NCBI GenBank assembly: GCA_000525025.1
Contig: JCKJ01000001.1
Coordinates: forward strand, 930,001 to 994,000
Length of the DNA: 64,000 nt
From: Methylophilaceae bacterium 11
GTDB taxonomy: Bacteria; Pseudomonadota; Gammaproteobacteria; Burkholderiales; Methylophilaceae
Reading direction: 5' to 3'
The position numbers and the translations under genes were made by a program. This document shows, in pieces, positions 1 to 64,000 of this stretch. A model generated the notes under the pieces. The model saw nothing but the letters and a program-made list of their open reading frames with translations. It did no database searches and was not told the DNA's origin. How positions within the stretch are numbered: the stretch's first letter is position 1; each line of letters opens with the position of its first letter.

Positions 1-982
1 CTTCTAACGCTTCTGCTACATTGCTGATTGCCGAGATTTGTGGAACGCCTACACCGGCAACGATACGCGTGGTGCAGATGGAGCCTGGGCCAATACCAAC
101 TTTAACAGCATCTGCACCTGCATCTACTAGTGCTTTGGCAGCGCTAGCCGTTGCAATATTGCCACCAATGACTTCAATTTTAGGAAAGTGTTTTTTCACC
201 CAAGTGACGCGGTCTAGTACGCCTTGCGAATGACCGTGTGCAGTATCTACCACAATCACGTCTACACCAGCTTCGGCTAACGCTTCTACGCGCTCTTCAG
301 TGCCTTCTCCCACACCCACGGCAGCGCCTACGCGTAAACGACCCTTGCTGTCTTTACATGCAAATGGGTGGTCACTCGATTTTTGAATGTCTTTGACGGT
401 AATTAAACCTTTGAGCGTGTCATGGTCATCAATCACTAGCACACGCTCTAAGCGGTGTTGGTGTAATAGGTGAATGACATCTTCTTTGCTGGCGCCTTCA
501 CGTACCGTCACTAAGCGATTGCGCGGCGTCATGATATTTTGGATGGTTTGATCTAAATTGGTTTCAAACCGCAAATCACGGTTAGTGACAATCCCGACAA
601 TCTTGTCATTGTCTACTACCGGTAGGCCAGAGATTTTATGCAATTGTGTCAGTGCAATCACATCGCGCACAGACATATGGGGGGAAATAGTAATCGGGTC
701 ATTCACCACGCCAGATTCAAAGCGTTTCACACGTGACACATGCGCAGCTTGTTTGATGGACGTCATGTTTTTGTGAATGATACCTAAACCGCCTTCTTGC
801 GCCAGTGCAATGGCTAATGGCGCTTCAGTGACGGTATCCATGGCGGCAGACACCAACGGAATGTTGAGCTTAATTTTACGGGTGAGTTGCGTGCTTAAAT
901 TTACTTCACGCGGCATGACGATCGAATGTGCAGGAACTAATAAAACGTCATCAAAGGTTAGGGCTTGTTGCAACAAACGCAT
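1..982 (-). CDS. guaB: IMP dehydrogenase, C-terminus beyond window edge
   Basis: Oxidises IMP to XMP with NAD+, the first committed step of GMP synthesis in the cytoplasm. About 327 N-terminal residues are present; the gene runs off the left edge. The product starts [18 protein letters not shown], a typical GuaB N-terminus. A CBS-domain pair spans about residues 95-210 ([20 protein letters not shown] and a second repeat). The catalytic loop [15 protein letters not shown] is visible, with the nucleophile Cys at about residue 303. The ATG has an AAGGA ribosome binding site and a good sigma-70 promoter upstream. Nothing is unusual apart from the edge truncation. Confidence 0.97.
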
Positions 983-1008
983 GTGAAATCCTTAATCTCC
1001 AAAACGAG

Positions 1009-1036
1009 ATTATACCGATTTGCAACACTTATTCAA
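1009..1036 (-). promoter_or_regulatory. Sigma-70 promoter of guaB
   Basis: Reading leftward, a -35 TTGAAT (1036-1031) is separated by 16 bp from a perfect -10 TATAAT (1014-1009), about 27 bp before the guaB ATG. Spacing and orientation fit guaB. Prediction by eye only. Confidence 0.6.
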
Positions 1037-1192
1037 AGTTCAACGTGATAATTCCGCCATGTTGCATTCAACCGATTGGGCTTTGCTGCGTTTTACAGTA
1101 AACTCAATCATAATAATAGAAAGATAATGTGGTTTAGTCTGGCATTCTTTTTTATAAAAATAATAAATAAAATCAACTGGATAGGACATAAT

Positions 1193-1714
1193 ATGAGAGA
1201 TGGTCGTTCAAAATTATTGATCGCTTTGGGTGTGTTACTAGTGACAGCATTGCCGGTGCAAGCAGAGATTTATAAGTGGGTAGATAAAGACGGTACAGTG
1301 AAGTATACCGATACGCCGCCGCCTGCTGGTGCTAAATCGCTTTCCACCATCAAAAAGAAGGCGACTAGCCCTGCAGTGATTCCTGCGCCTGCAGCTGCAA
1401 CTCCTGAGGGTGGTTTAACAAATCCTACTCTTGCACAACCTGCGGGTGGTGATGGAGCTGCATCGGAGCAGGAAATGGCGAAGAAAAAGCGTGAAATAGA
1501 CGAAATCGAAAAGAAAAACAAAGCTGAGAAAGAAGCGCAGGCCAAGCAAAAGCAACTGAATTGTAGTGCCGCCAAAGCCAATTACCAGAGTTACAGTCAG
1601 GGTGGGCGCGTTTACCGTATGAATGAAAAAGGTGAGCGTGAGTACTTAGATGATAAAGGATTATCGGATGGTGCAGCTAAAGCCAAACGCGATATGCAGG
1701 AGTATTGCTCTTAA
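1193..1714 (+). CDS. Secreted DUF4124 domain protein
   Basis: Function unknown. The predicted 173-residue product has a signal peptide (KLLIALGVLLVTALPVQA, cut near residue 24). A DUF4124 motif EIYKWVDKDGTVKYTDTPPP follows directly. Next come an Ala/Pro linker and a Lys/Glu-rich, probably coiled-coil stretch (about residues 100-140). The C-terminal part contains Cys residues. The ATG at 1193 is chosen over an upstream in-frame ATG at 1076 because it places the signal peptide at the N-terminus and follows AGGA. DUF4124 proteins are common exported proteins of proteobacteria; the role here is not predictable from context. Confidence 0.8.
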   Translation: MRDGRSKLLIALGVLLVTALPVQAEIYKWVDKDGTVKYTDTPPPAGAKSLSTIKKKATSPAVIPAPAAATPEGGLTNPTLAQPAGGDGAASEQEMAKKKREIDEIEKKNKAEKEAQAKQKQLNCSAAKANYQSYSQGGRVYRMNEKGEREYLDDKGLSDGAAKAKRDMQEYCS

Positions 1715-1743
1715 GCTCGGTAGTCGAGGTGGTCGGTAGGGGA

Positions 1744-2082
1744 TTACACTTCATCAGTAGCTAAATCGCCACCACCTTTTTTCATCACTTTTCCGTCCGC
1801 AGCACGTTGTTTTCTCACTGCTTTCGGGTCGGCAATCAGCGGGCGGTAGATTTCCACGCGATCCATTTGGCGCAATGTTGTGTCGTTTTTGGCGAGTTTG
1901 CCGAAAATGCCTAGTTGGAGCGCGTTAGCATCAATGTCGGGGAATTTTTGTAATATGCCCGACAGTTTGACTGCTTCTTCTGCTGTGCATTCTGCATGTA
2001 CTTTCAATGGGATAATCAGTTGCTCATGTGGCAATGCGTAGGCGACCTCTACGGTGATTAGGTGCATGGTTGATTCGTTCAT
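1744..2082 (-). CDS. rnfH: RnfH family protein (ubiquitin-like fold, UPF0125)
   Basis: Small protein of 112 residues matching the RnfH family (ITVEVAYALPHEQLIIPLKV near the start; VEIYRPLIADPKAVRKQRA near the end). The family has a beta-grasp fold and is nearly always found next to ratA and smpB, as here. Its biochemical role is not established. ATG at 2082 gives MNESTMHLITVEV; an ATG at 2067 (MHLITVEV) is an equally possible start. It follows ratA by 21 bp, so the two are likely one operon. Confidence 0.85.
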   Translation of the reverse strand: MNESTMHLITVEVAYALPHEQLIIPLKVHAECTAEEAVKLSGILQKFPDIDANALQLGIFGKLAKNDTTLRQMDRVEIYRPLIADPKAVRKQRAADGKVMKKGGGDLATDEV

Positions 2083-2103
2083 ATAATGGATTTTCCTAGT
2101 TAC

Positions 2104-2535
2104 TCAGCGGTACACTTCATCTGCTCGCAGCACAAAGCTATCTACAAATGTATTGGCGATATGGCTGAATACTGGGGCAATGATTTTTTCTAATATTGCA
2201 TTTGAAAATTCGTAATTCAGTTTAAATTCAATTTTACAGGCATCTTCGCGTAGTGCAATAAAGTGCCAGTGGCCTTCCATATGTCTGAATGGTCCATCGG
2301 AGAGTTGGATGTCCATGCGATGCGGGTATTGCTTTGTGTTGCGTGTGGTGAAATGCTGTTTGATCCCATGATAATTAATATGCAGCGTGGCTTGTGTCAC
2401 GTGTTCTGTTTGCTCATGCACGTCTACACCACCACACCATGGCAGAAAGCTTGAGTAGTGTGTGACATCATCGACCAATGCAAACATTTGGGCACATGAG
2501 TGCATCACCAAAACCGTTTTTTCAACTTGTGCCAT
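2104..2535 (-). CDS. ratA: RatA/COQ10-like START-domain protein
   Basis: A 143-residue protein of the polyketide-cyclase/START superfamily (VLVMHSCAQMFALVDDVTHY, then FLPWCGG). E. coli RatA was described as a ribosome-association toxin. The same fold is found in COQ10, a ubiquinone-binding protein, so the toxin label should not be taken as proven here. The gene is divergent from smpB and co-oriented with rnfH, the usual arrangement. Confidence 0.88.
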   Translation of the reverse strand: MAQVEKTVLVMHSCAQMFALVDDVTHYSSFLPWCGGVDVHEQTEHVTQATLHINYHGIKQHFTTRNTKQYPHRMDIQLSDGPFRHMEGHWHFIALREDACKIEFKLNYEFSNAILEKIIAPVFSHIANTFVDSFVLRADEVYR

Positions 2536-2597
2536 GCCAATACGACGAGATAGAGTAAAATGCTATTTTAAGTCATTCACCCACAAAAAAAAGATTT

Positions 2598-3047
2598 ATG
2601 AGCATTGCCCAAAATAAAAAAGCCTTTTTCGATTATTTTATCGAAGAAAAATATGAGGCTGGCCTCGTCCTAGAAGGTTGGGAAGTCAAGGCAATCCGTG
2701 AAAACCGCATCAACCTGAAAGAGGCTTATGTGGTCATCATGCGTGGGGAAGTGTATTTGATTGGCTGTCATGTAACGCCTTTAGGTGCGGCGTCTACGCA
2801 CATTCGTCCCGATGCGATTAGAACGCGCAAATTATTGTTGCATAACGAGGAAATTGCAAAGCTGATTGGCAAAGTAGAGCGCGCTGGCTATACGCTGGTG
2901 CCGTTGGATATGCACTTCACGCGCGGTAGAGTCAAGCTGCAAATAGGGCTGGCCAAGGGTAAAAAACAGCATGATAAGCGTGATACGGAAAAAGCGCGTG
3001 ACTGGGAGCGCGAAAAAGGCCGCATTATGCGCGCACATAATAAATAG
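2598..3047 (+). CDS. smpB: SsrA-binding protein SmpB
   Basis: Binds tmRNA and brings it to stalled ribosomes for trans-translation. The 149 residues match SmpB across the length. The core is [26 protein letters not shown]-like, with the conserved YLIGCHVTP and [10 protein letters not shown] segments. The basic C-terminal tail ([20 protein letters not shown]) inserts in the mRNA channel. Its RNA partner, ssrA, is in the same window at about 45.3 kb. The product is full length. Confidence 0.97.
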
Positions 3048-3116
3048 CTAGTATAAAAAATAGAGAGTTGTACAGCGTTTTATTTCACTTATTTATCACC
3101 TCGTTGATTGTGGTGA

Positions 3117-5647
<2,531 letters not shown>

Positions 5648-5687
5648 GCGTATCGCTGAAAAAATATTGACATACATTAAGGACTAA

Positions 5688-6977
<1,290 letters not shown>

Positions 6978-6983
6978 GTACAG

Positions 6984-7313
6984 TTGAAAGCACTTACGCT
7001 TATTTTTGTTGTACTCATTGCCTTGCTACAGTACCCACTGTGGCTAGGCAAGGGTAGCTGGCTTAGGGTTTGGAATGTGAGTCAAAAAATTGACGAGCAA
7101 AAGAAGCATAATGTCAGCTTCAAGTTGCGTAATGACACATTGCGCGCAGAAGTCCGTGATTTAAAACAAGGCAATGCTGCGATTGAAGAGCGTGCGCGTA
7201 GCGAGCTTGGCATGATTAAAGAAGACGAAGTGTTCTATCAAGTCATCGACCAGCCAATGCCAGCTCAGCCTGTCTTACCTACACCTCAGCTCTCTATCAA
7301 ACCTAACGAGTAA
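6984..7313 (+). CDS. ftsB: Cell division protein FtsB, TTG start
   Basis: Bitopic inner-membrane protein linking FtsL and FtsQ in the divisome. The 109 residues comprise one N-terminal membrane segment (LTLIFVVLIALLQYPLWLG), a short coiled coil (EQKKHNVSFKLRNDTLRAEV) and the conserved ERARSELGMIKEDEVFYQV. The C-terminus is Pro-rich. The only start that includes the membrane segment is TTG at 6984. Location 6 bp after eno is the usual one. The last 28 bp overlap the convergent ygfZ. Confidence 0.92.
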   Translation: MKALTLIFVVLIALLQYPLWLGKGSWLRVWNVSQKIDEQKKHNVSFKLRNDTLRAEVRDLKQGNAAIEERARSELGMIKEDEVFYQVIDQPMPAQPVLPTPQLSIKPNE

Positions 7314-8326
7314 GGCATTACTTTTTGTTCCAGTGCAACGGCTTGCCAAAACACTGTACCGACTTGTTGTGCTTCGATTCTAAGCTCGGCTAACACATCA
7401 AATCCGCCTGTTGCATGCGGGGCGCTACGTACAATTTGCCCTACCTCACTCTGGTTAGCATCTGCAATTTTATCTCCTGCACTCGGCTTATTTTCGCCTG
7501 GCACATGCATAAGAAAAGTACGGCGCTTAACGGTGCCGAGATAGTGTGTGCGTGCGACAATTTCTTGGCCGGTATAACATCCTTTTTTAAAGTTAATGGC
7601 ATTGAGTAAGTCTAAATTCACCATCTGTGGGACGAATTGCTCTTGTGTAGCCGGTACGATTTCTGGAATGCCTGCATTCACCTCAAGCCAATCCCAGCAA
7701 GGTTTTCCAGCGGGGGTTGCCTTTTGTTTGAGCGACTCCCATAGCGCTATTGCATGGTCGAGTGTTGTAAATATTTGGTAGCGATCATGACCGGCTATGC
7801 TGGGCAGTTTAAGCAGAGTTGCTTGCTCTAGTGTGCTAAGCGCATAGTGTGCTGCTGGCACCTCGCTGAAATGTTGTAGCAATATTTGCGATGCACCCGG
7901 GCCATTGAGTCCCAGTTTGATAATACGGTCTGATGTATCGCTAATGGTGACTTTGCTTCTCATGACATACATTTTCAAGCGTTTGCTCACCGCATCCGCA
8001 ATGGATTTCGGCAGTTGTAAATGCAAATGATCTTGATGTGCAAACGCTAGAAACAGCGCAAGCAATCTGCCCTTGGGTGAGCAATAACCCGTGTAATGCG
8101 CATGCTTTCCATCCAATAGTTTTACATCATTGGTGACTTGTCCTTGCAAAAAAGGCACGGCATCTGCACCGCTGACTTCTAGCAAGGTCAGATGTGATAA
8201 ATCATACAATGTGTTGTGCTGAGCGGTGCGTTTAAGCGCTTGTTGTTGGTCACCAAAATGCATGGCGTCACCATCTACGTGTGCGTCTTGAGCGATTAAA
8301 TGTGATTGCCATTGCGTTGCAGTCAT
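7286..8326 (-). CDS. ygfZ: Folate-binding protein YgfZ (Fe-S cluster maintenance)
   Basis: GcvT-like tetrahydrofolate-binding protein that supports assembly or repair of some iron-sulfur enzymes. The 346 residues contain the YgfZ signature KGCYTGQEIVAR with its essential Cys, and the N-terminal LTLLEVSGADAVPFLQGQVTNDV typical of the family. Its 3' end overlaps ftsB on the other strand. It is divergent from ygfX, its common neighbour. Fe-S proteins in the window that could depend on it include ispG and rlmN products. Confidence 0.93.
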   Translation of the reverse strand: MTATQWQSHLIAQDAHVDGDAMHFGDQQQALKRTAQHNTLYDLSHLTLLEVSGADAVPFLQGQVTNDVKLLDGKHAHYTGYCSPKGRLLALFLAFAHQDHLHLQLPKSIADAVSKRLKMYVMRSKVTISDTSDRIIKLGLNGPGASQILLQHFSEVPAAHYALSTLEQATLLKLPSIAGHDRYQIFTTLDHAIALWESLKQKATPAGKPCWDWLEVNAGIPEIVPATQEQFVPQMVNLDLLNAINFKKGCYTGQEIVARTHYLGTVKRRTFLMHVPGENKPSAGDKIADANQSEVGQIVRSAPHATGGFDVLAELRIEAQQVGTVFWQAVALEQKVMPYSLGLIES

Positions 8327-8358
8327 GCCAGTATGTGCCTAACGATAAAGTTAAAAAA

Positions 8359-8850
8359 ATGAAAACGCGAATAGTGCCAGCGATACATGTCGCACTCCAA
8401 CCTTCTTACTTGATATTGGGATGCTATGTGTTTGTTTCAATACTCAGCCTGTTGAGTGTATTGCAAACAAGTTTCTCTATACTACTCAAGTGTGTGATTG
8501 TCTGTGCGGTGATTATAGCGACAATTTACACGATATTGCAGGATGTCTTGTTGACGCTGCCATGGTCTTGGAAGTTGGTTGAGGTGACTAGCCAAGGGAA
8601 AGTGCGTGTGCACAACCAGCGGGGCGAACTATTTGAGGTAGTGCCATTGGCTTCTTCAGTCAGTCACCCTTGGCTGACGATTCTACGTTTTAAACGACTC
8701 ACTTATCAGCATGGGTGGAGAAATAGCCTAATGCTCGCTGCTTGGCAAGTGCGAGACCCGCAGCAGTTTCGTAAATTACGTGTTTGGCTCAACTGGGGGA
8801 GGGCTGATAAAAAACATCAGCCCTTAGTTGACGTTGCTTTGCCCGAGTAA
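8359..8850 (+). CDS. ygfX: YgfX-like two-helix membrane protein
   Basis: Predicted 163-residue inner-membrane protein with two adjacent membrane helices (SYLILGCYVFVSILSLLSVL and ILLKCVIVCAVIIATIYTIL) followed by a soluble domain. Length, topology, the VALQPSYLILGCYV opening and position beside ygfZ fit the YgfX/CptA family. In E. coli that protein is partnered by SdhE and has been called a toxin. No sdhE is seen here. The start could also be GTG 8335. The 3' end overlaps mxaL on the opposite strand by 34 bp. Confidence 0.72.
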   Translation: MKTRIVPAIHVALQPSYLILGCYVFVSILSLLSVLQTSFSILLKCVIVCAVIIATIYTILQDVLLTLPWSWKLVEVTSQGKVRVHNQRGELFEVVPLASSVSHPWLTILRFKRLTYQHGWRNSLMLAAWQVRDPQQFRKLRVWLNWGRADKKHQPLVDVALPE

Positions 8851-9833
8851 CGTGAAAAGCGCTTCAAAAGCACATGCCAAGCGTGCTTAGTTTCTTGGAT
8901 GGGATGCTTAGGGATATACGCCATCAAGAACAGTAGTCCGGCCAAGCTTGCCAATAACCAGCGTAATTCAAAGCGTGCTTTATCGCGTCGGGCAGGGGGC
9001 TGGTTTTTCATTGCAGCCAATACGTTTTGTATACTTTCGCCATTGACATAGTTGCCAGTCACTTCTTTGGCAATGGATTCAAGGTATTTCTCATCTAATC
9101 TAGATAAAAAACGATCGCTTTCACTAGGTGCGACGTTGTCATCCCGAATGCCGATATTCGCCTCTGAGATTTGCGCAATGCCCGGTTGCATGGCAAAACT
9201 TTCGCTAGACCAGTAACCAATCAACTGATTATGTTCGTCTAGTTTGGGTACAGCAGTGCCTTTGTCACTGCCAATGCCAACAAATAGCCAGTTTTTTCCA
9301 CCCTGAAATCCGGTGAGGTCTTTGGTGTTAAACGCGTGCAGCCTAGGTGCTTCTTCACCATCGCTAAAATAAACCACCTGTGCAGGCTCCGGGAAGCTAC
9401 GAATAAGTTTGGCTAAGGTAAACATGCTTTCTCGTACGCGACTATTGCCAGACCAGCCCATACGCCAATCTAAGTGATCGATGCTGTCTTCAATCGCATG
9501 GAAATTTTCGCATACTTCAATCGGCGTATATAAAGCAGCTACGCTAACGCCAGCAAATAAGCCAATACTGACCAAGGTCCCACAAGGCAGTTCGCCAATC
9601 ACACGGTGTAGCATATGTTGTTGGTATTCCATGCGTGAGACAGGCTTGCCCAAAATCGACATGTCTTTCACGTTCATGCTTTGTGAAATGTCTGCAACAA
9701 GCAAGTAACTGTAAATGTCACGTTTAATCGGGATGCTTGGCTTAAACATGGCGACGATTAACAACAGCAAAGCCGCCGCCAATAAGGCTAAGTCACGACG
9801 ATGGCGTAAATAGTTAATGAGTTTTTTTGACAT
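8817..9833 (-). CDS. mxaL: MxaL-like vWA domain membrane protein
   Basis: Accessory protein of methanol dehydrogenase; Mxa A, C, K and L proteins are associated with metal insertion and assembly in the periplasm. 338 residues: N-terminal membrane segment (LALLAAALLLLIVAMF), a von Willebrand A domain with MIDAS motif ADISQSMN, and a C-terminal membrane segment (WLLASLAGLLFLMAYI). Starts 3 bp after mxaK. Name assigned from order and domain content of the mxaRSACKL cluster. No mxaD follows; the next gene is the convergent ygfX. Confidence 0.85.
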   Translation of the reverse strand: MSKKLINYLRHRRDLALLAAALLLLIVAMFKPSIPIKRDIYSYLLVADISQSMNVKDMSILGKPVSRMEYQQHMLHRVIGELPCGTLVSIGLFAGVSVAALYTPIEVCENFHAIEDSIDHLDWRMGWSGNSRVRESMFTLAKLIRSFPEPAQVVYFSDGEEAPRLHAFNTKDLTGFQGGKNWLFVGIGSDKGTAVPKLDEHNQLIGYWSSESFAMQPGIAQISEANIGIRDDNVAPSESDRFLSRLDEKYLESIAKEVTGNYVNGESIQNVLAAMKNQPPARRDKARFELRWLLASLAGLLFLMAYIPKHPIQETKHAWHVLLKRFSRYSGKATSTKG

Positions 9834-9836
9834 GAT

Positions 9837-10391
9837 TTACGGCAATCCAACCGGAATATTGCCCATAATCAGCCCTGGTGTATCTGACTCACCCACGCCA
9901 GGCGTTGGCGTGCCAGGCAGCATGGTAAGCAGGCGATCAAAGTTGTGACGTACATCCCAATGCGTATTGTCTAATTTTAACGAGGATTGATAGGCAGTTT
10001 TGGCTTGGCGGATAAAGTATTCCGCTTCATTGCGAACCGTCATGCTGGTACCGTTAATGGCTAAACCGCGTAAAAAGAACATATTGCCAACGTTATATTG
10101 TATGGCGGCTTTTTGAGATGTATTGCCTTTTGGCATTAATTGCGTAAACAGTAAGGTGGCTTCTTTGTAGCGCTCTTTTTTAGCTAAATACAGGGCTGTC
10201 GCAAATTTAGCCTCAACACTTTGTTGATCCGTATCAGGGGTTTTTCCTGCAGAGACTGCTTTATTAAAGGCATGAATCTGCTGGATGCGCTGATAAGTGT
10301 ATAAGCTGGCTAATATACAGAGTAGGCCAATGCCAACCAGTAACCAGGTAAGTTTTTTGACTGTAAACCAAGATATTATGCTGTGCGCCAT
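9837..10391 (-). CDS. mxaK: MxaK-like membrane-anchored protein
   Basis: 184 residues with one N-terminal membrane anchor (LTWLLVGIGLLCILASLY) and a helical, TPR-like periplasmic domain (KFATALYLAKKERYKEATLL; YNVGNMFFLRGLA). This matches the short gene between mxaC and mxaL in methanol-dehydrogenase clusters. It overlaps mxaC by 16 bp and is followed 3 bp later by mxaL, so it is translationally coupled to both. The exact biochemical role is not established. Confidence 0.82.
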   Translation of the reverse strand: MAHSIISWFTVKKLTWLLVGIGLLCILASLYTYQRIQQIHAFNKAVSAGKTPDTDQQSVEAKFATALYLAKKERYKEATLLFTQLMPKGNTSQKAAIQYNVGNMFFLRGLAINGTSMTVRNEAEYFIRQAKTAYQSSLKLDNTHWDVRHNFDRLLTMLPGTPTPGVGESDTPGLIMGNIPVGLP

Positions 10392-11359
10392 GTATTCACC
10401 TCTAAATATTTCACGCCTAATAGCAACGCAATCATGAGCGCTGCAATAAAAAAGAAAGCATTCGAAAAATCTTTACCGGGGATTTTTTCCAAATACTTGA
10501 TAGGCTTTTTTTCTTTACGATTAATGTCATCAATCGCCATTTGTAATGTTCTTGGGTTCTCCGCTTCATAAGCGTTGAATGGTGTCTTCAGTGTTTTGAA
10601 GAACTCATATAGCTCAATTTCCGGCGGTAGCGGTTGGTCTTCTTGCGGTTTGTAGTTTTTATCAAAAATACTCAAACCACCAGGTTGTCTCAACACAATC
10701 CAATACAGGCCAATTTCCATGCGGTCAAACCATTCACGGATTTTTTCTTGGGTATTGGCATCAATTCTGCCGGCACCATCAGAAAGCAAAATCACCGCAC
10801 GTGAGCCTGAGTTAGGTACTTTGTCGAATAATCCAGCACCGGAAGTTAAACCGCTGCCAATATTGGTTTGGAATAGTGCATTGCCTGCCGTGGCACGTAC
10901 GGCGGCGACAATCGCTTCTTTATTTTCCGTTAGCGGCAACACATACATGGCAGAGTTACTAAAGGTAATCATGCCCATCATGTCGTTTTGGCGTGATTGC
11001 ACAAACTGTGTGATCAAGCGGCTGGCGGCTGCTGATTTAGTTTCTCCCACGGTGGTGGCCGTTGAGCCAGAGAACGGGTCGTCCATACTTGCGCTGCGGT
11101 CCAGCACCAGTGCGATTTGTGCGCCTACGCCTATACGTTCGACTTCTTGCTGGTGGCTGTGCGGTCCACTTAAGCCAACAATGGTGCAAGCTAAAATACA
11201 CACGGCGAGTATTTTTAAAATAAACCCAATCAGATTAGATAGCGGATCAGTCGGTAGCATTTCCACCCATGAATAATTACGGGTATGCGCGCGCTGAAAC
11301 ACTAGCGGTAACAACGCCAGTGGTAGTAGCCACAATATATAAGGGTTGGAAAACGCCAT
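10376..11359 (-). CDS. mxaC: MxaC-like vWA domain membrane protein
   Basis: 327 residues with BatA-like architecture: N-terminal helices (NPYILWLLPLALLPLVF and a second near residue 60), a vWA domain with intact MIDAS DRSASMDD and the later LLSDGAGR, and a C-terminal membrane helix (FFFIAALMIALLLGVKYL). vWA proteins with a MoxR ATPase commonly act as metal-dependent chaperone modules. Here the module is predicted to serve methanol dehydrogenase maturation. Starts 2 bp after mxaA and overlaps mxaK. Confidence 0.86.
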   Translation of the reverse strand: MAFSNPYILWLLPLALLPLVFQRAHTRNYSWVEMLPTDPLSNLIGFILKILAVCILACTIVGLSGPHSHQQEVERIGVGAQIALVLDRSASMDDPFSGSTATTVGETKSAAASRLITQFVQSRQNDMMGMITFSNSAMYVLPLTENKEAIVAAVRATAGNALFQTNIGSGLTSGAGLFDKVPNSGSRAVILLSDGAGRIDANTQEKIREWFDRMEIGLYWIVLRQPGGLSIFDKNYKPQEDQPLPPEIELYEFFKTLKTPFNAYEAENPRTLQMAIDDINRKEKKPIKYLEKIPGKDFSNAFFFIAALMIALLLGVKYLEVNTWRTA

Positions 11360-11361
11360 GG

Positions 11362-12381
11362 TTAAGCTGCCTTGCGTGTTGCGCTGTTGCGCGTAGTGCT
11401 CAAACTGTCTGGAATCAAACCACGCTCGCAGTCACGGCATTGCTTGCAAAATCGTGCTAACCACGCTAACTGTTGTTCTCCCGCCGGTTTGTCAGCATTG
11501 GGCTCAAAAAACACTTGACGTGACAACTCAAAAAATTGGGCTAACTCAGCTTGAATATGCTGAAAAGCAGGTTTTTTTGCTAAAAATGCATTTAAATTGT
11601 TGCTGAATAAACTGTATCCTGCGCTGCTATTCAGTGCTTCATGCAAGTGGCTAGCCGCACCTTGAATGCCTTCTGCGGTATGAGGTGCTTTACGGATACT
11701 TCTGTAAGCTTTGGCAAACGGCCCGCCCATGCGTGGTAGCCATGTGTACTTGCCCAGCATGTATAACAGAGTAAGTAACGCAATCGCCAGCACTGCAAGC
11801 AATACGGTTAGGCGTGTTTGTAGTGGGGATGCATCTAATAAAAGCGGGCCTCGATAGCCACTCATGTCCTGCTCAATCTTGACCTGTCCGAATACAGAGA
11901 TGGGTGAGATAGAGAAATTCCAGCTCGGAATTCTGTACCTATACACTTTTTTATCTTTGGATGAAGTATCGAGTAGGCGCAAATACTCGCCAGGCAATGC
12001 TGCAGGTTTGGCCACCACGTTATTGGTAAATACTTGATAACTCAAAGAAATATGATGGGTAGTCGCGTCTTTGGCACTTTCTTTTGAATAGTCCAGTTTG
12101 GATAGGTCAATACCAATTAGCTGACCTTTGTATCGGCGCTCATAACCTACAATCGGCAAAGACTCTTCTACCAGTACATAGGGTTTTTTGATGGTAACGG
12201 TGATTTCTCTCGTTAGCACATCGCCCACGGTATAGCCAACATCACGCTCCGGCTCTTGAATGTGGATACTGACAATGCCAGCTTTCACATCAGGCAAAAA
12301 ATCAGTCTCTAGCGCATAAGCCTGATGATGCAACAGTGTGATGCTTGAGAGAGTGAGCAGGGTGCGTAAAAGTTTTTTCAT
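11362..12381 (-). CDS. mxaA: MxaA-like exported/membrane protein
   Basis: About 339 residues: signal peptide (MKKLLRTLLTLSSITLLHHQAYA), a beta-rich periplasmic domain, a central membrane helix (LTVLLAVLAIALLTLLYML) and a cytoplasmic tail with conserved Trp/Cys (LAWLARFCKQCRDCERG). MxaA proteins are required for active, calcium-loaded methanol dehydrogenase in other methylotrophs. The ATG at 12381 is chosen because it starts the signal peptide; an in-frame TTG further upstream would overlap mxaS. A tail cluster of three Cys near the C-terminus (FCKQCRDC) is worth noting. Confidence 0.84.
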   Translation of the reverse strand: MKKLLRTLLTLSSITLLHHQAYALETDFLPDVKAGIVSIHIQEPERDVGYTVGDVLTREITVTIKKPYVLVEESLPIVGYERRYKGQLIGIDLSKLDYSKESAKDATTHHISLSYQVFTNNVVAKPAALPGEYLRLLDTSSKDKKVYRYRIPSWNFSISPISVFGQVKIEQDMSGYRGPLLLDASPLQTRLTVLLAVLAIALLTLLYMLGKYTWLPRMGGPFAKAYRSIRKAPHTAEGIQGAASHLHEALNSSAGYSLFSNNLNAFLAKKPAFQHIQAELAQFFELSRQVFFEPNADKPAGEQQLAWLARFCKQCRDCERGLIPDSLSTTRNSATRKAA

Positions 12382-12397
12382 GGTGTGTAGAAGTGCA

Positions 12398-13264
12398 TTA
12401 GGCGGCAACAAATTGATGAAAGTATTCGGTCAGTGTGTCTGCATCAAACTCACCTTCCACAAAGAAAGGGGGCATATCAAACTGCATAAATAGTTTATAG
12501 ATAGCTTCGCGACGCGCTTCAAAGGCAGCAATGATGCGATCGCGGTATTCTTTACGTAGGAAAAGCGTACGTTTCATACCACTTTCCGGATCCGTCACAG
12601 CCGTAATGCCAAACTCAGGCAGCGACTTATATTCATCTGCATCCCATAGCACAACGGGCACAATATGGTGCTTGAGTAAATTGGCCAGCGCCTCTTCCAG
12701 TTGTTTGAGTGGCATATGAAAATCAGACACCATGAATACCAGTGAACGCTCGCGAGGTAAGTAGCGCCAAACATCGGCGATACCATCTCCAGACACCATT
12801 TGCGGATGATGCTCTTTCAGACGCTCCATCAGCTCTATGGCGCGCTGAGGTTTGAATGAAGCAGTGCTAATCCAATCCTCACGCACGACTTCATCAAAGC
12901 CGACAAAGCCAAACGGATCTGCATTTCGACTCGCAGATCGTGCAATCGACTCGACAATGTCGGCCGCACGACGGATTTTTCGCGTTTGCGCGCCAAAATT
13001 CATACTGCCAGACATGTCGCAAATGGCAAACACAGGTGTCGCGCTTTTTTGGTTAAACAAGCGTACATACACTTGTTCCATGGGGTCGCGTATGGTTTGG
13101 CGTAAATCAATCCGGCGAGGATCAGGATAAGCCACTAAAGTGGTATGACCAATAAACTCCATGCCCATGCCACGTTGTGTGCTGGCATGGCGCCCCGGGT
13201 GGCGCCCACGGTTTCTCCAGCCGATATGGTAGCTAAACTCTTTGATTTCGTTATACATAGTCAT
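12398..13264 (-). CDS. mxaS: MxaS-like DUF58 protein
   Basis: 288 residues with the DUF58 signature near the N-terminus (RGRHPGRHASTQRGMGMEF) and a vWA-like core with metal motif CDMSGSMNFG. DUF58 proteins pair with MoxR ATPases, here MxaR just upstream. The start is ATG 13264, with a second in-frame ATG two codons later; neither has a clear Shine-Dalgarno sequence. A short tandem repeat covers the start region. Confidence 0.87.
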   Translation of the reverse strand: MTMYNEIKEFSYHIGWRNRGRHPGRHASTQRGMGMEFIGHTTLVAYPDPRRIDLRQTIRDPMEQVYVRLFNQKSATPVFAICDMSGSMNFGAQTRKIRRAADIVESIARSASRNADPFGFVGFDEVVREDWISTASFKPQRAIELMERLKEHHPQMVSGDGIADVWRYLPRERSLVFMVSDFHMPLKQLEEALANLLKHHIVPVVLWDADEYKSLPEFGITAVTDPESGMKRTLFLRKEYRDRIIAAFEARREAIYKLFMQFDMPPFFVEGEFDADTLTEYFHQFVAA

Positions 13265-13303
13265 GTATCAAGCTCATGTATAAAATTCTCATGTATAAAA
13301 TTA
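13261..13303. repeat. Short tandem repeat at the mxaR/mxaS junction
   Basis: Three head-to-tail copies of TCATGTAT(A/C)AA-type units: 13261-13273, 13274-13288 and 13289-13303. The last two are 15 bp each and differ only at the final base. Reading leftward, each unit contains ACATGA, and the last ATG is the mxaS start. The repeat fills the whole gap between mxaR stop and mxaS start. Confidence 0.75.
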
Positions 13304-14317
13304 AGGTGCTGCCACCGCATTAATAATGCTCGTCAACATTTCACGCGCAATTTCCGTGCGGCGCATTTCGTAAACCGGGCTGAATACCAAGCGGTGCGCC
13401 ACTGTTTCATGGAATACTGCGTGAATGTCTTCTGGCGTCACAGCTGTGCGCTCATTGAGCCAGGCGTTTACGCGCGCAGCCCGTAGCATCATGCTCATGC
13501 CACGCGGACTGGCGCCTGCCAACACTAGGCGGTTCATGTCTACGTTGCTGACTTTGACACCATAGTCGAGTGGTTGACGCGTTGCTTTCCATAGATTCAG
13601 TGCATATTTTTGCAATGTAGGGGAGGCTTCAACGCTGTTTTGTATAGTGCCGGAGAAGCTATTGAGCTGATCAAATTGTAAAACGTCGGCTTTTAAAGTA
13701 TCCACTAAGGCATCCACATTGTGAAATTTAGTGTCAAACATCAAGCCTTGCATGATGGCATCATCATTGGGTACCACGATAGGAATTTCCATCATAAAAC
13801 GGTCACGTGCCGCAGATGGAATTTCGAATGTCTCTTCTTTTTCTACTTGGTTACGGTCAGCAAATACAATCATGTGCGGGAATGCATGCTCTTTATTGAA
13901 TGCAGAGAGCGTACGCTCAGCCATTACGCGTAGTAGTAATGAGTGCACTTGTGGGCGGGCGCGATTAATCTCGTTAAAAAAGAATACAGACAAGTTTTCG
14001 CCGGACATGAGCAATGGGCCTGCACTTACATGGGGTTTGCCATCTTCACCCAAATACGTATGGTAGACCAAATCGTTAGGCATCAAGTCAATCGTACCTT
14101 CGATACGTTGATAACCACCACCAATGCCGCGTGTAAATGCACGCAGTAGTGTTGTTTTACCTACACCCACATCACCCTCAAGCAATACGTGACCACGCGC
14201 AAAAATAGCAGTGGTAATCAGGCGTATAGGGTTGCTTTGACCGACTACAACTTTATTGACTTCGGATTCTAGAGTTAAGGCATGCTGGCGCCAGTCGGCA
14301 AGTAGACGATCGCTCAT
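13301..14317 (-). CDS. mxaR: MxaR, MoxR-type AAA+ ATPase
   Basis: 338-residue AAA_3 (MoxR) ATPase, first gene of mxaRSACKL. Walker A is GDVGVGKTTLLRA. The Walker B region reads FFFNEINRARPQ, with Asn where most MoxR proteins have Asp; the following Glu is kept. C-terminal winged lid region includes LAGASPRGMSMMLRAARV. MoxR ATPases work with vWA proteins (here S, C, L) to mature periplasmic complexes. The structural genes mxaF, J, G and I are not adjacent: upstream is a 205-bp AT-rich gap and then fabA. Confidence 0.9.
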   Translation of the reverse strand: MSDRLLADWRQHALTLESEVNKVVVGQSNPIRLITTAIFARGHVLLEGDVGVGKTTLLRAFTRGIGGGYQRIEGTIDLMPNDLVYHTYLGEDGKPHVSAGPLLMSGENLSVFFFNEINRARPQVHSLLLRVMAERTLSAFNKEHAFPHMIVFADRNQVEKEETFEIPSAARDRFMMEIPIVVPNDDAIMQGLMFDTKFHNVDALVDTLKADVLQFDQLNSFSGTIQNSVEASPTLQKYALNLWKATRQPLDYGVKVSNVDMNRLVLAGASPRGMSMMLRAARVNAWLNERTAVTPEDIHAVFHETVAHRLVFSPVYEMRRTEIAREMLTSIINAVAAP

Positions 14318-14522
14318 CGTGGTTTCCTAAAGATTAAAATGATGAATGGTTTGTTAATTTGTAACTAATTTGTAAATAATATAAACGAATTTTTTAAAAG
14401 TGTATACAGATTTGTATAGTAATTTTTTTAGCTATTTCATGATTAGTTTACAGTTAGGGCTTTCGTTAAATGCAATTTCCAGCGAAAATAGCGTAAATAT
14501 CGTCTAGTTGAAGTTATAGTGA

Positions 14523-15038
14523 ATGTCTAAACAAACAAGTTATACCAAAGAAGAGTTGCTAACATGTGGTCGGGGGGAGTTATTTGGTGAGGGCAATGCG
14601 CAATTGCCATTGCCGCCGATGCTGATGTTTGATCGCATTGTCTCGATTACCGAGGACGGTGGTAAATATGGTGCCGGACAAATCATTGCTGAGTTAGATG
14701 TCACACCTGACCTATGGTTTTTTGGTTGCCACTTTACGGGGGATCCGGTCATGCCAGGCTGTTTAGGCTTGGATGCGATGTGGCAATTAGTTGGTTTTTA
14801 CCTTGGCTGGAAGGGTGGCCCTGGTCGAGGTCGTGCGTTGGGAGCGGGCGAAGTGAAGTTTACCGGTCAAGTGTTGCCAACGGCTAAGCTTGTACGCTAT
14901 CACATTGATTTAAAAAGAGTTATCATGCGTAAGTTGGTCATGGGGATTGCAGATGCACGCATGGAAGTAGATGGGCGTGAAATCTACGTGGCCAATGACT
15001 TACGTGTAGGTTTGTTTACTACGACTGACAATTTTTAG
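14523..15038 (+). CDS. fabA: 3-hydroxydecanoyl-ACP dehydratase/isomerase FabA
   Basis: Introduces the cis double bond in anaerobic-type unsaturated fatty acid synthesis. 171 residues with active-site His in [22 protein letters not shown], including the catalytic Asp in [26 protein letters not shown] is also family-typical. FabB follows 30 bp later, the classic fabA-fabB pair. The upstream 205 bp shared with mxaR is AT-rich and presumably holds promoters of both genes; no promoter could be picked with confidence. Confidence 0.96.
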
Positions 15039-15068
15039 AATAATAAGATTTAGGCAAGGGAATACTCA

Positions 15069-16295
15069 ATGCGTCGCGTTGTCATTACAGGATTAGGCAT
15101 CGTTTCTAGCCTTGGTAATAATAAGGATGAAGTGCTTGCAAGTTTGAAAGCAGGTCAATCTGGGATTACTTACCAGCCCGAATATGCTGAGCATGGTCTT
15201 CGCTCACAGGTGGCTGGTTCTATTAAAAACCTCAATATTGAAGAGTTGATAGACCGTAAACTACTGCGCTTTATGGCCAAGGGTCATGCTTATGCTTGGT
15301 TAGCCATGCAAGAAGCGATTGCTGATGCCAGCCTAGGTGAGGATTTGGTTTCTAATGTGCGTACCGGCATTATTGTCGGTGGTGGTGGTCCATCGACTGA
15401 AAGCATTGAGCAAAGCAATGCTGTGCTTGCAGAAAAGGGTATCCGCCGAGTTGGGCCTTATATGGTAACTAAAGCCATGTGTAGTGGGATTGTGGCGACT
15501 TTGGCTACAGGCGCTAAAATTAAAGGTGTTAACTACGGTATCAGCTCTGCCTGTTCTACCAGTGCACATTGTATTGGTGCCGGGGTAGAGCAAATTCAGC
15601 TTGGCAAACAGGATATTGTGTTTGCCGGTGGTGGCGAAGAGGAACATTGGACCTTGTCATACCTGTTTGATGCAATGGGTGCCATGTCTACCAAGTACAA
15701 CGAGACACCGGATAAAGCCTCAAGAACTTATGATGCTGATCGTGATGGTTTTGTTATTTCTGGCGGCGGTGGCATTGTGGTGCTAGAAGAGTATGAGCAT
15801 GCCAAAGCCCGTGGTGCACAGATTTATGCGGAAGTCGTGGGTTATGGTGCCACTTCAGATGGTTACGATATGGTCGCGCCGAGTGGCGAGGGCGCAGTGC
15901 GTTGTATGCAATTGGCATTGCAAGGTATCGATAAAGTAGATTACATCAATACTCATGGTACCAGCACGCCAGTGGGCGATACCAAGGAGCTTGAAGCTAT
16001 CCGCGAGGTGTTTGGTACGGATAATCCAGTCGCGATTGCTTCGACCAAATCATTGTCAGGTCACGCATTAGGTGCGGCTGGTGTGAATGAAGCGATTTAT
16101 ACGCTCTTGATGATGAAACATGATTTCATAGCAGCCTCCGCAAACATCGAGACATTGGATCCTGCCGCAGAAGGCTTGAATATTGTGCGTCAACGCATTG
16201 ATAACGTCAAAATTGAAACAGCGCTATCCAATAGTTTTGGCTTTGGTGGCACCAATGCGACACTCACGCTGTCTACTAAATATCTGGATAAATAA
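15069..16295 (+). CDS. fabB: 3-oxoacyl-ACP synthase I
   Basis: Elongates acyl-ACP, including the unsaturated C10 product of FabA. 408 residues. The Cys-His-His triad is visible in [12 protein letters not shown] (nucleophile Cys), [11 protein letters not shown] and [12 protein letters not shown]. The C-terminal [14 protein letters not shown] loop is conserved. Partner of fabA in an operon. Confidence 0.97.
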
Positions 16296-16319
16296 ACGCG
16301 TAGTTTTATCCTCAACCAT

Positions 16320-16886
16320 GTGCATTTACACAAGGTGAAATTGCAAAAAATAGTTAACAGCCTGATAGTTTGTCTATGTGTCCTCAGTACTGCGTGTGCT
16401 GTGATGGGTGATAAAACCGTGCGTGTGACAGAAGCGCAGATTCAGCAAAAGCTGAACGAGCGCTTAGCGGTGCCTTTCTCTTTACTTAAAATCTTCGATG
16501 TCAATTTATCCAATGCCTTGGTCACGTTTGATAAGACCACTGGGCGCATGTATACCACCTTTGATACACGTTTAAGCAGTGCATTGCTGGATGAAGCCTA
16601 TGCTGGCAAGTTAGGACTCTCCGGAAAATTGCGGTTTGATGCGCCAACACAAGCCGTTGTACTGGATGAGACGGAAATCGATAAGTTTGAATTGGATGGT
16701 ATGCAGGCCAAACAAGCTGATATGTTGAATGCATTAGCCAAGAAACTGGGTAGTCAGATGCTGAACGGCCTGCCACTTTATACGGTTAAGCCAGAAGATC
16801 TCACCATAGGCAACAGGCATTACCAGCCTAAAGAAATGCTAGTAACGGATAAGGGGCTGCAAATTACCCTAAGCCCTCAACCTTAA
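16320..16886 (+). CDS. DUF1439 lipoprotein, GTG start
   Basis: 188-residue exported protein of the DUF1439 family (SYLF-independent lipid-binding-like envelope proteins; function unknown). N-terminal signal with a possible lipobox (CVLSTAC). The conserved domain contains RVTEAQIQQKLNERLAVPF and VTFDKTTGRMYTTFDTRL. No ATG precedes the signal peptide: GTG 16320 or GTG 16335 must be used. It is 24 bp behind fabB and probably co-transcribed. The lipobox is not perfect (Ser at -3), so lipidation is tentative. Confidence 0.75.
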   Translation: MHLHKVKLQKIVNSLIVCLCVLSTACAVMGDKTVRVTEAQIQQKLNERLAVPFSLLKIFDVNLSNALVTFDKTTGRMYTTFDTRLSSALLDEAYAGKLGLSGKLRFDAPTQAVVLDETEIDKFELDGMQAKQADMLNALAKKLGSQMLNGLPLYTVKPEDLTIGNRHYQPKEMLVTDKGLQITLSPQP

Positions 16887-16907
16887 TACGGCCTCTACAA
16901 TGTTTAC

Positions 16908-17279
16908 TTAGCTTAAGCATAATATTGCAGCTACATTGCGCCCTTCACTCATCAAAATATTATAAGTTCTGCATGCTGCTGCTGTATTCATGCACTCCAG
17001 TGGAATGCCAAGCTCGGTTAGCCCCGAATATATGCGGGGATGTAAAAAGCGATGTGTGCTGCCCGAACCCAATAGCACCACTTCTGGTTTGGTGAGGCTG
17101 ATCTCTGCAAAATGCGCTGGTGTAAGTGAGGCGAATGCATCGCAACCCCAATCAGCATTGATGTGCTCAGGCGTCACAATCAAGTTGTGATGGAAACGTT
17201 GGCGATTAATTTCAATAAAATCGTCGCCATAGCCAGTGATGAGATTTTGCTTTTCTGCAGTGGTTAGATGTAGTTTCAT
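16908..17279 (-). CDS. Mth938-like domain protein
   Basis: 123-residue protein of the Mth938/DUF498 fold, seen also in mitochondrial NDUFAF3 (complex I assembly). Landmarks are PEVVLLGSGSTHRFLHPRIY and the C-terminal ECMNTAAACRTYNILMSEGR. Bacterial function is unknown. It is divergent from alaA, with which it is often neighboured in betaproteobacteria (from memory). It converges on the DUF1439 gene with only 21 bp between stops. Confidence 0.82.
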   Translation of the reverse strand: MKLHLTTAEKQNLITGYGDDFIEINRQRFHHNLIVTPEHINADWGCDAFASLTPAHFAEISLTKPEVVLLGSGSTHRFLHPRIYSGLTELGIPLECMNTAAACRTYNILMSEGRNVAAILCLS

Positions 17280-17319
17280 ACGGACGCACTCACGTTCTAT
17301 TCATTCGGCTTCGCTTTCA

Positions 17320-17349
17320 TTGAAGAGCGGAGCCTTTCTAAGGTAAAAT
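17320..17349 (+). promoter_or_regulatory. Candidate promoter of alaA
   Basis: TTGAAG (17320-17325) and TAAAAT (17344-17349) separated by 18 bp, about 57 bp before the alaA ATG. Matches sigma-70 consensus moderately; orientation fits alaA-hom-thrC. Confidence 0.4.
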
Positions 17350-17406
17350 AAGGTTTTTGTTCAATGCCAATTTGACCGATAGTCATGTTGGTGAATTCTA
17401 GTCCTT

Positions 17407-18633
17407 ATGCAGCCAGTCAACAAATCAAATAAGCTTAGTAATGTTTGCTACGATATTCGTGGCCCTGTACTTCAACGCGCCCGTCAAATGGAAGACGAAG
17501 GGCAACGCATCATCAAGTTGAATATTGGGAATCCGGCCGCTTTTGGTTTTGAAGTGCCAGAAGAGATTCAACAAGACACGATCCGCAATATGGGTAAGGC
17601 GGGCGGCTATACCGATAGCAAGGGCCTGTTCGAGCCGCGTAAAGCCATCATGCATTATACGCAAAGCAAAAACATTGCTGGCGTGACGGTAGATGACATC
17701 ATCATCGGTAATGGTGTGTCTGAGTTGATTGTCATGGCGATGCAGGGCTTGTTGAACAATGGTGACCAGATGCTGGTGCCGATGCCGGATTATCCGCTAT
17801 GGACAGCTGCTGCGACTTTGGCCGGCGGTACAGCCCGTCACTATATGTGTGATGAAGCCAGTGGCTGGCTGCCAGATTTAAAAGACATCGAATCTAAAAT
17901 CAATGCCAATACACGTGGCATTGTGGTAATTAATCCTAACAATCCGACTGGCGCGCTCTATCCACGCGAGATTTTGGAAGGCATTATTGAAATTGCCCGC
18001 CATCATGGTTTAGTGATTTTTGCCGATGAAATTTATGACAAAGTGTTGTATGACGACAATGAGCATATTTCCATGGCATCGCTGGCGGATGATGTGTTGT
18101 TTGTTACGTTTAATGGCTTATCCAAAAACTATCGCACTTGTGGATACCGTGCAGGTTGGATGGTGATTTCCGGTGAGAAAAAACACGCGACCGATTATAT
18201 CGAAGGCCTGAATATGCTGGCCTCTATGCGTTTGTGTGCCAATGTGCCTGGCCAATTGGCGATTCAAACTGCATTGGGCGGCTACCAAAGTATTCATGAT
18301 TTAGTGGCGCCAGCAGGTCGCTTGTGTAAACAACGTGATTTGGCTTATGAAATGCTCACGGCGATTCCCGGCGTAAGCTGCGTCAAGCCCAAAGCCGCCA
18401 TGTACTTGTTTCCTAAGCTTGATCCTAAAATCTATCCGATTGAGGATGACCAGCAATTTATTTTAGATTTGTTGCTGGAAGAGAAAGTTCTGCTAGTGCA
18501 GGGCACAGGATTCAATTGGAAAAAACCGGATCATTTTCGCGTGGTTTTTTTACCCAATGTGGATGATTTAACAGAAGCAATACACCGTATAGCTAGGTTC
18601 TTAGAAGGCTATCGTAAAAAGCATCAAAAATAA
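17407..18633 (+). CDS. alaA: Alanine-forming aminotransferase (AlaA type)
   Basis: PLP-dependent class I/II aminotransferase, 408 residues, forming alanine from pyruvate and glutamate. The N-terminus YDIRGPVLQRARQMEDEG and KLNIGNPAAFGFEVP strongly resemble E. coli AlaA. The PLP lysine lies in FNGLSKNYRTCGYRAGW, and the cofactor-binding Asp in IFADEIYDKVLYDD. It is followed 6 bp later by hom, so alanine and threonine-family synthesis share an operon here. Confidence 0.9.
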   Translation: MQPVNKSNKLSNVCYDIRGPVLQRARQMEDEGQRIIKLNIGNPAAFGFEVPEEIQQDTIRNMGKAGGYTDSKGLFEPRKAIMHYTQSKNIAGVTVDDIIIGNGVSELIVMAMQGLLNNGDQMLVPMPDYPLWTAAATLAGGTARHYMCDEASGWLPDLKDIESKINANTRGIVVINPNNPTGALYPREILEGIIEIARHHGLVIFADEIYDKVLYDDNEHISMASLADDVLFVTFNGLSKNYRTCGYRAGWMVISGEKKHATDYIEGLNMLASMRLCANVPGQLAIQTALGGYQSIHDLVAPAGRLCKQRDLAYEMLTAIPGVSCVKPKAAMYLFPKLDPKIYPIEDDQQFILDLLLEEKVLLVQGTGFNWKKPDHFRVVFLPNVDDLTEAIHRIARFLEGYRKKHQK

Positions 18634-18651
18634 CGAAAGTTGAATGTAGTG

Positions 18652-19965
18652 ATGAAAGTACTTAAGGTAGGGTTGTTAGGGATTGGTACAGTAGGCGGGG
18701 GCACATACACTGTGCTGACACGCAATCAAGCTGAAATCCAACGTCGTTTAGGCGCATCCGTACAAGTGGTGCAAGTGGCAGACCGTAACCTTGCACACGC
18801 TAAACAAGTGACGGGTGGCCAAGTCGACGTAACAGATGACGCATTTGCAGTGGTGAATAATCCCGAAGTAGATGTGGTAGTAGAGCTGATTGGTGGCTAT
18901 ACCGTGGCTAAAGAGCTGGTGCTGAAGGCCATTGAAAATGGCAAACACGTGGTGACTGCTAATAAGGCGTTGCTTGCTGTACACGGCAATGAGATTTTTA
19001 AAGCGGCTGCCGCTAAAGGCGTGATGGTTGCATTTGAGGCAGCCGTTGCCGGTGGTATCCCAATCATCAAAGCGCTACGTGAGGGCCTAAGTGCAAACCG
19101 CATTGAATGGGTCGCTGGCATCATTAATGGTACGACAAACTTTATCCTGACCGAGATGCGTGAAAAAGGTTTAGCGTTTTCTGATGTGCTAGGTGAGGCG
19201 CAGCGTTTAGGTTATGCCGAGGCGGATCCTACGTTTGACGTGGAAGGCATTGATGCTGCGCATAAATTGACCATCATGGCTTCGATAGCTTTTGGCATGC
19301 CTATGCAATTTGACCAAGCCTATACCGAGGGTATTACCAAGCTGACGACCAAAGATATCAAATACGCGGAAGAGTTAGGTTACCGCGTGAAGTTATTGGG
19401 CATCAGCAAAAAAACAGAAGCCGGCGTTGAGTTGCGTGTACATCCTACTTTAATCCCTGAGAAGCGTTTGATTGCCAACGTGAATGGTGCAATGAACGCA
19501 GTGGTTGTAAAAGGCGATGCAGTAGGCCCTACTTTGTACTACGGTGCAGGTGCGGGTGCTGAGCCCACAGCCAGCGCAGTGGTTGCTGATTTAGTGGACA
19601 TTGCCAGATTAGCCAGTGCAAGTGCAGAGCAGCGCGTGCCTTACTTAGGCTTTCAATTAGCACAACAGTCTGCGTTAAATGTGCTGCCGATAGCAGAAGT
19701 GAACAGTGCCTACTACATACGCATGCGCGCAATGGATAAGCCAGGTGTGTTGGCAGAAGTGACCAAAATTTTAGGTGATCGCGATATCTCAATTGATGCC
19801 ATGATGCAGAAAGAGCCGCAAGAAGGCGAGTCTGAGGCAGATATTGTTATTTTGACGCACATTACCATGGAAAAAAATATGGATGCTGCGATTGAAGCCA
19901 TCGAAGCATTGTCTGCGATTGCAGGAAAAGTCACAAAAATCCGTATGGAAGAATTAGGGCGTTAA
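18652..19965 (+). CDS. hom: Homoserine dehydrogenase with ACT domain
   Basis: Reduces aspartate semialdehyde to homoserine for threonine and methionine. 437 residues from ATG 18652, with a Rossmann motif GLLGIGTVGGGTYTVL, catalytic region NGTTNFILTEM and GYAEADPTFDVEG. A C-terminal ACT domain (YYIRMRAMDKPGVLAEVTKI, about residue 350 onward) suggests threonine feedback. A TTG at 18640 is also in frame, but the ATG has GAAAG about 12 bp upstream and gives the usual MKVLKVGLLG start. Followed by thrC after 6 bp. Confidence 0.95.
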   Translation: MKVLKVGLLGIGTVGGGTYTVLTRNQAEIQRRLGASVQVVQVADRNLAHAKQVTGGQVDVTDDAFAVVNNPEVDVVVELIGGYTVAKELVLKAIENGKHVVTANKALLAVHGNEIFKAAAAKGVMVAFEAAVAGGIPIIKALREGLSANRIEWVAGIINGTTNFILTEMREKGLAFSDVLGEAQRLGYAEADPTFDVEGIDAAHKLTIMASIAFGMPMQFDQAYTEGITKLTTKDIKYAEELGYRVKLLGISKKTEAGVELRVHPTLIPEKRLIANVNGAMNAVVVKGDAVGPTLYYGAGAGAEPTASAVVADLVDIARLASASAEQRVPYLGFQLAQQSALNVLPIAEVNSAYYIRMRAMDKPGVLAEVTKILGDRDISIDAMMQKEPQEGESEADIVILTHITMEKNMDAAIEAIEALSAIAGKVTKIRMEELGR

Positions 19966-19971
19966 TCAGGT

Positions 19972-21405
19972 ATGAAGTACATCAGCACACGCGGGCAGTC
20001 GCCTGCGCTTAGTTTTAGCGAAATTCTTTTAGGTGGTCTGGCGCCAGATGGTGGATTGTATTTGCCAGAAAGCTATCCACAATTTAGTGATGCAGATTTA
20101 ACCGCCATGCGCGGCATGCATTACCGTGACTTAGCATTTGCTATATTAAGTCGCTTGGTCGATGAAAGTGATATCCCGCACGATGATTTGCGCACGATTA
20201 TCAACAATACCTATCGTGCCGAGGTATATGGCTACGTACGCCAAGGCCAAAATGCAGAGGACATTACGCCCACGTTGAAGTTAGAAGGTAACTTGTATTT
20301 GCTAGGGCTTTCTAATGGTCCTACGTTGGCATTTAAAGACATGGCCATGCAGTTGCTGGGTAACTTATTTGAATACGTGTTGACCAAAAAAGGGGAGACC
20401 ACCAATATTCTGGGGGCAACCTCCGGCGATACGGGCTCTGCCGCTGAGTATGCTATGCGTGGCAAAAAAGGTGTTCGGGTATTTATGTTGTCGCCGCATC
20501 AAAAAATGAGCCGCTTTCAAACGGCACAAATGTTCAGCTTGCAAGACGACAATATCTTTAATATTGCTGTGAAGGGCGTGTTTGATGATGCCCAAGATAT
20601 CGTCAAAGCTGTATCGAATGACCATGCATTCAAAGCTAAATATAAAATTGGTGCGGTTAACTCGATTAATTGGGGGCGCATTGCTGCGCAAGTGGTGTAC
20701 TACTTTAAAGGGTATTTGGCCGTCACGCAGAATAACAGCCAAAAGGTTAGTTTTGCTGTGCCTTCGGGTAACTTTGGTAACGTATGTGCCGGCCATATTG
20801 CACGTATGATGGGCTTGCCGATTGACCAGCTCATTGTGGCAACCAATGAAAATGACGTATTAGATGAATTTTTTAAAACGGGCGTCTATCGTCCACGTGG
20901 CGCAGCCAATACTTACCATACCTCCAGTCCGTCTATGGACATTAGCAAAGCTTCTAATTTCGAGCGCTTTGTGTTCGATCTGGTTGGTCGTGATGGTGCG
21001 AAAGTCCGTGCGTTGTGGAGCAAAGTAGATGCAGGCGGCGCTTTTGATTTGAATGCAGATGGCTACTTCAGTCACGTTTCTGAGTATGGCTTTGTCTCGG
21101 GTAGCAGTAACCATGCGAATCGTTTGCAAACCATCCGTGAAACGCAAGCAAAGTATGGTGTGACCATTGATACGCATACCGCAGATGGGTTGAAAGTAGC
21201 GCTTGAACATCGCGATCAGCAAGTGCCTATATTGGTTTTGGAAACCGCATTGCCAGCTAAGTTTGAGGATGCGATTGTGGAGGCCTTGGGTCACGTGCCG
21301 GAGCGTCCAGCTAATTTAAACGGACTTGAGGATCTGCCGCAACGTTCTGTGGTCATGGATGTGGACGTAGATGCAGTGAAAGCGTTTATTGTTGCTAACA
21401 CCTAA
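19972..21405 (+). CDS. thrC: Threonine synthase
   Basis: PLP enzyme turning O-phosphohomoserine into threonine. 477 residues. The N-terminus KYISTRGQSPALSFSEILL and the PLP-lysine motif GPTLAFKDMAMQLLG are characteristic, as is GATSGDTGSAAEYAM. Directly behind hom in the alaA-hom-thrC operon. A short hairpin (21408-21413 with 21421-21426) lies just after the stop but lacks a U-tract. Confidence 0.97.
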   Translation: MKYISTRGQSPALSFSEILLGGLAPDGGLYLPESYPQFSDADLTAMRGMHYRDLAFAILSRLVDESDIPHDDLRTIINNTYRAEVYGYVRQGQNAEDITPTLKLEGNLYLLGLSNGPTLAFKDMAMQLLGNLFEYVLTKKGETTNILGATSGDTGSAAEYAMRGKKGVRVFMLSPHQKMSRFQTAQMFSLQDDNIFNIAVKGVFDDAQDIVKAVSNDHAFKAKYKIGAVNSINWGRIAAQVVYYFKGYLAVTQNNSQKVSFAVPSGNFGNVCAGHIARMMGLPIDQLIVATNENDVLDEFFKTGVYRPRGAANTYHTSSPSMDISKASNFERFVFDLVGRDGAKVRALWSKVDAGGAFDLNADGYFSHVSEYGFVSGSSNHANRLQTIRETQAKYGVTIDTHTADGLKVALEHRDQQVPILVLETALPAKFEDAIVEALGHVPERPANLNGLEDLPQRSVVMDVDVDAVKAFIVANT

Positions 21406-21492
21406 GTAGCCGTGATTTTGACGGCTGTAATATATTCCGTATAGATGCCGTCATTAATTGTCCGCTAGTTTCATTTTTAACCGAGTGCAAAT

Positions 21493-22344
21493 ATGAAGCA
21501 ATACCTCGAGTTGTGCCAAAGAATTATTGACGAAGGTGTTTGGGTTGACAATAAGCGGACGGGAAAAAGATGCTTAACCGTCATCAATGCTGACCTTACC
21601 TATGATGTGGAAAATGGTGTTTTTCCACTCGTCACCACCCGTAAGAGTTTCTACAAATCGGCCATTGCCGAAATGCTTGGCTATTTGCGTGGGTATGACA
21701 ATGCTGCAGATTTTAGAGCAGTAGGTACGACCACTTGGGACGCCAACGCCAACGATAATCAAGAGTGGCTGGCAAATCCCTATCGAAAAGGGCAGGACGA
21801 TTGCGGCTTTATTTACGGTAAAGTAGCCAGAAATTTCCCTAAGCCTGATGGCGGTAGTATCGATCTACTAGCCAACATCGTAAAAGATCTCACGCAAGGC
21901 ATCGATAACAGAGGCGAGATTCTCACGTTTTACCACCCTGGCGTGTTTCATATGGGCTGTTTAAGGCCTTGTATGTACAGCCATCATTTCTCTTTACTGG
22001 GCGATACACTTTACCTGAACAGTACGCAGAGAAGCTGCGATGTGCCGCTCGGTTTAAATTTTAATATGGTGCAAGTGTATTTCTTGCTGGCGCTAATAGC
22101 ACAGATTACGGGTAAGAAAGCCGGTAAAGCCTTCCATAAAATCGTCAACGCCCATATTTATGAAGATCAGCTTGAGCTGATGCGCGATGTGCAATTAAAA
22201 AGAGCGCCATTCCCATCCCCTACATTCATCATCAACCCAGATATTAAAACACTGGAAGACGTGGAGACTTGGGTGACGGTGGATGATTTTAATGTGGTGG
22301 ACTACGAGTTCCATCCAGCCATCAAATACCCATTCTCTGTATAA
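21493..22344 (+). CDS. thyA: Thymidylate synthase
   Basis: Methylates dUMP to dTMP with methylene-tetrahydrofolate. 283 residues. The active-site Cys is in [12 protein letters not shown] and the dUMP site in [16 protein letters not shown], followed by NAHIYEDQ. The sequence is somewhat atypical around the catalytic Cys (PCMYSHHF where many ThyA have PCHxxFQF), but all key elements are present. thyA and folA, often adjacent, are here separated by the oppositely oriented qse block. Confidence 0.95.
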
Positions 22345-22402
22345 ACTTGCCTGATTAAAGCAAATAGCTCACTAACAAGTAAGCCACACTCAAATTTTGG
22401 GC

Positions 22403-22440
22403 AAAAAAAAGTTGCCCAGTTTGTTTTTATTGGGCAACTT
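22403..22440 (-). terminator. Intrinsic terminator of the small RNA
   Basis: Leftward reading: perfect 10-bp stem (22440-22431 with 22418-22409), 12-nt loop, then a run of T to 22403. On the plus strand no T-run follows, so it acts leftward. It would also end read-through from qseF. Confidence 0.85.
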
Positions 22441-22473
22441 CGGAATAGGTGACTACAAGGGAGGAAGTCACTG
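22403..22473 (-). ncRNA. Predicted sigma-54-dependent small RNA with anti-SD loop
   Basis: About 71 nt, transcribed leftward. The 5' end is placed 12 nt after the -12 element of the sigma-54 promoter. Stem-loop 1 has a perfect 6-bp stem (22471-22466 with 22454-22449). Its 11-nt loop reads UCCUCCCUUGU in the RNA, which contains a CCUCC anti-Shine-Dalgarno stretch. A short linker leads to stem-loop 2 (10-bp stem, 12-nt loop) and a U-run ending near 22403. No ORF is present in the transcript. It lies 3' of qseF, whose product is the likely activator. Alternatives: the RNA could also be cut from the 3' end of qseF mRNA. From memory, an Rfam family called Betaproteobacteria toxic small RNA has a similar anti-SD loop and may be the same thing. 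Confidence 0.75.
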
Positions 22474-22484
22474 ATTTACTATTA

Positions 22485-22499
22485 GCGAATAGTGTGCCA
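22485..22499 (-). promoter_or_regulatory. Sigma-54 (-24/-12) promoter of the small RNA
   Basis: Leftward sequence TGGCACACTATTCGC: GG at -25/-24 (22498-22497), exactly 10 bp, then GC at -13/-12 (22486-22485). Consensus is TGGCAC-N5-TTGC; one mismatch (TCGC for TTGC). Sites for an enhancer-binding activator lie 60-165 bp upstream. Confidence 0.78.
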
Positions 22500-22561
22500 A
22501 CTTTTTTATCTTTATAAATCAATAGGTTATAAAATTCACCTGTGACGCACTTGGACTATTT

Positions 22562-22579
22562 TGTCGCTCATAAGTGACA
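22562..22579. promoter_or_regulatory. GlrR/QseF-type enhancer site 1, TGTC-N10-GACA
   Basis: Exact match to TGTC-N10-GACA, the recognition sequence known for enterobacterial GlrR (QseF). Near-perfect dyad (TGTCGCT...AGTGACA). Centred about 98 bp upstream of the predicted RNA start. Confidence 0.75.
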
Positions 22580-22626
22580 AGTTTTGTAATGTAATCTGTA
22601 AGTGATTGAATTAAAAGTTAAAATTT

Positions 22627-22644
22627 TGTCGCTAAATAGCGACA
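22627..22644. promoter_or_regulatory. GlrR/QseF-type enhancer site 2, perfect 18-bp palindrome
   Basis: TGTCGCTAAATAGCGACA, exact TGTC-N10-GACA and fully palindromic. Centred 65 bp from site 1, about 163 bp upstream of the predicted RNA start, inside the gap just after the qseF stop. Confidence 0.78.
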
Positions 22645-22645
22645 C

Positions 22646-22663
22646 TGTTTACAAGTAGTGACA
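22646..22663. promoter_or_regulatory. Degenerate third enhancer site, TGTT-N10-GACA
   Basis: One mismatch from TGTC-N10-GACA, 1 bp from site 2, so the two would lie about two helical turns apart. A further half-site GACA is at 22673-22676. Weaker support than sites 1 and 2. Confidence 0.45.
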
Positions 22664-22677
22664 CGAATTGGCGACAT

Positions 22678-24030
22678 TTATAACAGGGGCTGTTTAAATA
22701 GTTGTGGCTCAATCGCATGACGCTCTAATAAGCGATAAAATTCTGTGCGATTACGTTGTGCCAGTTTTGCTGCTTGGGTGACATTGCCGTGTGTGCTTTT
22801 CAAAAGATTCACCAAGTACTGGTGCTCAAACTGCTGGCGCGCAACCTCAAACGGTAGCACAGCTTCATGGTCGGCTTGTAGTGCTTTTTTCACCAAGCTG
22901 ACAGGAATCAACGGCGTGGTTGCCAGCACTACCGTGTGCTCAATCACATTTTGTAATTGCCGTATATTGCCAGGCCAAGCACCTTGGCTTAGATAGCTGA
23001 GTGCATCTGGGGCGTAGCCCTGTATTTGCTTTTGATGGCGCTCACTGAATATTTTAAGAAAGTGGTGTGCCAGCAATGGAATATCTTCACGACGTTCTGC
23101 CATGGCGGGCAGTACCAAATTCACTACATTGATGCGGTAGAACAAATCCTCGCGGAATTGTTGCGCTTTCATCTCGGCCAAGAGGTCGCGATGGGTTGCC
23201 GAAATCAGTCTGACATTGATAGGAATGGTTTGTGTGCTCCCCACCGGGCGGATGACACGCTCTTGCAATGCGCGTAATACTTTGACTTGCAGAGAAAGTG
23301 GCATATCACCAATCTCATCCAAAAAGAGTGTGCCGCCATCTGCCGCCTGAAATAATCCGACATGATTGTTGACCGCGCCAGTAAACGCCCCTTTGGCATG
23401 GCCAAATAACTCTGATTCCAGCAAGTTTTCTGGGATAGCCCCGCAATTGATAGCAACAAAGGGTTGGTGTTGGCGTGGGCTGGCCTGGTGTAAGGCATGC
23501 GCTAGTAGTTCTTTACCGGTACCACTTTCGCCCTGAATGAGTACACTCACATCGCTGCTGGCGATTAGCTTTGCTTGGCCAAGCAGATTTTCCATGCGTG
23601 GACTTTTGGTCAGGATCATTTTGCGCCAAATGTCCTGCTCCTCTCGTGCTTGTGTGCTTAATCCACTCAACTGTAATGCATTGGCAACTTGCTGCAACAG
23701 CACCTGACTTTCAAAAGGCTTGGATAGAAAACTGAATGCACCTTGGTGTGTGGCTGCAACTGCATCAGGTATCGTGCCATGGGCCGTGAGTATGATGACC
23801 GGTAAGGTAGGGTGCTGGCGATGTAGTTGTAGCATCAATTCCATGCCATCCAGCTCCGGCATCAATAAGTCGGTAATCACAAGGTCAGGGCGCTGCATGG
23901 CAACGCTGGCCAGTGCTGCTGCGCCGTTGTGCGCAATCACCGTTTGATAACCGGCCGATTGCAATCGTAAATCAATCAATCTCAAAATATCGTGATCATC
24001 ATCTACGATTAAGATGGTGGCCGCACTCAT
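22678..24030 (-). CDS. qseF: QseF/GlrR-like sigma-54 activating response regulator
   Basis: NtrC-family regulator of 450 residues. Receiver domain with phospho-acceptor Asp54 (VITDLLMP). AAA+ domain with Walker A GESGTGKE (167-174) and the sigma-54 contact motif GAFTGA (214-219), so it should activate sigma-54 promoters. C-terminal Fis-type helix-turn-helix (GNVTQAAKLAQRNRTEFYRLL). Order kinase, lipoprotein, regulator is that of qseE-qseG-qseF (glrK-qseG-glrR). Two exact GlrR-type sites and a sigma-54 promoter follow its stop codon, pointing to the small RNA at 22403-22473 as a target. Confidence 0.9.
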   Translation of the reverse strand: MSAATILIVDDDHDILRLIDLRLQSAGYQTVIAHNGAAALASVAMQRPDLVITDLLMPELDGMELMLQLHRQHPTLPVIILTAHGTIPDAVAATHQGAFSFLSKPFESQVLLQQVANALQLSGLSTQAREEQDIWRKMILTKSPRMENLLGQAKLIASSDVSVLIQGESGTGKELLAHALHQASPRQHQPFVAINCGAIPENLLESELFGHAKGAFTGAVNNHVGLFQAADGGTLFLDEIGDMPLSLQVKVLRALQERVIRPVGSTQTIPINVRLISATHRDLLAEMKAQQFREDLFYRINVVNLVLPAMAERREDIPLLAHHFLKIFSERHQKQIQGYAPDALSYLSQGAWPGNIRQLQNVIEHTVVLATTPLIPVSLVKKALQADHEAVLPFEVARQQFEHQYLVNLLKSTHGNVTQAAKLAQRNRTEFYRLLERHAIEPQLFKQPLL

Positions 24031-24057
24031 GGTGATACTTTCTGTTGTGATACTTGA

Positions 24058-24651
24058 TTAACGTACATTAAGCGATTTTTCGATATTCTTCAGGTGAATG
24101 AGTTTTTGTTCAGCAGCATCGTACTTTTTCTGCAATGTATCGTACTTTTGCGTGAGAGTATCTAGCGATCTAGCCTCATCTTTGATTTTTTGCTGCTGCT
24201 TGATATTTTCTACATTAAATAGAAATAAATGGTTGATATACGCTTTTTCGGTTGCGTTCAGTGCAGGTTCCTCACGCAGTTGAGACAGCAACGTATGCGC
24301 TTTTGTTGCATCTTTAAGGTAGCTGGAGGGTAGTGCGTAGATGCATGCAAGCTTGATGCGCTGCACCACATCCTGTTTGTTTTGGCTCAGGATCTGTTGT
24401 GTTTCTAACCATTGTTTCTTTTGCCCGTCTTGATCTGCTTTGCTGTAGCTCTCACAAGCTAGTATCGGCTGTGGTAAATCTGCAGGTTTGGCGGGTAAAA
24501 GTGTGACGCCGCTATTCGTGGGCTCAGGCAGTTGGGCATTCGAATCACTGGCCAGTGGCTCTTGGTCAGCAGTAGGCTTTTGCATTTGTGATGTGGCACA
24601 TCCGGAAATTAGGATGATGCCCGCAAGCAAGGTTAAGTAAGTGTACTTCAT
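24058..24651 (-). CDS. qseG: QseG-like outer-membrane lipoprotein
   Basis: 197 residues with a clear lipobox (LISGC, Cys18) after a short signal peptide. Central helical region and a C-terminal coiled coil (QKIKDEARSLDTLTQKYDTL onward). In E. coli QseG is an outer-membrane lipoprotein that contacts the sensor QseE and stimulates it. The position between kinase and regulator and the domain layout fit. Sequence alone is only weakly diagnostic; the name rests mainly on context. It overlaps the qseE stop by 4 bp and precedes qseF by 27 bp. Confidence 0.75.
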   Translation of the reverse strand: MKYTYLTLLAGIILISGCATSQMQKPTADQEPLASDSNAQLPEPTNSGVTLLPAKPADLPQPILACESYSKADQDGQKKQWLETQQILSQNKQDVVQRIKLACIYALPSSYLKDATKAHTLLSQLREEPALNATEKAYINHLFLFNVENIKQQQKIKDEARSLDTLTQKYDTLQKKYDAAEQKLIHLKNIEKSLNVR

Positions 24652-26081
24652 AGCATGTCCGTTCTAGGCAATCTAATCACGACGTGTGCGCCTTTGTCTT
24701 CTGGTTTTAACTCAATGCTGCCTTGGTGCAGCTCAACTAAGTTTTTGACGATGGTCAATCCCAATCCGCTGCTGTTGACTAACCCTTGATGCAACGTTTT
24801 CCCTTGATAGAACGGGTCAAATAACTTGTTGATATCCTCTTTGCTCAACCCTGGGCCGCTATCTTGCACCTCAATTAACTGCCATGGTTTGTCTTGTCTG
24901 GTCGAGATCACAATCTGACCAGCCTGAGGTGTGAATTTTACGGCATTTGAGATCAAATTATCTAACATTACTATTAATGTTTCTGCGTCAGCATAGATTG
25001 TTCCCAACCAAAAACGTGTATCAATATGCAACTGCTTATTGCGGATAGTCAACGCATGCGAAGCCAGTACAGATGAGACAATCTCGTTGATGTTCAGTGC
25101 TTGCACTTGCATCACGTGCTTGTCCGATTCCATTTTGGTAAAGGTGAGTAAATTCTCAATCATTTTTTGTAGGCGCAAACTGTTGTCTTTGAGAATGTGT
25201 GCAATCTCGTGTTGTTGCGCAGACAGCGTACCGCCAATACCATCGGTCAGTAATTCGGAAGCCTCACGAATTGCGGTGAGCGGGGTTTTAAGTTCGTGAG
25301 AGATATGCTGCAAGAAACGCTGTTTTTGTTCTTTTAAATGCAGTAATTCTTGGCGCAGCCAATCTAGACGTTGCCCCAGTAGCCTCAAGTCACCAGGCCC
25401 ATCAATGCTAATGGCATTTTGGTATTCGCCTTTACCCAAATCCTTAATCACAGTATCCATGCGTTGAATGGGCCGACCCAACATAAAGGCAATGGCACCC
25501 GCAACCAATAAGGCAAACGGTACCAGAATCAAACTTTGTAAAAAAAAGCGTTGCTGTGCTTTGCTGGCACTGGTTACTAGATGCGCCGATGCGTTATCGA
25601 TGGATTGGTTATTGCGCAGGATTAACTGATTGACTTGTTGTGTCAGCTGTTGAAAGTCATTCAGCACCGGCATTTGCTCTAAGTTGCTGATATTGGTATG
25701 CAAAATCACCAGATTTAATTTAGCCTCAGTCTTTTTTACTTCTAATAATTGATTACGCTGTTGTGCTTCCGGGCTTAATATAATGAGCTCCTGCAGCGCA
25801 GTTAAAAAAGCGCCACGCGTATTATGATAGTTCTCTAAAAACTCAAAATCATTTAATACAAGAAACTGTCTAGCGCTGCGTTCCATCAAGTGTAATTGCT
25901 CTTGTAGCATATGGCTTGCCCGCGTTGTCTTCACAGCTTTATCGATGGTATTTTGGCTGTTTTTAGAGAGCTGATTAAACGCAAGGTTGGCATTAATAAA
26001 TGCCATAATCAACGGCAGAATGGCAAAGGCAAAACCAATCAGCAAAAGCTTGAGAAATGAGTTTGGATACTGAATGCGCAT
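24648..26081 (-). CDS. qseE: QseE/GlrK-like sensor histidine kinase
   Basis: Membrane sensor of 477 residues. Membrane helix 1 (FLKLLLIGFAFAILPLIMAF), a helical periplasmic domain of about 140 residues, helix 2 (LILVPFALLVAGAIAFMLG), HAMP, HisKA with the phospho-His in HISHELKTPLTAI, and HATPase with NLISNAVKFTPQ, DSGPGLS and SSGLGLTIV. First gene of the leftward qseE-G-F operon, divergent from folA. In enterobacteria the orthologous pair controls the small RNAs GlmY/GlmZ; whether the signal is the same here cannot be told. Confidence 0.88.
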   Translation of the reverse strand: MRIQYPNSFLKLLLIGFAFAILPLIMAFINANLAFNQLSKNSQNTIDKAVKTTRASHMLQEQLHLMERSARQFLVLNDFEFLENYHNTRGAFLTALQELIILSPEAQQRNQLLEVKKTEAKLNLVILHTNISNLEQMPVLNDFQQLTQQVNQLILRNNQSIDNASAHLVTSASKAQQRFFLQSLILVPFALLVAGAIAFMLGRPIQRMDTVIKDLGKGEYQNAISIDGPGDLRLLGQRLDWLRQELLHLKEQKQRFLQHISHELKTPLTAIREASELLTDGIGGTLSAQQHEIAHILKDNSLRLQKMIENLLTFTKMESDKHVMQVQALNINEIVSSVLASHALTIRNKQLHIDTRFWLGTIYADAETLIVMLDNLISNAVKFTPQAGQIVISTRQDKPWQLIEVQDSGPGLSKEDINKLFDPFYQGKTLHQGLVNSSGLGLTIVKNLVELHQGSIELKPEDKGAHVVIRLPRTDML

Positions 26082-26125
26082 GGGCTTGCAGGCGAATCTG
26101 TGTAAACATCCAGTATAATAGAAAA

Positions 26126-26608
26126 ATGTCTTGTTTATCGATGATTGTGGCAGTGGCCAATAACAGTGTGATAGGGGTGAATAACACTTTGCCTTGGCAC
26201 ATTCCTGAGGATTTGAAGCGTTTTCGTGCGCTTACGATGGGGCATCACATCATCATGGGTCGCAAAACTTATGAATCACTGGGCCGTTTGTTGCCCGGAA
26301 GAACAACAGTTATTGTATCTAGAAATCAGGATTATCAGGTAGAGGGTGCTGTGGTCGTGCATGCACTACAAGATGCGATGCGTTTTTGTCAGCAAGATGA
26401 AGAGCTGTTTTTGATAGGTGGCGCGCAGTTATACCAAGTGGGCTTGCATCTTGTGAACAAGCTCTATATCACGCGCGTGGATTTAGAGGTACAAGGCGAT
26501 GCTTTTTTACCGGATATTGATTTGAATGCTTGGACGCTGATTGAAAAAAAAGACCACGTCTCAACGAGTGGTCTTTCTTATAGCGATCTCACTTACTTGC
26601 GTAAGTAA
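26126..26608 (+). CDS. folA: Dihydrofolate reductase
   Basis: Reduces dihydrofolate to tetrahydrofolate with NADPH. 160 residues: MIVAVANNSVIGVNNTLPWH near the start, MGRKTYESLGRLLPGRTTVI, and LFLIGGAQLYQVGL. Start ATG 26126 is preferred (MSCLSMIVAVANN); ATG 26141 is possible. A TATAAT (26114-26119) lies only 6 bp before ATG 26126 and no Shine-Dalgarno is seen, so the mRNA may be leaderless. The 3' end of the gene contains the terminator of the convergent decarboxylase gene. Confidence 0.94.
   Translation: MSCLSMIVAVANNSVIGVNNTLPWHIPEDLKRFRALTMGHHIIMGRKTYESLGRLLPGRTTVIVSRNQDYQVEGAVVVHALQDAMRFCQQDEELFLIGGAQLYQVGLHLVNKLYITRVDLEVQGDAFLPDIDLNAWTLIEKKDHVSTSGLSYSDLTYLRK
26544..26576 (-). terminator. 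Terminator of the decarboxylase gene, inside folA
   Basis: Leftward: perfect 9-bp stem (26576-26568 with 26557-26549), 10-nt loop, followed by a T-run (26551-26544). The orientation serves the decarboxylase gene that ends at 26620, yet the element lies within the last codons of folA. Confidence 0.75.
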
Positions 26609-26619
26609 ATCGCTTCAAC

Positions 26620-28860
26620 TTACTGCGCTACGCAGTCTACGTAGTAAATGGCTTTACCATCCACGACTTGTTTTACCAGGCCGTGTACGTCTGTTTCAAA
26701 GCCTGGGAAGCGCTCATTAAAGGTACGTGCAAACTTCAAGTAATTAATAATGACTTGATTGAAACGCTCACCCGGAATCAACAATGGAATACCAGGCGGG
26801 TAAGGCGTGAGTAGCACCGCAGTAATACGGCCTTCCAAATCATCAATCGGCACACGGTCAATCTCGCGGTGCGCCATTTTGGCAAACGCATCGGTTGGCT
26901 TCATCGCCGGTACCATGTTAGATAAATACATTTCCGTAGTCAGACGCGCAACATCGTTGGCTTTGTACACTTCATGAATTTGCGTGCATAGATCGCGCAA
27001 GCCCAAACGCTCGTAACGTGGATGCTTTTGTGCAAATTCTGGCAAGACTTTCCATAACGGCTGGTTCTTGTCGTAATCATCTTTAAACTGCTGTAATGCC
27101 GCTACCATCGTGTTCCAGCGGCCTTTGGTAATGCCAATCGTGAACATAATAAAGAATGAGTACAGACCGGTTTTTTCAACAATCACGCCATGCTCAGCTA
27201 AATACTTAGTGACAATCGCTGCCGGGATACCAAACTTGTCAGAGAAGTCACCCTTGATATCTAAACCGGGTGTGATAATGGTAGCCTTAATTGGGTCGAG
27301 CATATTAAAGCCTTCGGCCAAATCGCCAAAGCCATGCCAAGCTTCGCCTGCTTTCAGCATCCAAGCATCTCGCTCTTCAATGCCTTCTTCCGTCAAGTCA
27401 TCCGGGCCCCAAACTTTAAACCACCAGTCGGCACCCCATTCTTCATCCACTTTTCGCATGGCGCGACGGAAATCTAGCGCTTCCATAATAGACTCTTCTA
27501 CCAAGGCGGTACCGCCGGGCGCTTCCATCATGGCTGCGGCTACATCGCAACTGGCAATAATGGAGTATTGCGGGCTGGTTGAAGTGTGCATCAAGTAAGC
27601 TTCGTTAAATACGTCACGGTCCAGCCTGTTTTCAATGGCATCTTGTACTAAAATTTGTGATGCCTGACTTAAGCCTGCCAATAGTTTGTGTGTGGATTGT
27701 GTAGAGAACACCATGCTGTCTTTGCAACGTGGACGGTCTGCGCCAATCGCATGGTAGTCACCATAGAAATCATGGAAAGTCGCGTGGGGTAGCCATGCTT
27801 CATCAAAATGCAGCGTATCAATCTTGCCATCGAGCATGTCTTTGATTTCTTCTACATTGTAAAGTACGCCATCATAGGTAGATTGCGTAATCGTCAGCAC
27901 ACGTGGTTTGGCATTTTTATCAGTGGCAAACGGGTTCAGTTGAATTTTCTTTTGAATGTTTTCCCAAGTAAATTCACTTTTCGGAATCGGGCCGATAATG
28001 CCAAAGTGGTTACGTGTTGGCATCAAAAAGACAGGAATCGCGCCAGTCATAATGATGGAGTGCAACACGGATTTATGGCAGTTACGGTCTACCACCACAA
28101 TGTCACCCGGCGCAACGGTTGAGTTCCATACAATCTTGTTAGAAGTAGAAGTGCCGTTAGTGACAAAGTATAGGTGGTCACAATTGTAAATGCGCGCTGC
28201 ATTACGCTCAGAAGCGGCAACCGGGCCAGTATGGTCAAGCAATTGTCCCAACTCATCTACCGCATTGCACACATCTGCACGCAGCATATTTTCTCCAAAG
28301 AATTGGTGAAACATTTGCCCTACAGGTGATTTCAAAAAGGCTACGCCGCCCGAGTGACCAGGGCAATGCCAAGAATAAGAGCCATCTGCCGCATAGTGGG
28401 TTAAGGCTTTAAAGAATGGCGGTGGCAGGCTGTCCAAGTAGGCTTTAGCCTCACGAATAATCAAGCGCGCTACAAACTCTGGCGTATCTTCGTTCATGTG
28501 AATAAAGCCATGCAGTTCGCGCAACACATCGTTAGGAATATGGCGTGAGGTACGTGTTTCACCATGCAAGAAAATAGGAATTTCTTCATTGCGGTAGCGA
28601 ATCTCACTGACGAACTTGCGTAGCTGCTCAATGGCTTCAGGTTTTTCTTCGACGATCTCTTCATCGTCAATCGAGAGGATAAATGCTGAAGCTCGGCTTT
28701 GTTGCTGGGCGAATGAAGTAAGGTCGCCATAACTGGTCACGCCTAAGACTTCGACGCCTTCTTCTTCAATGGCTTTGGCAAGTACACGAATGCCTAAACC
28801 AGAAGAGTTTTCAGAGCGGAAGTCTTCATCGATGATGACAACGGGGAAACGGAATTTCAT
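26620..28860 (-). CDS. Arginine/lysine/ornithine decarboxylase (PLP group III)
   Basis: 746-residue fold-type I decarboxylase. An N-terminal receiver-like wing domain (about residues 1-130) is followed by the PLP domain. HCPGHSGGVAF, VTNGTSTSNKIV and TLHFDEAWLPHATF are typical. The PLP lysine is in STQSTHKLLAGLSQ. C-terminal LLTPYPPGIPLLIPGER is characteristic. The substrate (Arg, Lys or Orn) cannot be fixed by eye; such enzymes feed polyamine synthesis or acid tolerance. dcd is its frequent betaproteobacterial neighbour, as here. Confidence 0.9.
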   Translation of the reverse strand: MKFRFPVVIIDEDFRSENSSGLGIRVLAKAIEEEGVEVLGVTSYGDLTSFAQQQSRASAFILSIDDEEIVEEKPEAIEQLRKFVSEIRYRNEEIPIFLHGETRTSRHIPNDVLRELHGFIHMNEDTPEFVARLIIREAKAYLDSLPPPFFKALTHYAADGSYSWHCPGHSGGVAFLKSPVGQMFHQFFGENMLRADVCNAVDELGQLLDHTGPVAASERNAARIYNCDHLYFVTNGTSTSNKIVWNSTVAPGDIVVVDRNCHKSVLHSIIMTGAIPVFLMPTRNHFGIIGPIPKSEFTWENIQKKIQLNPFATDKNAKPRVLTITQSTYDGVLYNVEEIKDMLDGKIDTLHFDEAWLPHATFHDFYGDYHAIGADRPRCKDSMVFSTQSTHKLLAGLSQASQILVQDAIENRLDRDVFNEAYLMHTSTSPQYSIIASCDVAAAMMEAPGGTALVEESIMEALDFRRAMRKVDEEWGADWWFKVWGPDDLTEEGIEERDAWMLKAGEAWHGFGDLAEGFNMLDPIKATIITPGLDIKGDFSDKFGIPAAIVTKYLAEHGVIVEKTGLYSFFIMFTIGITKGRWNTMVAALQQFKDDYDKNQPLWKVLPEFAQKHPRYERLGLRDLCTQIHEVYKANDVARLTTEMYLSNMVPAMKPTDAFAKMAHREIDRVPIDDLEGRITAVLLTPYPPGIPLLIPGERFNQVIINYLKFARTFNERFPGFETDVHGLVKQVVDGKAIYYVDCVAQ

Positions 28861-28873
28861 AACATTAATCCTT

Positions 28874-28935
28874 TACCACAGAGACGCAGAGGCACAGAGA
28901 ACCTGGATGGTTTAAGCTCTGTGCCTCTGTGGTGA
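28874..28935. repeat. Intergenic inverted repeat of CCACAGAG type
   Basis: Left arm 28874-28899 (ACCACAGAGACGCAGAGGCACAGAG) and right arm 28917-28935 (CTCTGTGCCTCTGTGGTGA) are inverted complements, except that the left arm has extra bases in the middle. Similar CCACAGAG/GGCACAGAG repeats are scattered in many environmental bacteria (from memory). It lies between dcd and the decarboxylase gene and would form a strong hairpin in their common transcript. Confidence 0.8.
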
Positions 28936-28958
28936 AATGCATTGAATAAATAGCTTAC

Positions 28959-29534
28959 TTATATTTTAGGGAGGGTAACGCCCACTTGCCCTTGATATTT
29001 GCCACCACGGTCTTTGTATGAGGTCTCGCAAATGTCATCTGCATCTGCTTCAAAGAACAACACTTGCGCACAACCTTCATTCGCATAGATTTTTGCTGGC
29101 AGAGGGGTAGTATTACTGAACTCTAGTGTGACATAGCCTTCCCACTCTGGTTCAAATGGCGTGACGTTCACAATAATGCCGCAGCGCGCGTATGTGGATT
29201 TACCTAAGCAAACGGTTAGTACATTGCGTGGGATACGGAAATATTCTACGGTACGCGCAAGCGCGAACGAATTGGGTGGAATGATGCAGTAATCGGCATT
29301 TACTTCTACAAACGAATTCGGGTCGAAATTTTTTGGGTCGACAATAGTGCTGTTGAGGTTGGTGAACAGCTTGAATTCTTTAGAGCAGCGAATATCGTAG
29401 CCATAGCTAGACGTGCCATAAGAAACCATACGTTGGCCTTCGGCATTCATTTTGACTTGCTTAGGCTCAAATGGCTCAATCATGCCATGTTCTTCAGCCA
29501 TTTTACGAATCCAACGATCAGATTTAATGCTCAT
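28959..29534 (-). CDS. dcd: dCTP deaminase
   Basis: Deaminates dCTP to dUTP, the precursor route to dTMP made by ThyA. 191 residues. [34 protein letters not shown] and [20 protein letters not shown] are the conserved segments, with the catalytic Glu in LEFSNTT. C-terminal [17 protein letters not shown] is the usual nucleotide lid. The gene is full length. A 98-bp gap with the CCACAGAG repeat separates it from the decarboxylase. Confidence 0.96.
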
Positions 29535-29618
29535 ATGCGTTCAGTTTTAGAGGTTAAAAGTGAAACGCATTATAAGGCCTAAATACTGATAAATGATGAA
29601 AATTTGCAGTCAATAAGC

Positions 29619-29655
29619 GAAAAAAATCCCCATTGGATTTTCATCAAATGGGGAT
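29619..29655 (-). terminator. Terminator of zwf
   Basis: Leftward: perfect 9-bp stem (29655-29647 with 29634-29626), 12-nt loop, then a T-rich tail (29626-29619). 17 bp after the zwf stop. Confidence 0.85.
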
Positions 29656-29671
29656 GGTTTGGTGTGACTAA

Positions 29672-31153
29672 TTAATGCTGGTCGCCACCGAGTTCAATGC
29701 TATAACGCCAGAACTGATCTTCAGCTTCAAAAATCACTTGAGAAGCATCTGGATCGCGGCTGCCAGCAGGGTATTGATGCACTGGCTTTTTATCTTCAGC
29801 CCATGCTTTCACTACTGGGTCGACTAAACGCCATTGTGCTTCAGCTTCGGAAATATGCAGGTAATTTGAGTTATCACCTTGCATCAAGTTGAGCAATAAC
29901 GCCTCGTACGCATCCACAGAATCATCTTCCGGTAAGCGGTTAGCGGCATCCAATTGAATGGTGCGTGTGTTGATGTCTAAACCAGGGATCTTGGACTGGA
30001 TTTCCATCTTGATACATTCACGCGGTTGGATACCAATGATGAGCCAATTTTGGTCTTGGCCACCGTTGATTTGCAAAGGTGACTTCTTAAAGCGAATCGA
30101 AATGCGTGTGTCCGCTTCGTGCAAACGTTTAGCTGTACGAATATAGAAGGGCACACCTTTCCAACGTGGGTTATCAATAAATAGCTTCAACGCAGCATAG
30201 GTTTCTACTACGCTGCTGCTATCGCCTAATTCTTCAAGATAGCCTGGTACTTTTTCGCCATTGACTTCACCCGCTGTATATTGTGCGCGGAACGCATGCT
30301 TGCTTAACTCATTCACAGGGATAGGGCGGATTTGTTCTAACACTTTAATTTTCGCTTCGCGGATGCCATCCGGTGTTAAATCTTTTGGCATCTCCATGGT
30401 AGCCAGTGCAAGTGTTTGCAAGATATGACTTTGAATCATATCGCGTAAAGCGCCTGTGCTGTCATAGAACTGCGTACGGTCGCCCACGCCCAACATTTCA
30501 GTATTGGTGATTTGCACGTGATCAATGTATTGATTGTTCCAAATCGGTTCCAAAATAGTGTTGGTAAAGCGTTGCAACAGAATGTTTTGCAACGCAGATT
30601 TGCCCAAGTAATGGTCGATACGGTAAATTTGATGTTCTTTTAAATGCGTTGTAATGGCTTTTTGCAGTTCTTTAGCAGATGCTAAATCTGTACCAAATGG
30701 CTTTTCAATCACCACACGGCGCCAGTATTTATCTTCGTTAGTTAAGCCCACTTTAGCCAGTGACTCTACAACGGGCGCGAAATCGACTGGGCGCACAGAT
30801 AAGAAGTAAGCCAAGTTTTGTGGGAAAGTGCTCTCGTCACTTAACGTTTTACTTAGTTTGGTAAATGCATCCGGGTCGGTCGGCGGATTGGCGTGATAGA
30901 AGTTACGCGCAATAAAACGTTCAAATACTTGTTGATCGTAGCCTTTTTTAAATTTGGTATCGAGCATGCTTTTAATATCTGCACGCCAAGCTTCTAAATC
31001 TACGATTTGACGACCAACCGCCATGATTTTTAGTTCTGCAGGTAGCCGACCCAGTAAATCTAGTCTAAATAAACCTGGATAAAGCTTCACGCGTGCTAAG
31101 TTGCCACTCGCGCCAAATAAAACCAAGGTACAAGGATCAATTTGTTTTGTCAT
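29672..31153 (-). CDS. zwf: Glucose-6-phosphate 1-dehydrogenase
   Basis: Oxidises glucose-6-phosphate to 6-phosphogluconolactone. 493 residues. N-terminal Rossmann motif VLFGASGNLARVKLYP and the active-site stretch RIDHYLGKSALQNILLQRF; the usual Glu after GK is Ser here. With gnd and pgl it makes the oxidative branch, which Methylophilaceae use as a dissimilatory cycle to oxidise formaldehyde to CO2. zwf ends with its own terminator; gnd lies upstream on the same strand. Confidence 0.96.
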   Translation of the reverse strand: MTKQIDPCTLVLFGASGNLARVKLYPGLFRLDLLGRLPAELKIMAVGRQIVDLEAWRADIKSMLDTKFKKGYDQQVFERFIARNFYHANPPTDPDAFTKLSKTLSDESTFPQNLAYFLSVRPVDFAPVVESLAKVGLTNEDKYWRRVVIEKPFGTDLASAKELQKAITTHLKEHQIYRIDHYLGKSALQNILLQRFTNTILEPIWNNQYIDHVQITNTEMLGVGDRTQFYDSTGALRDMIQSHILQTLALATMEMPKDLTPDGIREAKIKVLEQIRPIPVNELSKHAFRAQYTAGEVNGEKVPGYLEELGDSSSVVETYAALKLFIDNPRWKGVPFYIRTAKRLHEADTRISIRFKKSPLQINGGQDQNWLIIGIQPRECIKMEIQSKIPGLDINTRTIQLDAANRLPEDDSVDAYEALLLNLMQGDNSNYLHISEAEAQWRLVDPVVKAWAEDKKPVHQYPAGSRDPDASQVIFEAEDQFWRYSIELGGDQH

Positions 31154-31195
31154 AATAAATCCAAAAAAGGAACTGCCTTAAAATTTAAAGTAATA

Positions 31196-31260
31196 GGGAA
31201 AGGCTACACGCCTTTCCCATTATGCTAGCAGTGCAACTGCGCCATTAAGCGTATTGCACT
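31196..31260 (-). other. Two stem-loops between gnd and zwf
   Basis: Hairpin A: perfect 9-bp stem 31196-31204 with 31210-31218, 5-nt loop. Hairpin B: 7-bp stem 31230-31236 with 31254-31260. Neither is followed by a convincing T-run in the leftward direction. They may be a leaky terminator or an mRNA-stabilising element setting the gnd:zwf ratio. Confidence 0.6.
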
Positions 31261-31282
31261 GTATGCGCTACATCATCCGCTA

Positions 31283-32191
31283 TTATTTTTTGGATTTTAC
31301 TGCGTGACCGCCAAATGCATTACGCATTAGCGATAACAGTTTGTAGCTATAACCTTCTGCATCTTGGCTTCTGAAACGGGCTTGTAATGCCACTGTCAGC
31401 ACTGGCGCCGCAACGCCTTGCTCAACTGCTTCCACTACTGTCCAGCGACCTTCACCGGAGTCAGCTACATACGGAGCGATTTCTGTGAGGCTTTGATCTT
31501 CTTTCAGTGCTTCAGCAGTTAAGTCGAGCAACCAGCTACGCACAACAGAACCATGGCGCCACAATTCGGTAATTTGCGCTAAGTCTAAATCGAACTCTTC
31601 TTTACCTTTGATTAAATCTAGGCCTTCAGCAAATGCTTGCATCATGCCGTATTCAATGCCGTTATGGATCATTTTGGTAAAGTGACCAGAGCCGACAGGA
31701 CCTACGTGAGCCCAACCGCGGTCTGCATGTGTCAGTGCTTGTGCATAAGGGGCTAATACATCTGCGTATTGTTTTTCGCCACCGTACATTAAGCAGTAGC
31801 CGTTATCCAGGCCCCAAACGCCGCCAGACGTACCACAGTCGATAAAGCCAATGCCTTGCTCAGCCAGCATCGCGCCGCGACGTTGACTATGTTTGTAGTT
31901 AGAGTTGCCGCCATCGACGATGATGTCGCCTTTGTTCAGCATTGGGATCAAATCTTTGATTTGTTTTTCGGTGATTTCACCTGCTGGCAGCATTAGCCAG
32001 ACGATTTTTTGGCCTTCTAGTTTGCTGACTGCATCAGCGACTGAGGTCGCTGCTTCCAAGCCTTCGTCTTTTACCAGCTTGTTAACGAATTCGGTATTAA
32101 AGTCAAAACCAACGACGTTGATTTTGTGACGGAGTAAACGTGCAGCCATGTTGCCGCCCATTTTGCCTAAGCCTATCATTGCTAATTTCAT
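31283..32191 (-). CDS. gnd: 6-phosphogluconate dehydrogenase, short (GndA-like) type
   Basis: Oxidative decarboxylation of 6-phosphogluconate to ribulose-5-phosphate. 302 residues, the short YqeC/GndA class and not the ~470-residue form; the short class often prefers NAD+. N-terminal KLAMIGLGKMGGNMAARLL, substrate motifs GGNSNYKHSQRRG and GTSGGVWGLDNG, and KMIHNGIEYGMMQAFAEG with the catalytic Lys. Divergent from pgl, with a 160-bp shared upstream region. Confidence 0.93.
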   Translation of the reverse strand: MKLAMIGLGKMGGNMAARLLRHKINVVGFDFNTEFVNKLVKDEGLEAATSVADAVSKLEGQKIVWLMLPAGEITEKQIKDLIPMLNKGDIIVDGGNSNYKHSQRRGAMLAEQGIGFIDCGTSGGVWGLDNGYCLMYGGEKQYADVLAPYAQALTHADRGWAHVGPVGSGHFTKMIHNGIEYGMMQAFAEGLDLIKGKEEFDLDLAQITELWRHGSVVRSWLLDLTAEALKEDQSLTEIAPYVADSGEGRWTVVEAVEQGVAAPVLTVALQARFRSQDAEGYSYKLLSLMRNAFGGHAVKSKK

Positions 32192-32268
32192 TCAGATTTT
32201 CCTATGGTGTGAGGATTGTTAAGAAACATCTACCTTGTGGGTAAGATGCACTCATTTGCAGAGTTAGG

Positions 32269-32274
32269 TATAAT
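32269..32274 (+). promoter_or_regulatory. Candidate -10 element for pgl
   Basis: Perfect TATAAT in the gnd/pgl divergent region, 78 bp before the pgl ATG. No good -35 at standard spacing, so the promoter may need an activator. Confidence 0.35.
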
Positions 32275-32351
32275 TATAGCAAATGCAGCTTGGCACTCAA
32301 AGGCTGCTTTTTCTTTTTTCATCTATATCTCAAAAGTTTTTGGTGGTTTTC

Positions 32352-33035
32352 ATGGCACTTAATCAAACGCGTTGGCACACATTTCAAACGCAAGACGACA
32401 TCAATCAGGCAGCAGTCAGCCGCATTTTGGCCGCTGCAACAGAAGCAATTGCTCAATACGGTAGCTTTTTAGTGGTGCTAGCAGGCGGGAGCACACCCAA
32501 AAGCGTGTATCAATTACTCAGCAAACAATCAGCAGACTGGTCTAAATGGCATATTTTTCACAACGACGACCGTTGTTTGCCTGTAGATCATGCGGAACGT
32601 AACAGTAAAATGGCACGCGAAGCATGGTTAAATCATGTGGCCATCCCAGCCAACCAAATTCACGATATTCCTACTGAGCTGGGAAATGTGGACGGTGCAA
32701 AAGCCTATGCTAAAACGTTAGCTGGTGTGCGTGCATTTGATTTGGTGATTTTAGGCTTAGGTGAAGATGGACACACAGCCAGCTTATTTCCTAACCAAGT
32801 GGTAGATAATAGCGCCGATGTGGTGCCTGTATTCAATGCCCCCAAGCCACCTGCAGACCGTGTGACGATGAGCCAAAATCGCTTGAACAATACACATGAA
32901 GTGATGTTTCTAGTCACTGGCGCGGGTAAGCAAGAAGCTGTCGATAACTGGCGTAAGGGCGTTTCGATTCCTGCGACATTGATTGCACCGGCCAATGGTG
33001 TGGATGTCTATTGTTTTGGTGTGTCTTTAAATTAA
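32352..33035 (+). CDS. pgl: 6-phosphogluconolactonase
   Basis: Hydrolyses 6-phosphogluconolactone, the product of Zwf. 227 residues of the DevB/SOL type: VVLAGGSTPKSVYQLL, FHNDDRCLPVDHAERN, and LGLGEDGHTASLFP. ATG 32352 gives MALNQTRWHTFQ; an upstream in-frame ATG (32283) would add an unlikely hydrophobic 23-residue extension. Confidence 0.93.
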   Translation: MALNQTRWHTFQTQDDINQAAVSRILAAATEAIAQYGSFLVVLAGGSTPKSVYQLLSKQSADWSKWHIFHNDDRCLPVDHAERNSKMAREAWLNHVAIPANQIHDIPTELGNVDGAKAYAKTLAGVRAFDLVILGLGEDGHTASLFPNQVVDNSADVVPVFNAPKPPADRVTMSQNRLNNTHEVMFLVTGAGKQEAVDNWRKGVSIPATLIAPANGVDVYCFGVSLN

Positions 33036-33050
33036 CTTGTGTATTAGCAA

Positions 33051-33080
33051 TAAAAAAGGCGCTCAATGCGCCTTTTTTAT
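33051..33080. terminator. Bidirectional terminator between pgl and mrp
   Basis: GC-rich 5-bp stem (33058-33062 with 33068-33072), flanked by an A-run and a T-run that extend the stem, so it can end both pgl (rightward) and mrp (leftward). Confidence 0.88.
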
Positions 33081-33093
33081 TTTGCGTACTTGT

Positions 33094-34182
33094 TTAAGTA
33101 TTTTGAATCACAATACTAGGGAATTTTGCACTGTGATCTAAATTGGCCATGGCAATTTTACTGGCGGCTTTTCGCGCGATTTCTTTATAGACGGCTGCAA
33201 TTTTGCTATCAGGCTCAGCAATAACAGTCGGTTTTCCGCCGTCAGTTTGTATGCGGATACTGATATCTAATGGCAAGCTACCTAATAGATCCACATGGTA
33301 ATCTTGGGCCATCACTTCGCCGCCACCTGCGCCAAAAATATGCTCTTCATGCCCACAGTTTGAACAAATATGCGTGCTCATATTTTCGACGATACCTAAA
33401 ATGGGAATACCCACTTTTTCGAACATTTTCAGCCCTTTACGTGCATCTAGCAGCGCAATGTCCTGTGGTGTGGTGACAATAATGGCGCCAGTGACAGGGA
33501 TTTTCTGTGCGAGTGTCAGTTGAATATCGCCGGTGCCTGGTGGCAAATCAATCACCAAATAGTCTAGATCACGCCATTTGGTATCACGCAATAACTGTTC
33601 TAGCGCACCTGTCACCATTGGGCCGCGCCATACCATTGGCGTATCGGTATCTACCAAAAAGCCGATGCTCATGGTTTGCAAGCCATGCGCAACCATGGGC
33701 TCCATGCTTTTGCCATCCATACTTTCTGGGCGACCACTGATGCCAAGCATCTGCGGTTGGCTTGGGCCATAAATATCAGCATCCAGTAAGCCAACAGTAG
33801 CGCCCTCGGCAGCCAGTGCCAATGCTAAATTTACAGACGTAGTGGATTTGCCAACGCCGCCTTTGCCAGAAGCCACAGCAATCACATTTTTCACGTTTGG
33901 CAGTAAGTTCACCCCACGTTGCACGCTATGCGAGACGATGCGGCTGCCTATATTGATATTCACTTTTCCAATGCCTTCCAACCCGACTAACGCATCGTTG
34001 ATTTGCTGCTTAATATTTTCGAATTGGCTTTTTGCCGGATAGCCTAGCACTACATCTAAACTCACATCGTTGCCAGTCATTTGGATATTTTTGATGGATT
34101 TGGCCGTTACAAAATCTTTACCTGTATTTGGGTCAATACATAATTTGAGCGTGCTTTGAATCAGTAATTCTGAGATGGCCAT
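33094..34182 (-). CDS. mrp: Mrp/ApbC iron-sulfur cluster carrier ATPase
   Basis: P-loop NTPase that carries [4Fe-4S] clusters to client proteins. 362 residues. An N-terminal MIP18/DUF59 domain (about 1-85) precedes the deviant Walker A GKGGVGKSTTSVNLALAL. The cluster-binding pair is in STHICSNCGHE (CxxC). DIQLTLAQKIPVTGAIIVTT is also typical. Divergent from metG, the usual neighbour. Confidence 0.95.
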   Translation of the reverse strand: MAISELLIQSTLKLCIDPNTGKDFVTAKSIKNIQMTGNDVSLDVVLGYPAKSQFENIKQQINDALVGLEGIGKVNINIGSRIVSHSVQRGVNLLPNVKNVIAVASGKGGVGKSTTSVNLALALAAEGATVGLLDADIYGPSQPQMLGISGRPESMDGKSMEPMVAHGLQTMSIGFLVDTDTPMVWRGPMVTGALEQLLRDTKWRDLDYLVIDLPPGTGDIQLTLAQKIPVTGAIIVTTPQDIALLDARKGLKMFEKVGIPILGIVENMSTHICSNCGHEEHIFGAGGGEVMAQDYHVDLLGSLPLDISIRIQTDGGKPTVIAEPDSKIAAVYKEIARKAASKIAMANLDHSAKFPSIVIQNT

Positions 34183-34311
34183 CCGTTATCCTTGGAAACA
34201 TACTTGAGTGGTGAATCATGACAATTTTAAACTATATATTCCGCTATAAACCATGTGAAAGCGCTCACCATTTGTTAAAATGCTTAATTCTTTGATTTGA
34301 ATAAGTTAAAC

Positions 34312-36348
34312 ATGACACGCAAACTCTTAGTCACCTCTGCGCTACCCTATGCCAATGGCAGTATTCATTTAGGGCACTTGGTGGAATATATTCAAACTGA
34401 TATCTGGGTGCGCTTTCAAAAAATGCAAGGGCATACTGTGCATTACGTTTGCGCAGATGACACGCATGGCACCCCCATTATGTTGCGTGCAGAAAAAGAA
34501 GGCATCACGCCTGAAGCATTGATTGAAAAAGTACATGCCGAGCATAGCCAAGATTTTGCTGAGTTTTTAGTCGACTTTGATAATTACTACTCTACCAATT
34601 CGGAAGAGAATCGTGAACTTGCTAGCAATATTTACAAGGCACTAAAGGCTAACGGTAAAATCGCAACCAAAACCATAGAACAATATTTTGACCCAGTCAA
34701 AAACATGTTCTTACCAGACCGCTTTATTAAAGGTGAGTGTCCAAAATGTCATGCCAAAGACCAATATGGCGACAATTGCGAGGTGTGCGGTGCCACGTAT
34801 AGTCCTACTGATTTAATCAATCCATTCTCAGCTGTTTCTGGAGCCATACCTGTGCGTAAAGAAACTGAACACTACTTCTTCAAATTGTCTGAGTGCAGCG
34901 ATTTTTTACGTGATTGGACGCGTTCTGGCACCTTGCAGGCCGAAGCGGCCAACAAAATGACCGAGTGGTTAGGCGAGGCCGGAGAGAACAAACTGTCCGA
35001 TTGGGATATTTCACGTGATGCGCCATATTTTGGTTTTGAGATTCCAGATGCGCCAGGAAAATACTTTTATGTATGGTTGGATGCGCCGATTGGTTATATG
35101 GCGAGCTTTAAAAACCTATGTGCCAAAGCAGGACTGGATTTTGATGAGTATTGGAAAAAAGACTCTACAACCGAGCTTTATCATTTTATTGGTAAAGATA
35201 TTTTGTATTTCCATGCCTTATTTTGGCCAGCGACTTTAGAGTATTCAGGCCATCGTAAACCCACCAATGTATTCGCACATGGCTTTTTGACGGTCAATGG
35301 CGAGAAAATGTCTAAATCGCGCGGTACATTTATTACTGCACGTAGCTACTTAGACCATATTAAAAACCCGGAGTATTTACGCTATTACTATGCTGCTAAA
35401 TTGAATGGCAGCATGGAAGACATTGACCTGAATCTAGAAGATTTTGTCGCACGGGTAAATAGTGATTTGGTGGGGAAGTACATCAATATTGCGAGCCGCA
35501 CAGCTGGGTTCATCAATAAACGCTTTGCCGGTAAGCTCAATGTGACACCAAATAATGCTGTGATTCAAGAGCTGGTTTCTGCTAAATCATTGATTAAAAA
35601 TGCTTATCATGACCGAGATTTTGGTAAGGCTCTGCGTGAAATCATGCGTTTAGCGGATTTGGCCAATGGCTACGTGGCAGACAAAGCACCATGGGTCATG
35701 GCTAAACAAGAAGGTGCTGACCAAGAGTTACAAATGGTTTGTTCGCAAGCCATTGAAATGTTCCGTTTGCTAACACTCTATTTAAAGCCTGTTTTGCCAC
35801 AATTAGCAAAACAAGTAGAACAGTTCTTAAACGTACCAAGTTTATCTTTTGCAGACGTAGAGCAAGCTTTGCCAACGCAACACCAAATTGGTGAATATGC
35901 ACATCTGATTACCCGCATTGACCCTAAACAAGTAGAAGCCATGACCGAAGCCAATAAAGAAAATCTACAATCTTCAGCACCTGCTGCTGCAGTGGTGACA
36001 CCGCCAGCAGAGGAAGCCAATTACATCTCGATTGATGACTTTACCAAAGTAGATTTGCGTATTGCTAAAATCGTCAATGCAGAGCATGTGGACGGCGCTG
36101 AAAAGTTATTAAAACTCACGTTAGATATTGGTGAAGAAAAACCAAGACAAGTGTTTGCAGGGATTAAATCTGCATATGATCCAGAAACGCTCAAAGGCCG
36201 TTTAACGGTGATGGTCGCTAACTTAGCCCCGCGTAAAATGAAGTTTGGCCTAAGTGAAGGTATGGTGTTGGCCGCATCGGATGAGCGTGGCGGCCCATTT
36301 ATTCTCAGTCCGGACAGTGGCGCACAACCGGGCATGCGCGTGAAGTAG
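34312..36348 (+). CDS. metG: Methionyl-tRNA synthetase
   Basis: Charges tRNA-Met. 678 residues from ATG 34312 ([16 protein letters not shown]). HIGH-type motif in [10 protein letters not shown], zinc-binding [18 protein letters not shown], and KMSKS in [14 protein letters not shown]-terminal tRNA-binding/dimerisation OB domain ([20 protein letters not shown] onward) follows a low-complexity linker. An in-frame TTG five codons earlier is less likely. Confidence 0.97.
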
Positions 36349-36513
36349 ACTTTTTGTTTGCTAGCGCGTTTTAATAAGAGCGAGCAGAGCATCCTCTTAT
36401 GTCAGCATATTCCTACAGATAAATCAGTATCTGCCTATAGGACATCTGGTAGAGACGCACTTAAGATTGCCTCGCGTTACAAAAGTAGTTACTCAATTAA
36501 AAAGGAAGTCATC

Positions 36514-36978
36514 ATGAAACATACATGGACGCTAATGTTAGGCGCTTTATTAATTTCTGGGCATGCACTGGCGGCAGATAGCAATGCCAAAACCGCAGTA
36601 GGTGGTGGTTTAGGTGCAGCGGCAGGCACTGCGCTTGGCGGCGTAGTGGGGGGCAGTACAGGTGAGGTAGTGGGTGGTGCCGTGGGTGGTGGTTTAGGCG
36701 GTGCTGTTACTACTAAAGGCGAAGGCCAAGCGGGTGCTGTCATTGGTGGCGCTGCGGGCGGTGCCGGTGGTGCTTATGTTGGCCGTAAAGTAAGTGGTTC
36801 AGGTACAGGCGCTGTAGTCGGTGCTGGCTTGGGGGGTGCGGGTGGTGCGGTTGTTGGTAAAGTGATCGATGAGCCGGCCAAAGGTGAGAAAGCCTATAAC
36901 AAAAAAGGCAACAGCAAGCATAAACATAAACATGGTAAAGGCCATTACAAACATAATCACCAAGGCCATGATGATTAA
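36514..36978 (+). CDS. Exported glycine-zipper protein with His-rich tail
   Basis: 154 residues: signal peptide (WTLMLGALLISGHALAADS), then about 95 residues of Gly/Ala/Val repeats of glycine-zipper type (GGGLGAAAGTALGGVVGG and similar), then a short tail rich in His and Lys (KHKHKHGKGHYKHNHQGH). Probably inserts in or associates with the outer membrane; the tail could bind metal ions. AAGGAAG precedes ATG 36514, which is why it is preferred over an upstream ORF start. No specific function can be named. Confidence 0.78.
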   Translation: MKHTWTLMLGALLISGHALAADSNAKTAVGGGLGAAAGTALGGVVGGSTGEVVGGAVGGGLGGAVTTKGEGQAGAVIGGAAGGAGGAYVGRKVSGSGTGAVVGAGLGGAGGAVVGKVIDEPAKGEKAYNKKGNSKHKHKHGKGHYKHNHQGHDD

Positions 36979-36994
36979 TTAGATTTTTCATAAT

Positions 36995-37022
36995 AAAAAA
37001 GCCACCTAGAGGTGGCTTTTTT
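36995..37022. terminator. Bidirectional terminator
   Basis: GCCACC (37001-37006), loop TAGA, GGTGGC (37011-37016), with A-run before and T-run after. Serves the glycine-zipper gene and the convergent comEA-like gene. Confidence 0.9.
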
Positions 37023-37038
37023 ATATGCGGCGAGTGGA

Positions 37039-37677
37039 TTAAGATTTCGCTTTGGTATCTTTTTTGTCTGCCGTTTCTTTTTTTGCTTTGCTATCTGATT
37101 TGGTTTTAGTGGCTTTGTCTTCCTTAGCAGCTGTTTCTTTTTTAGCCTTTGTCTCTTTGGTTTTAGCTTCTTTTGCAGGTTTTTCTTCTTTAGTTGTTTT
37201 AGCGTCTTTTGCTTTAGTATCGCTAGCTTTGGATGTTTTTTCTTCTTTAGCTGTTTTCTCTTTTTTAGGCTCGTCTGCTTTCACTGTTTTGCTGTCAGCT
37301 GTTTTACCGCTAGTTGCTGCTTTTTCAGTTCCCACTGCTTTGGTGCTCTCTTTAGTCGGTTTATCGGTTTTTTTGGTAGTGCTTTCAGTGGCTTTAGATG
37401 TAGCACTTGCCGGTAATGATGTTTTGCCTGAAATTGTAACGTCTTTACGTACGTTACCCAACGTAACAGGGCCAACGCCATCCACTTTTTCCAGCTCATC
37501 GATAGATTTAAAACCACCATTTTTTTTGCGGTAGTCAATAATCGCTTGGGCTTTGACTGGGCCAATGCCTTCCAAGCTCTCTAATTCTGATTGTGTGGCG
37601 GTATTCAGGTTGACAGCAGCATAAGCACTGATGCTAAAAACGAGTGATACAAATAGCGAAATGAGTAATTTTTTCAT
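37039..37677 (-). CDS. ComEA-like helix-hairpin-helix protein with Lys-rich tail
   Basis: 212 residues. Signal peptide ([17 protein letters not shown]), then a ComEA double helix-hairpin-helix domain at about 22-80 ([37 protein letters not shown]). The rest, about 130 residues, is a repetitive Lys/Thr/Ala/Glu tail ([17 protein letters not shown]-like). ComEA binds incoming DNA in the periplasm during natural transformation; classical ComEA of gram-negatives is about 100 residues, so the tail is an extension. It resembles histone H1-like basic tails and would add DNA affinity. Confidence 0.82.
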
Positions 37678-37780
37678 ACGATTCTCCAGTTTAAATTATT
37701 GTTGAGGGCTCCCCGTATTTGCGATTGTACTGCTTTCACAAGTACGTGCCTATATACCTAATTATTCTTTACAGAGCAGC

Positions 37781-38518
37781 TTAAACGGAGGTGGACTCGA
37801 TTTCCTGAAGAATCAAATGTAGGGCTTGTAAGGGGTCTGCTGCTTGCGTGATGGGGCGGCCAATCACCAAGTAGTTTGAGCCAACAGCCAATGCTTGGCT
37901 AGGCGTAAGAATCCGGCTTTGGTCATCTTTACTGGCAAAGCTTGGGCGAATGCCAGGCGTGACCAATAAAAAGTCTTGACCAATATGTTGACGAATCAAG
38001 GTGGCTTCTTGCGCTGAGCACACTACGCCATCCAATCCCGCCGTTTTGGTGAGTTGGGCTAATCGCAACACATGCTGTTCTATATCGGCTTCAACCCCGA
38101 GTTCATGAAGTACGGCTTGATTCATGCTGGTCAGCACGGTAACCGCGATAAGGTAGGGAGTATGTGTACCGGTGCTACCTTTAGATGTGCCCTCTAGCGC
38201 AGCTTGCATCATAGCGCTGCCACCACTGGCATGCACATTCAGCATCCATACACCGAGCTTAGCTGCGGCTTCGCACGCTTTAGCCACCGTGTTAGGGATG
38301 TCATGAAATTTAAGATCCAAGAATACTTTAAAACCGTTATCTACTAGTTGCGCTACCAGCTGTGGCCCAGCACTTGTGAACAGTTCTTTACCCACTTTAA
38401 GTTTGCATAGTGTTGGGTCTATTTGTGCTGCAAAGGCAAGCGCTTGTTGTGCATCTTGAAAATCAAGTGCGACTACAATCGGGCTGTCGGTAAAAAGGGT
38501 ACTTGCTGGTGATTGCAT
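37781..38518 (-). CDS. pyrF: Orotidine-5'-phosphate decarboxylase
   Basis: Converts OMP to UMP. 245 residues. Catalytic motif [17 protein letters not shown] contains the Asp-Lys-Asp set; [17 protein letters not shown] and VTPGIRP are also family-typical. Ten bp after lapB, as in the common lapAB-pyrF arrangement. Confidence 0.96.
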
Positions 38519-38527
38519 GCTGGCGGA

Positions 38528-39733
38528 TTATTTTCTATTGATAAGCTTAATATCGCGGATAGTGGCTTCGGAGGGCTCGGAAGGTAATGACTCCCATGCG
38601 TTACATGCCGGGCATTGCCAATGGTATTGTTTAGCGCGGAATCCGCATTGATTGCAGTGGTAGGCAGCGCGGTCACCAATAGCATTGCGCACAGTTTGTT
38701 GCATGAGCTGAATATCTTGTTGGTGGTCATTCACCATTGCGCGTGCTTGTAACAATTGGTCTAAGGCTTTTAAATTCGGTTTGCGAATCAATTCATTGCG
38801 TGCCAATTTGGCAGCGGCCTCTGCGCCTTCTTCTGCGAGTGTAGCTTCGTACAATACAGAAATCAGCGTGGGTAATTGGTAGGTTTCTAGATAATTGTTG
38901 AGCTGGGCAATACCTTCTTTTAAGCCAGCACTGCCTTTTTTACTGGCTGCATAGCTTTTGAGCATTTTATTGGCCACTAAGCCTAGAAATTCTGGCTGCT
39001 GAAACTCAATACGTTTCCAGTAAGAAATAGCCGCTGCGTGTGCACCGGTATTGGCTTCAATATCGCCCAGTAATACATTGGCGCGTACACAATCCTTATT
39101 GGCTTCTAATGCCTCAGCCAGTAATTGTTTAGCCTTATCATAGTCTTGCGCAATGATGGCGTTCATAGCCAATTCACAATGGTATTGTGCAATCTCTTTA
39201 CGGAAAGGCACGCCGGATAAGCGCTCCAGCTCGGTTGCCATGGCAATAGCTTGTGACCATTCGCGTTCTCGTACATAAATTTCTAACAATGAGCGCAGAG
39301 CTGGTTGACGGTAACGCGTGTCATCTAGTCCTTTGAATAACTCCTCTGCACGGTCGAACAAGCCTGCCTTGAGATAGTCTTGCGCCAGTTCTGCTTTAAC
39401 TGCATTCTTTTGCGGTTCGGTGAGTTCTTTTTTCTCTAATAAACTGAGATGTAAGTGGATTGCACGATCGGTTTCGCCCGTGCGTCTGAACAAACTACCC
39501 AAGGCAAAATGCAACTCAAGGGAATCGTTATTGATATTAATGGCTTCAGTAAACGCCTCTACGGCTTTGTGATGCTGGTCGCTAATTAAAAAGTTAAGCC
39601 CTTTGAAATAAGCAGCGGGGAGGGTAGTAGACTCCGAGATAAGTTGTCTGATATCTACGCGAGCAGCAATCCAACCTAATGTAAAAAAGAGGGGAAGGAC
39701 TAGCAGCCACCAATATTCAAATTCTACGGACAT
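38528..39733 (-). CDS. lapB: LapB (YciM), LPS assembly TPR protein
   Basis: Inner-membrane-anchored TPR protein that controls LpxC turnover and lipopolysaccharide assembly. 401 residues: N-terminal anchor (YWWLLVLPLFFTLGWIAA), about nine TPR units, and the C-terminal rubredoxin-type metal site (YHCNQCGFRAKQYHWQCPAC). The usual upstream partner lapA is not found between ihfB and lapB: only 205 bp lie there and no lapA-like ORF is visible. Confidence 0.95.
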   Translation of the reverse strand: MSVEFEYWWLLVLPLFFTLGWIAARVDIRQLISESTTLPAAYFKGLNFLISDQHHKAVEAFTEAININNDSLELHFALGSLFRRTGETDRAIHLHLSLLEKKELTEPQKNAVKAELAQDYLKAGLFDRAEELFKGLDDTRYRQPALRSLLEIYVREREWSQAIAMATELERLSGVPFRKEIAQYHCELAMNAIIAQDYDKAKQLLAEALEANKDCVRANVLLGDIEANTGAHAAAISYWKRIEFQQPEFLGLVANKMLKSYAASKKGSAGLKEGIAQLNNYLETYQLPTLISVLYEATLAEEGAEAAAKLARNELIRKPNLKALDQLLQARAMVNDHQQDIQLMQQTVRNAIGDRAAYHCNQCGFRAKQYHWQCPACNAWESLPSEPSEATIRDIKLINRK

Positions 39734-39863
39734 ATATTCTGAATAAAACGTAATGTGGGTATTTTACCTAATGGGCATGTACTAGGCTAATGATTTAGGG
39801 CCTATAAATACAAGTTTTGCATGATGCGTTGCTGCTTGAGCATATTGGATGCAAGGCGCAATA

Positions 39864-39893
39864 AAAAAAACGACACATTTTCATGTGCCGTTT
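39864..39893 (-). terminator. Terminator of ihfB
   Basis: Leftward: stem of 5 + 4 bp with one mismatch (39893-39885 region with 39879-39868 region), 6-nt loop, then T8. About 45 bp after the ihfB stop, separating rpsA-ihfB from lapB-pyrF. Confidence 0.75.
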
Positions 39894-39938
39894 CTATTGT
39901 TACATTTGTTGCTTTTGAATTAAATCATCAACTTAGCG

Positions 39939-40223
39939 TTAAGTCGCAGAATCCACACGATCACGCAACTCTTTACCAGCTTTAAAGTGCGGTACGTGTT
40001 TTGCTGGCACTTGCACTTTGCTACCTGTTTTTGGGTTGCGCCCCAAACGTGGCGGACGGTAATTTAAACTAAAACTACCAAAGCCACGAATTTCGATTCT
40101 TTCGCCCGTAGATAAATTATCTGTCATGGCATCTAAAATCGCTTTTACAGATAGTTCTGCATCTTTAACGACCAGCTGTGGAAAACGCTCCGCAAGCAAG
40201 TTGATTAATTCAGATTTTGTCAT
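39939..40223 (-). CDS. ihfB: Integration host factor subunit beta
   Basis: DNA-bending HU/IHF-family protein, 94 residues, partner of IhfA. Start [16 protein letters not shown] and the arm region [20 protein letters not shown] with the conserved RNPKTG are diagnostic. IHF commonly bends DNA at sigma-54 promoters. Directly downstream of rpsA, as usual. Confidence 0.96.
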
Positions 40224-40253
40224 TGCTTTAAGCCCTAAATAGGTAGATGACGA

Positions 40254-41762
40254 TTATTTTTTACTATCTAACTTGGCTTTTAATAACGCGCCAAGGTTAG
40301 TAGTGCCGGCTGCCGCAGAGTCATCAGCAATGATGTCGTCTGCTTTTGTTTTAGCTGCTTTTGCTTTTGGCTTAGCGGCTTTGTCGTCGGCTGCAGGATT
40401 ACTGCTACCATTAGGATCTTCTGTCAGTTGTTTAACACCTAAAGAAATTCGCTCTTTTTCTACATCAATGGCAAGAATCACAGCTTGTAATTCATCACCT
40501 TTTTTGAAGTTGCGAATCGCTTCTTCGCCAGTTTGTGTCCATGACAAATCAGACAAGTGCACTAAACCGTCAATGCCACCTGGCAAGCCGATGAATACAC
40601 CAAAGTCAGTAATTGACTTGATTTGACCGGATACTTTGTCGCCTTTAGCGTGAGTAGCAGAGAAATCATCCCATGGATTTGGTTTGCATTGTTTCATGCC
40701 TAAAGACAAGCGACGACGTTCTTCATCAATCTCAAGAATCATCACTTCAACTTCATCACCTAACTGTGCAATTTTGCCCGGGTGAATATTTTTGTTAGTC
40801 CAGTCCATTTCAGACACGTGTACTAAGCCTTCAATGCCTGGCTCGATTTCAACGAATGCTCCGTAGTCAGTTAAGTTAGATACTTTACCGAATAAACGTG
40901 TGCTGACTGGGTAACGACGCGTTAATGCAACCCATGGATCGTCGCCCAATTGTTTGATACCCAATGAAACACGGTTTTTCTCTTGATCGAATTTCAAGAT
41001 TTTTGCTTCAACTTCTTCACCTACCGTCAATACTTCTGATGGGTGTTTAACACGACGCCATGCCAAGTCAGTAATGTGTAGCAAGCCATCGATACCGCCC
41101 AAATCAACGAATGCGCCGTAGTCAGTAATGTTTTTAACGATACCTTTAATCACTGCACCTTCGGTCAATGTGCCCATTAACGCTTCACGGTCTGCACCCA
41201 TGCTGTCTTCCATCACAGCGCGGCGTGATACCACGATATTGTTACGTTTGCGGTCTAATTTGATAACTTTGAAATCCCACTCTTTATTTTCGTATGGAGT
41301 AGTGTCTTTTACAGGACGCACATCTACCAATGAACCTGGTAGGAAAGCCATAATACCGTTTACAGAAACGCGTAAGCCACCTTTAACACGGCTGCTAACG
41401 AAGCCTTTTACAACGCGGCCTTCGTTCATTGCATCTTCTAAATCAAGCCATGCTTGCATTTTCTTCGCTTTTTCGCGAGAAAGTTGTGTAGAGCCAAAGC
41501 CGTCTTCGAGTTTTTCAATCGCAACTTTTACAAAGTCGCCAACGGCAACTTCGAGTTCACCTTGCGCATTTTTGAACTCATCAGCGTTAATCACGCTTTC
41601 AGATTTAAGACCAGCATTAACAATGACGAAATCGTTATCTACAGAAACAACTTCCGCAGTGATGACTTCGCCTGAGCGCATTTCTTGACGCGCTAAGCTT
41701 TCCTCAAAGAGGGCTGCAAAAGATTCCATAGTAGATGGGGTTGAGTTAGAAGTAGAAGCCAT
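40254..41762 (-). CDS. rpsA: Ribosomal protein S1, five S1 domains
   Basis: mRNA-binding protein of the 30S subunit. From ATG 41762 the product has 502 residues. Five S1 repeats can be followed (starts near [79 protein letters not shown]). After repeat five comes a Lys/Ala-rich tail ([15 protein letters not shown]) instead of the sixth repeat of E. coli S1 (557 residues). No Shine-Dalgarno precedes the start, as is common for rpsA. cmk lies upstream, ihfB downstream. Confidence 0.95.
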
Positions 41763-41784
41763 TAAAAGTTTGTATCCAAAAAAG

Positions 41785-41828
41785 TTACTTAATAAGCCAA
41801 AGTGGTATCCCAATTCGGTATTAAGTAA
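41785..41828 (-). promoter_or_regulatory. Stem-loop in the rpsA leader
   Basis: Perfect 9-bp stem, 41785-41793 with 41820-41828 (TTACTTAAT/ATTAAGTAA), enclosing 26 nt that in the RNA include a GGGAUACC element. It ends 22 nt before the rpsA start codon. S1 represses its own mRNA through structured leaders in other bacteria, so this is a candidate autoregulatory structure. Confidence 0.5.
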
Positions 41829-41942
41829 TCCCACCTAGCAGTGGGGTAGTTAATTAAACATTACGCCTAAATGTAGTCGTAACAAGAACACAGGATATTA
41901 CACAAAAAATATCTTATGTTCAATGACTTAAATGCTTTTTTT

Positions 41943-42632
41943 CTATATTTTTTTGTAGGAATGCAAGCTTTTTTGGTAGGCATCCAGCACAAAGTCCACT
42001 GCTTGCTGAATGCTTCTGTCGGATGTGTCCAATAATAGTGCGTCGGGCATTTGTTTGAGTGGCGCTGCGCTGCGCTGACTATCACGTAAGTCGCGCACTT
42101 GTAGGTCTTGCAGAATGGTCTCGTAATTGGCATCTACACCGCGGTTGTGCAATTGCTGGTAACGTCTTTGTGCGCGAATCTCAACATCGGCAGTTAAGAA
42201 TATTTTGAGTGCGGCATCCGGAAACACGACAGAAGCCATGTCTCGACCATCCCCCACCAAGCCGGGTGACTGTCTGAACTGTTTTTGTAAATCGAGCAGT
42301 GCATGACGTACTGCAGGATGTACTGCGACCTCCGATGCGCCGCGACCCATTTCCTCACTACGTACTTCAGCGGTGATATTACTGCCATTCAGCATGATAT
42401 TGCCATGCGAGAATTCAATATTCAGCTGCGTGGTGAGTTTGGCAATGGCTTCTGCATCGCTCCAAACAATGTGCTGTTGCTGACTAGCATAAGCAACAAT
42501 ACGATAAATCGCGCCGGAATCTAAGTAGTGAAACCCGAGTTGCTCAGCAACTAGTTCTGCAACGCTACCTTTACCGGAAGCAGAAGGGCCGTCAATGGCA
42601 ATCACGGGAATGGTAGGGATTGTATTATTCAT
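41943..42632 (-). CDS. cmk: Cytidylate kinase
   Basis: Phosphorylates CMP and dCMP. 229 residues. P-loop IAIDGPSASGKGSVAELVA; LDSGAIYRIVAYA and GRDMASVVFPDAALKIFLTA are characteristic. Cmk-rpsA-ihfB order is conserved. A 180-bp gap to the rpsA start holds the S1 leader and, near 41835, a short CCCAC/GTGGG hairpin. Confidence 0.96.
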   Translation of the reverse strand: MNNTIPTIPVIAIDGPSASGKGSVAELVAEQLGFHYLDSGAIYRIVAYASQQQHIVWSDAEAIAKLTTQLNIEFSHGNIMLNGSNITAEVRSEEMGRGASEVAVHPAVRHALLDLQKQFRQSPGLVGDGRDMASVVFPDAALKIFLTADVEIRAQRRYQQLHNRGVDANYETILQDLQVRDLRDSQRSAAPLKQMPDALLLDTSDRSIQQAVDFVLDAYQKSLHSYKKI

Positions 42633-42727
42633 TAATAAAACTTATCAAACTGTTTAAAACTATCAATTGGATTTGTTAATTGCTTGCGTGCATGATGATT
42701 ACAACAGCTATTTAAGGAGTAGGCATC

Positions 42728-42952
42728 ATGACAAAAACGATTACTTTTGCAATTTTACACTTTACCGTTGCGTTTACGGTGGGTTATTTATTAACGGGTA
42801 GTGCAATGGTGGGCGGCTTATTAGCAGTGATCGAGCCCGCGTGTAATACCGTAGTGTTTTATTTCCACGAAAAGGCTTGGAAGAAATTTGAAGAAGCGAA
42901 TCCGCAAGGTCATGCCAAAGCGGTGAGTTTTGGCTGGTTGCATATACACTAA
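42728..42952 (+). CDS. DUF2061 small membrane protein
   Basis: 74 residues with two predicted membrane helices (TFAILHFTVAFTVGYLLTG and MVGGLLAVIEPACNTVVFYF) and the DUF2061 hallmark FYFHEKAWKKF. Function unknown. A strong AAGGAG precedes the ATG by 9 bp. It stands alone between cmk and aroA, both leftward, and its stop is 6 bp from that of aroA. Confidence 0.85.
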   Translation: MTKTITFAILHFTVAFTVGYLLTGSAMVGGLLAVIEPACNTVVFYFHEKAWKKFEEANPQGHAKAVSFGWLHIH

Positions 42953-42958
42953 GATAAG

Positions 42959-44245
42959 TTAGGATACGAGCTTCTGAAATTCTTCGAAGTAATTGGGGAA
43001 TGTTTTAGCCACACAATTTGGGTCATTAATGGTGATAGGCACGCCGCCTAAGCTCACCAGTGAAAAACACATCGCCATGCGATGGTCGTCATACGTGTCA
43101 ATCACAGCATTAGGCGTGAGTTGCACAGGCGGGGTGATTTTAATGTAGTCCGCGCCTTCCTCAACCATTGCCCCCACTTTGCGCAGCTCAGTTGCCATCG
43201 CACTAATGCGATCCGTTTCTTTAACACGCCAACTTGCAATGTTTTTTAGCGTGGTCGTGCCCTCGGCAAACAGTGCCAAAATGGCTAAAGTCATGGCCGC
43301 ATCGGGGATGTGATTGCAGTCTAAATCAATAGAAGTGAGTTTTGATGTTGGTGAACTCACTTCTATCCAATTGTCACCCCAGCTAACCATTGCACCCATC
43401 TTGCTAATTGCTTCGGTAAATTTGATATCGCCTTGAATGCTATCTTTGGTGATGCCAAAAACACGAATAGGCCCTAGTCCAATAGTGCCAGCAGCGAAAA
43501 AGTAAGATGCTGATGAGGCGTCACCTTCCACAAAAAACTGACCTGGGCTTTGATATTGACTATTGGCAGGAATGGTAAAGCGCTGCCAACCATCGCGTTG
43601 TACTTGCACACCAAATTTGGCCATCAAATTCAGCGTAATCTCAATATAAGGCTTAGAGATCAACTCGCCGACCACTTCAATGGTGGCTTGTTGTTGCGTG
43701 AGAGGAAGTGCCATGAGCAGTGCTGTTAAAAACTGGCTGGAAACATCGCCACGGATTTGAATGGGTTTGCTAACATCCAATTGTGCAGGTGCGATATTCA
43801 ATGGAGGAAAACCGCTATTCGCTTCATAAGCGATATTCGCACCGGCTTGACGTAAGGCATCCACCAAATCGCCAATCGGGCGCTCGTGCATGCGTGGTAC
43901 GCCATGCAAATGATATTCGCCGTGAGATAAAGCAAGCGCAGCCGTGAGTGGCCTAAATGCAGTACCGGCATTACCTAAAAATAAATCCGCTTGCTTGTTG
44001 GGGAAGTTGCCAGCACAGCCAGTGACTTCCCAATCACAATCACCGCATTTTTTCAGTGTTACACCCAGAGTTTGTAATGCTTCTAACATGCGGCTGGTAT
44101 CATCGGAAATCAGTAAATCTCGGATGAGCGTGGTGCCTTTGGATAAAGCAGCCAGCAACAACGTACGGTTAGAAATACTTTTGGAGCCGGGCAGCTTAAT
44201 CTCGCCATTTGCATGTTGAGAAGCGGGTAAGTGAAGTTGTTCCAT
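42959..44245 (-). CDS. aroA: EPSP synthase (3-phosphoshikimate 1-carboxyvinyltransferase)
   Basis: Joins shikimate-3-phosphate and PEP in the aromatic pathway. 428 residues from ATG 44245. [34 protein letters not shown] (PEP/glyphosate loop), and [14 protein letters not shown] are all present. The loop reads GNAGTAFRP, the sensitive class I type. In-frame upstream codons (to a TTG at 44326) would overlap tyrA; ATG 44245 gives the usual start. tyrA lies directly upstream. Confidence 0.95.
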
Positions 44246-44276
44246 GGTGTCTACTAATTCAAATTGAATGATGTGG

Positions 44277-45140
44277 CTATTGTTTGCCTTTTGCCCATTG
44301 ATTTCTGGCATGGCTGGCGCGTTCAAACAAAGCTTCTAAGCCAGTGCTATCACTGTTGATGAGCAATTGCTTCACTGTCGCAAGCTCTTGCTCAAAAGCA
44401 GTGATTTCATTTAACAGCGCTTGTTTATTGGCTAAACTAATGTCTCGCCACATTTCAGGGTGGCTACCTGCAATACGCGTAAAGTCTCTAAAACCGCTGG
44501 CGGCAAAGCTAAATAATTGAGCAGCATTGGGGCGGGATGCAATATCATCTACCAGCGCAAATGCTAGCAAGTGGGGAAGGTGACTGACTGCGGCAAAAAT
44601 AGCATCGTGCTGCTCGGCACTCATAGTGGACACGTTTGCGCCACAGGTACGCCATAAGTCAGTGACTGCAGTAATTGCAATGGCATCAGTATCAGCACTA
44701 GGGGTAATGACTACATTTTTCCCGATAAATAAATCAGCCATGGCAGCAGCGGCACCACTTTTCTCTGCACCAGCAATGGGATGGCCACCAACAAATTGTT
44801 TGCACTGATCACCTAACACCGCGTTTGCATTGGCAAGCACATCGTTCTTTGTACTACCTGCATCTGTTATCACGGTATGGTTAGATAAAAATGGCTGAAT
44901 GCTTTTAAGTATTTGCGTAGTTTGTGCCACTGGTGCAGCGAGTATAATCATGTCTGCATCACGCACGGCGGCTTGAATATCGGACTCTGCGGCATCAATC
45001 ATGCCTAGGTTTAATGCCTCATCCAAGCTATTACGTGTGCGGCCAACGCCCACAATATGCGTATCAACACCTGCCTTTTTTAAAGCAAGTGCAACCGAGC
45101 CACCAATGAGGCCAACACCAACAATAACCAGCTTTTTCAC
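44277..45140 (-). CDS. tyrA: Prephenate dehydrogenase, probable GTG start
   Basis: Oxidative decarboxylation of prephenate toward tyrosine. 287 residues from GTG 45140 ([19 protein letters not shown], the dinucleotide fold). [15 protein letters not shown] carries the catalytic His; [12 protein letters not shown] follows. An ATG at 45188 is in frame and would add 16 residues; the GTG fits the family start better. Upstream is a CCATGC/GCATGG hairpin at 45185-45206. Confidence 0.92.
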
Positions 45141-45238
45141 AGAGATATCTTGCACAAACAGAATAAAGCCGAAATTGTAACATGCCATGCGTTTGGCTCG
45201 GCATGGTCAACTTAAGTGATTGCAACTGCGTTATAGCG

Positions 45239-45244
45239 TATAAT
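45239..45244 (+). promoter_or_regulatory. -10 element of ssrA
   Basis: Perfect TATAAT, 12 bp before the mature 5' end of tmRNA. The best -35-like sequences are at non-standard spacing. Confidence 0.5.
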
Positions 45245-45256
45245 GTGATTTGCTTT

Positions 45257-45624
45257 GGGGCTGACCAGGTTTCGACGTGGGTTGCAAAGCAGTGCAGGGC
45301 ATACCGAGGATTCAGGTTTCCTCGTAAATCCATCTGAACAAGTATAGTCGCAAACGACGAAACTTACGCTCTAGCCGCTTAATACCGGCTGGACGCTGCA
45401 CCATCTCTCCCGTGGGGTGGGTGGCCTTAAAACCATCGCAGCGTCATATACACGGGATACGTTTTACGTTGGGTTACTTAGCGTAAGATTAACCTTAAGG
45501 TAACTCGCTTAGTCAGTGCTTGTCTGTTGGTGGGGGCTAAGTTAAATTAAACAACAAGGCTAAGTATGTAGAACTGTCTGTGGAGGGCTTGCGGACGCGG
45601 GTTCGATTCCCGCCTGCTCCACCA
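45257..45624 (+). ncRNA. ssrA: Transfer-messenger RNA (tmRNA)
   Basis: Rescues stalled ribosomes with SmpB. 5' end GGGGCTGACCAGGTTTCGACG and 3' end with T-arm GGTTCGATTCCCGCC and CCA are standard. The tag reading frame starts at GCA 45350 and encodes ANDETYALAA before TAA (45380-45382), the usual betaproteobacterial tag. In the acceptor stem, pair 6 is U-U (GGGGCUG with CUGCUCC), unlike E. coli where it is U-A. The 3' end is a typical attachment site for mobile DNA, and an AT-rich cassette follows. Confidence 0.96.
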
Positions 45625-45692
45625 ATAAACAAAAATGGCTACCCTTGTGGTAGCCATTTTTGTTTATGTCGCTGGGGGGAATCGAACCCGCG
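45596..45692. repeat. Inverted copy of the tmRNA T-arm around the terminator
   Basis: CGCGGGTTCGATTCCC (45596-45611, in tmRNA) reappears as a perfect 16-bp inverted copy at 45677-45692. Together with the 19-bp terminator stem between them, this makes an approximately 97-bp imperfect palindrome. The second copy is not part of a recognisable tRNA. It may be the remnant of an attachment site or of an inverted duplication. From 45693 to 45876 no gene is seen. Confidence 0.7.
45625..45667. terminator. tmRNA terminator, symmetric 19-bp stem
   Basis: Perfect 19-bp stem (45625-45643 with 45649-45667), 5-nt loop CTTGT, including an A5/T5 run. Being symmetric, it can act on both strands: for ssrA and for the leftward PIN/ATPase genes. 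Confidence 0.9.
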
Positions 45693-45876
45693 GGATGCGG
45701 GGTGAGCAGGGGTTTCGAATCGCATGCGATGAGCCTGTGAACGACAGTGCGCATGCAGGCGCACTGGCTGGCCAGGATGGCCGATTCCCGCCTTTACTAC
45801 CTTGCGGTGTTATTTTTGTCTATGGATTAGACTGTTTCTATGACGTGATACAAGGTTAGAAATAGTGTGTCCATTT

Positions 45877-46368
45877 CTAATTGCAACAAGAACTAAAATA
45901 CCTAGGGTCTTTAAGTAAATTCTCGTTCCTTCGCCGTGTGTAGAAAACAGGTCTGTGGCTTTTGTGATCGTAGTATCTAGTATCTCTTAAGAAGCCTATA
46001 GATGATATGTCATTGCTTGTGATAATTTTAACTTTTGCAACTGACACAATGGCTACCAAATGAGCATCATTAAATCTTTTGTCATTCTCTCGAATACCTC
46101 TTGATCTTAAATCAACCTCTATTAATTGCTCTTTGGTATCTATCTTAAAATCATCGTAAATTACAACCTTTCCTTTTCGACTAAGTTCGGCTATGAATGG
46201 TAAGTATTTGCCAAGTTTTTTGAGCTCAGATTTGTATTTACTGCCACCATACACAACTTTTCCATTTCTATTATTTATCCACTCAATAACGGGTCTAAAT
46301 TCCTCATGTCTTAAATCTTTATTGTTAAATATGGCTGGTATTGCATTTACATCAATTATTGTGCACAT
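45877..46368 (-). CDS. PIN-like nuclease domain protein
   Basis: 163 residues. N-terminal IIDVNAIPAIF with Asp6, then NDAHLVAIVSVAKVKIITSND with Asp101 and Asp120, a PIN-domain acidic pattern (plus Glu48 or Glu61 as a possible fourth ligand). PIN proteins are Mg2+-dependent ribonucleases, often toxins or effectors. It begins 2 bp after the stop of the ATPase gene, so both are one operon. AT-rich codon use differs from flanking genes. A lone VapC-type toxin is unlikely because no small antitoxin gene is present; the ATPase is the obvious partner. Confidence 0.75.
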   Translation of the reverse strand: MCTIIDVNAIPAIFNNKDLRHEEFRPVIEWINNRNGKVVYGGSKYKSELKKLGKYLPFIAELSRKGKVVIYDDFKIDTKEQLIEVDLRSRGIRENDKRFNDAHLVAIVSVAKVKIITSNDISSIGFLRDTRYYDHKSHRPVFYTRRRNENLLKDPRYFSSCCN

Positions 46369-46370
46369 AT

Positions 46371-47714
46371 TTACAAACCCAATAGTTCCATTTGTTCTCG
46401 AATGAAAAACTCTCTGTACTCATTTGGTTGATTTGAATCAATTTCACCTTTTTGATTAATTTCAATTGGATATACATAGTTTTTTCCTTCTTTTCTGTGG
46501 AAAAAAAGAATTTGAGAGTTACTCTCGCTAGATTTAGCATCATTGCTGTTTTTTGATTGTTCAGATTTTTTCAATCTGTACCTATCGATCATGTAGTCGC
46601 TGTGTGTTTCGACTAATATAGTTTGCTCCCATTTGTTAACAGCATCATAAAATAACTCGCCAATTTCAGCTTGTGCTTTAGGGTGCAGGTGAACCTCGGG
46701 CTGCTGAATAATAAACCATGATTTATTTGCTCTAGTCGCAATTTCAGCAAGAATTGGGAGGGATTGAGACACCCCATATCCCACATTCATAATGCTAAGT
46801 GGGTGGTTGTCTAAAACTACATCTAACTCAAACGGGGAGTTTTTGGTTCTGCCATATTTTTTTAACTCAAGCTTTTTAAAAAGACCAGATTTATTTGCTG
46901 TTCTTTCAATGATGTTTTTTAAATTATTACCCTTTGAACTACCAATTATTGTGCTCAATAAATATGGTGTATGTTCACCTTCAGGTGAAAAGTCATAATT
47001 TGGTTCATCATATGTTCTCTTGGGCTTAGAGCGTATTGGAGCTAACCAGATTGGTCTTACATTTGGGGATGAGATATCATAAAAAGGTACATTAATACTA
47101 TGATCTTGCTTATCTAGTTCCTCATATGCGCTGTATATTGCAAACCTAATATCGAATTTTTCTTTATTTAAACGGGATAAAGTTTTGTATCCTTTACCAT
47201 TTTTATGAAAATCAATAAGTGAACTGAGCACACATTCAGCTTGTTCTTTTGAGTCAATACTAATGTCTTCAACATTTTCTAATGAGTACATCGCCATTGT
47301 ATTCAAAATTTTTATATGCAAGATGTAGTTTTTGTTTAATATCAACGATATGATTTTTGGTTCAGGCATCCCATTCTTGTTTGAGAAAGTCATCAGAAAG
47401 CCAATATTTATTAAATTGGTCTCTTTTTCTGATGACTTAGCAGAAAGATTGTTTATACAACCAACTCTGAAATAACTTTTGTCTTCTGCAGACGCGCTGA
47501 TAATATCAATCGAATGACCAAGATTTACTTCCTCAGTCTTAAATTCAAAGCTATACCAAAAGTTGAAATCCGTAATTATTTTAATTAATGACAATACTGA
47601 GCTTTTGCCAGAGCTATTCTCACCTACAAAAAAATTCATTTTCATTAGCGGAATTACTGTGTTTTGAAAGCCTCTGAAATTGTCCATTAAAATGTAATTA
47701 TTATATTTATCCAT
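46371..47714 (-). CDS. OLD/DUF3696-like AAA ATPase
   Basis: 447-residue ABC-type (SMC-like) ATPase of the AAA_15/AAA_21 group. The start LMDNFRGFQNT and Walker A GENSSGKSS (31-39) are clear. Signature region is NVGYGVSQSLPIL. Walker B is FIIQQPEVHLHPKAQ, with the QPE form usual in the DUF3696 group. H-loop is ETHSDYMIDRYR. C-terminal region (EYREFFIREQMELLGL) also fits DUF3696. No TOPRIM domain follows, so the partner nuclease is the PIN gene. Base composition is distinctly AT-rich. Similar ATPase-effector pairs serve in phage defence. Confidence 0.82.
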   Translation of the reverse strand: MDKYNNYILMDNFRGFQNTVIPLMKMNFFVGENSSGKSSVLSLIKIITDFNFWYSFEFKTEEVNLGHSIDIISASAEDKSYFRVGCINNLSAKSSEKETNLINIGFLMTFSNKNGMPEPKIISLILNKNYILHIKILNTMAMYSLENVEDISIDSKEQAECVLSSLIDFHKNGKGYKTLSRLNKEKFDIRFAIYSAYEELDKQDHSINVPFYDISSPNVRPIWLAPIRSKPKRTYDEPNYDFSPEGEHTPYLLSTIIGSSKGNNLKNIIERTANKSGLFKKLELKKYGRTKNSPFELDVVLDNHPLSIMNVGYGVSQSLPILAEIATRANKSWFIIQQPEVHLHPKAQAEIGELFYDAVNKWEQTILVETHSDYMIDRYRLKKSEQSKNSNDAKSSESNSQILFFHRKEGKNYVYPIEINQKGEIDSNQPNEYREFFIREQMELLGL

Positions 47715-47798
47715 TCAAAAGTTTCCTTGAGAGTTGTTTTGCTACACAGTAATGATTAAACATCAATTTATCAAGCATCAGTATTAACTTTGTCAAAT

Positions 47799-47830
47799 AA
47801 GAAAAAACCCGCCAAAGCGGGTTTTTTCTT
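47799..47830. terminator. Bidirectional terminator downstream of marR
   Basis: Perfect palindrome AAGAAAAAACCCGC-CAAA-GCGGGTTTTTTCTT. It lies 13 bp after the marR stop (leftward) and upstream of the ATPase gene, so it insulates the cassette from marR. Confidence 0.92.
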
Positions 47831-47842
47831 ATCTTAATCAAC

Positions 47843-48304
47843 CTACACAACTTCAGCCGATTGAGCTTCGGTTTCAGAGTTCATTACTCGAACAAGATCA
47901 TGCAGTGATTTTTTAAGTTGGTCAAACGCTTCATTGCTTAAACCGGTTTTACAAGCAACGCCTTTTTGGATTTCTGCGACTTCGTCTTGTAATGCGTAGC
48001 CTTTTTCTGTGAGTTTGATTTCTACCACGCGCTCGTCTGATTTATTGCGTAATCTTTGCAAAATACCAGCGGTTTCTAGTCTTTTTAATATGGGCGTTAG
48101 ACTGGCGGAATCTAGGTCTAATTTTTGCGCAATAGCGCTAACGCTCATGGTGTCGTACTCCCAAAGTACCAGTAAAACTAAGTATTGGGTATAGGTGAGT
48201 CCTTTTTCGTCCAGCGCCGCTCGGTAAGCGCGCGTAAGTGCATGGGTTGCTGAATACAGGGCAAAACATAGTTGACTATCTAGTTTTAGGTTGATGTGTT
48301 TCAT
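47843..48304 (-). CDS. MarR-family regulator, OhrR-like
   Basis: 153 residues with a winged helix-turn-helix (SVSAIAQKLDLDSASLTPILKRL) and dimerisation helices. N-terminal LDSQLCFALYSA carries a Cys (Cys13) at the position of the peroxide-sensing Cys of OhrR, and FALYSATHALTRAYRAALDE is OhrR-like. No ohr gene adjoins. A perfect palindrome 25 bp upstream suggests autoregulation. An in-frame TTG three codons upstream is possible, but ATG 48304 is preferred. Confidence 0.87.
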   Translation of the reverse strand: MKHINLKLDSQLCFALYSATHALTRAYRAALDEKGLTYTQYLVLLVLWEYDTMSVSAIAQKLDLDSASLTPILKRLETAGILQRLRNKSDERVVEIKLTEKGYALQDEVAEIQKGVACKTGLSNEAFDQLKKSLHDLVRVMNSETEAQSAEVV

Positions 48305-48328
48305 TGTGGCCAAAAGTGAATACGGATA

Positions 48329-48345
48329 AGTGTAAATATTACACT
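48329..48345. promoter_or_regulatory. Candidate MarR/OhrR operator
   Basis: AGTGTAA-ATA-TTACACT: 7-bp arms, perfect dyad, 24 bp upstream of the marR ATG. Size and composition fit MarR-family operators. It may also influence the rightward GGDEF-EAL gene about 380 bp away. Confidence 0.6.
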
Positions 48346-48712
48346 TTATCTTTATTCAATAGTTTAGATTTTTATATGCATGTCTAAAATTTACAGTTAA
48401 GCGTATGAAAAAATACATATTTATTGAAATGTATGCTTTGCTATTTTAAAAGTCTCCAGTTTGTAAGTCTATTGGCAGTTTAATTGGCGCACATTCTCCG
48501 CAGATAAGCACGATGCTAAGCCTGCCAACCCATGTATATCGGTGTTGTGTTGGCTGTTTGGCATGCACATGCATGTCATGAATATTGTTAATGCATTAAA
48601 TTTTAGTGTGTTTTTTGTTGCCAAATAAGGTTTACTAAAATACGATTACATTGAACTCCATGTACTACCTGTTTAGCATATAAAAAAATATCAATAATGT
48701 TGCAATGCACCG
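48346..48712. other. 367-bp intergenic region without gene
   Basis: AT-rich gap between the marR operator and the GGDEF-EAL ribosome binding site. No ORF of note, no strong hairpin with T-run; a cluster of GCATGC/CATG palindromic bits at about 48560-48580. Probably holds the promoter of the GGDEF-EAL gene; none could be assigned with confidence. Confidence 0.5.
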
Positions 48713-48788
48713 AAGGGGATGAAAAATTAGTGAGTTAAGCAAAAGTTTACTCAAGATTATTTGGCCATTCATCATCATCATTTCCCTA

Positions 48789-51137
48789 ATGCTTGTGATT
48801 GTGCGGTTCAGTCTATATACACAATCCTCGGTTAGAGCATATGTCACTGGGGAAAGCGAGTGGTCAAAAGGGCAGAAGGATGCCGTTTTTTATCTGAATC
48901 GCTATGTTGAATCAAAATCTGCATTTGATTATGACTTGTATACCTATGCGATTGCCGTGCCACTGGGCGATCATCTGGCCAGAATCTCGTTAAACCAATC
49001 TCCTCCCGATACTGAAGCAGCCAAAACCGGGTTTCTGCAAGGCAAAAACCATCCGGAAGATATCGGCGGCCTGATCAAGCTCTATGTGCATTTACACGAT
49101 ACGTTGTTGATGCGTGAGCCTGTGGAGTTATGGAAAAAAGGCGATGTCATTATTCTGAAAATCCAGAAACTAGCAGAAGCGCTTAAACAGACTGTCGATA
49201 GCACTCCCCAAAATACAAAAGCGATTAAATTGCTGATTGATGAGATTAATCGCTTAAATATTGAACTCACTCCGATTGAAGAAGATTTTTCCAATGCGCT
49301 GGGTGAGATTTCTAGGCAAATCAATACCTGGTTTTATGTGATGTCGCTCATATTCACGGCTATTTTAGTGGCGATAGGCGTGACGCTCTCACGCCGGATG
49401 GTGCAGTTCAATTTGATGGCCACCGAGAAAATCAAAAACAGCGAGCTCAGATTCAAAGCGTTATTAGGCTCTTCGATGGATGCTGTGATTGAAATTAACG
49501 CAGAGAGTGAGATTAGCCATTGGAGCGCGCAAGCGGAGCAGATTTTTGGCTATCTAGAATATGAGGCCATTGGTGAAAAGCTGCATTTATTAATCATTCC
49601 TGCAGAACATATTGAGGCTCATTTGATGGGTATGCGTCGCTTTTTAAAAACAGGTGATGGCCCGGTGCTCAATAAGCGCATTGAAGTAACTGCAAAACGC
49701 AAGTCTAAAGAAGAGTTTCCGGCAGAGCTGGTGGTTTCTGCCTATGCTTTAAATGGCAAACATATGTTCTGCGCCTATATTCGAGACATTACTGAACAGA
49801 AAAAATACGCAGAGAAGCTACGCACCATTGCGCATTTCGATTCTGTTACTGGCTTGCCTAATCGCTTATTGTTCCAAGATTGTCTAGATGGACAAATCAA
49901 ACTGTGCGATCAGTCTAATTTGCCGTTATCGGTGATGTTTATCGACATCGATAACTTTAAAGATATCAATGACACTTTAGGGCATCAAACTGGGGATTAT
50001 CTGTTGAAAGAAGTCTCTAAAAGAATGCTCGGTTGCTTGCGCAAGGCTGATTTTCTGGCTAGGTTCGGCGGTGATGAGTTTGTATTGATTGTGAATCAGT
50101 TTAATGCCGATGATGATGTGGATGATGTGGCCGAACGTTTGATTGAAGCCCTTAAAGTGCCGTTCCAGATCCAAAATGAAATGGTGTATGTGACGATTAG
50201 CATAGGGATCTCATCGTACCCGACAGACTCACACTCTTATCATGAATTGGTCAAAAATGCCGACCAGGCGATGTACATGGTCAAGAAATCTGGTCGCAAC
50301 GGCTACGCCCATTTCAATACTGCGATGGAAGAGTCCGTGGTGCTTAAACGTCAATTGACCAGTGATATTCGCTTAGCATTGCAAGATAATCAGTTTGAAA
50401 TTTATTATCAACCGATTGTCGATTTGCAAACCAGCCAGATTCTTAAATGCGAGGCATTATTGCGCTGGAATCACCCATCCAAAGGCATGATTCAGCCAGG
50501 TGTGTTTATTGGTATTGCAGAAGACACTGGTTTGATCGTCGAGATTGGGGATATGGTGTTTCAGCGAGCGTTAGCTGCAGTGCTGGGCTGGCGTAAAACG
50601 GTGCATCCGGATTTCCAAGTCAGCATCAATGTATCGCCAGTGCAACTGCATCAAGCAGGGGGCAACAACTGGTGTTACAAGCTTAAAAATGCACTTTCTT
50701 TAACTGATGCACTAGTGATTGAAATTACTGAAGGGGTGTTGGTGAATGCCAATGAGGTCGTCAGTAAAGCATTATTGGAGTACCGCGATGCCGGTATTCA
50801 GGTAGCGTTGGATGACTTTGGTACAGGGTATTCTTCGCTTTCTTATCTGACCAAGTTTGATATCGACTATATCAAAATTGACAAGTCGTTTTTGGTGGAC
50901 TTAAGCGAAGCTTCAGAGAATTATGCGTTGTGCGAAGCGATGATAGTGATGGCGCATAAACTGGGTTTGGCCGTAGTGGCAGAAGGGGTGGAAACACCAG
51001 AGCAATTGGCGCTGCTTAAACAAATTGGCTGCGATTACGCGCAAGGCTACTTATTTGCGCGACCCATTCCGGAGCTTGATGTAGAGTCATTCTTGATTCA
51101 ATTTAATACGCGCAAATTAGAAGTGGTGAATACTTAG
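48789..51137 (+). CDS. Membrane PAS-GGDEF-EAL cyclic-di-GMP enzyme
   Basis: 782 residues from ATG 48789. Periplasmic sensor (about 20-185), membrane helix (WFYVMSLIFTAILVAIGVTL), PAS, GGDEF (RFGGDEFVLI, with inhibitory-site RKAD five residues before), EAL (CEALLRWNHP, then EITEGVLVNA, DDFGTGYSSL, AEGVET). Both catalytic sites look intact, so it may make and degrade c-di-GMP. The true N-terminus is probably earlier: the open frame upstream encodes the rest of a first membrane helix (KIIWPFIIIISLMLVIV), with no ATG/GTG/TTG; an AUU at 48726 follows AAGGGG at 7 nt. Confidence 0.88.
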   Translation: MLVIVRFSLYTQSSVRAYVTGESEWSKGQKDAVFYLNRYVESKSAFDYDLYTYAIAVPLGDHLARISLNQSPPDTEAAKTGFLQGKNHPEDIGGLIKLYVHLHDTLLMREPVELWKKGDVIILKIQKLAEALKQTVDSTPQNTKAIKLLIDEINRLNIELTPIEEDFSNALGEISRQINTWFYVMSLIFTAILVAIGVTLSRRMVQFNLMATEKIKNSELRFKALLGSSMDAVIEINAESEISHWSAQAEQIFGYLEYEAIGEKLHLLIIPAEHIEAHLMGMRRFLKTGDGPVLNKRIEVTAKRKSKEEFPAELVVSAYALNGKHMFCAYIRDITEQKKYAEKLRTIAHFDSVTGLPNRLLFQDCLDGQIKLCDQSNLPLSVMFIDIDNFKDINDTLGHQTGDYLLKEVSKRMLGCLRKADFLARFGGDEFVLIVNQFNADDDVDDVAERLIEALKVPFQIQNEMVYVTISIGISSYPTDSHSYHELVKNADQAMYMVKKSGRNGYAHFNTAMEESVVLKRQLTSDIRLALQDNQFEIYYQPIVDLQTSQILKCEALLRWNHPSKGMIQPGVFIGIAEDTGLIVEIGDMVFQRALAAVLGWRKTVHPDFQVSINVSPVQLHQAGGNNWCYKLKNALSLTDALVIEITEGVLVNANEVVSKALLEYRDAGIQVALDDFGTGYSSLSYLTKFDIDYIKIDKSFLVDLSEASENYALCEAMIVMAHKLGLAVVAEGVETPEQLALLKQIGCDYAQGYLFARPIPELDVESFLIQFNTRKLEVVNT

Positions 51138-51156
51138 ATTCTGATTCTGGACGGGT

Positions 51157-52587
51157 TTAACGCTTTTTATCTTCAGCATCTTTCTTTGCTTTTAATTCGG
51201 CGCGTTGTGCTGTTTTTCTGCGGCGCATGCTCACAATACCTTCACCAGATTTACGTTTGTCCGGCTCTGCAAATGGATTTTCACCTTGATTAAATTGCAC
51301 ACGTAATGGCGTTCCGGTCAGTTGAAACGTTTTGCGGAAAACGCCTTCCAAAAAGCGTTTATAGCTATCTTTAATCCCATCCACGTGGTTACCGTGAATC
51401 ACCACAATGGGTGGATTCATACCGCCTTGGTGTGCGTAGCGTAACTTGGGGCGAATACCACGGGTAATCGGTGGTTGGTGTTGCGCAATCGCATCGGTAA
51501 GTACGCGGGTGAGTTGTGGAGTAGGGAGCTTGGCCATGGCCGCTTTAAATGCGCCATCCACAGAAGTTAGGAGTTCCGGCAGGCCTTTTTTGCGTAATGC
51601 CGAGATGTAATGAAATTTGGCGAAATCTAAAAATATGAGCTTGCGGTCAATTTCGCGTTTAATCCAATCGCGTTCGTCGTCTTTAAGGCCATCCCACTTA
51701 TTGATAGCGACCACTAAGGCACGGCCAGCATCCAGAATATAGGCGGCAACGTGCGCATCTTGCTCGGTAATGCCTTCTTGTGCATCAACCACTAAAATGG
51801 CCACGTTGGCATCTTCAATGGCTTGCATGGTTTTCACAACAGAGAATTTTTCAATGGCTTCAAACACGCGGCCGCGTTTGCGTACGCCGGCGGTATCAAT
51901 AATGGAATAACGCTTACCGTCTTTTTCCATCTCAATTTCAATGGAGTCACGCGTGGTGCCTGGCTCATCAAATGCAATGACGCGGTCTTCACCCAGCAAG
52001 GCGTTGACTAAGGTAGATTTACCAACGTTAGGTCTGCCCACAATAGCAATGCGAGGGATTTTGTCTGCGTGTTTATCTTCGTCGAAGGCTGGTTCAGGAA
52101 AATGCTCAAGTGCCAGCTCAACAATATCTTTGACGCCTTCACCATGTGCTGATGAAATGGAGAGCGGGTCACCTAAACCTAGTTCGTGAAAGTCTGCCGC
52201 AACTACGGCTTTATTCATGCCCTCGGTCTTGTTTACCGCTAACAGTACAGGCCGCTGCGCTTTGCGCAATTTATCGGCAATGATGAACTCTTGTGGCGTT
52301 AAGCCTGCACGACCATCTACTAGGAAAATAATGACATCAGCTTCATCAATGGCGAGCAAGGTTTGCTTGGCCATTTCTTTCAAAATGCCGCTTTCTGCTG
52401 TTGGTTCAAAACCACCAGTATCAATCACCAAGTAGGGTTTGCTTGCACCGATGCCGCGACCGTAGTGCCTGTCGCGCGTCAAGCCGGGCAAGTCTGCCAC
52501 CAAGGCATCACGGCTTTTGGTCATGCGGTTGAATAGGGTGGATTTGCCAACGTTAGGTCGGCCAACTAAAACAATGGTAGGTAGCAT
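51157..52587 (-). CDS. der: GTPase Der (EngA)
   Basis: Ribosome-assembly GTPase with two tandem G domains: [14 protein letters not shown] near residue 8 and [18 protein letters not shown] near 180, with NKTEG and NKWDG specificity motifs. C-terminal KH-like domain and a basic tail ([18 protein letters not shown]). 476 residues. Last gene of the leftward operon; bamB is 3 bp upstream. Confidence 0.97.
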
Positions 52588-52590
52588 AAA

Positions 52591-53778
52591 TTATTTCACC
52601 GTGATGGCATACAGGCCACCACCACGCGTTTCTGCAAGGAGTTGAGAGGTGCTATTGCCTGCAGCGAGTGACATCACAGCATTGTCGTCAATTTTAATGC
52701 GCCCGACGAAGTTGCCTTCATCGCGACTTAAGAAGTGAATGTAACCTTCTAGATCGCCTACGGCAATAAATGCGCCCATTGACAAGGGTTTGGTGAGTCT
52801 GCGATTAGACAAATTGCCTTGACGCCAGAATGTACGGCCATTTTCGTAATCAAGTGAGTAAACAGAACCTAATGTGTGGCTGACAAACAGTTTGCCATCT
52901 TCAGCCGTGAGACCGTTATAGCTGGAAATATCACGGTTCCATAATACTTGTCCATTTTTGCGATCAATCGCGGCAATTCTGCCTTGGTAAGCCACGGCAA
53001 ATAAAAGCGGGCCATCCACAAATGGCAAGCTAGTAATGTCGGCAATACGTTCAATTTCTGTGACGCCTTTGGGTTGTGCCACTGTAGCTTCCCAAATCAA
53101 TTTTCCATTGTCTGCACGAATGGCGGCTAATTTACCGCCTGCATAACCAGCGTAGACAGCGCCACCGTCGACGACAATCCCTACACTGCTTCTGAGCGTG
53201 AGGGCTGGCGCGGTACGTTCATACACCCACTTGCGGCTGCCATCGGCTGCATCAATGCCGTAAATACGATTGTCCCCGGTTCTAACGATCACTTTGCCAT
53301 CAAAGTAACGAGGCACACTTAAAATTTCGCTGCTTAATTTAGAGTTCCATAACGGTTTACCGGTGACATCCAGTGCGTATACATGGCCTTTGTTGGTGCC
53401 TACCAGTACTAAACCGCCACCCGTGCCCACACCGCCGCTAATGGTTTCACCGATATTGGTTTTCCATAGTTGCTGGCCTTTTGTGGCATCCAGTTTGATG
53501 ACATCGCCTTCCACGTTGGTACCGTAGACAAATCCGGTTTCTAGCGCTGGCGTATAGTCGTAACGTGCGGTATCACCCAGCGAAAATTTCCAATCCACTT
53601 TTGCTGTATAAGACGTTTTAATGTCCTCTAACTCAGCGGGTGGGTTAGGGGGTTCCTCACCAAACAGTTTATCTGCCATGTCTGCACGAAACTCGGTCAG
53701 TGCACTACAGGCAGTCAATGAAACCATCAGCAGCATAATGCCGACTTTGATGAGGTGATGGGTGTATAGACGGTGCAA
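52591..53778 (-). CDS. bamB: Outer-membrane assembly lipoprotein BamB
   Basis: Beta-propeller lipoprotein of the BAM complex that inserts outer-membrane proteins. 395 residues. Signal peptide with lipobox (LLMVSLTAC), then PQQ-like propeller repeats (LDATKGQQLWKTNIG, LDVTGKPLWNSKLS, IDRKNGQVLWNRDIS). Conserved order yfgM-bamB-der. Confidence 0.95.
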   Translation of the reverse strand: MHRLYTHHLIKVGIMLLMVSLTACSALTEFRADMADKLFGEEPPNPPAELEDIKTSYTAKVDWKFSLGDTARYDYTPALETGFVYGTNVEGDVIKLDATKGQQLWKTNIGETISGGVGTGGGLVLVGTNKGHVYALDVTGKPLWNSKLSSEILSVPRYFDGKVIVRTGDNRIYGIDAADGSRKWVYERTAPALTLRSSVGIVVDGGAVYAGYAGGKLAAIRADNGKLIWEATVAQPKGVTEIERIADITSLPFVDGPLLFAVAYQGRIAAIDRKNGQVLWNRDISSYNGLTAEDGKLFVSHTLGSVYSLDYENGRTFWRQGNLSNRRLTKPLSMGAFIAVGDLEGYIHFLSRDEGNFVGRIKIDDNAVMSLAAGNSTSQLLAETRGGGLYAITVK

Positions 53779-53827
53779 ACTAAATTTCCTAAAGACGATT
53801 ATTCAATGGACGATACAATACAATGAC

Positions 53828-54454
53828 TTAGCTGCCCAATGACTCAAGTTTTTGCTTGGTTAATTGAAACAACCTGCCTTGTGTATCTAAGTTTTTTAAT
53901 GCGACTTCGAAGGCTTGTTTGGCATCTTGTGTTTTGCCTTCTGCCAGTAAAACATCACCTAACATATTGTCTTTGAGCCCTGCATAGCCTGGGTCTTTGA
54001 TGTCACTCAGTGCTTTTTTAGCTTCGGCATACTCTTTATTTTCAAAATGAATACCTGCTAATTGCAGCCCTGCAATGGCTTGTACGCTACTTTCTTTTGC
54101 ATGTGCGATGGCCCAAGTTAATTGCTCGCTAGCGCCTTTTGCATCGTTAGCTGCGTACTGCGCTTTTGCAGCAAACACAGCGGCGCGTCCAGCGTAAGGC
54201 GTTACACTGTATTCTGATTTAAGTTGGTTGACCTGGGTTTTAATCTCTTCTAGCTTAGTAGGTTCCGTAGTGAGCATGGTTTGATAGAGATTAGATGCCC
54301 CTGTGGCCTTGCTTTGAATCCAGTAATGGTAACCTTGCCAGCCTGCGTAAGCCAACACCACTAGTAACGCAATGCTACTGACTAACTTGCCGTTTTTGTT
54401 CCACCACGCTTTAAATTCATCTAACTGTTCTTGCTCTTCTAAATCATACGCCAT
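53828..54454 (-). CDS. yfgM: YfgM-like TPR membrane protein
   Basis: 208 residues: short cytoplasmic start (MAYDLEEQEQLDEFKAWWNKNG), one membrane helix (LVSSIALLVVLAYAGWQGYH) and a periplasmic TPR domain. In E. coli YfgM associates with the periplasmic chaperone PpiD and the Sec translocon. Usually adjacent to hisS; here three genes intervene. Confidence 0.9.
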   Translation of the reverse strand: MAYDLEEQEQLDEFKAWWNKNGKLVSSIALLVVLAYAGWQGYHYWIQSKATGASNLYQTMLTTEPTKLEEIKTQVNQLKSEYSVTPYAGRAAVFAAKAQYAANDAKGASEQLTWAIAHAKESSVQAIAGLQLAGIHFENKEYAEAKKALSDIKDPGYAGLKDNMLGDVLLAEGKTQDAKQAFEVALKNLDTQGRLFQLTKQKLESLGS

Positions 54455-54497
54455 GTTAATTGCCCTGGTTTCATTATCGTTGGTTAATTATCTTAGT

Positions 54498-55295
54498 TTA
54501 AGCGGCCTTGCGACCTGGAATTGCCTGTAATAACTGCTGTGTATAAGGCTGCTGAGGAGATGTGTAAATATCTTCTACTGCGCCTTGTTCTACAATTTTG
54601 CCTTTGTGCATCACGACAATGTCATTTGCAATATGCCGGACCACGCGTAAATCGTGGCTGATAAAAATATAGCTTAATCCCATTTCTGCTTGCAACGATT
54701 TGAGCAGCAGTAAGATTTGTGCCTGCACCGAAACATCTAGCGCAGAAACGGGTTCATCACAAATCACCACTTTAGGTTGCAACACCAGTGCTCTTGCAAT
54801 GCCAATGCGTTGTCTTTGCCCACCAGAAAATTGATGCGGATATTTCGTTGCATCTGCTGCTGTTAGCCCAACACGTTCAAGCATTTGATGCACTAGTGCA
54901 ATGCGTGACGCCGTTGAACCCACTCCATGAATCAGCAATCCCTCGCCAACAATCTCACCTACGCGCATGCGTGGGTTGAGCGAAGCGAACGGATCTTGAA
55001 ACACCATTTGCAAATGTTTGCGCACACCGCGCAAATCTTCTTTATGAAGTTGGGCTAAATGCTGCCCTTGGAATATTACATCGCCACTGTCAAACGGTTG
55101 CAATTGTAACAGACAACGTGCCAAAGTGGATTTTCCACTACCGGATTCACCGACCACGGCGAGGGTAGTGCCTTGTTTTAGTTGGATACTGACATCATCC
55201 AACGCTTTGATGTGTGTAGTGTTGAAGCCAAAACGGCCACTGCGCTGGGTATACGTTTTATTGAGGTTTAAGGCCTCTAATATGATGTCACTCAT
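54498..55295 (-). CDS. Peptide/nickel-type ABC transporter ATPase (OppF-like)
   Basis: 265 residues from ATG 55295. Walker A GESGSGKSTLARCLLQL, signature FSGGQRQRIGIARAL, Walker B VVICDEPVSALDV, and the OppF-type C-terminus QQPYTQQLLQAIPG. Start codon overlaps the upstream ATPase gene (ATGA), so they form a pair like the two halves of YejF. Transport substrate unknown; permease and binding-protein genes are not nearby. Confidence 0.9.
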   Translation of the reverse strand: MSDIILEALNLNKTYTQRSGRFGFNTTHIKALDDVSIQLKQGTTLAVVGESGSGKSTLARCLLQLQPFDSGDVIFQGQHLAQLHKEDLRGVRKHLQMVFQDPFASLNPRMRVGEIVGEGLLIHGVGSTASRIALVHQMLERVGLTAADATKYPHQFSGGQRQRIGIARALVLQPKVVICDEPVSALDVSVQAQILLLLKSLQAEMGLSYIFISHDLRVVRHIANDIVVMHKGKIVEQGAVEDIYTSPQQPYTQQLLQAIPGRKAA

Positions 55296-56125
55296 GCGGT
55301 CGCCTCTTGACTGAGCCATGCATAATCAATGGGTTTAAGCGTCTTCAGGCCTTCGGCATCGGGAACGCAAGCCAGTAGCGCTTTGGTGTAAGGGTGTTGC
55401 GGGTGGTTTAACACCTGATCGCGCGTGCCTGTCTCTACAATTTCACCACGGAACATCACAATCACATCATCGGCAATGTCTGCCACCACACCAAAATCAT
55501 GGGTGATAAATAACATCGCCATATTCATGCGTGTTTTAAGCGCATCCAATAATTTCAATACTTGAGCTTGTACTGTCACATCTAGCGCTGTGGTGGGTTC
55601 ATCGGCAATCAATAGGGCGGGTTCGCAAGCAATGCTCATGGCAATCATCACGCGTTGACGTTGACCACCGGATAACTCATCCGGATAACTGTCGGCTCGG
55701 CTGGCAGGTATACCCACTTGTTCGAGTAGTTCGGCGACTCGCGATTTAAGTGCTTGGCCTTTTAATCTTAAATGTGCGGTCAATGGCTCACCAATTTGAT
55801 AGCCCACGGTCAGCACTGGGTTAAGTGAGGTCATAGGCTCTTGAAAAATCATGCCGATTTTTGCGCCACGGATGGTTTGCATGGCCTTGTCATCAAGCTG
55901 TGTGATGTCTTGGCCTTGAAAAACCACATTGCCACTGGCTTGTAGCTGCTTAGAGAGTAAGCCCATGATAGTGAGGGCTGTAAGACTTTTGCCACTGCCG
56001 GATTCACCGACGATACAAGTGGTTTTGCCAGTAGATAAGGAAAAGTTCGCTTGGTTGACCAATAGGCGTGACGTATCGTTTTTGGGTGTCACGTTTAATT
56101 GGCTAATACGCAGAATTTCACTCAT
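55292..56125 (-). CDS. Peptide/nickel-type ABC transporter ATPase (OppD-like)
   Basis: 277 residues. Walker A GESGSGKSLTALTIMGLL, signature ELSGGQRQRVMIAMSI, Walker B LLIADEPTTALDVTVQAQ, and the C-terminal HPQHPYTKALLACVPD segment of the oligopeptide family. Couples with the following OppF-like ATPase. Lies 14 bp after the SIMPL gene. The split ATPases resemble a divided YejF. Confidence 0.9.
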   Translation of the reverse strand: MSEILRISQLNVTPKNDTSRLLVNQANFSLSTGKTTCIVGESGSGKSLTALTIMGLLSKQLQASGNVVFQGQDITQLDDKAMQTIRGAKIGMIFQEPMTSLNPVLTVGYQIGEPLTAHLRLKGQALKSRVAELLEQVGIPASRADSYPDELSGGQRQRVMIAMSIACEPALLIADEPTTALDVTVQAQVLKLLDALKTRMNMAMLFITHDFGVVADIADDVIVMFRGEIVETGTRDQVLNHPQHPYTKALLACVPDAEGLKTLKPIDYAWLSQEATA

Positions 56126-56139
56126 GGCTAGTCATTTGG

Positions 56140-56895
56140 CTATTCAATATTGTAAACAATGGTCACCACAACGCGCGCGGTTTTATCAATTGTCGATTTG
56201 TCGTAGACCCCGCCATAGCTGTTGTCGCTATCATCCGCGCCACCTACGGGCAAAATGTAAAACGCACCCTGACTGGCGGATTTCATGACGCCTACTTTCA
56301 CGCCATCTTGCTTCACAAATTCTGTGGCGCGTGAGCGTGCATTTTTGGTGGCATCTGCAATTAAAGACATTTTAATCGCTTCCAAGTTGCTGACCAGATA
56401 ACTAGGTGCTTGCGCATTCACTGGATGATTGTCTGCTTTTAATTGCAAGAAAGCCTTATTGGCTGCGGTGATTTTTGTTAAATCTTTGGTATTGATGCGT
56501 ATGTTTTGGTAGGCATCAAACCCTTTTTGCACTTGGCGCGGCACATCTTTAATAAAGACCTCTTCGTAATGCGGGCCAATGGTTTCCACATCGATGGTCC
56601 AAGTGTCCTGTGTCAGACCTTGTTTATCTAAAAAGGCTTGTACCACTTTTAATTCATCGGCCAGTGCAGTGAGCGCATTGGCTTGGGTATCGCTCGCAAC
56701 GCCAATGGTAATCGTCCATTCTGCGCTATCGGCTTTAATAGGCTTTTCTGCTAACCCTTTGACGGTAATAGATTGTTGACCAGACACGGCGCGCTTAGCT
56801 TGTACGCCCAAAATAAAGGCAGCGCTTGCCATCCCAATGGCAAGTAGCAACCCAAGGACAGTCATTGCTTTAAATAAATTTTTATGTTCGGTCAT
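56140..56895 (-). CDS. SIMPL-domain envelope protein
   Basis: 251 residues: N-terminal signal anchor (MTVLGLLLAIGMASAAFILG) and a SIMPL (DUF541) domain (SITVKGLAEKPIKADSAEWT; DATKNARSRATEFVKQDGV). DUF541 proteins are periplasmic with unclear roles, some linked to oxidative stress. Located between hisS and the ABC ATPases in the leftward operon. Confidence 0.85.
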   Translation of the reverse strand: MTEHKNLFKAMTVLGLLLAIGMASAAFILGVQAKRAVSGQQSITVKGLAEKPIKADSAEWTITIGVASDTQANALTALADELKVVQAFLDKQGLTQDTWTIDVETIGPHYEEVFIKDVPRQVQKGFDAYQNIRINTKDLTKITAANKAFLQLKADNHPVNAQAPSYLVSNLEAIKMSLIADATKNARSRATEFVKQDGVKVGVMKSASQGAFYILPVGGADDSDNSYGGVYDKSTIDKTARVVVTIVYNIE

Positions 56896-56909
56896 GATGC
56901 TCCAATCAA

Positions 56910-58175
56910 CTAGCTAATCAATTCGCGTACTTCGTTTAGTTTACAACGTTTTTGCTCACCTGCATTGAGTAGTGGCTTAATCGAAATTTCGCCGGCTAAG
57001 GCTTCGTCATCACCAAGAATAGCTGCGAAGCGTGCGCCGCTTCGGTCGGCTTTTTTCATTTGCGATTTAAAGCTACCGCCGCCTGCATGTAACACCACAC
57101 GTAAACCATCGTTACGTAATTGTTCTGCCATTAAAAATGCGTGTTTTTCAGCATGTTCTCCCACATTCACTAAGTAAATGTCTGGTGCATTACTTGCGGT
57201 CACGCCATATTCCTGCATCAATAAAAACACACGTTCTAAGCCAATGCCAAAGCCGCAAGCAGGGGTGGGCTGCCCACCCAGTCGCTCCACTAACGTATCG
57301 TAACGTCCACCACCGGCAATGGTGCCTTGCGCACCAAGCTTGGTGGTGACCCACTCAAATACGGTGCGGTTGTAATAGTCCAAACCACGTACTAAGCGGT
57401 GGTTTACAGTGTAGGCTATACCGGCTTGTGTCAGTAGTTGGCAAAGGCGCTCAAAGTGTTGTTTAGAGGCTTCACCCAAGCAATCCATCAGCTTGGGCGC
57501 TGCTTCACATATGGCTTGCATGCGCGGATTTTTGGTATCTAAAATACGTAGTGGATTCGTATGTAAGCGGCGCTTGGCATCTTCATCTAATAAATCTGTA
57601 TGCTGCTCAAAATATTGAATCAATGTTTGACGATAGGCGGCACGTTCACTTGCATCGCCTATGCTGTTGATTTGTAAGGCTACATCTTGAATGCCTAATG
57701 CATTCCATAGTCTGGCCAGCAGAATGATTTGTTCTGCATCCACATCCGGGCCATCAAAGCCAAAGGCTTCTACACCAATTTGATGGAATTGGCGTTGGCG
57801 GCCTTTCTGCACGTTTTCGTGTCTGAACATCGGCCCCATATACCATAAGCGTTGCGGCCCATTGTAGGTCAAGCTGTGCTCGACCACAGCGCGCACGCAA
57901 CCAGCGGTACCTTCTGGGCGCAAGGTCAGCTTGTCGCCATTCAGCGCGTCTTCCCATGCATACATTTCTTTTTCAACAATGTCGGTGTGTTCACCCACGC
58001 TGCGCACAAACAGCTCGGTAGGCTCTACTAGTGGCATGCGGATATTGTTGTAACCATAGCTGGCGAGTACTTGGCGTGCGGTATCTTCCAATTTAAACCA
58101 GAGAGGCGTGGACTCAGGAAGGATATCGTAAAAGCCTTTGATGGACTGGAATTTGGAGGTGGAAGAGGTGCTCAT
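56910..58175 (-). CDS. hisS: Histidyl-tRNA synthetase
   Basis: Charges tRNA-His. 421 residues, class II. Motif 1-2 region [17 protein letters not shown], His-specific [13 protein letters not shown], and motif 3 [13 protein letters not shown]-terminal anticodon domain starts near [14 protein letters not shown]. ispG is 15 bp upstream. Confidence 0.97.
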
Positions 58176-58190
58176 TGCTTAAACTTAGGC

Positions 58191-59474
58191 TTAAATTGCT
58201 TGAATCGGAATGGTTTTAGGGGGTAGGGTGGTGCGTAACTTTCCACCTTCTACATAATTTTTTTGTACGTAGTCTTCCACAATCGCTTGGAATTCTTGTG
58301 CGATATGGTCGCCTTTAAGGGTGACGGTTTTTTCACCGTCGACAAATACTGGCGCAACGGGGACTTCGCCAGTACCGGGCAAGCTAATACCGATATTGGC
58401 CAGTTTTGATTCACCAGGGCCATTAACTACGCAGCCCATCACGGCGACGCTCATATTTTCTACACCTGGATATGCGGCACGCCATACCGGCATTTGCGTG
58501 CGCAGGTAGCTCTGAATTTGCATGGCTAGTTCTTGAAAGTAGGTACTGGTCGTGCGTCCACAACCCGGACAAGCAGTGACCAAGGGTGTGAAGGAACGGA
58601 TGCCCATGGTTTGCAGAATCTCCTGCGCAACGACTACTTCTTTTGTGCGTGATTCATTAGGCTCTGGTGTGAGTGAGACACGAATCGTATCGCCAATACC
58701 TGCCTGTAACAGCAACGCCAAAGCTGCGGTAGAAGCCACAATGCCTTTGGAGCCCATGCCAGCTTCGGTTAAGCCTAAATGCAGCGGGTAATCGCAGCGC
58801 TGGGCTAAATCGGTATAGACTTTCACTAAATCTTGTACATTGCTGACCTTGCAAGAAATAATGATTTGATTGGGATCTAAGCCAATATCTACCGCCTGCT
58901 GTGCGCTCTCCAACGCAGATTGAATCAGTGCTTCCTGCATCAGAGCATCGGCAGAGAGTGGAGAAGTAGATTGGCTGTTTTCATCCATCATACGTGCCAT
59001 TTTGGCTTGGTCTAAGCTGCCCCAGTTAACCCCAATGCGTACCGCTTTTTTATATTGAATCGCCGCTTCAATCATGGCGGCAAATTGCTCATCACGCTTA
59101 CTGCCTTTGCCCACATTGCCTGGGTTGATACGATATTTGGCCAAGGCTTGCGCGCAATCCGGATAAGCTTGTAATAACTTGTGGCCGTTATAGTGAAAAT
59201 CGCCCACCAGTGGCACGTTACAGCCTAGCGCATCTACGCCACGACGGATATTGCTCACTTGTGCAGCAGCTTCGGGCGAGTTCACGGTAATGCGCACTAC
59301 CTCAGAACCGGCTTGCCATAGTTCGTATACTTGTTGAATGGTGGAGGCTGCATCGGCAGTGTCAGTATTGGTCATGCTTTGCACAACCACACTGGCTGGT
59401 ATGCTCCCGTTTAGGCCACCGCCCACTGGGACGTGACCAACCATTACTTGTCGAGTGTTTCTACGCATCATCAC
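58191..59474 (-). CDS. ispG: 4-hydroxy-3-methylbut-2-enyl diphosphate synthase
   Basis: [4Fe-4S] enzyme of the MEP isoprenoid pathway. 427 residues. VGHVPVGGG start region, SMTNTDTAD, and cluster Cys in [10 protein letters not shown] and [12 protein letters not shown]. Three consecutive Met codons begin the ORF; any could start it. It follows rodZ by 3 bp. Confidence 0.96.
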
Positions 59475-59477
59475 ACC

Positions 59478-60599
59478 TTAATTCACTTTGATGCGGGCGA
59501 CTCTATCTCTAGTGTGTGCCAATAAATCTAGTGCTTGGCCATTCATGGAGATAGAAGTGCCATGCGCGTTGCCTACCGTAATGCTAAGGGGAGGGGCAAT
59601 ATTAACGCTATCTGATGTGCCTGCAGCCAGCACTTTGCTGTAGATTTGCTTGCCACTGGCATCCACTATATTTACCCAGGTTTCTTCTGTGGCATCAATG
59701 ACCAGTTGCGCACTTTTAGCTGTGTTTTGGACAGGCTCTTTCGGTGGGGTCGGTTCGATAGGTGGTGGAGTGGCTGTTGTCACATTTGGCTTAGGCTGGA
59801 GTGCATTGGCTGCTGCGGTTGCAGCGTTATTGCTAGTGCTCGCATTGTTTGTCGTAGGGATTGCTGTTGTATTGGCCGCTTGTGGTGCCTGTTGGGTTGC
59901 CAATTCAGTGGCAGGGGGCAGGGTTAAATTATTGCTACTATTAGCATCTGCGGCAGGTGCTGGTAACTCAATCGGTGTGGTGTTGTCTTGCCGCTCTGCA
60001 GCGGGCAACGCAAATTCTACGCTGCCATCAACAGGCGCTGCTGGCGTAGATTCGGCACTTGGTTTTGCAGCTGAAATCGCAATCTCGGATACCACGTTTG
60101 GTTTAATTACTTGCGTGTAGTAATAGAATAGACCAGCGATTAATGCAAAGCACAGCAGTAAGCCAATGAACGACTTGAAAGAAAAGCTAGCGCGATGCTC
60201 ACCAATGACTGAACGGTGCTCTGGCGGTTTGACAGCGAAAGATTGTGGTGAAATATCTGGTACTAATGCGCTATAAGCCGCCACTATAGGCGCAGCATCT
60301 ATTTTAAGCGCTTTAGCATAGTTGCGAATAAAGCCACGCACAATCGACGGCTGGGGCAACTTATCATAGCGATCGGCTTCAAGCGCTTCGACTTGATTGA
60401 CGCCTAAACGTAATTGGCTGGCAATATCCTGTACGCTTAGTTTTTGTTTTTCACGGGCAGCCCTCAGCGCACCTCCACAAGCGGAAGGCAAGGCCTCTTG
60501 TATGAGAGGGGCTGGCGATTCGATCTCAACAGTCGCCGCTTGCGTTGGTTCAGTAGTCTCAACCACTTGTTCAGGTTTACTTTGTACTTTTCGCGCCAT
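59478..60599 (-). CDS. rodZ: RodZ-like cytoskeletal membrane protein
   Basis: 373 residues: cytoplasmic Xre-type HTH (LRAAREKQKLSVQDIASQLR to about residue 110), one membrane helix (IGLLLCFALIAGLFYYY), a long Ala/Thr/Asn/Pro linker and a C-terminal DUF4115 periplasmic domain (ATEETWVNIVDASGKQIYSK). RodZ links MreB to the wall-elongation machinery. Between pilW and ispG as usual. Confidence 0.92.
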   Translation of the reverse strand: MARKVQSKPEQVVETTEPTQAATVEIESPAPLIQEALPSACGGALRAAREKQKLSVQDIASQLRLGVNQVEALEADRYDKLPQPSIVRGFIRNYAKALKIDAAPIVAAYSALVPDISPQSFAVKPPEHRSVIGEHRASFSFKSFIGLLLCFALIAGLFYYYTQVIKPNVVSEIAISAAKPSAESTPAAPVDGSVEFALPAAERQDNTTPIELPAPAADANSSNNLTLPPATELATQQAPQAANTTAIPTTNNASTSNNAATAAANALQPKPNVTTATPPPIEPTPPKEPVQNTAKSAQLVIDATEETWVNIVDASGKQIYSKVLAAGTSDSVNIAPPLSITVGNAHGTSISMNGQALDLLAHTRDRVARIKVN

Positions 60600-60619
60600 G
60601 GTAAATGATCCGGAGTGTA

Positions 60620-61384
60620 CTAATGTTGTGAATTTAACAGCAATTGTGTTTCGGCTGAGTTGGGGTATTGTTTTCTGAGCTGAATCGCATAGCTAGCCTC
60701 ATTGTCTTTATCACCCAACACACGTTCAATCTTAATGCCTAACCACAGTACTTCTGCACTCGGTGCAGCAATCAACGTGTTTTGCAAGGTTGCTTTAGCT
60801 GCCTTTATATCGCCACGATTGAATTGCAAGTTGGCAAGATGGTAGGCAGCTGGGTGTAACAAAGGTTGCAATTGCAAGGCTGCGGTTAAGTAACGTTCGG
60901 CATTGATATAGTCTTTTTTACGAATGGAACAAATCCCAGCGTTGGCATAAGCGAGATGCGGTGTTTCGTACAAAGGGTTTTTAACGGCGCTTAAAAAGTG
61001 ATTGATAGACTCATCATAACGGTTTGTTTTGCATAAAAAGTTACCATAATTATTGTGCGATTCTGAACTGTTTGGTTTAAGTTGCAATGCTTTCTGAAAA
61101 GCAGCGTCAGCTTTGGCATTTTCACCCAATGTCCCGTAAACCAGTCCAAGCCCGTTGTAGGCAAGGGCGTAGTCTGGGTCGTTACGCAGTGCAATATTGA
61201 ATTCTTCTAAGGCAATCTCAAATTTACTTTCTTGTAAGTAGGCAGCACCTAGCTCGGTGTGCGCACGCGCTTGATTGGTGAGCGCAGAATCGGTGTTATA
61301 GGGGTTGGTGGATTGTTGTGATACACAGGCACTGAGCACTACAGCCAGCATGGCCGCTACAAATCTACCCAACATCCATTGCAT
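60620..61384 (-). CDS. pilW: Type IV pilus biogenesis protein PilW (PilF)
   Basis: TPR lipoprotein needed for PilQ secretin assembly or pilus stability. 254 residues: lipobox (AVVLSAC), about six TPRs starting ARAHTELGAAYLQESKFEIA. Overlaps rlmN stop by one base. Other pilus genes are not in the window. Naming rests on TPR content and the rlmN-pilW-rodZ order. Confidence 0.9.
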   Translation of the reverse strand: MQWMLGRFVAAMLAVVLSACVSQQSTNPYNTDSALTNQARAHTELGAAYLQESKFEIALEEFNIALRNDPDYALAYNGLGLVYGTLGENAKADAAFQKALQLKPNSSESHNNYGNFLCKTNRYDESINHFLSAVKNPLYETPHLAYANAGICSIRKKDYINAERYLTAALQLQPLLHPAAYHLANLQFNRGDIKAAKATLQNTLIAAPSAEVLWLGIKIERVLGDKDNEASYAIQLRKQYPNSAETQLLLNSQH

Positions 61385-62487
61385 TAAGACACCGCCTGTA
61401 CAGAAATATGTTTCAAACTACGTTTGGTTTTATCTAGGACTTTGCCAGCCAATTGACCGCATGCAGCGTCAATATCGTCACCACGGGTTTTGCGAACGGT
61501 CACGACATAGCCAGCGCTCATTAAAATATCACGAAACACGCGAATATGACTAGGCTTTGACGTTTCATAGCCGCTATTAGGGAATGGGTTAAACGGAATC
61601 AGGTTAAATTTACATGGGACATGTTTGACGATATCTAACAATTGGTGTGCATGTTCCACAGTATCGTTCACACCGTCTAGCATCACGTATTCAAATGTGA
61701 CGAAATCGCGCGGGGCTTTGACTAAATAGCGCTCACATGCAGCCATCAGGTCTTTAATTGGGTATTTTTTGTTAATCGGGACAATCACATCACGCAGTGC
61801 ATCATTTGGTGCATGCAGTGATACAGCCAATGCAACCGGGCAGTCTTCCTTTAATCTGTCCATCGCAGGCACCATACCACTGGTAGAGAGTGTGACGCGA
61901 CGGCGACTCAATCCGTAAGCGCTGTCGTCCAGCATGATTTGCATGGCAGTCACCACGTTATCGTAGTTGGCCAAAGGCTCACCCATGCCCATCATCACCA
62001 CATTGGAGATAATCCGGTCATTGAGCGGTAGCATGTCGTAGCCATCTGCTTGGCGTAAAGATTTATTCGCAATCCACAGCTGGCCGATAATTTCGGACAC
62101 GCTTAAATTGCGGTTAAACCCTTGTCGACCCGTACTACAAAATGTGCACTCCAGTGCGCAGCCTACCTGGCTGGAAACACACAGTGTGCCTCGGTCATCT
62201 TCCGGAATAAACACAGTTTCAATACTATTGGCAGTATCTGTACCAATCAGCCACTTGCGTGTGCCGTCATCTGAAATTTGCTCTAGTTGCACATTGGGCA
62301 ACTTCATTTCAGTTTCCGTCATTAATTTTTCACGCAGCACTTTAGCGATATCCGTCATTTGATTGATATCGGTCACGCCAAAATGATGCATCCAGCGCAT
62401 CATTTGCTTGGCGCGAAAAGGTTTCTCGCCGATACTCACGAAGTAATCGGCGAGTTGAGGTTGATTGAAATTCAGTAAATTAATCAA
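61384..62487 (-). CDS. rlmN: 23S rRNA/tRNA adenine-C2 methyltransferase RlmN
   Basis: Radical-SAM enzyme methylating A2503 of 23S rRNA and A37 of tRNAs. 367 residues. Radical-SAM triad [18 protein letters not shown] (CxxxCxxC); methyl-carrying Cys probably in [27 protein letters not shown] is characteristic. Downstream of ndk by 44 bp. Confidence 0.96.
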
Positions 62488-62531
62488 CGTTTAACCTTTT
62501 CAAGTACAGTTTGCAAAGTACAGTTTGGAGA

Positions 62532-62936
62532 TTAACCAAAGAAGTATTTGATCTCGATGGCTGCATTCTCAGCAGAATCTGAACCATGTACTGCGTTAGC
62601 ATCAATGCTTTCAGCAAAGTCAGCACGAATCGTACCTGCAGCAGCTTCTTTCGGGTTGGTTGCGCCCATCAGTTCACGGTTTTTCAACACAGCGTTTTCG
62701 CCTTCTAATGCTTGAATCATCACTGGGCCAGAGATCATAAAATCGACTAACGCTTTGAAGAAAGGACGCTCTTTATGCACAGCGTAAAAACCTTCTGCTT
62801 CTGCTTGTGTTAATTGTGCCATTTTTGCAGCAACAATTTTTAAGCCCGCGTTTTCAAAACGTGTGTAAATTTGACCAATGACGTTTTTAGCTACTGCGTC
62901 TGGTTTGATAATGCTGAGGGTGCGTTCTACTGCCAT
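62532..62936 (-). CDS. ndk: Nucleoside diphosphate kinase
   Basis: Equilibrates nucleoside di- and triphosphates. 134 residues, a few residues shorter than typical (about 141) at the C-terminus. [17 protein letters not shown], and [12 protein letters not shown] with the phospho-His. First gene of the leftward operon ndk-rlmN-pilW-rodZ-ispG-hisS-...-der. Confidence 0.96.
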
Positions 62937-63247
62937 GGAAACTCCAAATAAAATTTACAAAATTAAAGAATTAAAATAACTACTTACAAAGACCGACACC
63001 TTACCATTTTTAGTGGTTTTAATAAACCAAAAGTTGCGATTTTATGCGCTATTAATATCGTTACCGCCGGCTGCAACTAGCATCAAAAGCGGGAATAGCG
63101 CATGATTTGTTATGTTGATAACGCAATATGCCGCTATTCAACACGTTATGATGCTTAGGTGGTGGAATTGTTTCGTGTATTGATGTGATTGGTCATGCGA
63201 TGATTCACCTATATTGAACTCATTATAAATATGGCAGAATAGTATTC
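62937..63247. other. 311-bp divergent intergenic region ndk/fhcB
   Basis: AT-rich near ndk, with no ORF and no strong terminator. Presumably holds divergent promoters. TTGAAC (63213-63218) and an AT-rich stretch before fhcB are suggestive, but no convincing promoter pair could be picked. Confidence 0.45.
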
Positions 63248-64000
63248 ATGCAAACTTCAACGACAAAGACAGTCAATGCAACTTGCCCCGCTTGTGGGTT
63301 GCTGTGTGATGATGTGACGGTAAGCTGGCAGGGCTCGGACGCCAAGCTAGATGTGACCGTGAAGTCAGGCAAACCCTGTGGTAAAACCGTGGCATTCTTT
63401 TCACGCCCGCTCAATGCAGCAACGCCGATGATTGCTGGAAAACCGGTGAGCTTGGTAGAAGCGATTGCGTATGCCGGAAAATTGCTACAGCAAGCGCAGA
63501 TGCCTTTGGTGGCTGGACTCAGTACGGATTTGGCTGGTTTTAGAGCGGCTTATCAGTTTGCGCACCCTACGCAATCTAACAGGCCGCAGGCCAATATGAT
63601 GCACATGAATGTGCATAGCTCACTACGTAATACCAAGGTGCTGCAATCTACCGGATGGCAGACCACAACGTTAACCGAAGTAAAAAATCGCGCAGATATG
63701 ATTGTCTGTATCGGTACTGATGTGGTGCACCACAATCCACGGTTTTTCGAGCGTGCCGTGTGGACCGACGAAGCCATGTTTACGGATGCCAGCGCGCGCA
63801 AAGTGGTGTATTTGGGTGGCGATGATTTGAATACCGCACCGGGTGTGAGCCCTAAGGGTGAATTACCTACCGTGTTGCCTTGTGCAACCATAGATTTACC
63901 TGAAGTAACAGCTGCTTTACGTGCGCTGTTACAAGGCAAAGTGCTCAAGGTAGATGCCATCGCTGGCGTGAAGGTAAGCGCGTTAACACAACTGATCGAG
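63248..64000 (+). CDS. fhcB: Formyltransferase/hydrolase complex subunit FhcB, C-terminus beyond window
   Basis: 251 N-terminal residues; open to the right edge. Homologue of formylmethanofuran dehydrogenase subunit B (FwdB/FmdB). Fhc converts formyl-H4MPT to formate during formaldehyde oxidation in methylotrophs. An N-terminal cluster CPACGLLCDDVTV plus Cys in GKPCGKTV could bind [4Fe-4S]. The region MHMNVHSSLRNTKVLQS has no Cys where archaeal FwdB carries the molybdenum/tungsten-ligand Cys, as expected for a hydrolase not using redox. ATG 63248. fhc genes A, D, C probably follow. Confidence 0.88.
   Translation, partial: MQTSTTKTVNATCPACGLLCDDVTVSWQGSDAKLDVTVKSGKPCGKTVAFFSRPLNAATPMIAGKPVSLVEAIAYAGKLLQQAQMPLVAGLSTDLAGFRAAYQFAHPTQSNRPQANMMHMNVHSSLRNTKVLQSTGWQTTTLTEVKNRADMIVCIGTDVVHHNPRFFERAVWTDEAMFTDASARKVVYLGGDDLNTAPGVSPKGELPTVLPCATIDLPEVTAALRALLQGKVLKVDAIAGVKVSALTQLIE

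Follow-up and report, generated by a model that had tools for sequence, protein, structure and literature searches.

A predicted sigma-54-dependent small RNA beside a glrR-like gene of Methylophilus and its probable descent from the 3′UTR of a protein operon

The stretch of DNA analyzed here (the window, 64 kb of the genome of Methylophilaceae bacterium 11) contains an intergenic region of 333 bp between thyA on the plus strand (21493–22344) and a convergent glrR (qseF)-like gene on the minus strand (22678–24030). The product of the glrR-like gene has GlrR (NCBIfam NF011695) as its best family, with 618 bits under the cut-off of 763, and shows in Pfam the order receiver, sigma-54 AAA and Fis-type HTH, the last scoring 21.6 bits and being just below the cut-off of 22. 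Also on the minus strand lie genes for a lipoprotein-like protein (24058–24651), which has no match in Pfam or NCBIfam, and for a histidine kinase (24648–26081) with HisKA and HATPase_c domains, whose best NCBIfam row, CreC, is below the cut-off. The order kinase–lipoprotein–regulator resembles qseEGF, and the kinase (glrK or qseE position) and the lipoprotein (qseG position) are named by position. A QseF-like neighbor had been proposed in the original prediction, made from the sequence of the window, and the GAFTGA motif, the domain order and the qseEGF-like arrangement bear this out, with the reservation that the NF011695 score is below the cut-off. Both rpoN and hfq are found in the genome. 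The window also holds a tmRNA gene (Rfam RF00023) at 45257–45624.

In a blast search of 61 genomes the region was recovered from the window's own genome (G000) and from three others (G001, G006 and G016), with weak partial matches in three more; in a related-locus search 80 loci were kept and only L038 and L039 exceeded 50% identity. In the four Methylophilus genomes the RNA described below stands without a coding sequence. Enterobacterial GlrR (QseF) is reported to activate glmY from a sigma-54 promoter via TGTCN10GACA (PMC8745638), and GlrR/QseF sites are alternatively written TGTN12ACA (PMC6075780). Two exact copies of TGTC-N10-GACA are present in the intergenic region, a proximal one at 22562–22579 and a distal one at 22627–22644, 65 bp apart, and 83% and 94% of their columns, respectively, are invariant in the four genomes. 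They are the only exact copies in the window, and two exact sites occurred in none of 20,000 first-order Markov shuffles of the intergenic region (at least one site in 58 of 20,000). With one mismatch allowed the motif shows no excess across the whole window (15 found versus 19.9 expected), and the case for the sites therefore depends on the two exact copies and on their being conserved. A one-mismatch site had also been predicted and is indeed present (22646–22663, overlapped by a second copy at 22659–22676), but its region is only 18% invariant and the site is not conserved.

A candidate sigma-54 promoter, TTGGCACACTATTCGCT, lies at 22484–22500 on the minus strand, with all 17 columns invariant in the four genomes and with a position relative to the sites that matches the rest of the family. 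Since it ranks second among eight sites of the window scoring at least 18.5 in our promoter score, the promoter alone is not rare, and the case for it is its placement beside the sites together with its invariance. An exact site followed after 55–72 bp by TGGY-N9-GC is matched once in the whole genome; the reversed control pattern is also matched once, so that this count by itself says little. The pattern GACA-N55-72-TGGC-N9-GC was rejected as too loose (173 matches in the genome versus 59 for the reversed control), and a stricter site and promoter pattern, run over 300 genomes of the order, was set aside as a basis for counts, its reversed control being matched often where the G+C content is high. 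The promoter (22485–22499) and the two exact sites of the original prediction are thus confirmed in position, and both elements, whose absence from related genomes would have spoken against it, are conserved in the three other genomes.

Counted from the GC box the transcript is predicted to start at 22472/22473; conservation starts at A22472 and the U-run ends at 22403, which gives a predicted RNA of 70 nt on the minus strand (22403–22472). In the predicted fold, a 5′ hairpin (22449–22471) with a stem of 6 bp, GUGACU/AGUCAC, exposes an 11-nt loop, UCCUCCCUUGU, with the anti-Shine–Dalgarno core CCUCC, and is followed by an intrinsic terminator (22403–22440) with the stem AAGUUGCCCA/UGGGCAACUU, an A-rich loop and the U-run. 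The stretch 22403–22475 folds with −22 kcal/mol compared to a shuffled mean of −9.2 (z −5.1). The loop UCCUCCCUUGU is identical in the four genomes and in G019. A terminator of thyA, also recognizable as a stem–loop (22397–22428, plus strand), overlaps that of the RNA, making the element bidirectional, and the A-rich loop of the RNA is also the T-run of thyA's terminator. Since thyA uses the 3′ half of the RNA as its terminator too, the conservation of this half is not wholly evidence for a function of the RNA, and the same overlap accounts for the 12 bases just beyond the U-run that are 100% invariant in the four genomes.

In the alignment of the four genomes 90% of the 72 columns of the RNA are invariant. 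The surrounding DNA is much less so: upstream of the sites the invariant fraction is 18%, in the spacer separating the two sites 30%, in the stretches that link site to promoter and promoter to start 31% and 36%, respectively, and farther downstream 14%. No reading frame is kept within the RNA across the four genomes. The ORF-free leftward unit with an intrinsic terminator and a transcript of about 71 nt that had been suggested is therefore recovered at the sequence level, one nucleotide shorter. In the window a frame of 14 codons begins with a GTG at the RNA's second predicted base, and one could suppose that the unit encodes a very short peptide; neither the length nor the stop of this frame is kept in the four genomes, however, and the predicted start leaves no space for a ribosome-binding site, so that we regard a peptide as extremely improbable. 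In Rfam no match at the gathering threshold falls on this locus, and GlmY and GlmZ are matched neither at that threshold anywhere in the window nor up to E 10 between 22345 and 22700, in agreement with the earlier statement that the RNA is unlike both. A match to Yfr10 in the same interval (24.8 bits with a gathering threshold of 43, E 0.13) was treated as chance.

From the four RNAs a covariance model, R1, was built. Scoring 150 first-look candidates per genome, R1 has matches at E ≤ 0.01 in 6 of 22 genomes of the genus, exactly those with a GlrR orthologue (E ≤ 1e-130), and none in the 16 genomes without one; a hit at 0.16 in G012 was taken as noise. The RNA module is thus apparently absent from most of the genus. 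The genus also contains two types of thyA: the window's type occurs in 5 other genomes (79–93% identical) and a second type, only 33–36% identical to it, in the remaining 16. This difference, seen among others in G002, G010, G015 and G019, adjoins the RNA locus: beside the RNA, thyA is 90–93% identical to the window's in the four genomes, 33% in G019 and 36% in G015, and thyA-like genes of about 30–34% identity adjoin the operon in several other genera also. As both terminators occupy the same DNA, the RNA might be thought to act on the convergent thyA through the 3′ overlap, as antisense or by terminator competition. The conserved loop is, however, outside the overlap, and the module stays put while the adjoining thyA is of two types; we consider such an action quite improbable.

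To place the module in a wider context the family Methylophilaceae was surveyed. There are 53 glrR matches in 50 of 150 genomes, and the downstream DNA was read at 50 loci; the matches outside these are second copies in G103 and G145 and the one in G101, in whose downstream DNA (L235) no hairpin was found. The glrR copies of G103 have identical scores and are about 143 kb apart (G103:C1:957721 and 1100753). At 42 of the 48 loci covered by the promoter survey (L021 and L023 were left out) glrR is followed by a sigma-54-like promoter that is accompanied by one or more sites, exact or with a single mismatch. The sites are mostly at about −79 to −83 and −144 to −149 from the promoter start, and pairs are 64–66 bp apart. 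At the contig end of L015 (1–175, G168) units resembling GGTCACGATxGxCCG repeat beside glrR, and no promoter was found.

Of these 42 promoters 38 precede a frame of 96–190 amino acids that by eye looks exported or membrane-like; the other four are those of the window and its three relatives. The promoter-linked proteins are EF-hand-like, with matches below the Pfam cut-offs, and a BON domain is frequent among them (in L217 with 2.8e-17). The EF-hand-like gene is in many genera followed by genes for a glycine-zipper-like protein and a membrane protein, or the membrane protein is present alone. The latter starts with K(T/A)HPMVL(V/I)AA and has a glycine zipper (PF05433) above the cut-off. A membrane protein with N-terminal HPMVL(V/I)AA or LLYPxxIIAA and a glycine zipper also recurs in GlrR operons of the order (L217 1150–1788, L264 616–1188 and others).

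The stretch after the last gene of these operons carries a hairpin with a C-rich, anti-Shine–Dalgarno-like loop. In several genera it is a separate hairpin before the terminator, with loops CUCCC, CUCCCC or ACCCC, and in others the C-rich loop is the loop of the terminator itself (UCCUCCCCGA, UCUCCCCGA, CCAACCCCGG). A scan for such loops, with a motif list chosen after the loops had been seen, is positive at 40 of the 50 family loci on the sense strand, at none of the 50 on the opposite strand and at 0–4 of 50 in ten shuffles, and of 78 unrelated loci (234 kb) 2 and 4 are positive on the two strands, respectively. It misses the hairpins of L011, L012, L013 and L134, which are recognized by eye or in looser scans. 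Of the six other negative loci, L015 lies at a contig end, at L016 and L136 a promoter with sites was not found, and L132 is a second, 58% copy in G122; the last two are L126 and L130. C-rich loops are lacking in all of 66 background terminators, taken from the unrelated loci and from elsewhere in the window, only 11 of the 66 loops being at least 7 nucleotides long.

The RNA of the window and this hairpin are connected by R1. In the genus search the model matches, in G019 (8e-8) and G015 (0.0096), the DNA that follows the EF-hand-like gene, and 19 bases, CTTCCTCCCTTGTAGTCAC, are common to the G019 stretch and the window RNA. Searched over the 50 family loci, four of them the model's own, R1 finds at E < 1e-3 seven of the 46 others (L034 from G019, L019 from G015, L017, L014, L020, L012 and L022), all in the 3′UTR region of the promoter-linked gene. 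From these matches in G019, G015 and other genera it follows at the sequence level that the window RNA is the 3′UTR module of a protein operon of the GlrR type that occurs throughout the family; that the mRNA reaches into the matched stretch we infer from the terminator. A covariance model of Methylophilaceae homologues, which had been named as a check, thus does find relatives of the RNA, and they are located after protein genes. This is also where the earlier picture of kinase, lipoprotein, activator and RNA as one self-contained module has to be amended: the genes do adjoin and are kept in the three other genomes, but the origin from a 3′UTR was missed.

The stem of the hairpin was examined in an alignment of 13 of 22 hairpins, 12 of them distinct (A3). 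In it 88% of the cells are paired and four of eight pairs have changed on both sides, in 7 cells. The covariation score of 0.280 was reached by none of 500 shuffles, a control that relatedness inflates; with partners slid by +1 the score is 0.264 versus 0.280, with only 38.6% of the cells paired, and the number of pair types was reached by 281 of 500 shuffles. Between genera the C-rich loop drifts (CCUCCC, CUCCCC, ACCCC). This variation around the C-run and the position of the loop within the terminator itself in many genera would be compatible with a cis element for termination, mRNA stability or protein binding in place of a base-pairing RNA. We think this unlikely, since in the lineage of the window and in several genera the hairpin is apart from the terminator and since it persists in the four genomes without any mRNA left to protect.

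How the four genomes may have come to have the RNA alone is indicated by a GlrR tree of all 30 loci (a first tree covered 20 of the 30; the midpoint root serves only to draw the tree). Here the RNA-only genomes group in a single clade (100/99) within genomes that have coding sequence plus hairpin; G019, which has both, is placed beside this clade (100/99), followed by G015 (89/86), both on long branches. The glrR of G019 consists of two adjacent pieces in different frames (L034 1498–2782, residues 24–80 and 81–449), by a frameshift or an assembly error. An orthologue of the EF-hand-like protein was not found elsewhere in the four genomes, an absence that is weaker for G001 and G006 because these are 88% complete. 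The best EF-hand matches in the four have E values of 9e-7 to 7e-4 and 32–35% identity over the EF-hand part only, and G019 and G015 hold comparable ones as second matches. This suggests that the four-genome lineage gave up the protein and retained the RNA. As the coding sequence is lost on one side and thyA is of another type on the other, both flanks of the 70-nt module have changed while the module stayed, and this is in our view the strongest argument, drawn from sequence comparison, for the RNA being the selected product, with the reservation that thyA, too, depends on the 3′ half for its terminator.

Outside the family, GlrR orthologues (E ≤ 1e-145) are present in 85 of 200 genomes of the order, 5 of them belonging to this family, and 40 regions, hand-picked for varied families, were taken from the other 80. 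Of the 40, 31 show a sigma-54-like promoter together with one or more sites, a single mismatch being allowed, a count made without a shuffled control. In sense, 9 of 40 regions have a C-loop hairpin that runs into T's, compared with 2 of 40 in antisense and 0–3 in shuffles; the scan finds no such hairpin in the 31 others. Seven of the nine are terminators downstream of the promoter (L263, L264, L276, L278, L281, L284 and L287), and three of these carry UUCCUCCCUU, the loop core of the window. On account of these terminator hairpins the element seems to be older than the family, but it is patchy and the excess over the controls is modest.

Our main reading, to which we assign a probability of roughly 70%, is that the locus encodes a sigma-54-dependent small RNA of about 70 nt which is activated by GlrR, is derived from a 3′UTR after loss of the coding sequence and probably acts in trans via its loop. 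By analogy with the enterobacterial system, the lipoprotein would modulate the kinase and the kinase phosphorylate the GlrR-like regulator, which at the two sites and together with sigma-54 would bring about transcription of the RNA. In the ancestor of the four genomes the coding sequence would have been deleted from a GlrR-activated mRNA for exported or membrane proteins, whereby promoter and RNA module became adjacent. The exposed loop UCCUCCCUUGU, whose core CCUCC is the complement of GGAGG, could then pair in trans with G-rich Shine–Dalgarno regions, mask ribosome-binding sites and block translation, perhaps with the help of Hfq, to which the A-rich terminator loop and the U-tail may presumably be suited.

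We therefore searched for targets of such a pairing. AGGGAGG-N3-12-ATG has 28 matches in the four genomes, few with long frames and none in more than one genome. With one mismatch CAAGGGAGGAAG finds the RNA gene itself in all four genomes and no other site that is shared, there being 3, 0, 0 and 2 other sites in G000, G001, G006 and G016, respectively. One of those in G000 precedes a frame of 121 amino acids (L351), which we take to be DoxX-like, and was discarded as a candidate target as it is not shared. When 1269 candidate starts of the window were scored for duplex formation, those of thyA, folA, glrK, the lipoprotein gene and glrR had −2.7 to −7.6, far from the best value of −14.8; the genes for DAHP synthase (4808) and fabB (15069) are in the top four, uncorrected for the number of starts scored and for the window only. 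That no target emerged would suit a relic, i.e., a fossil of promoter and terminator left over from the coding-sequence loss whose RNA, if made, has no function, and the terminator common to thyA would alone be enough to keep the 3′ half. We hold this to be improbable, as the sites, the promoter and the loop of the 5′ hairpin are near-invariant although the lipoproteins of the three other genomes are only 54–56% identical to the window's and the flanking DNA is 14–36% invariant.

With GlmY and GlmZ of Enterobacteriaceae the RNA, judged by its sequence, has the sigma-54 promoter, the GlrR-type sites and the adjoining kinase, lipoprotein and regulator genes in common. It differs in having 70 nt and no Rfam match to either, in its place downstream of glrR (glmY is located upstream of qseE), in coming from the 3′UTR of a protein operon and in having two conserved sites, whereas three are named for glmY. 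In its loop it resembles alpha-r14/NfeR1 of alpha-rhizobia, for which PMC10746234 describes a C-rich anti-Shine–Dalgarno motif unpaired in hairpins with variable stems, the NfeR1 seeds masking the ribosome-binding site of ntrB. There, three hairpins each carry CCUCCUCCC, whereas the window RNA has one C-loop hairpin with CCUCCC plus the terminator, and control and bacterial class are different. CJnc230 (FlmE) of Campylobacter jejuni is likewise RpoN-dependent, is made with the upstream flgE mRNA and has a putative anti-Shine–Dalgarno stretch (PMC11187230); in that case the coding sequence stays and RNase III frees the RNA, whereas in the window the coding sequence is absent, the sigma-54 promoter itself adjoins the 5′ end and the RNA would start at the promoter. 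Like 3′UTR-derived small RNAs in general, regulatory RNAs from an mRNA 3′ end with its terminator, the window RNA has homology to an mRNA 3′ end; its stand-alone state through coding-sequence loss has no counterpart in the accessible part of the review (PMC9438474). Among the matches listed in literature searches on GlrR, on small RNAs of Methylophilus and betaproteobacteria and on small-RNA origins, which comprise titles and starts of abstracts with most subscription papers outside, the RNA is undescribed.

Some GlrR operons of the order end in an RNA that is unrelated to GlmY but has the same promoter anatomy, which suggests that the control of small RNAs by GlrR is not confined to GlmY. Going further, one may tentatively propose, with the odds slightly against it, that what an old GlrR/sigma-54 operon of the order conserves as its output is the RNA rather than the proteins, the anti-Shine–Dalgarno arm of an envelope response residing in the 3′UTR, and that Methylophilus represents a natural deletion experiment in which the coding sequence was discarded and promoter and RNA were kept. 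Living genomes provide intermediate states for the conversion of a 3′UTR RNA into a stand-alone small-RNA gene, from coding sequence plus RNA in G019 and G015 to RNA alone in the four relatives, with the same kind of promoter.
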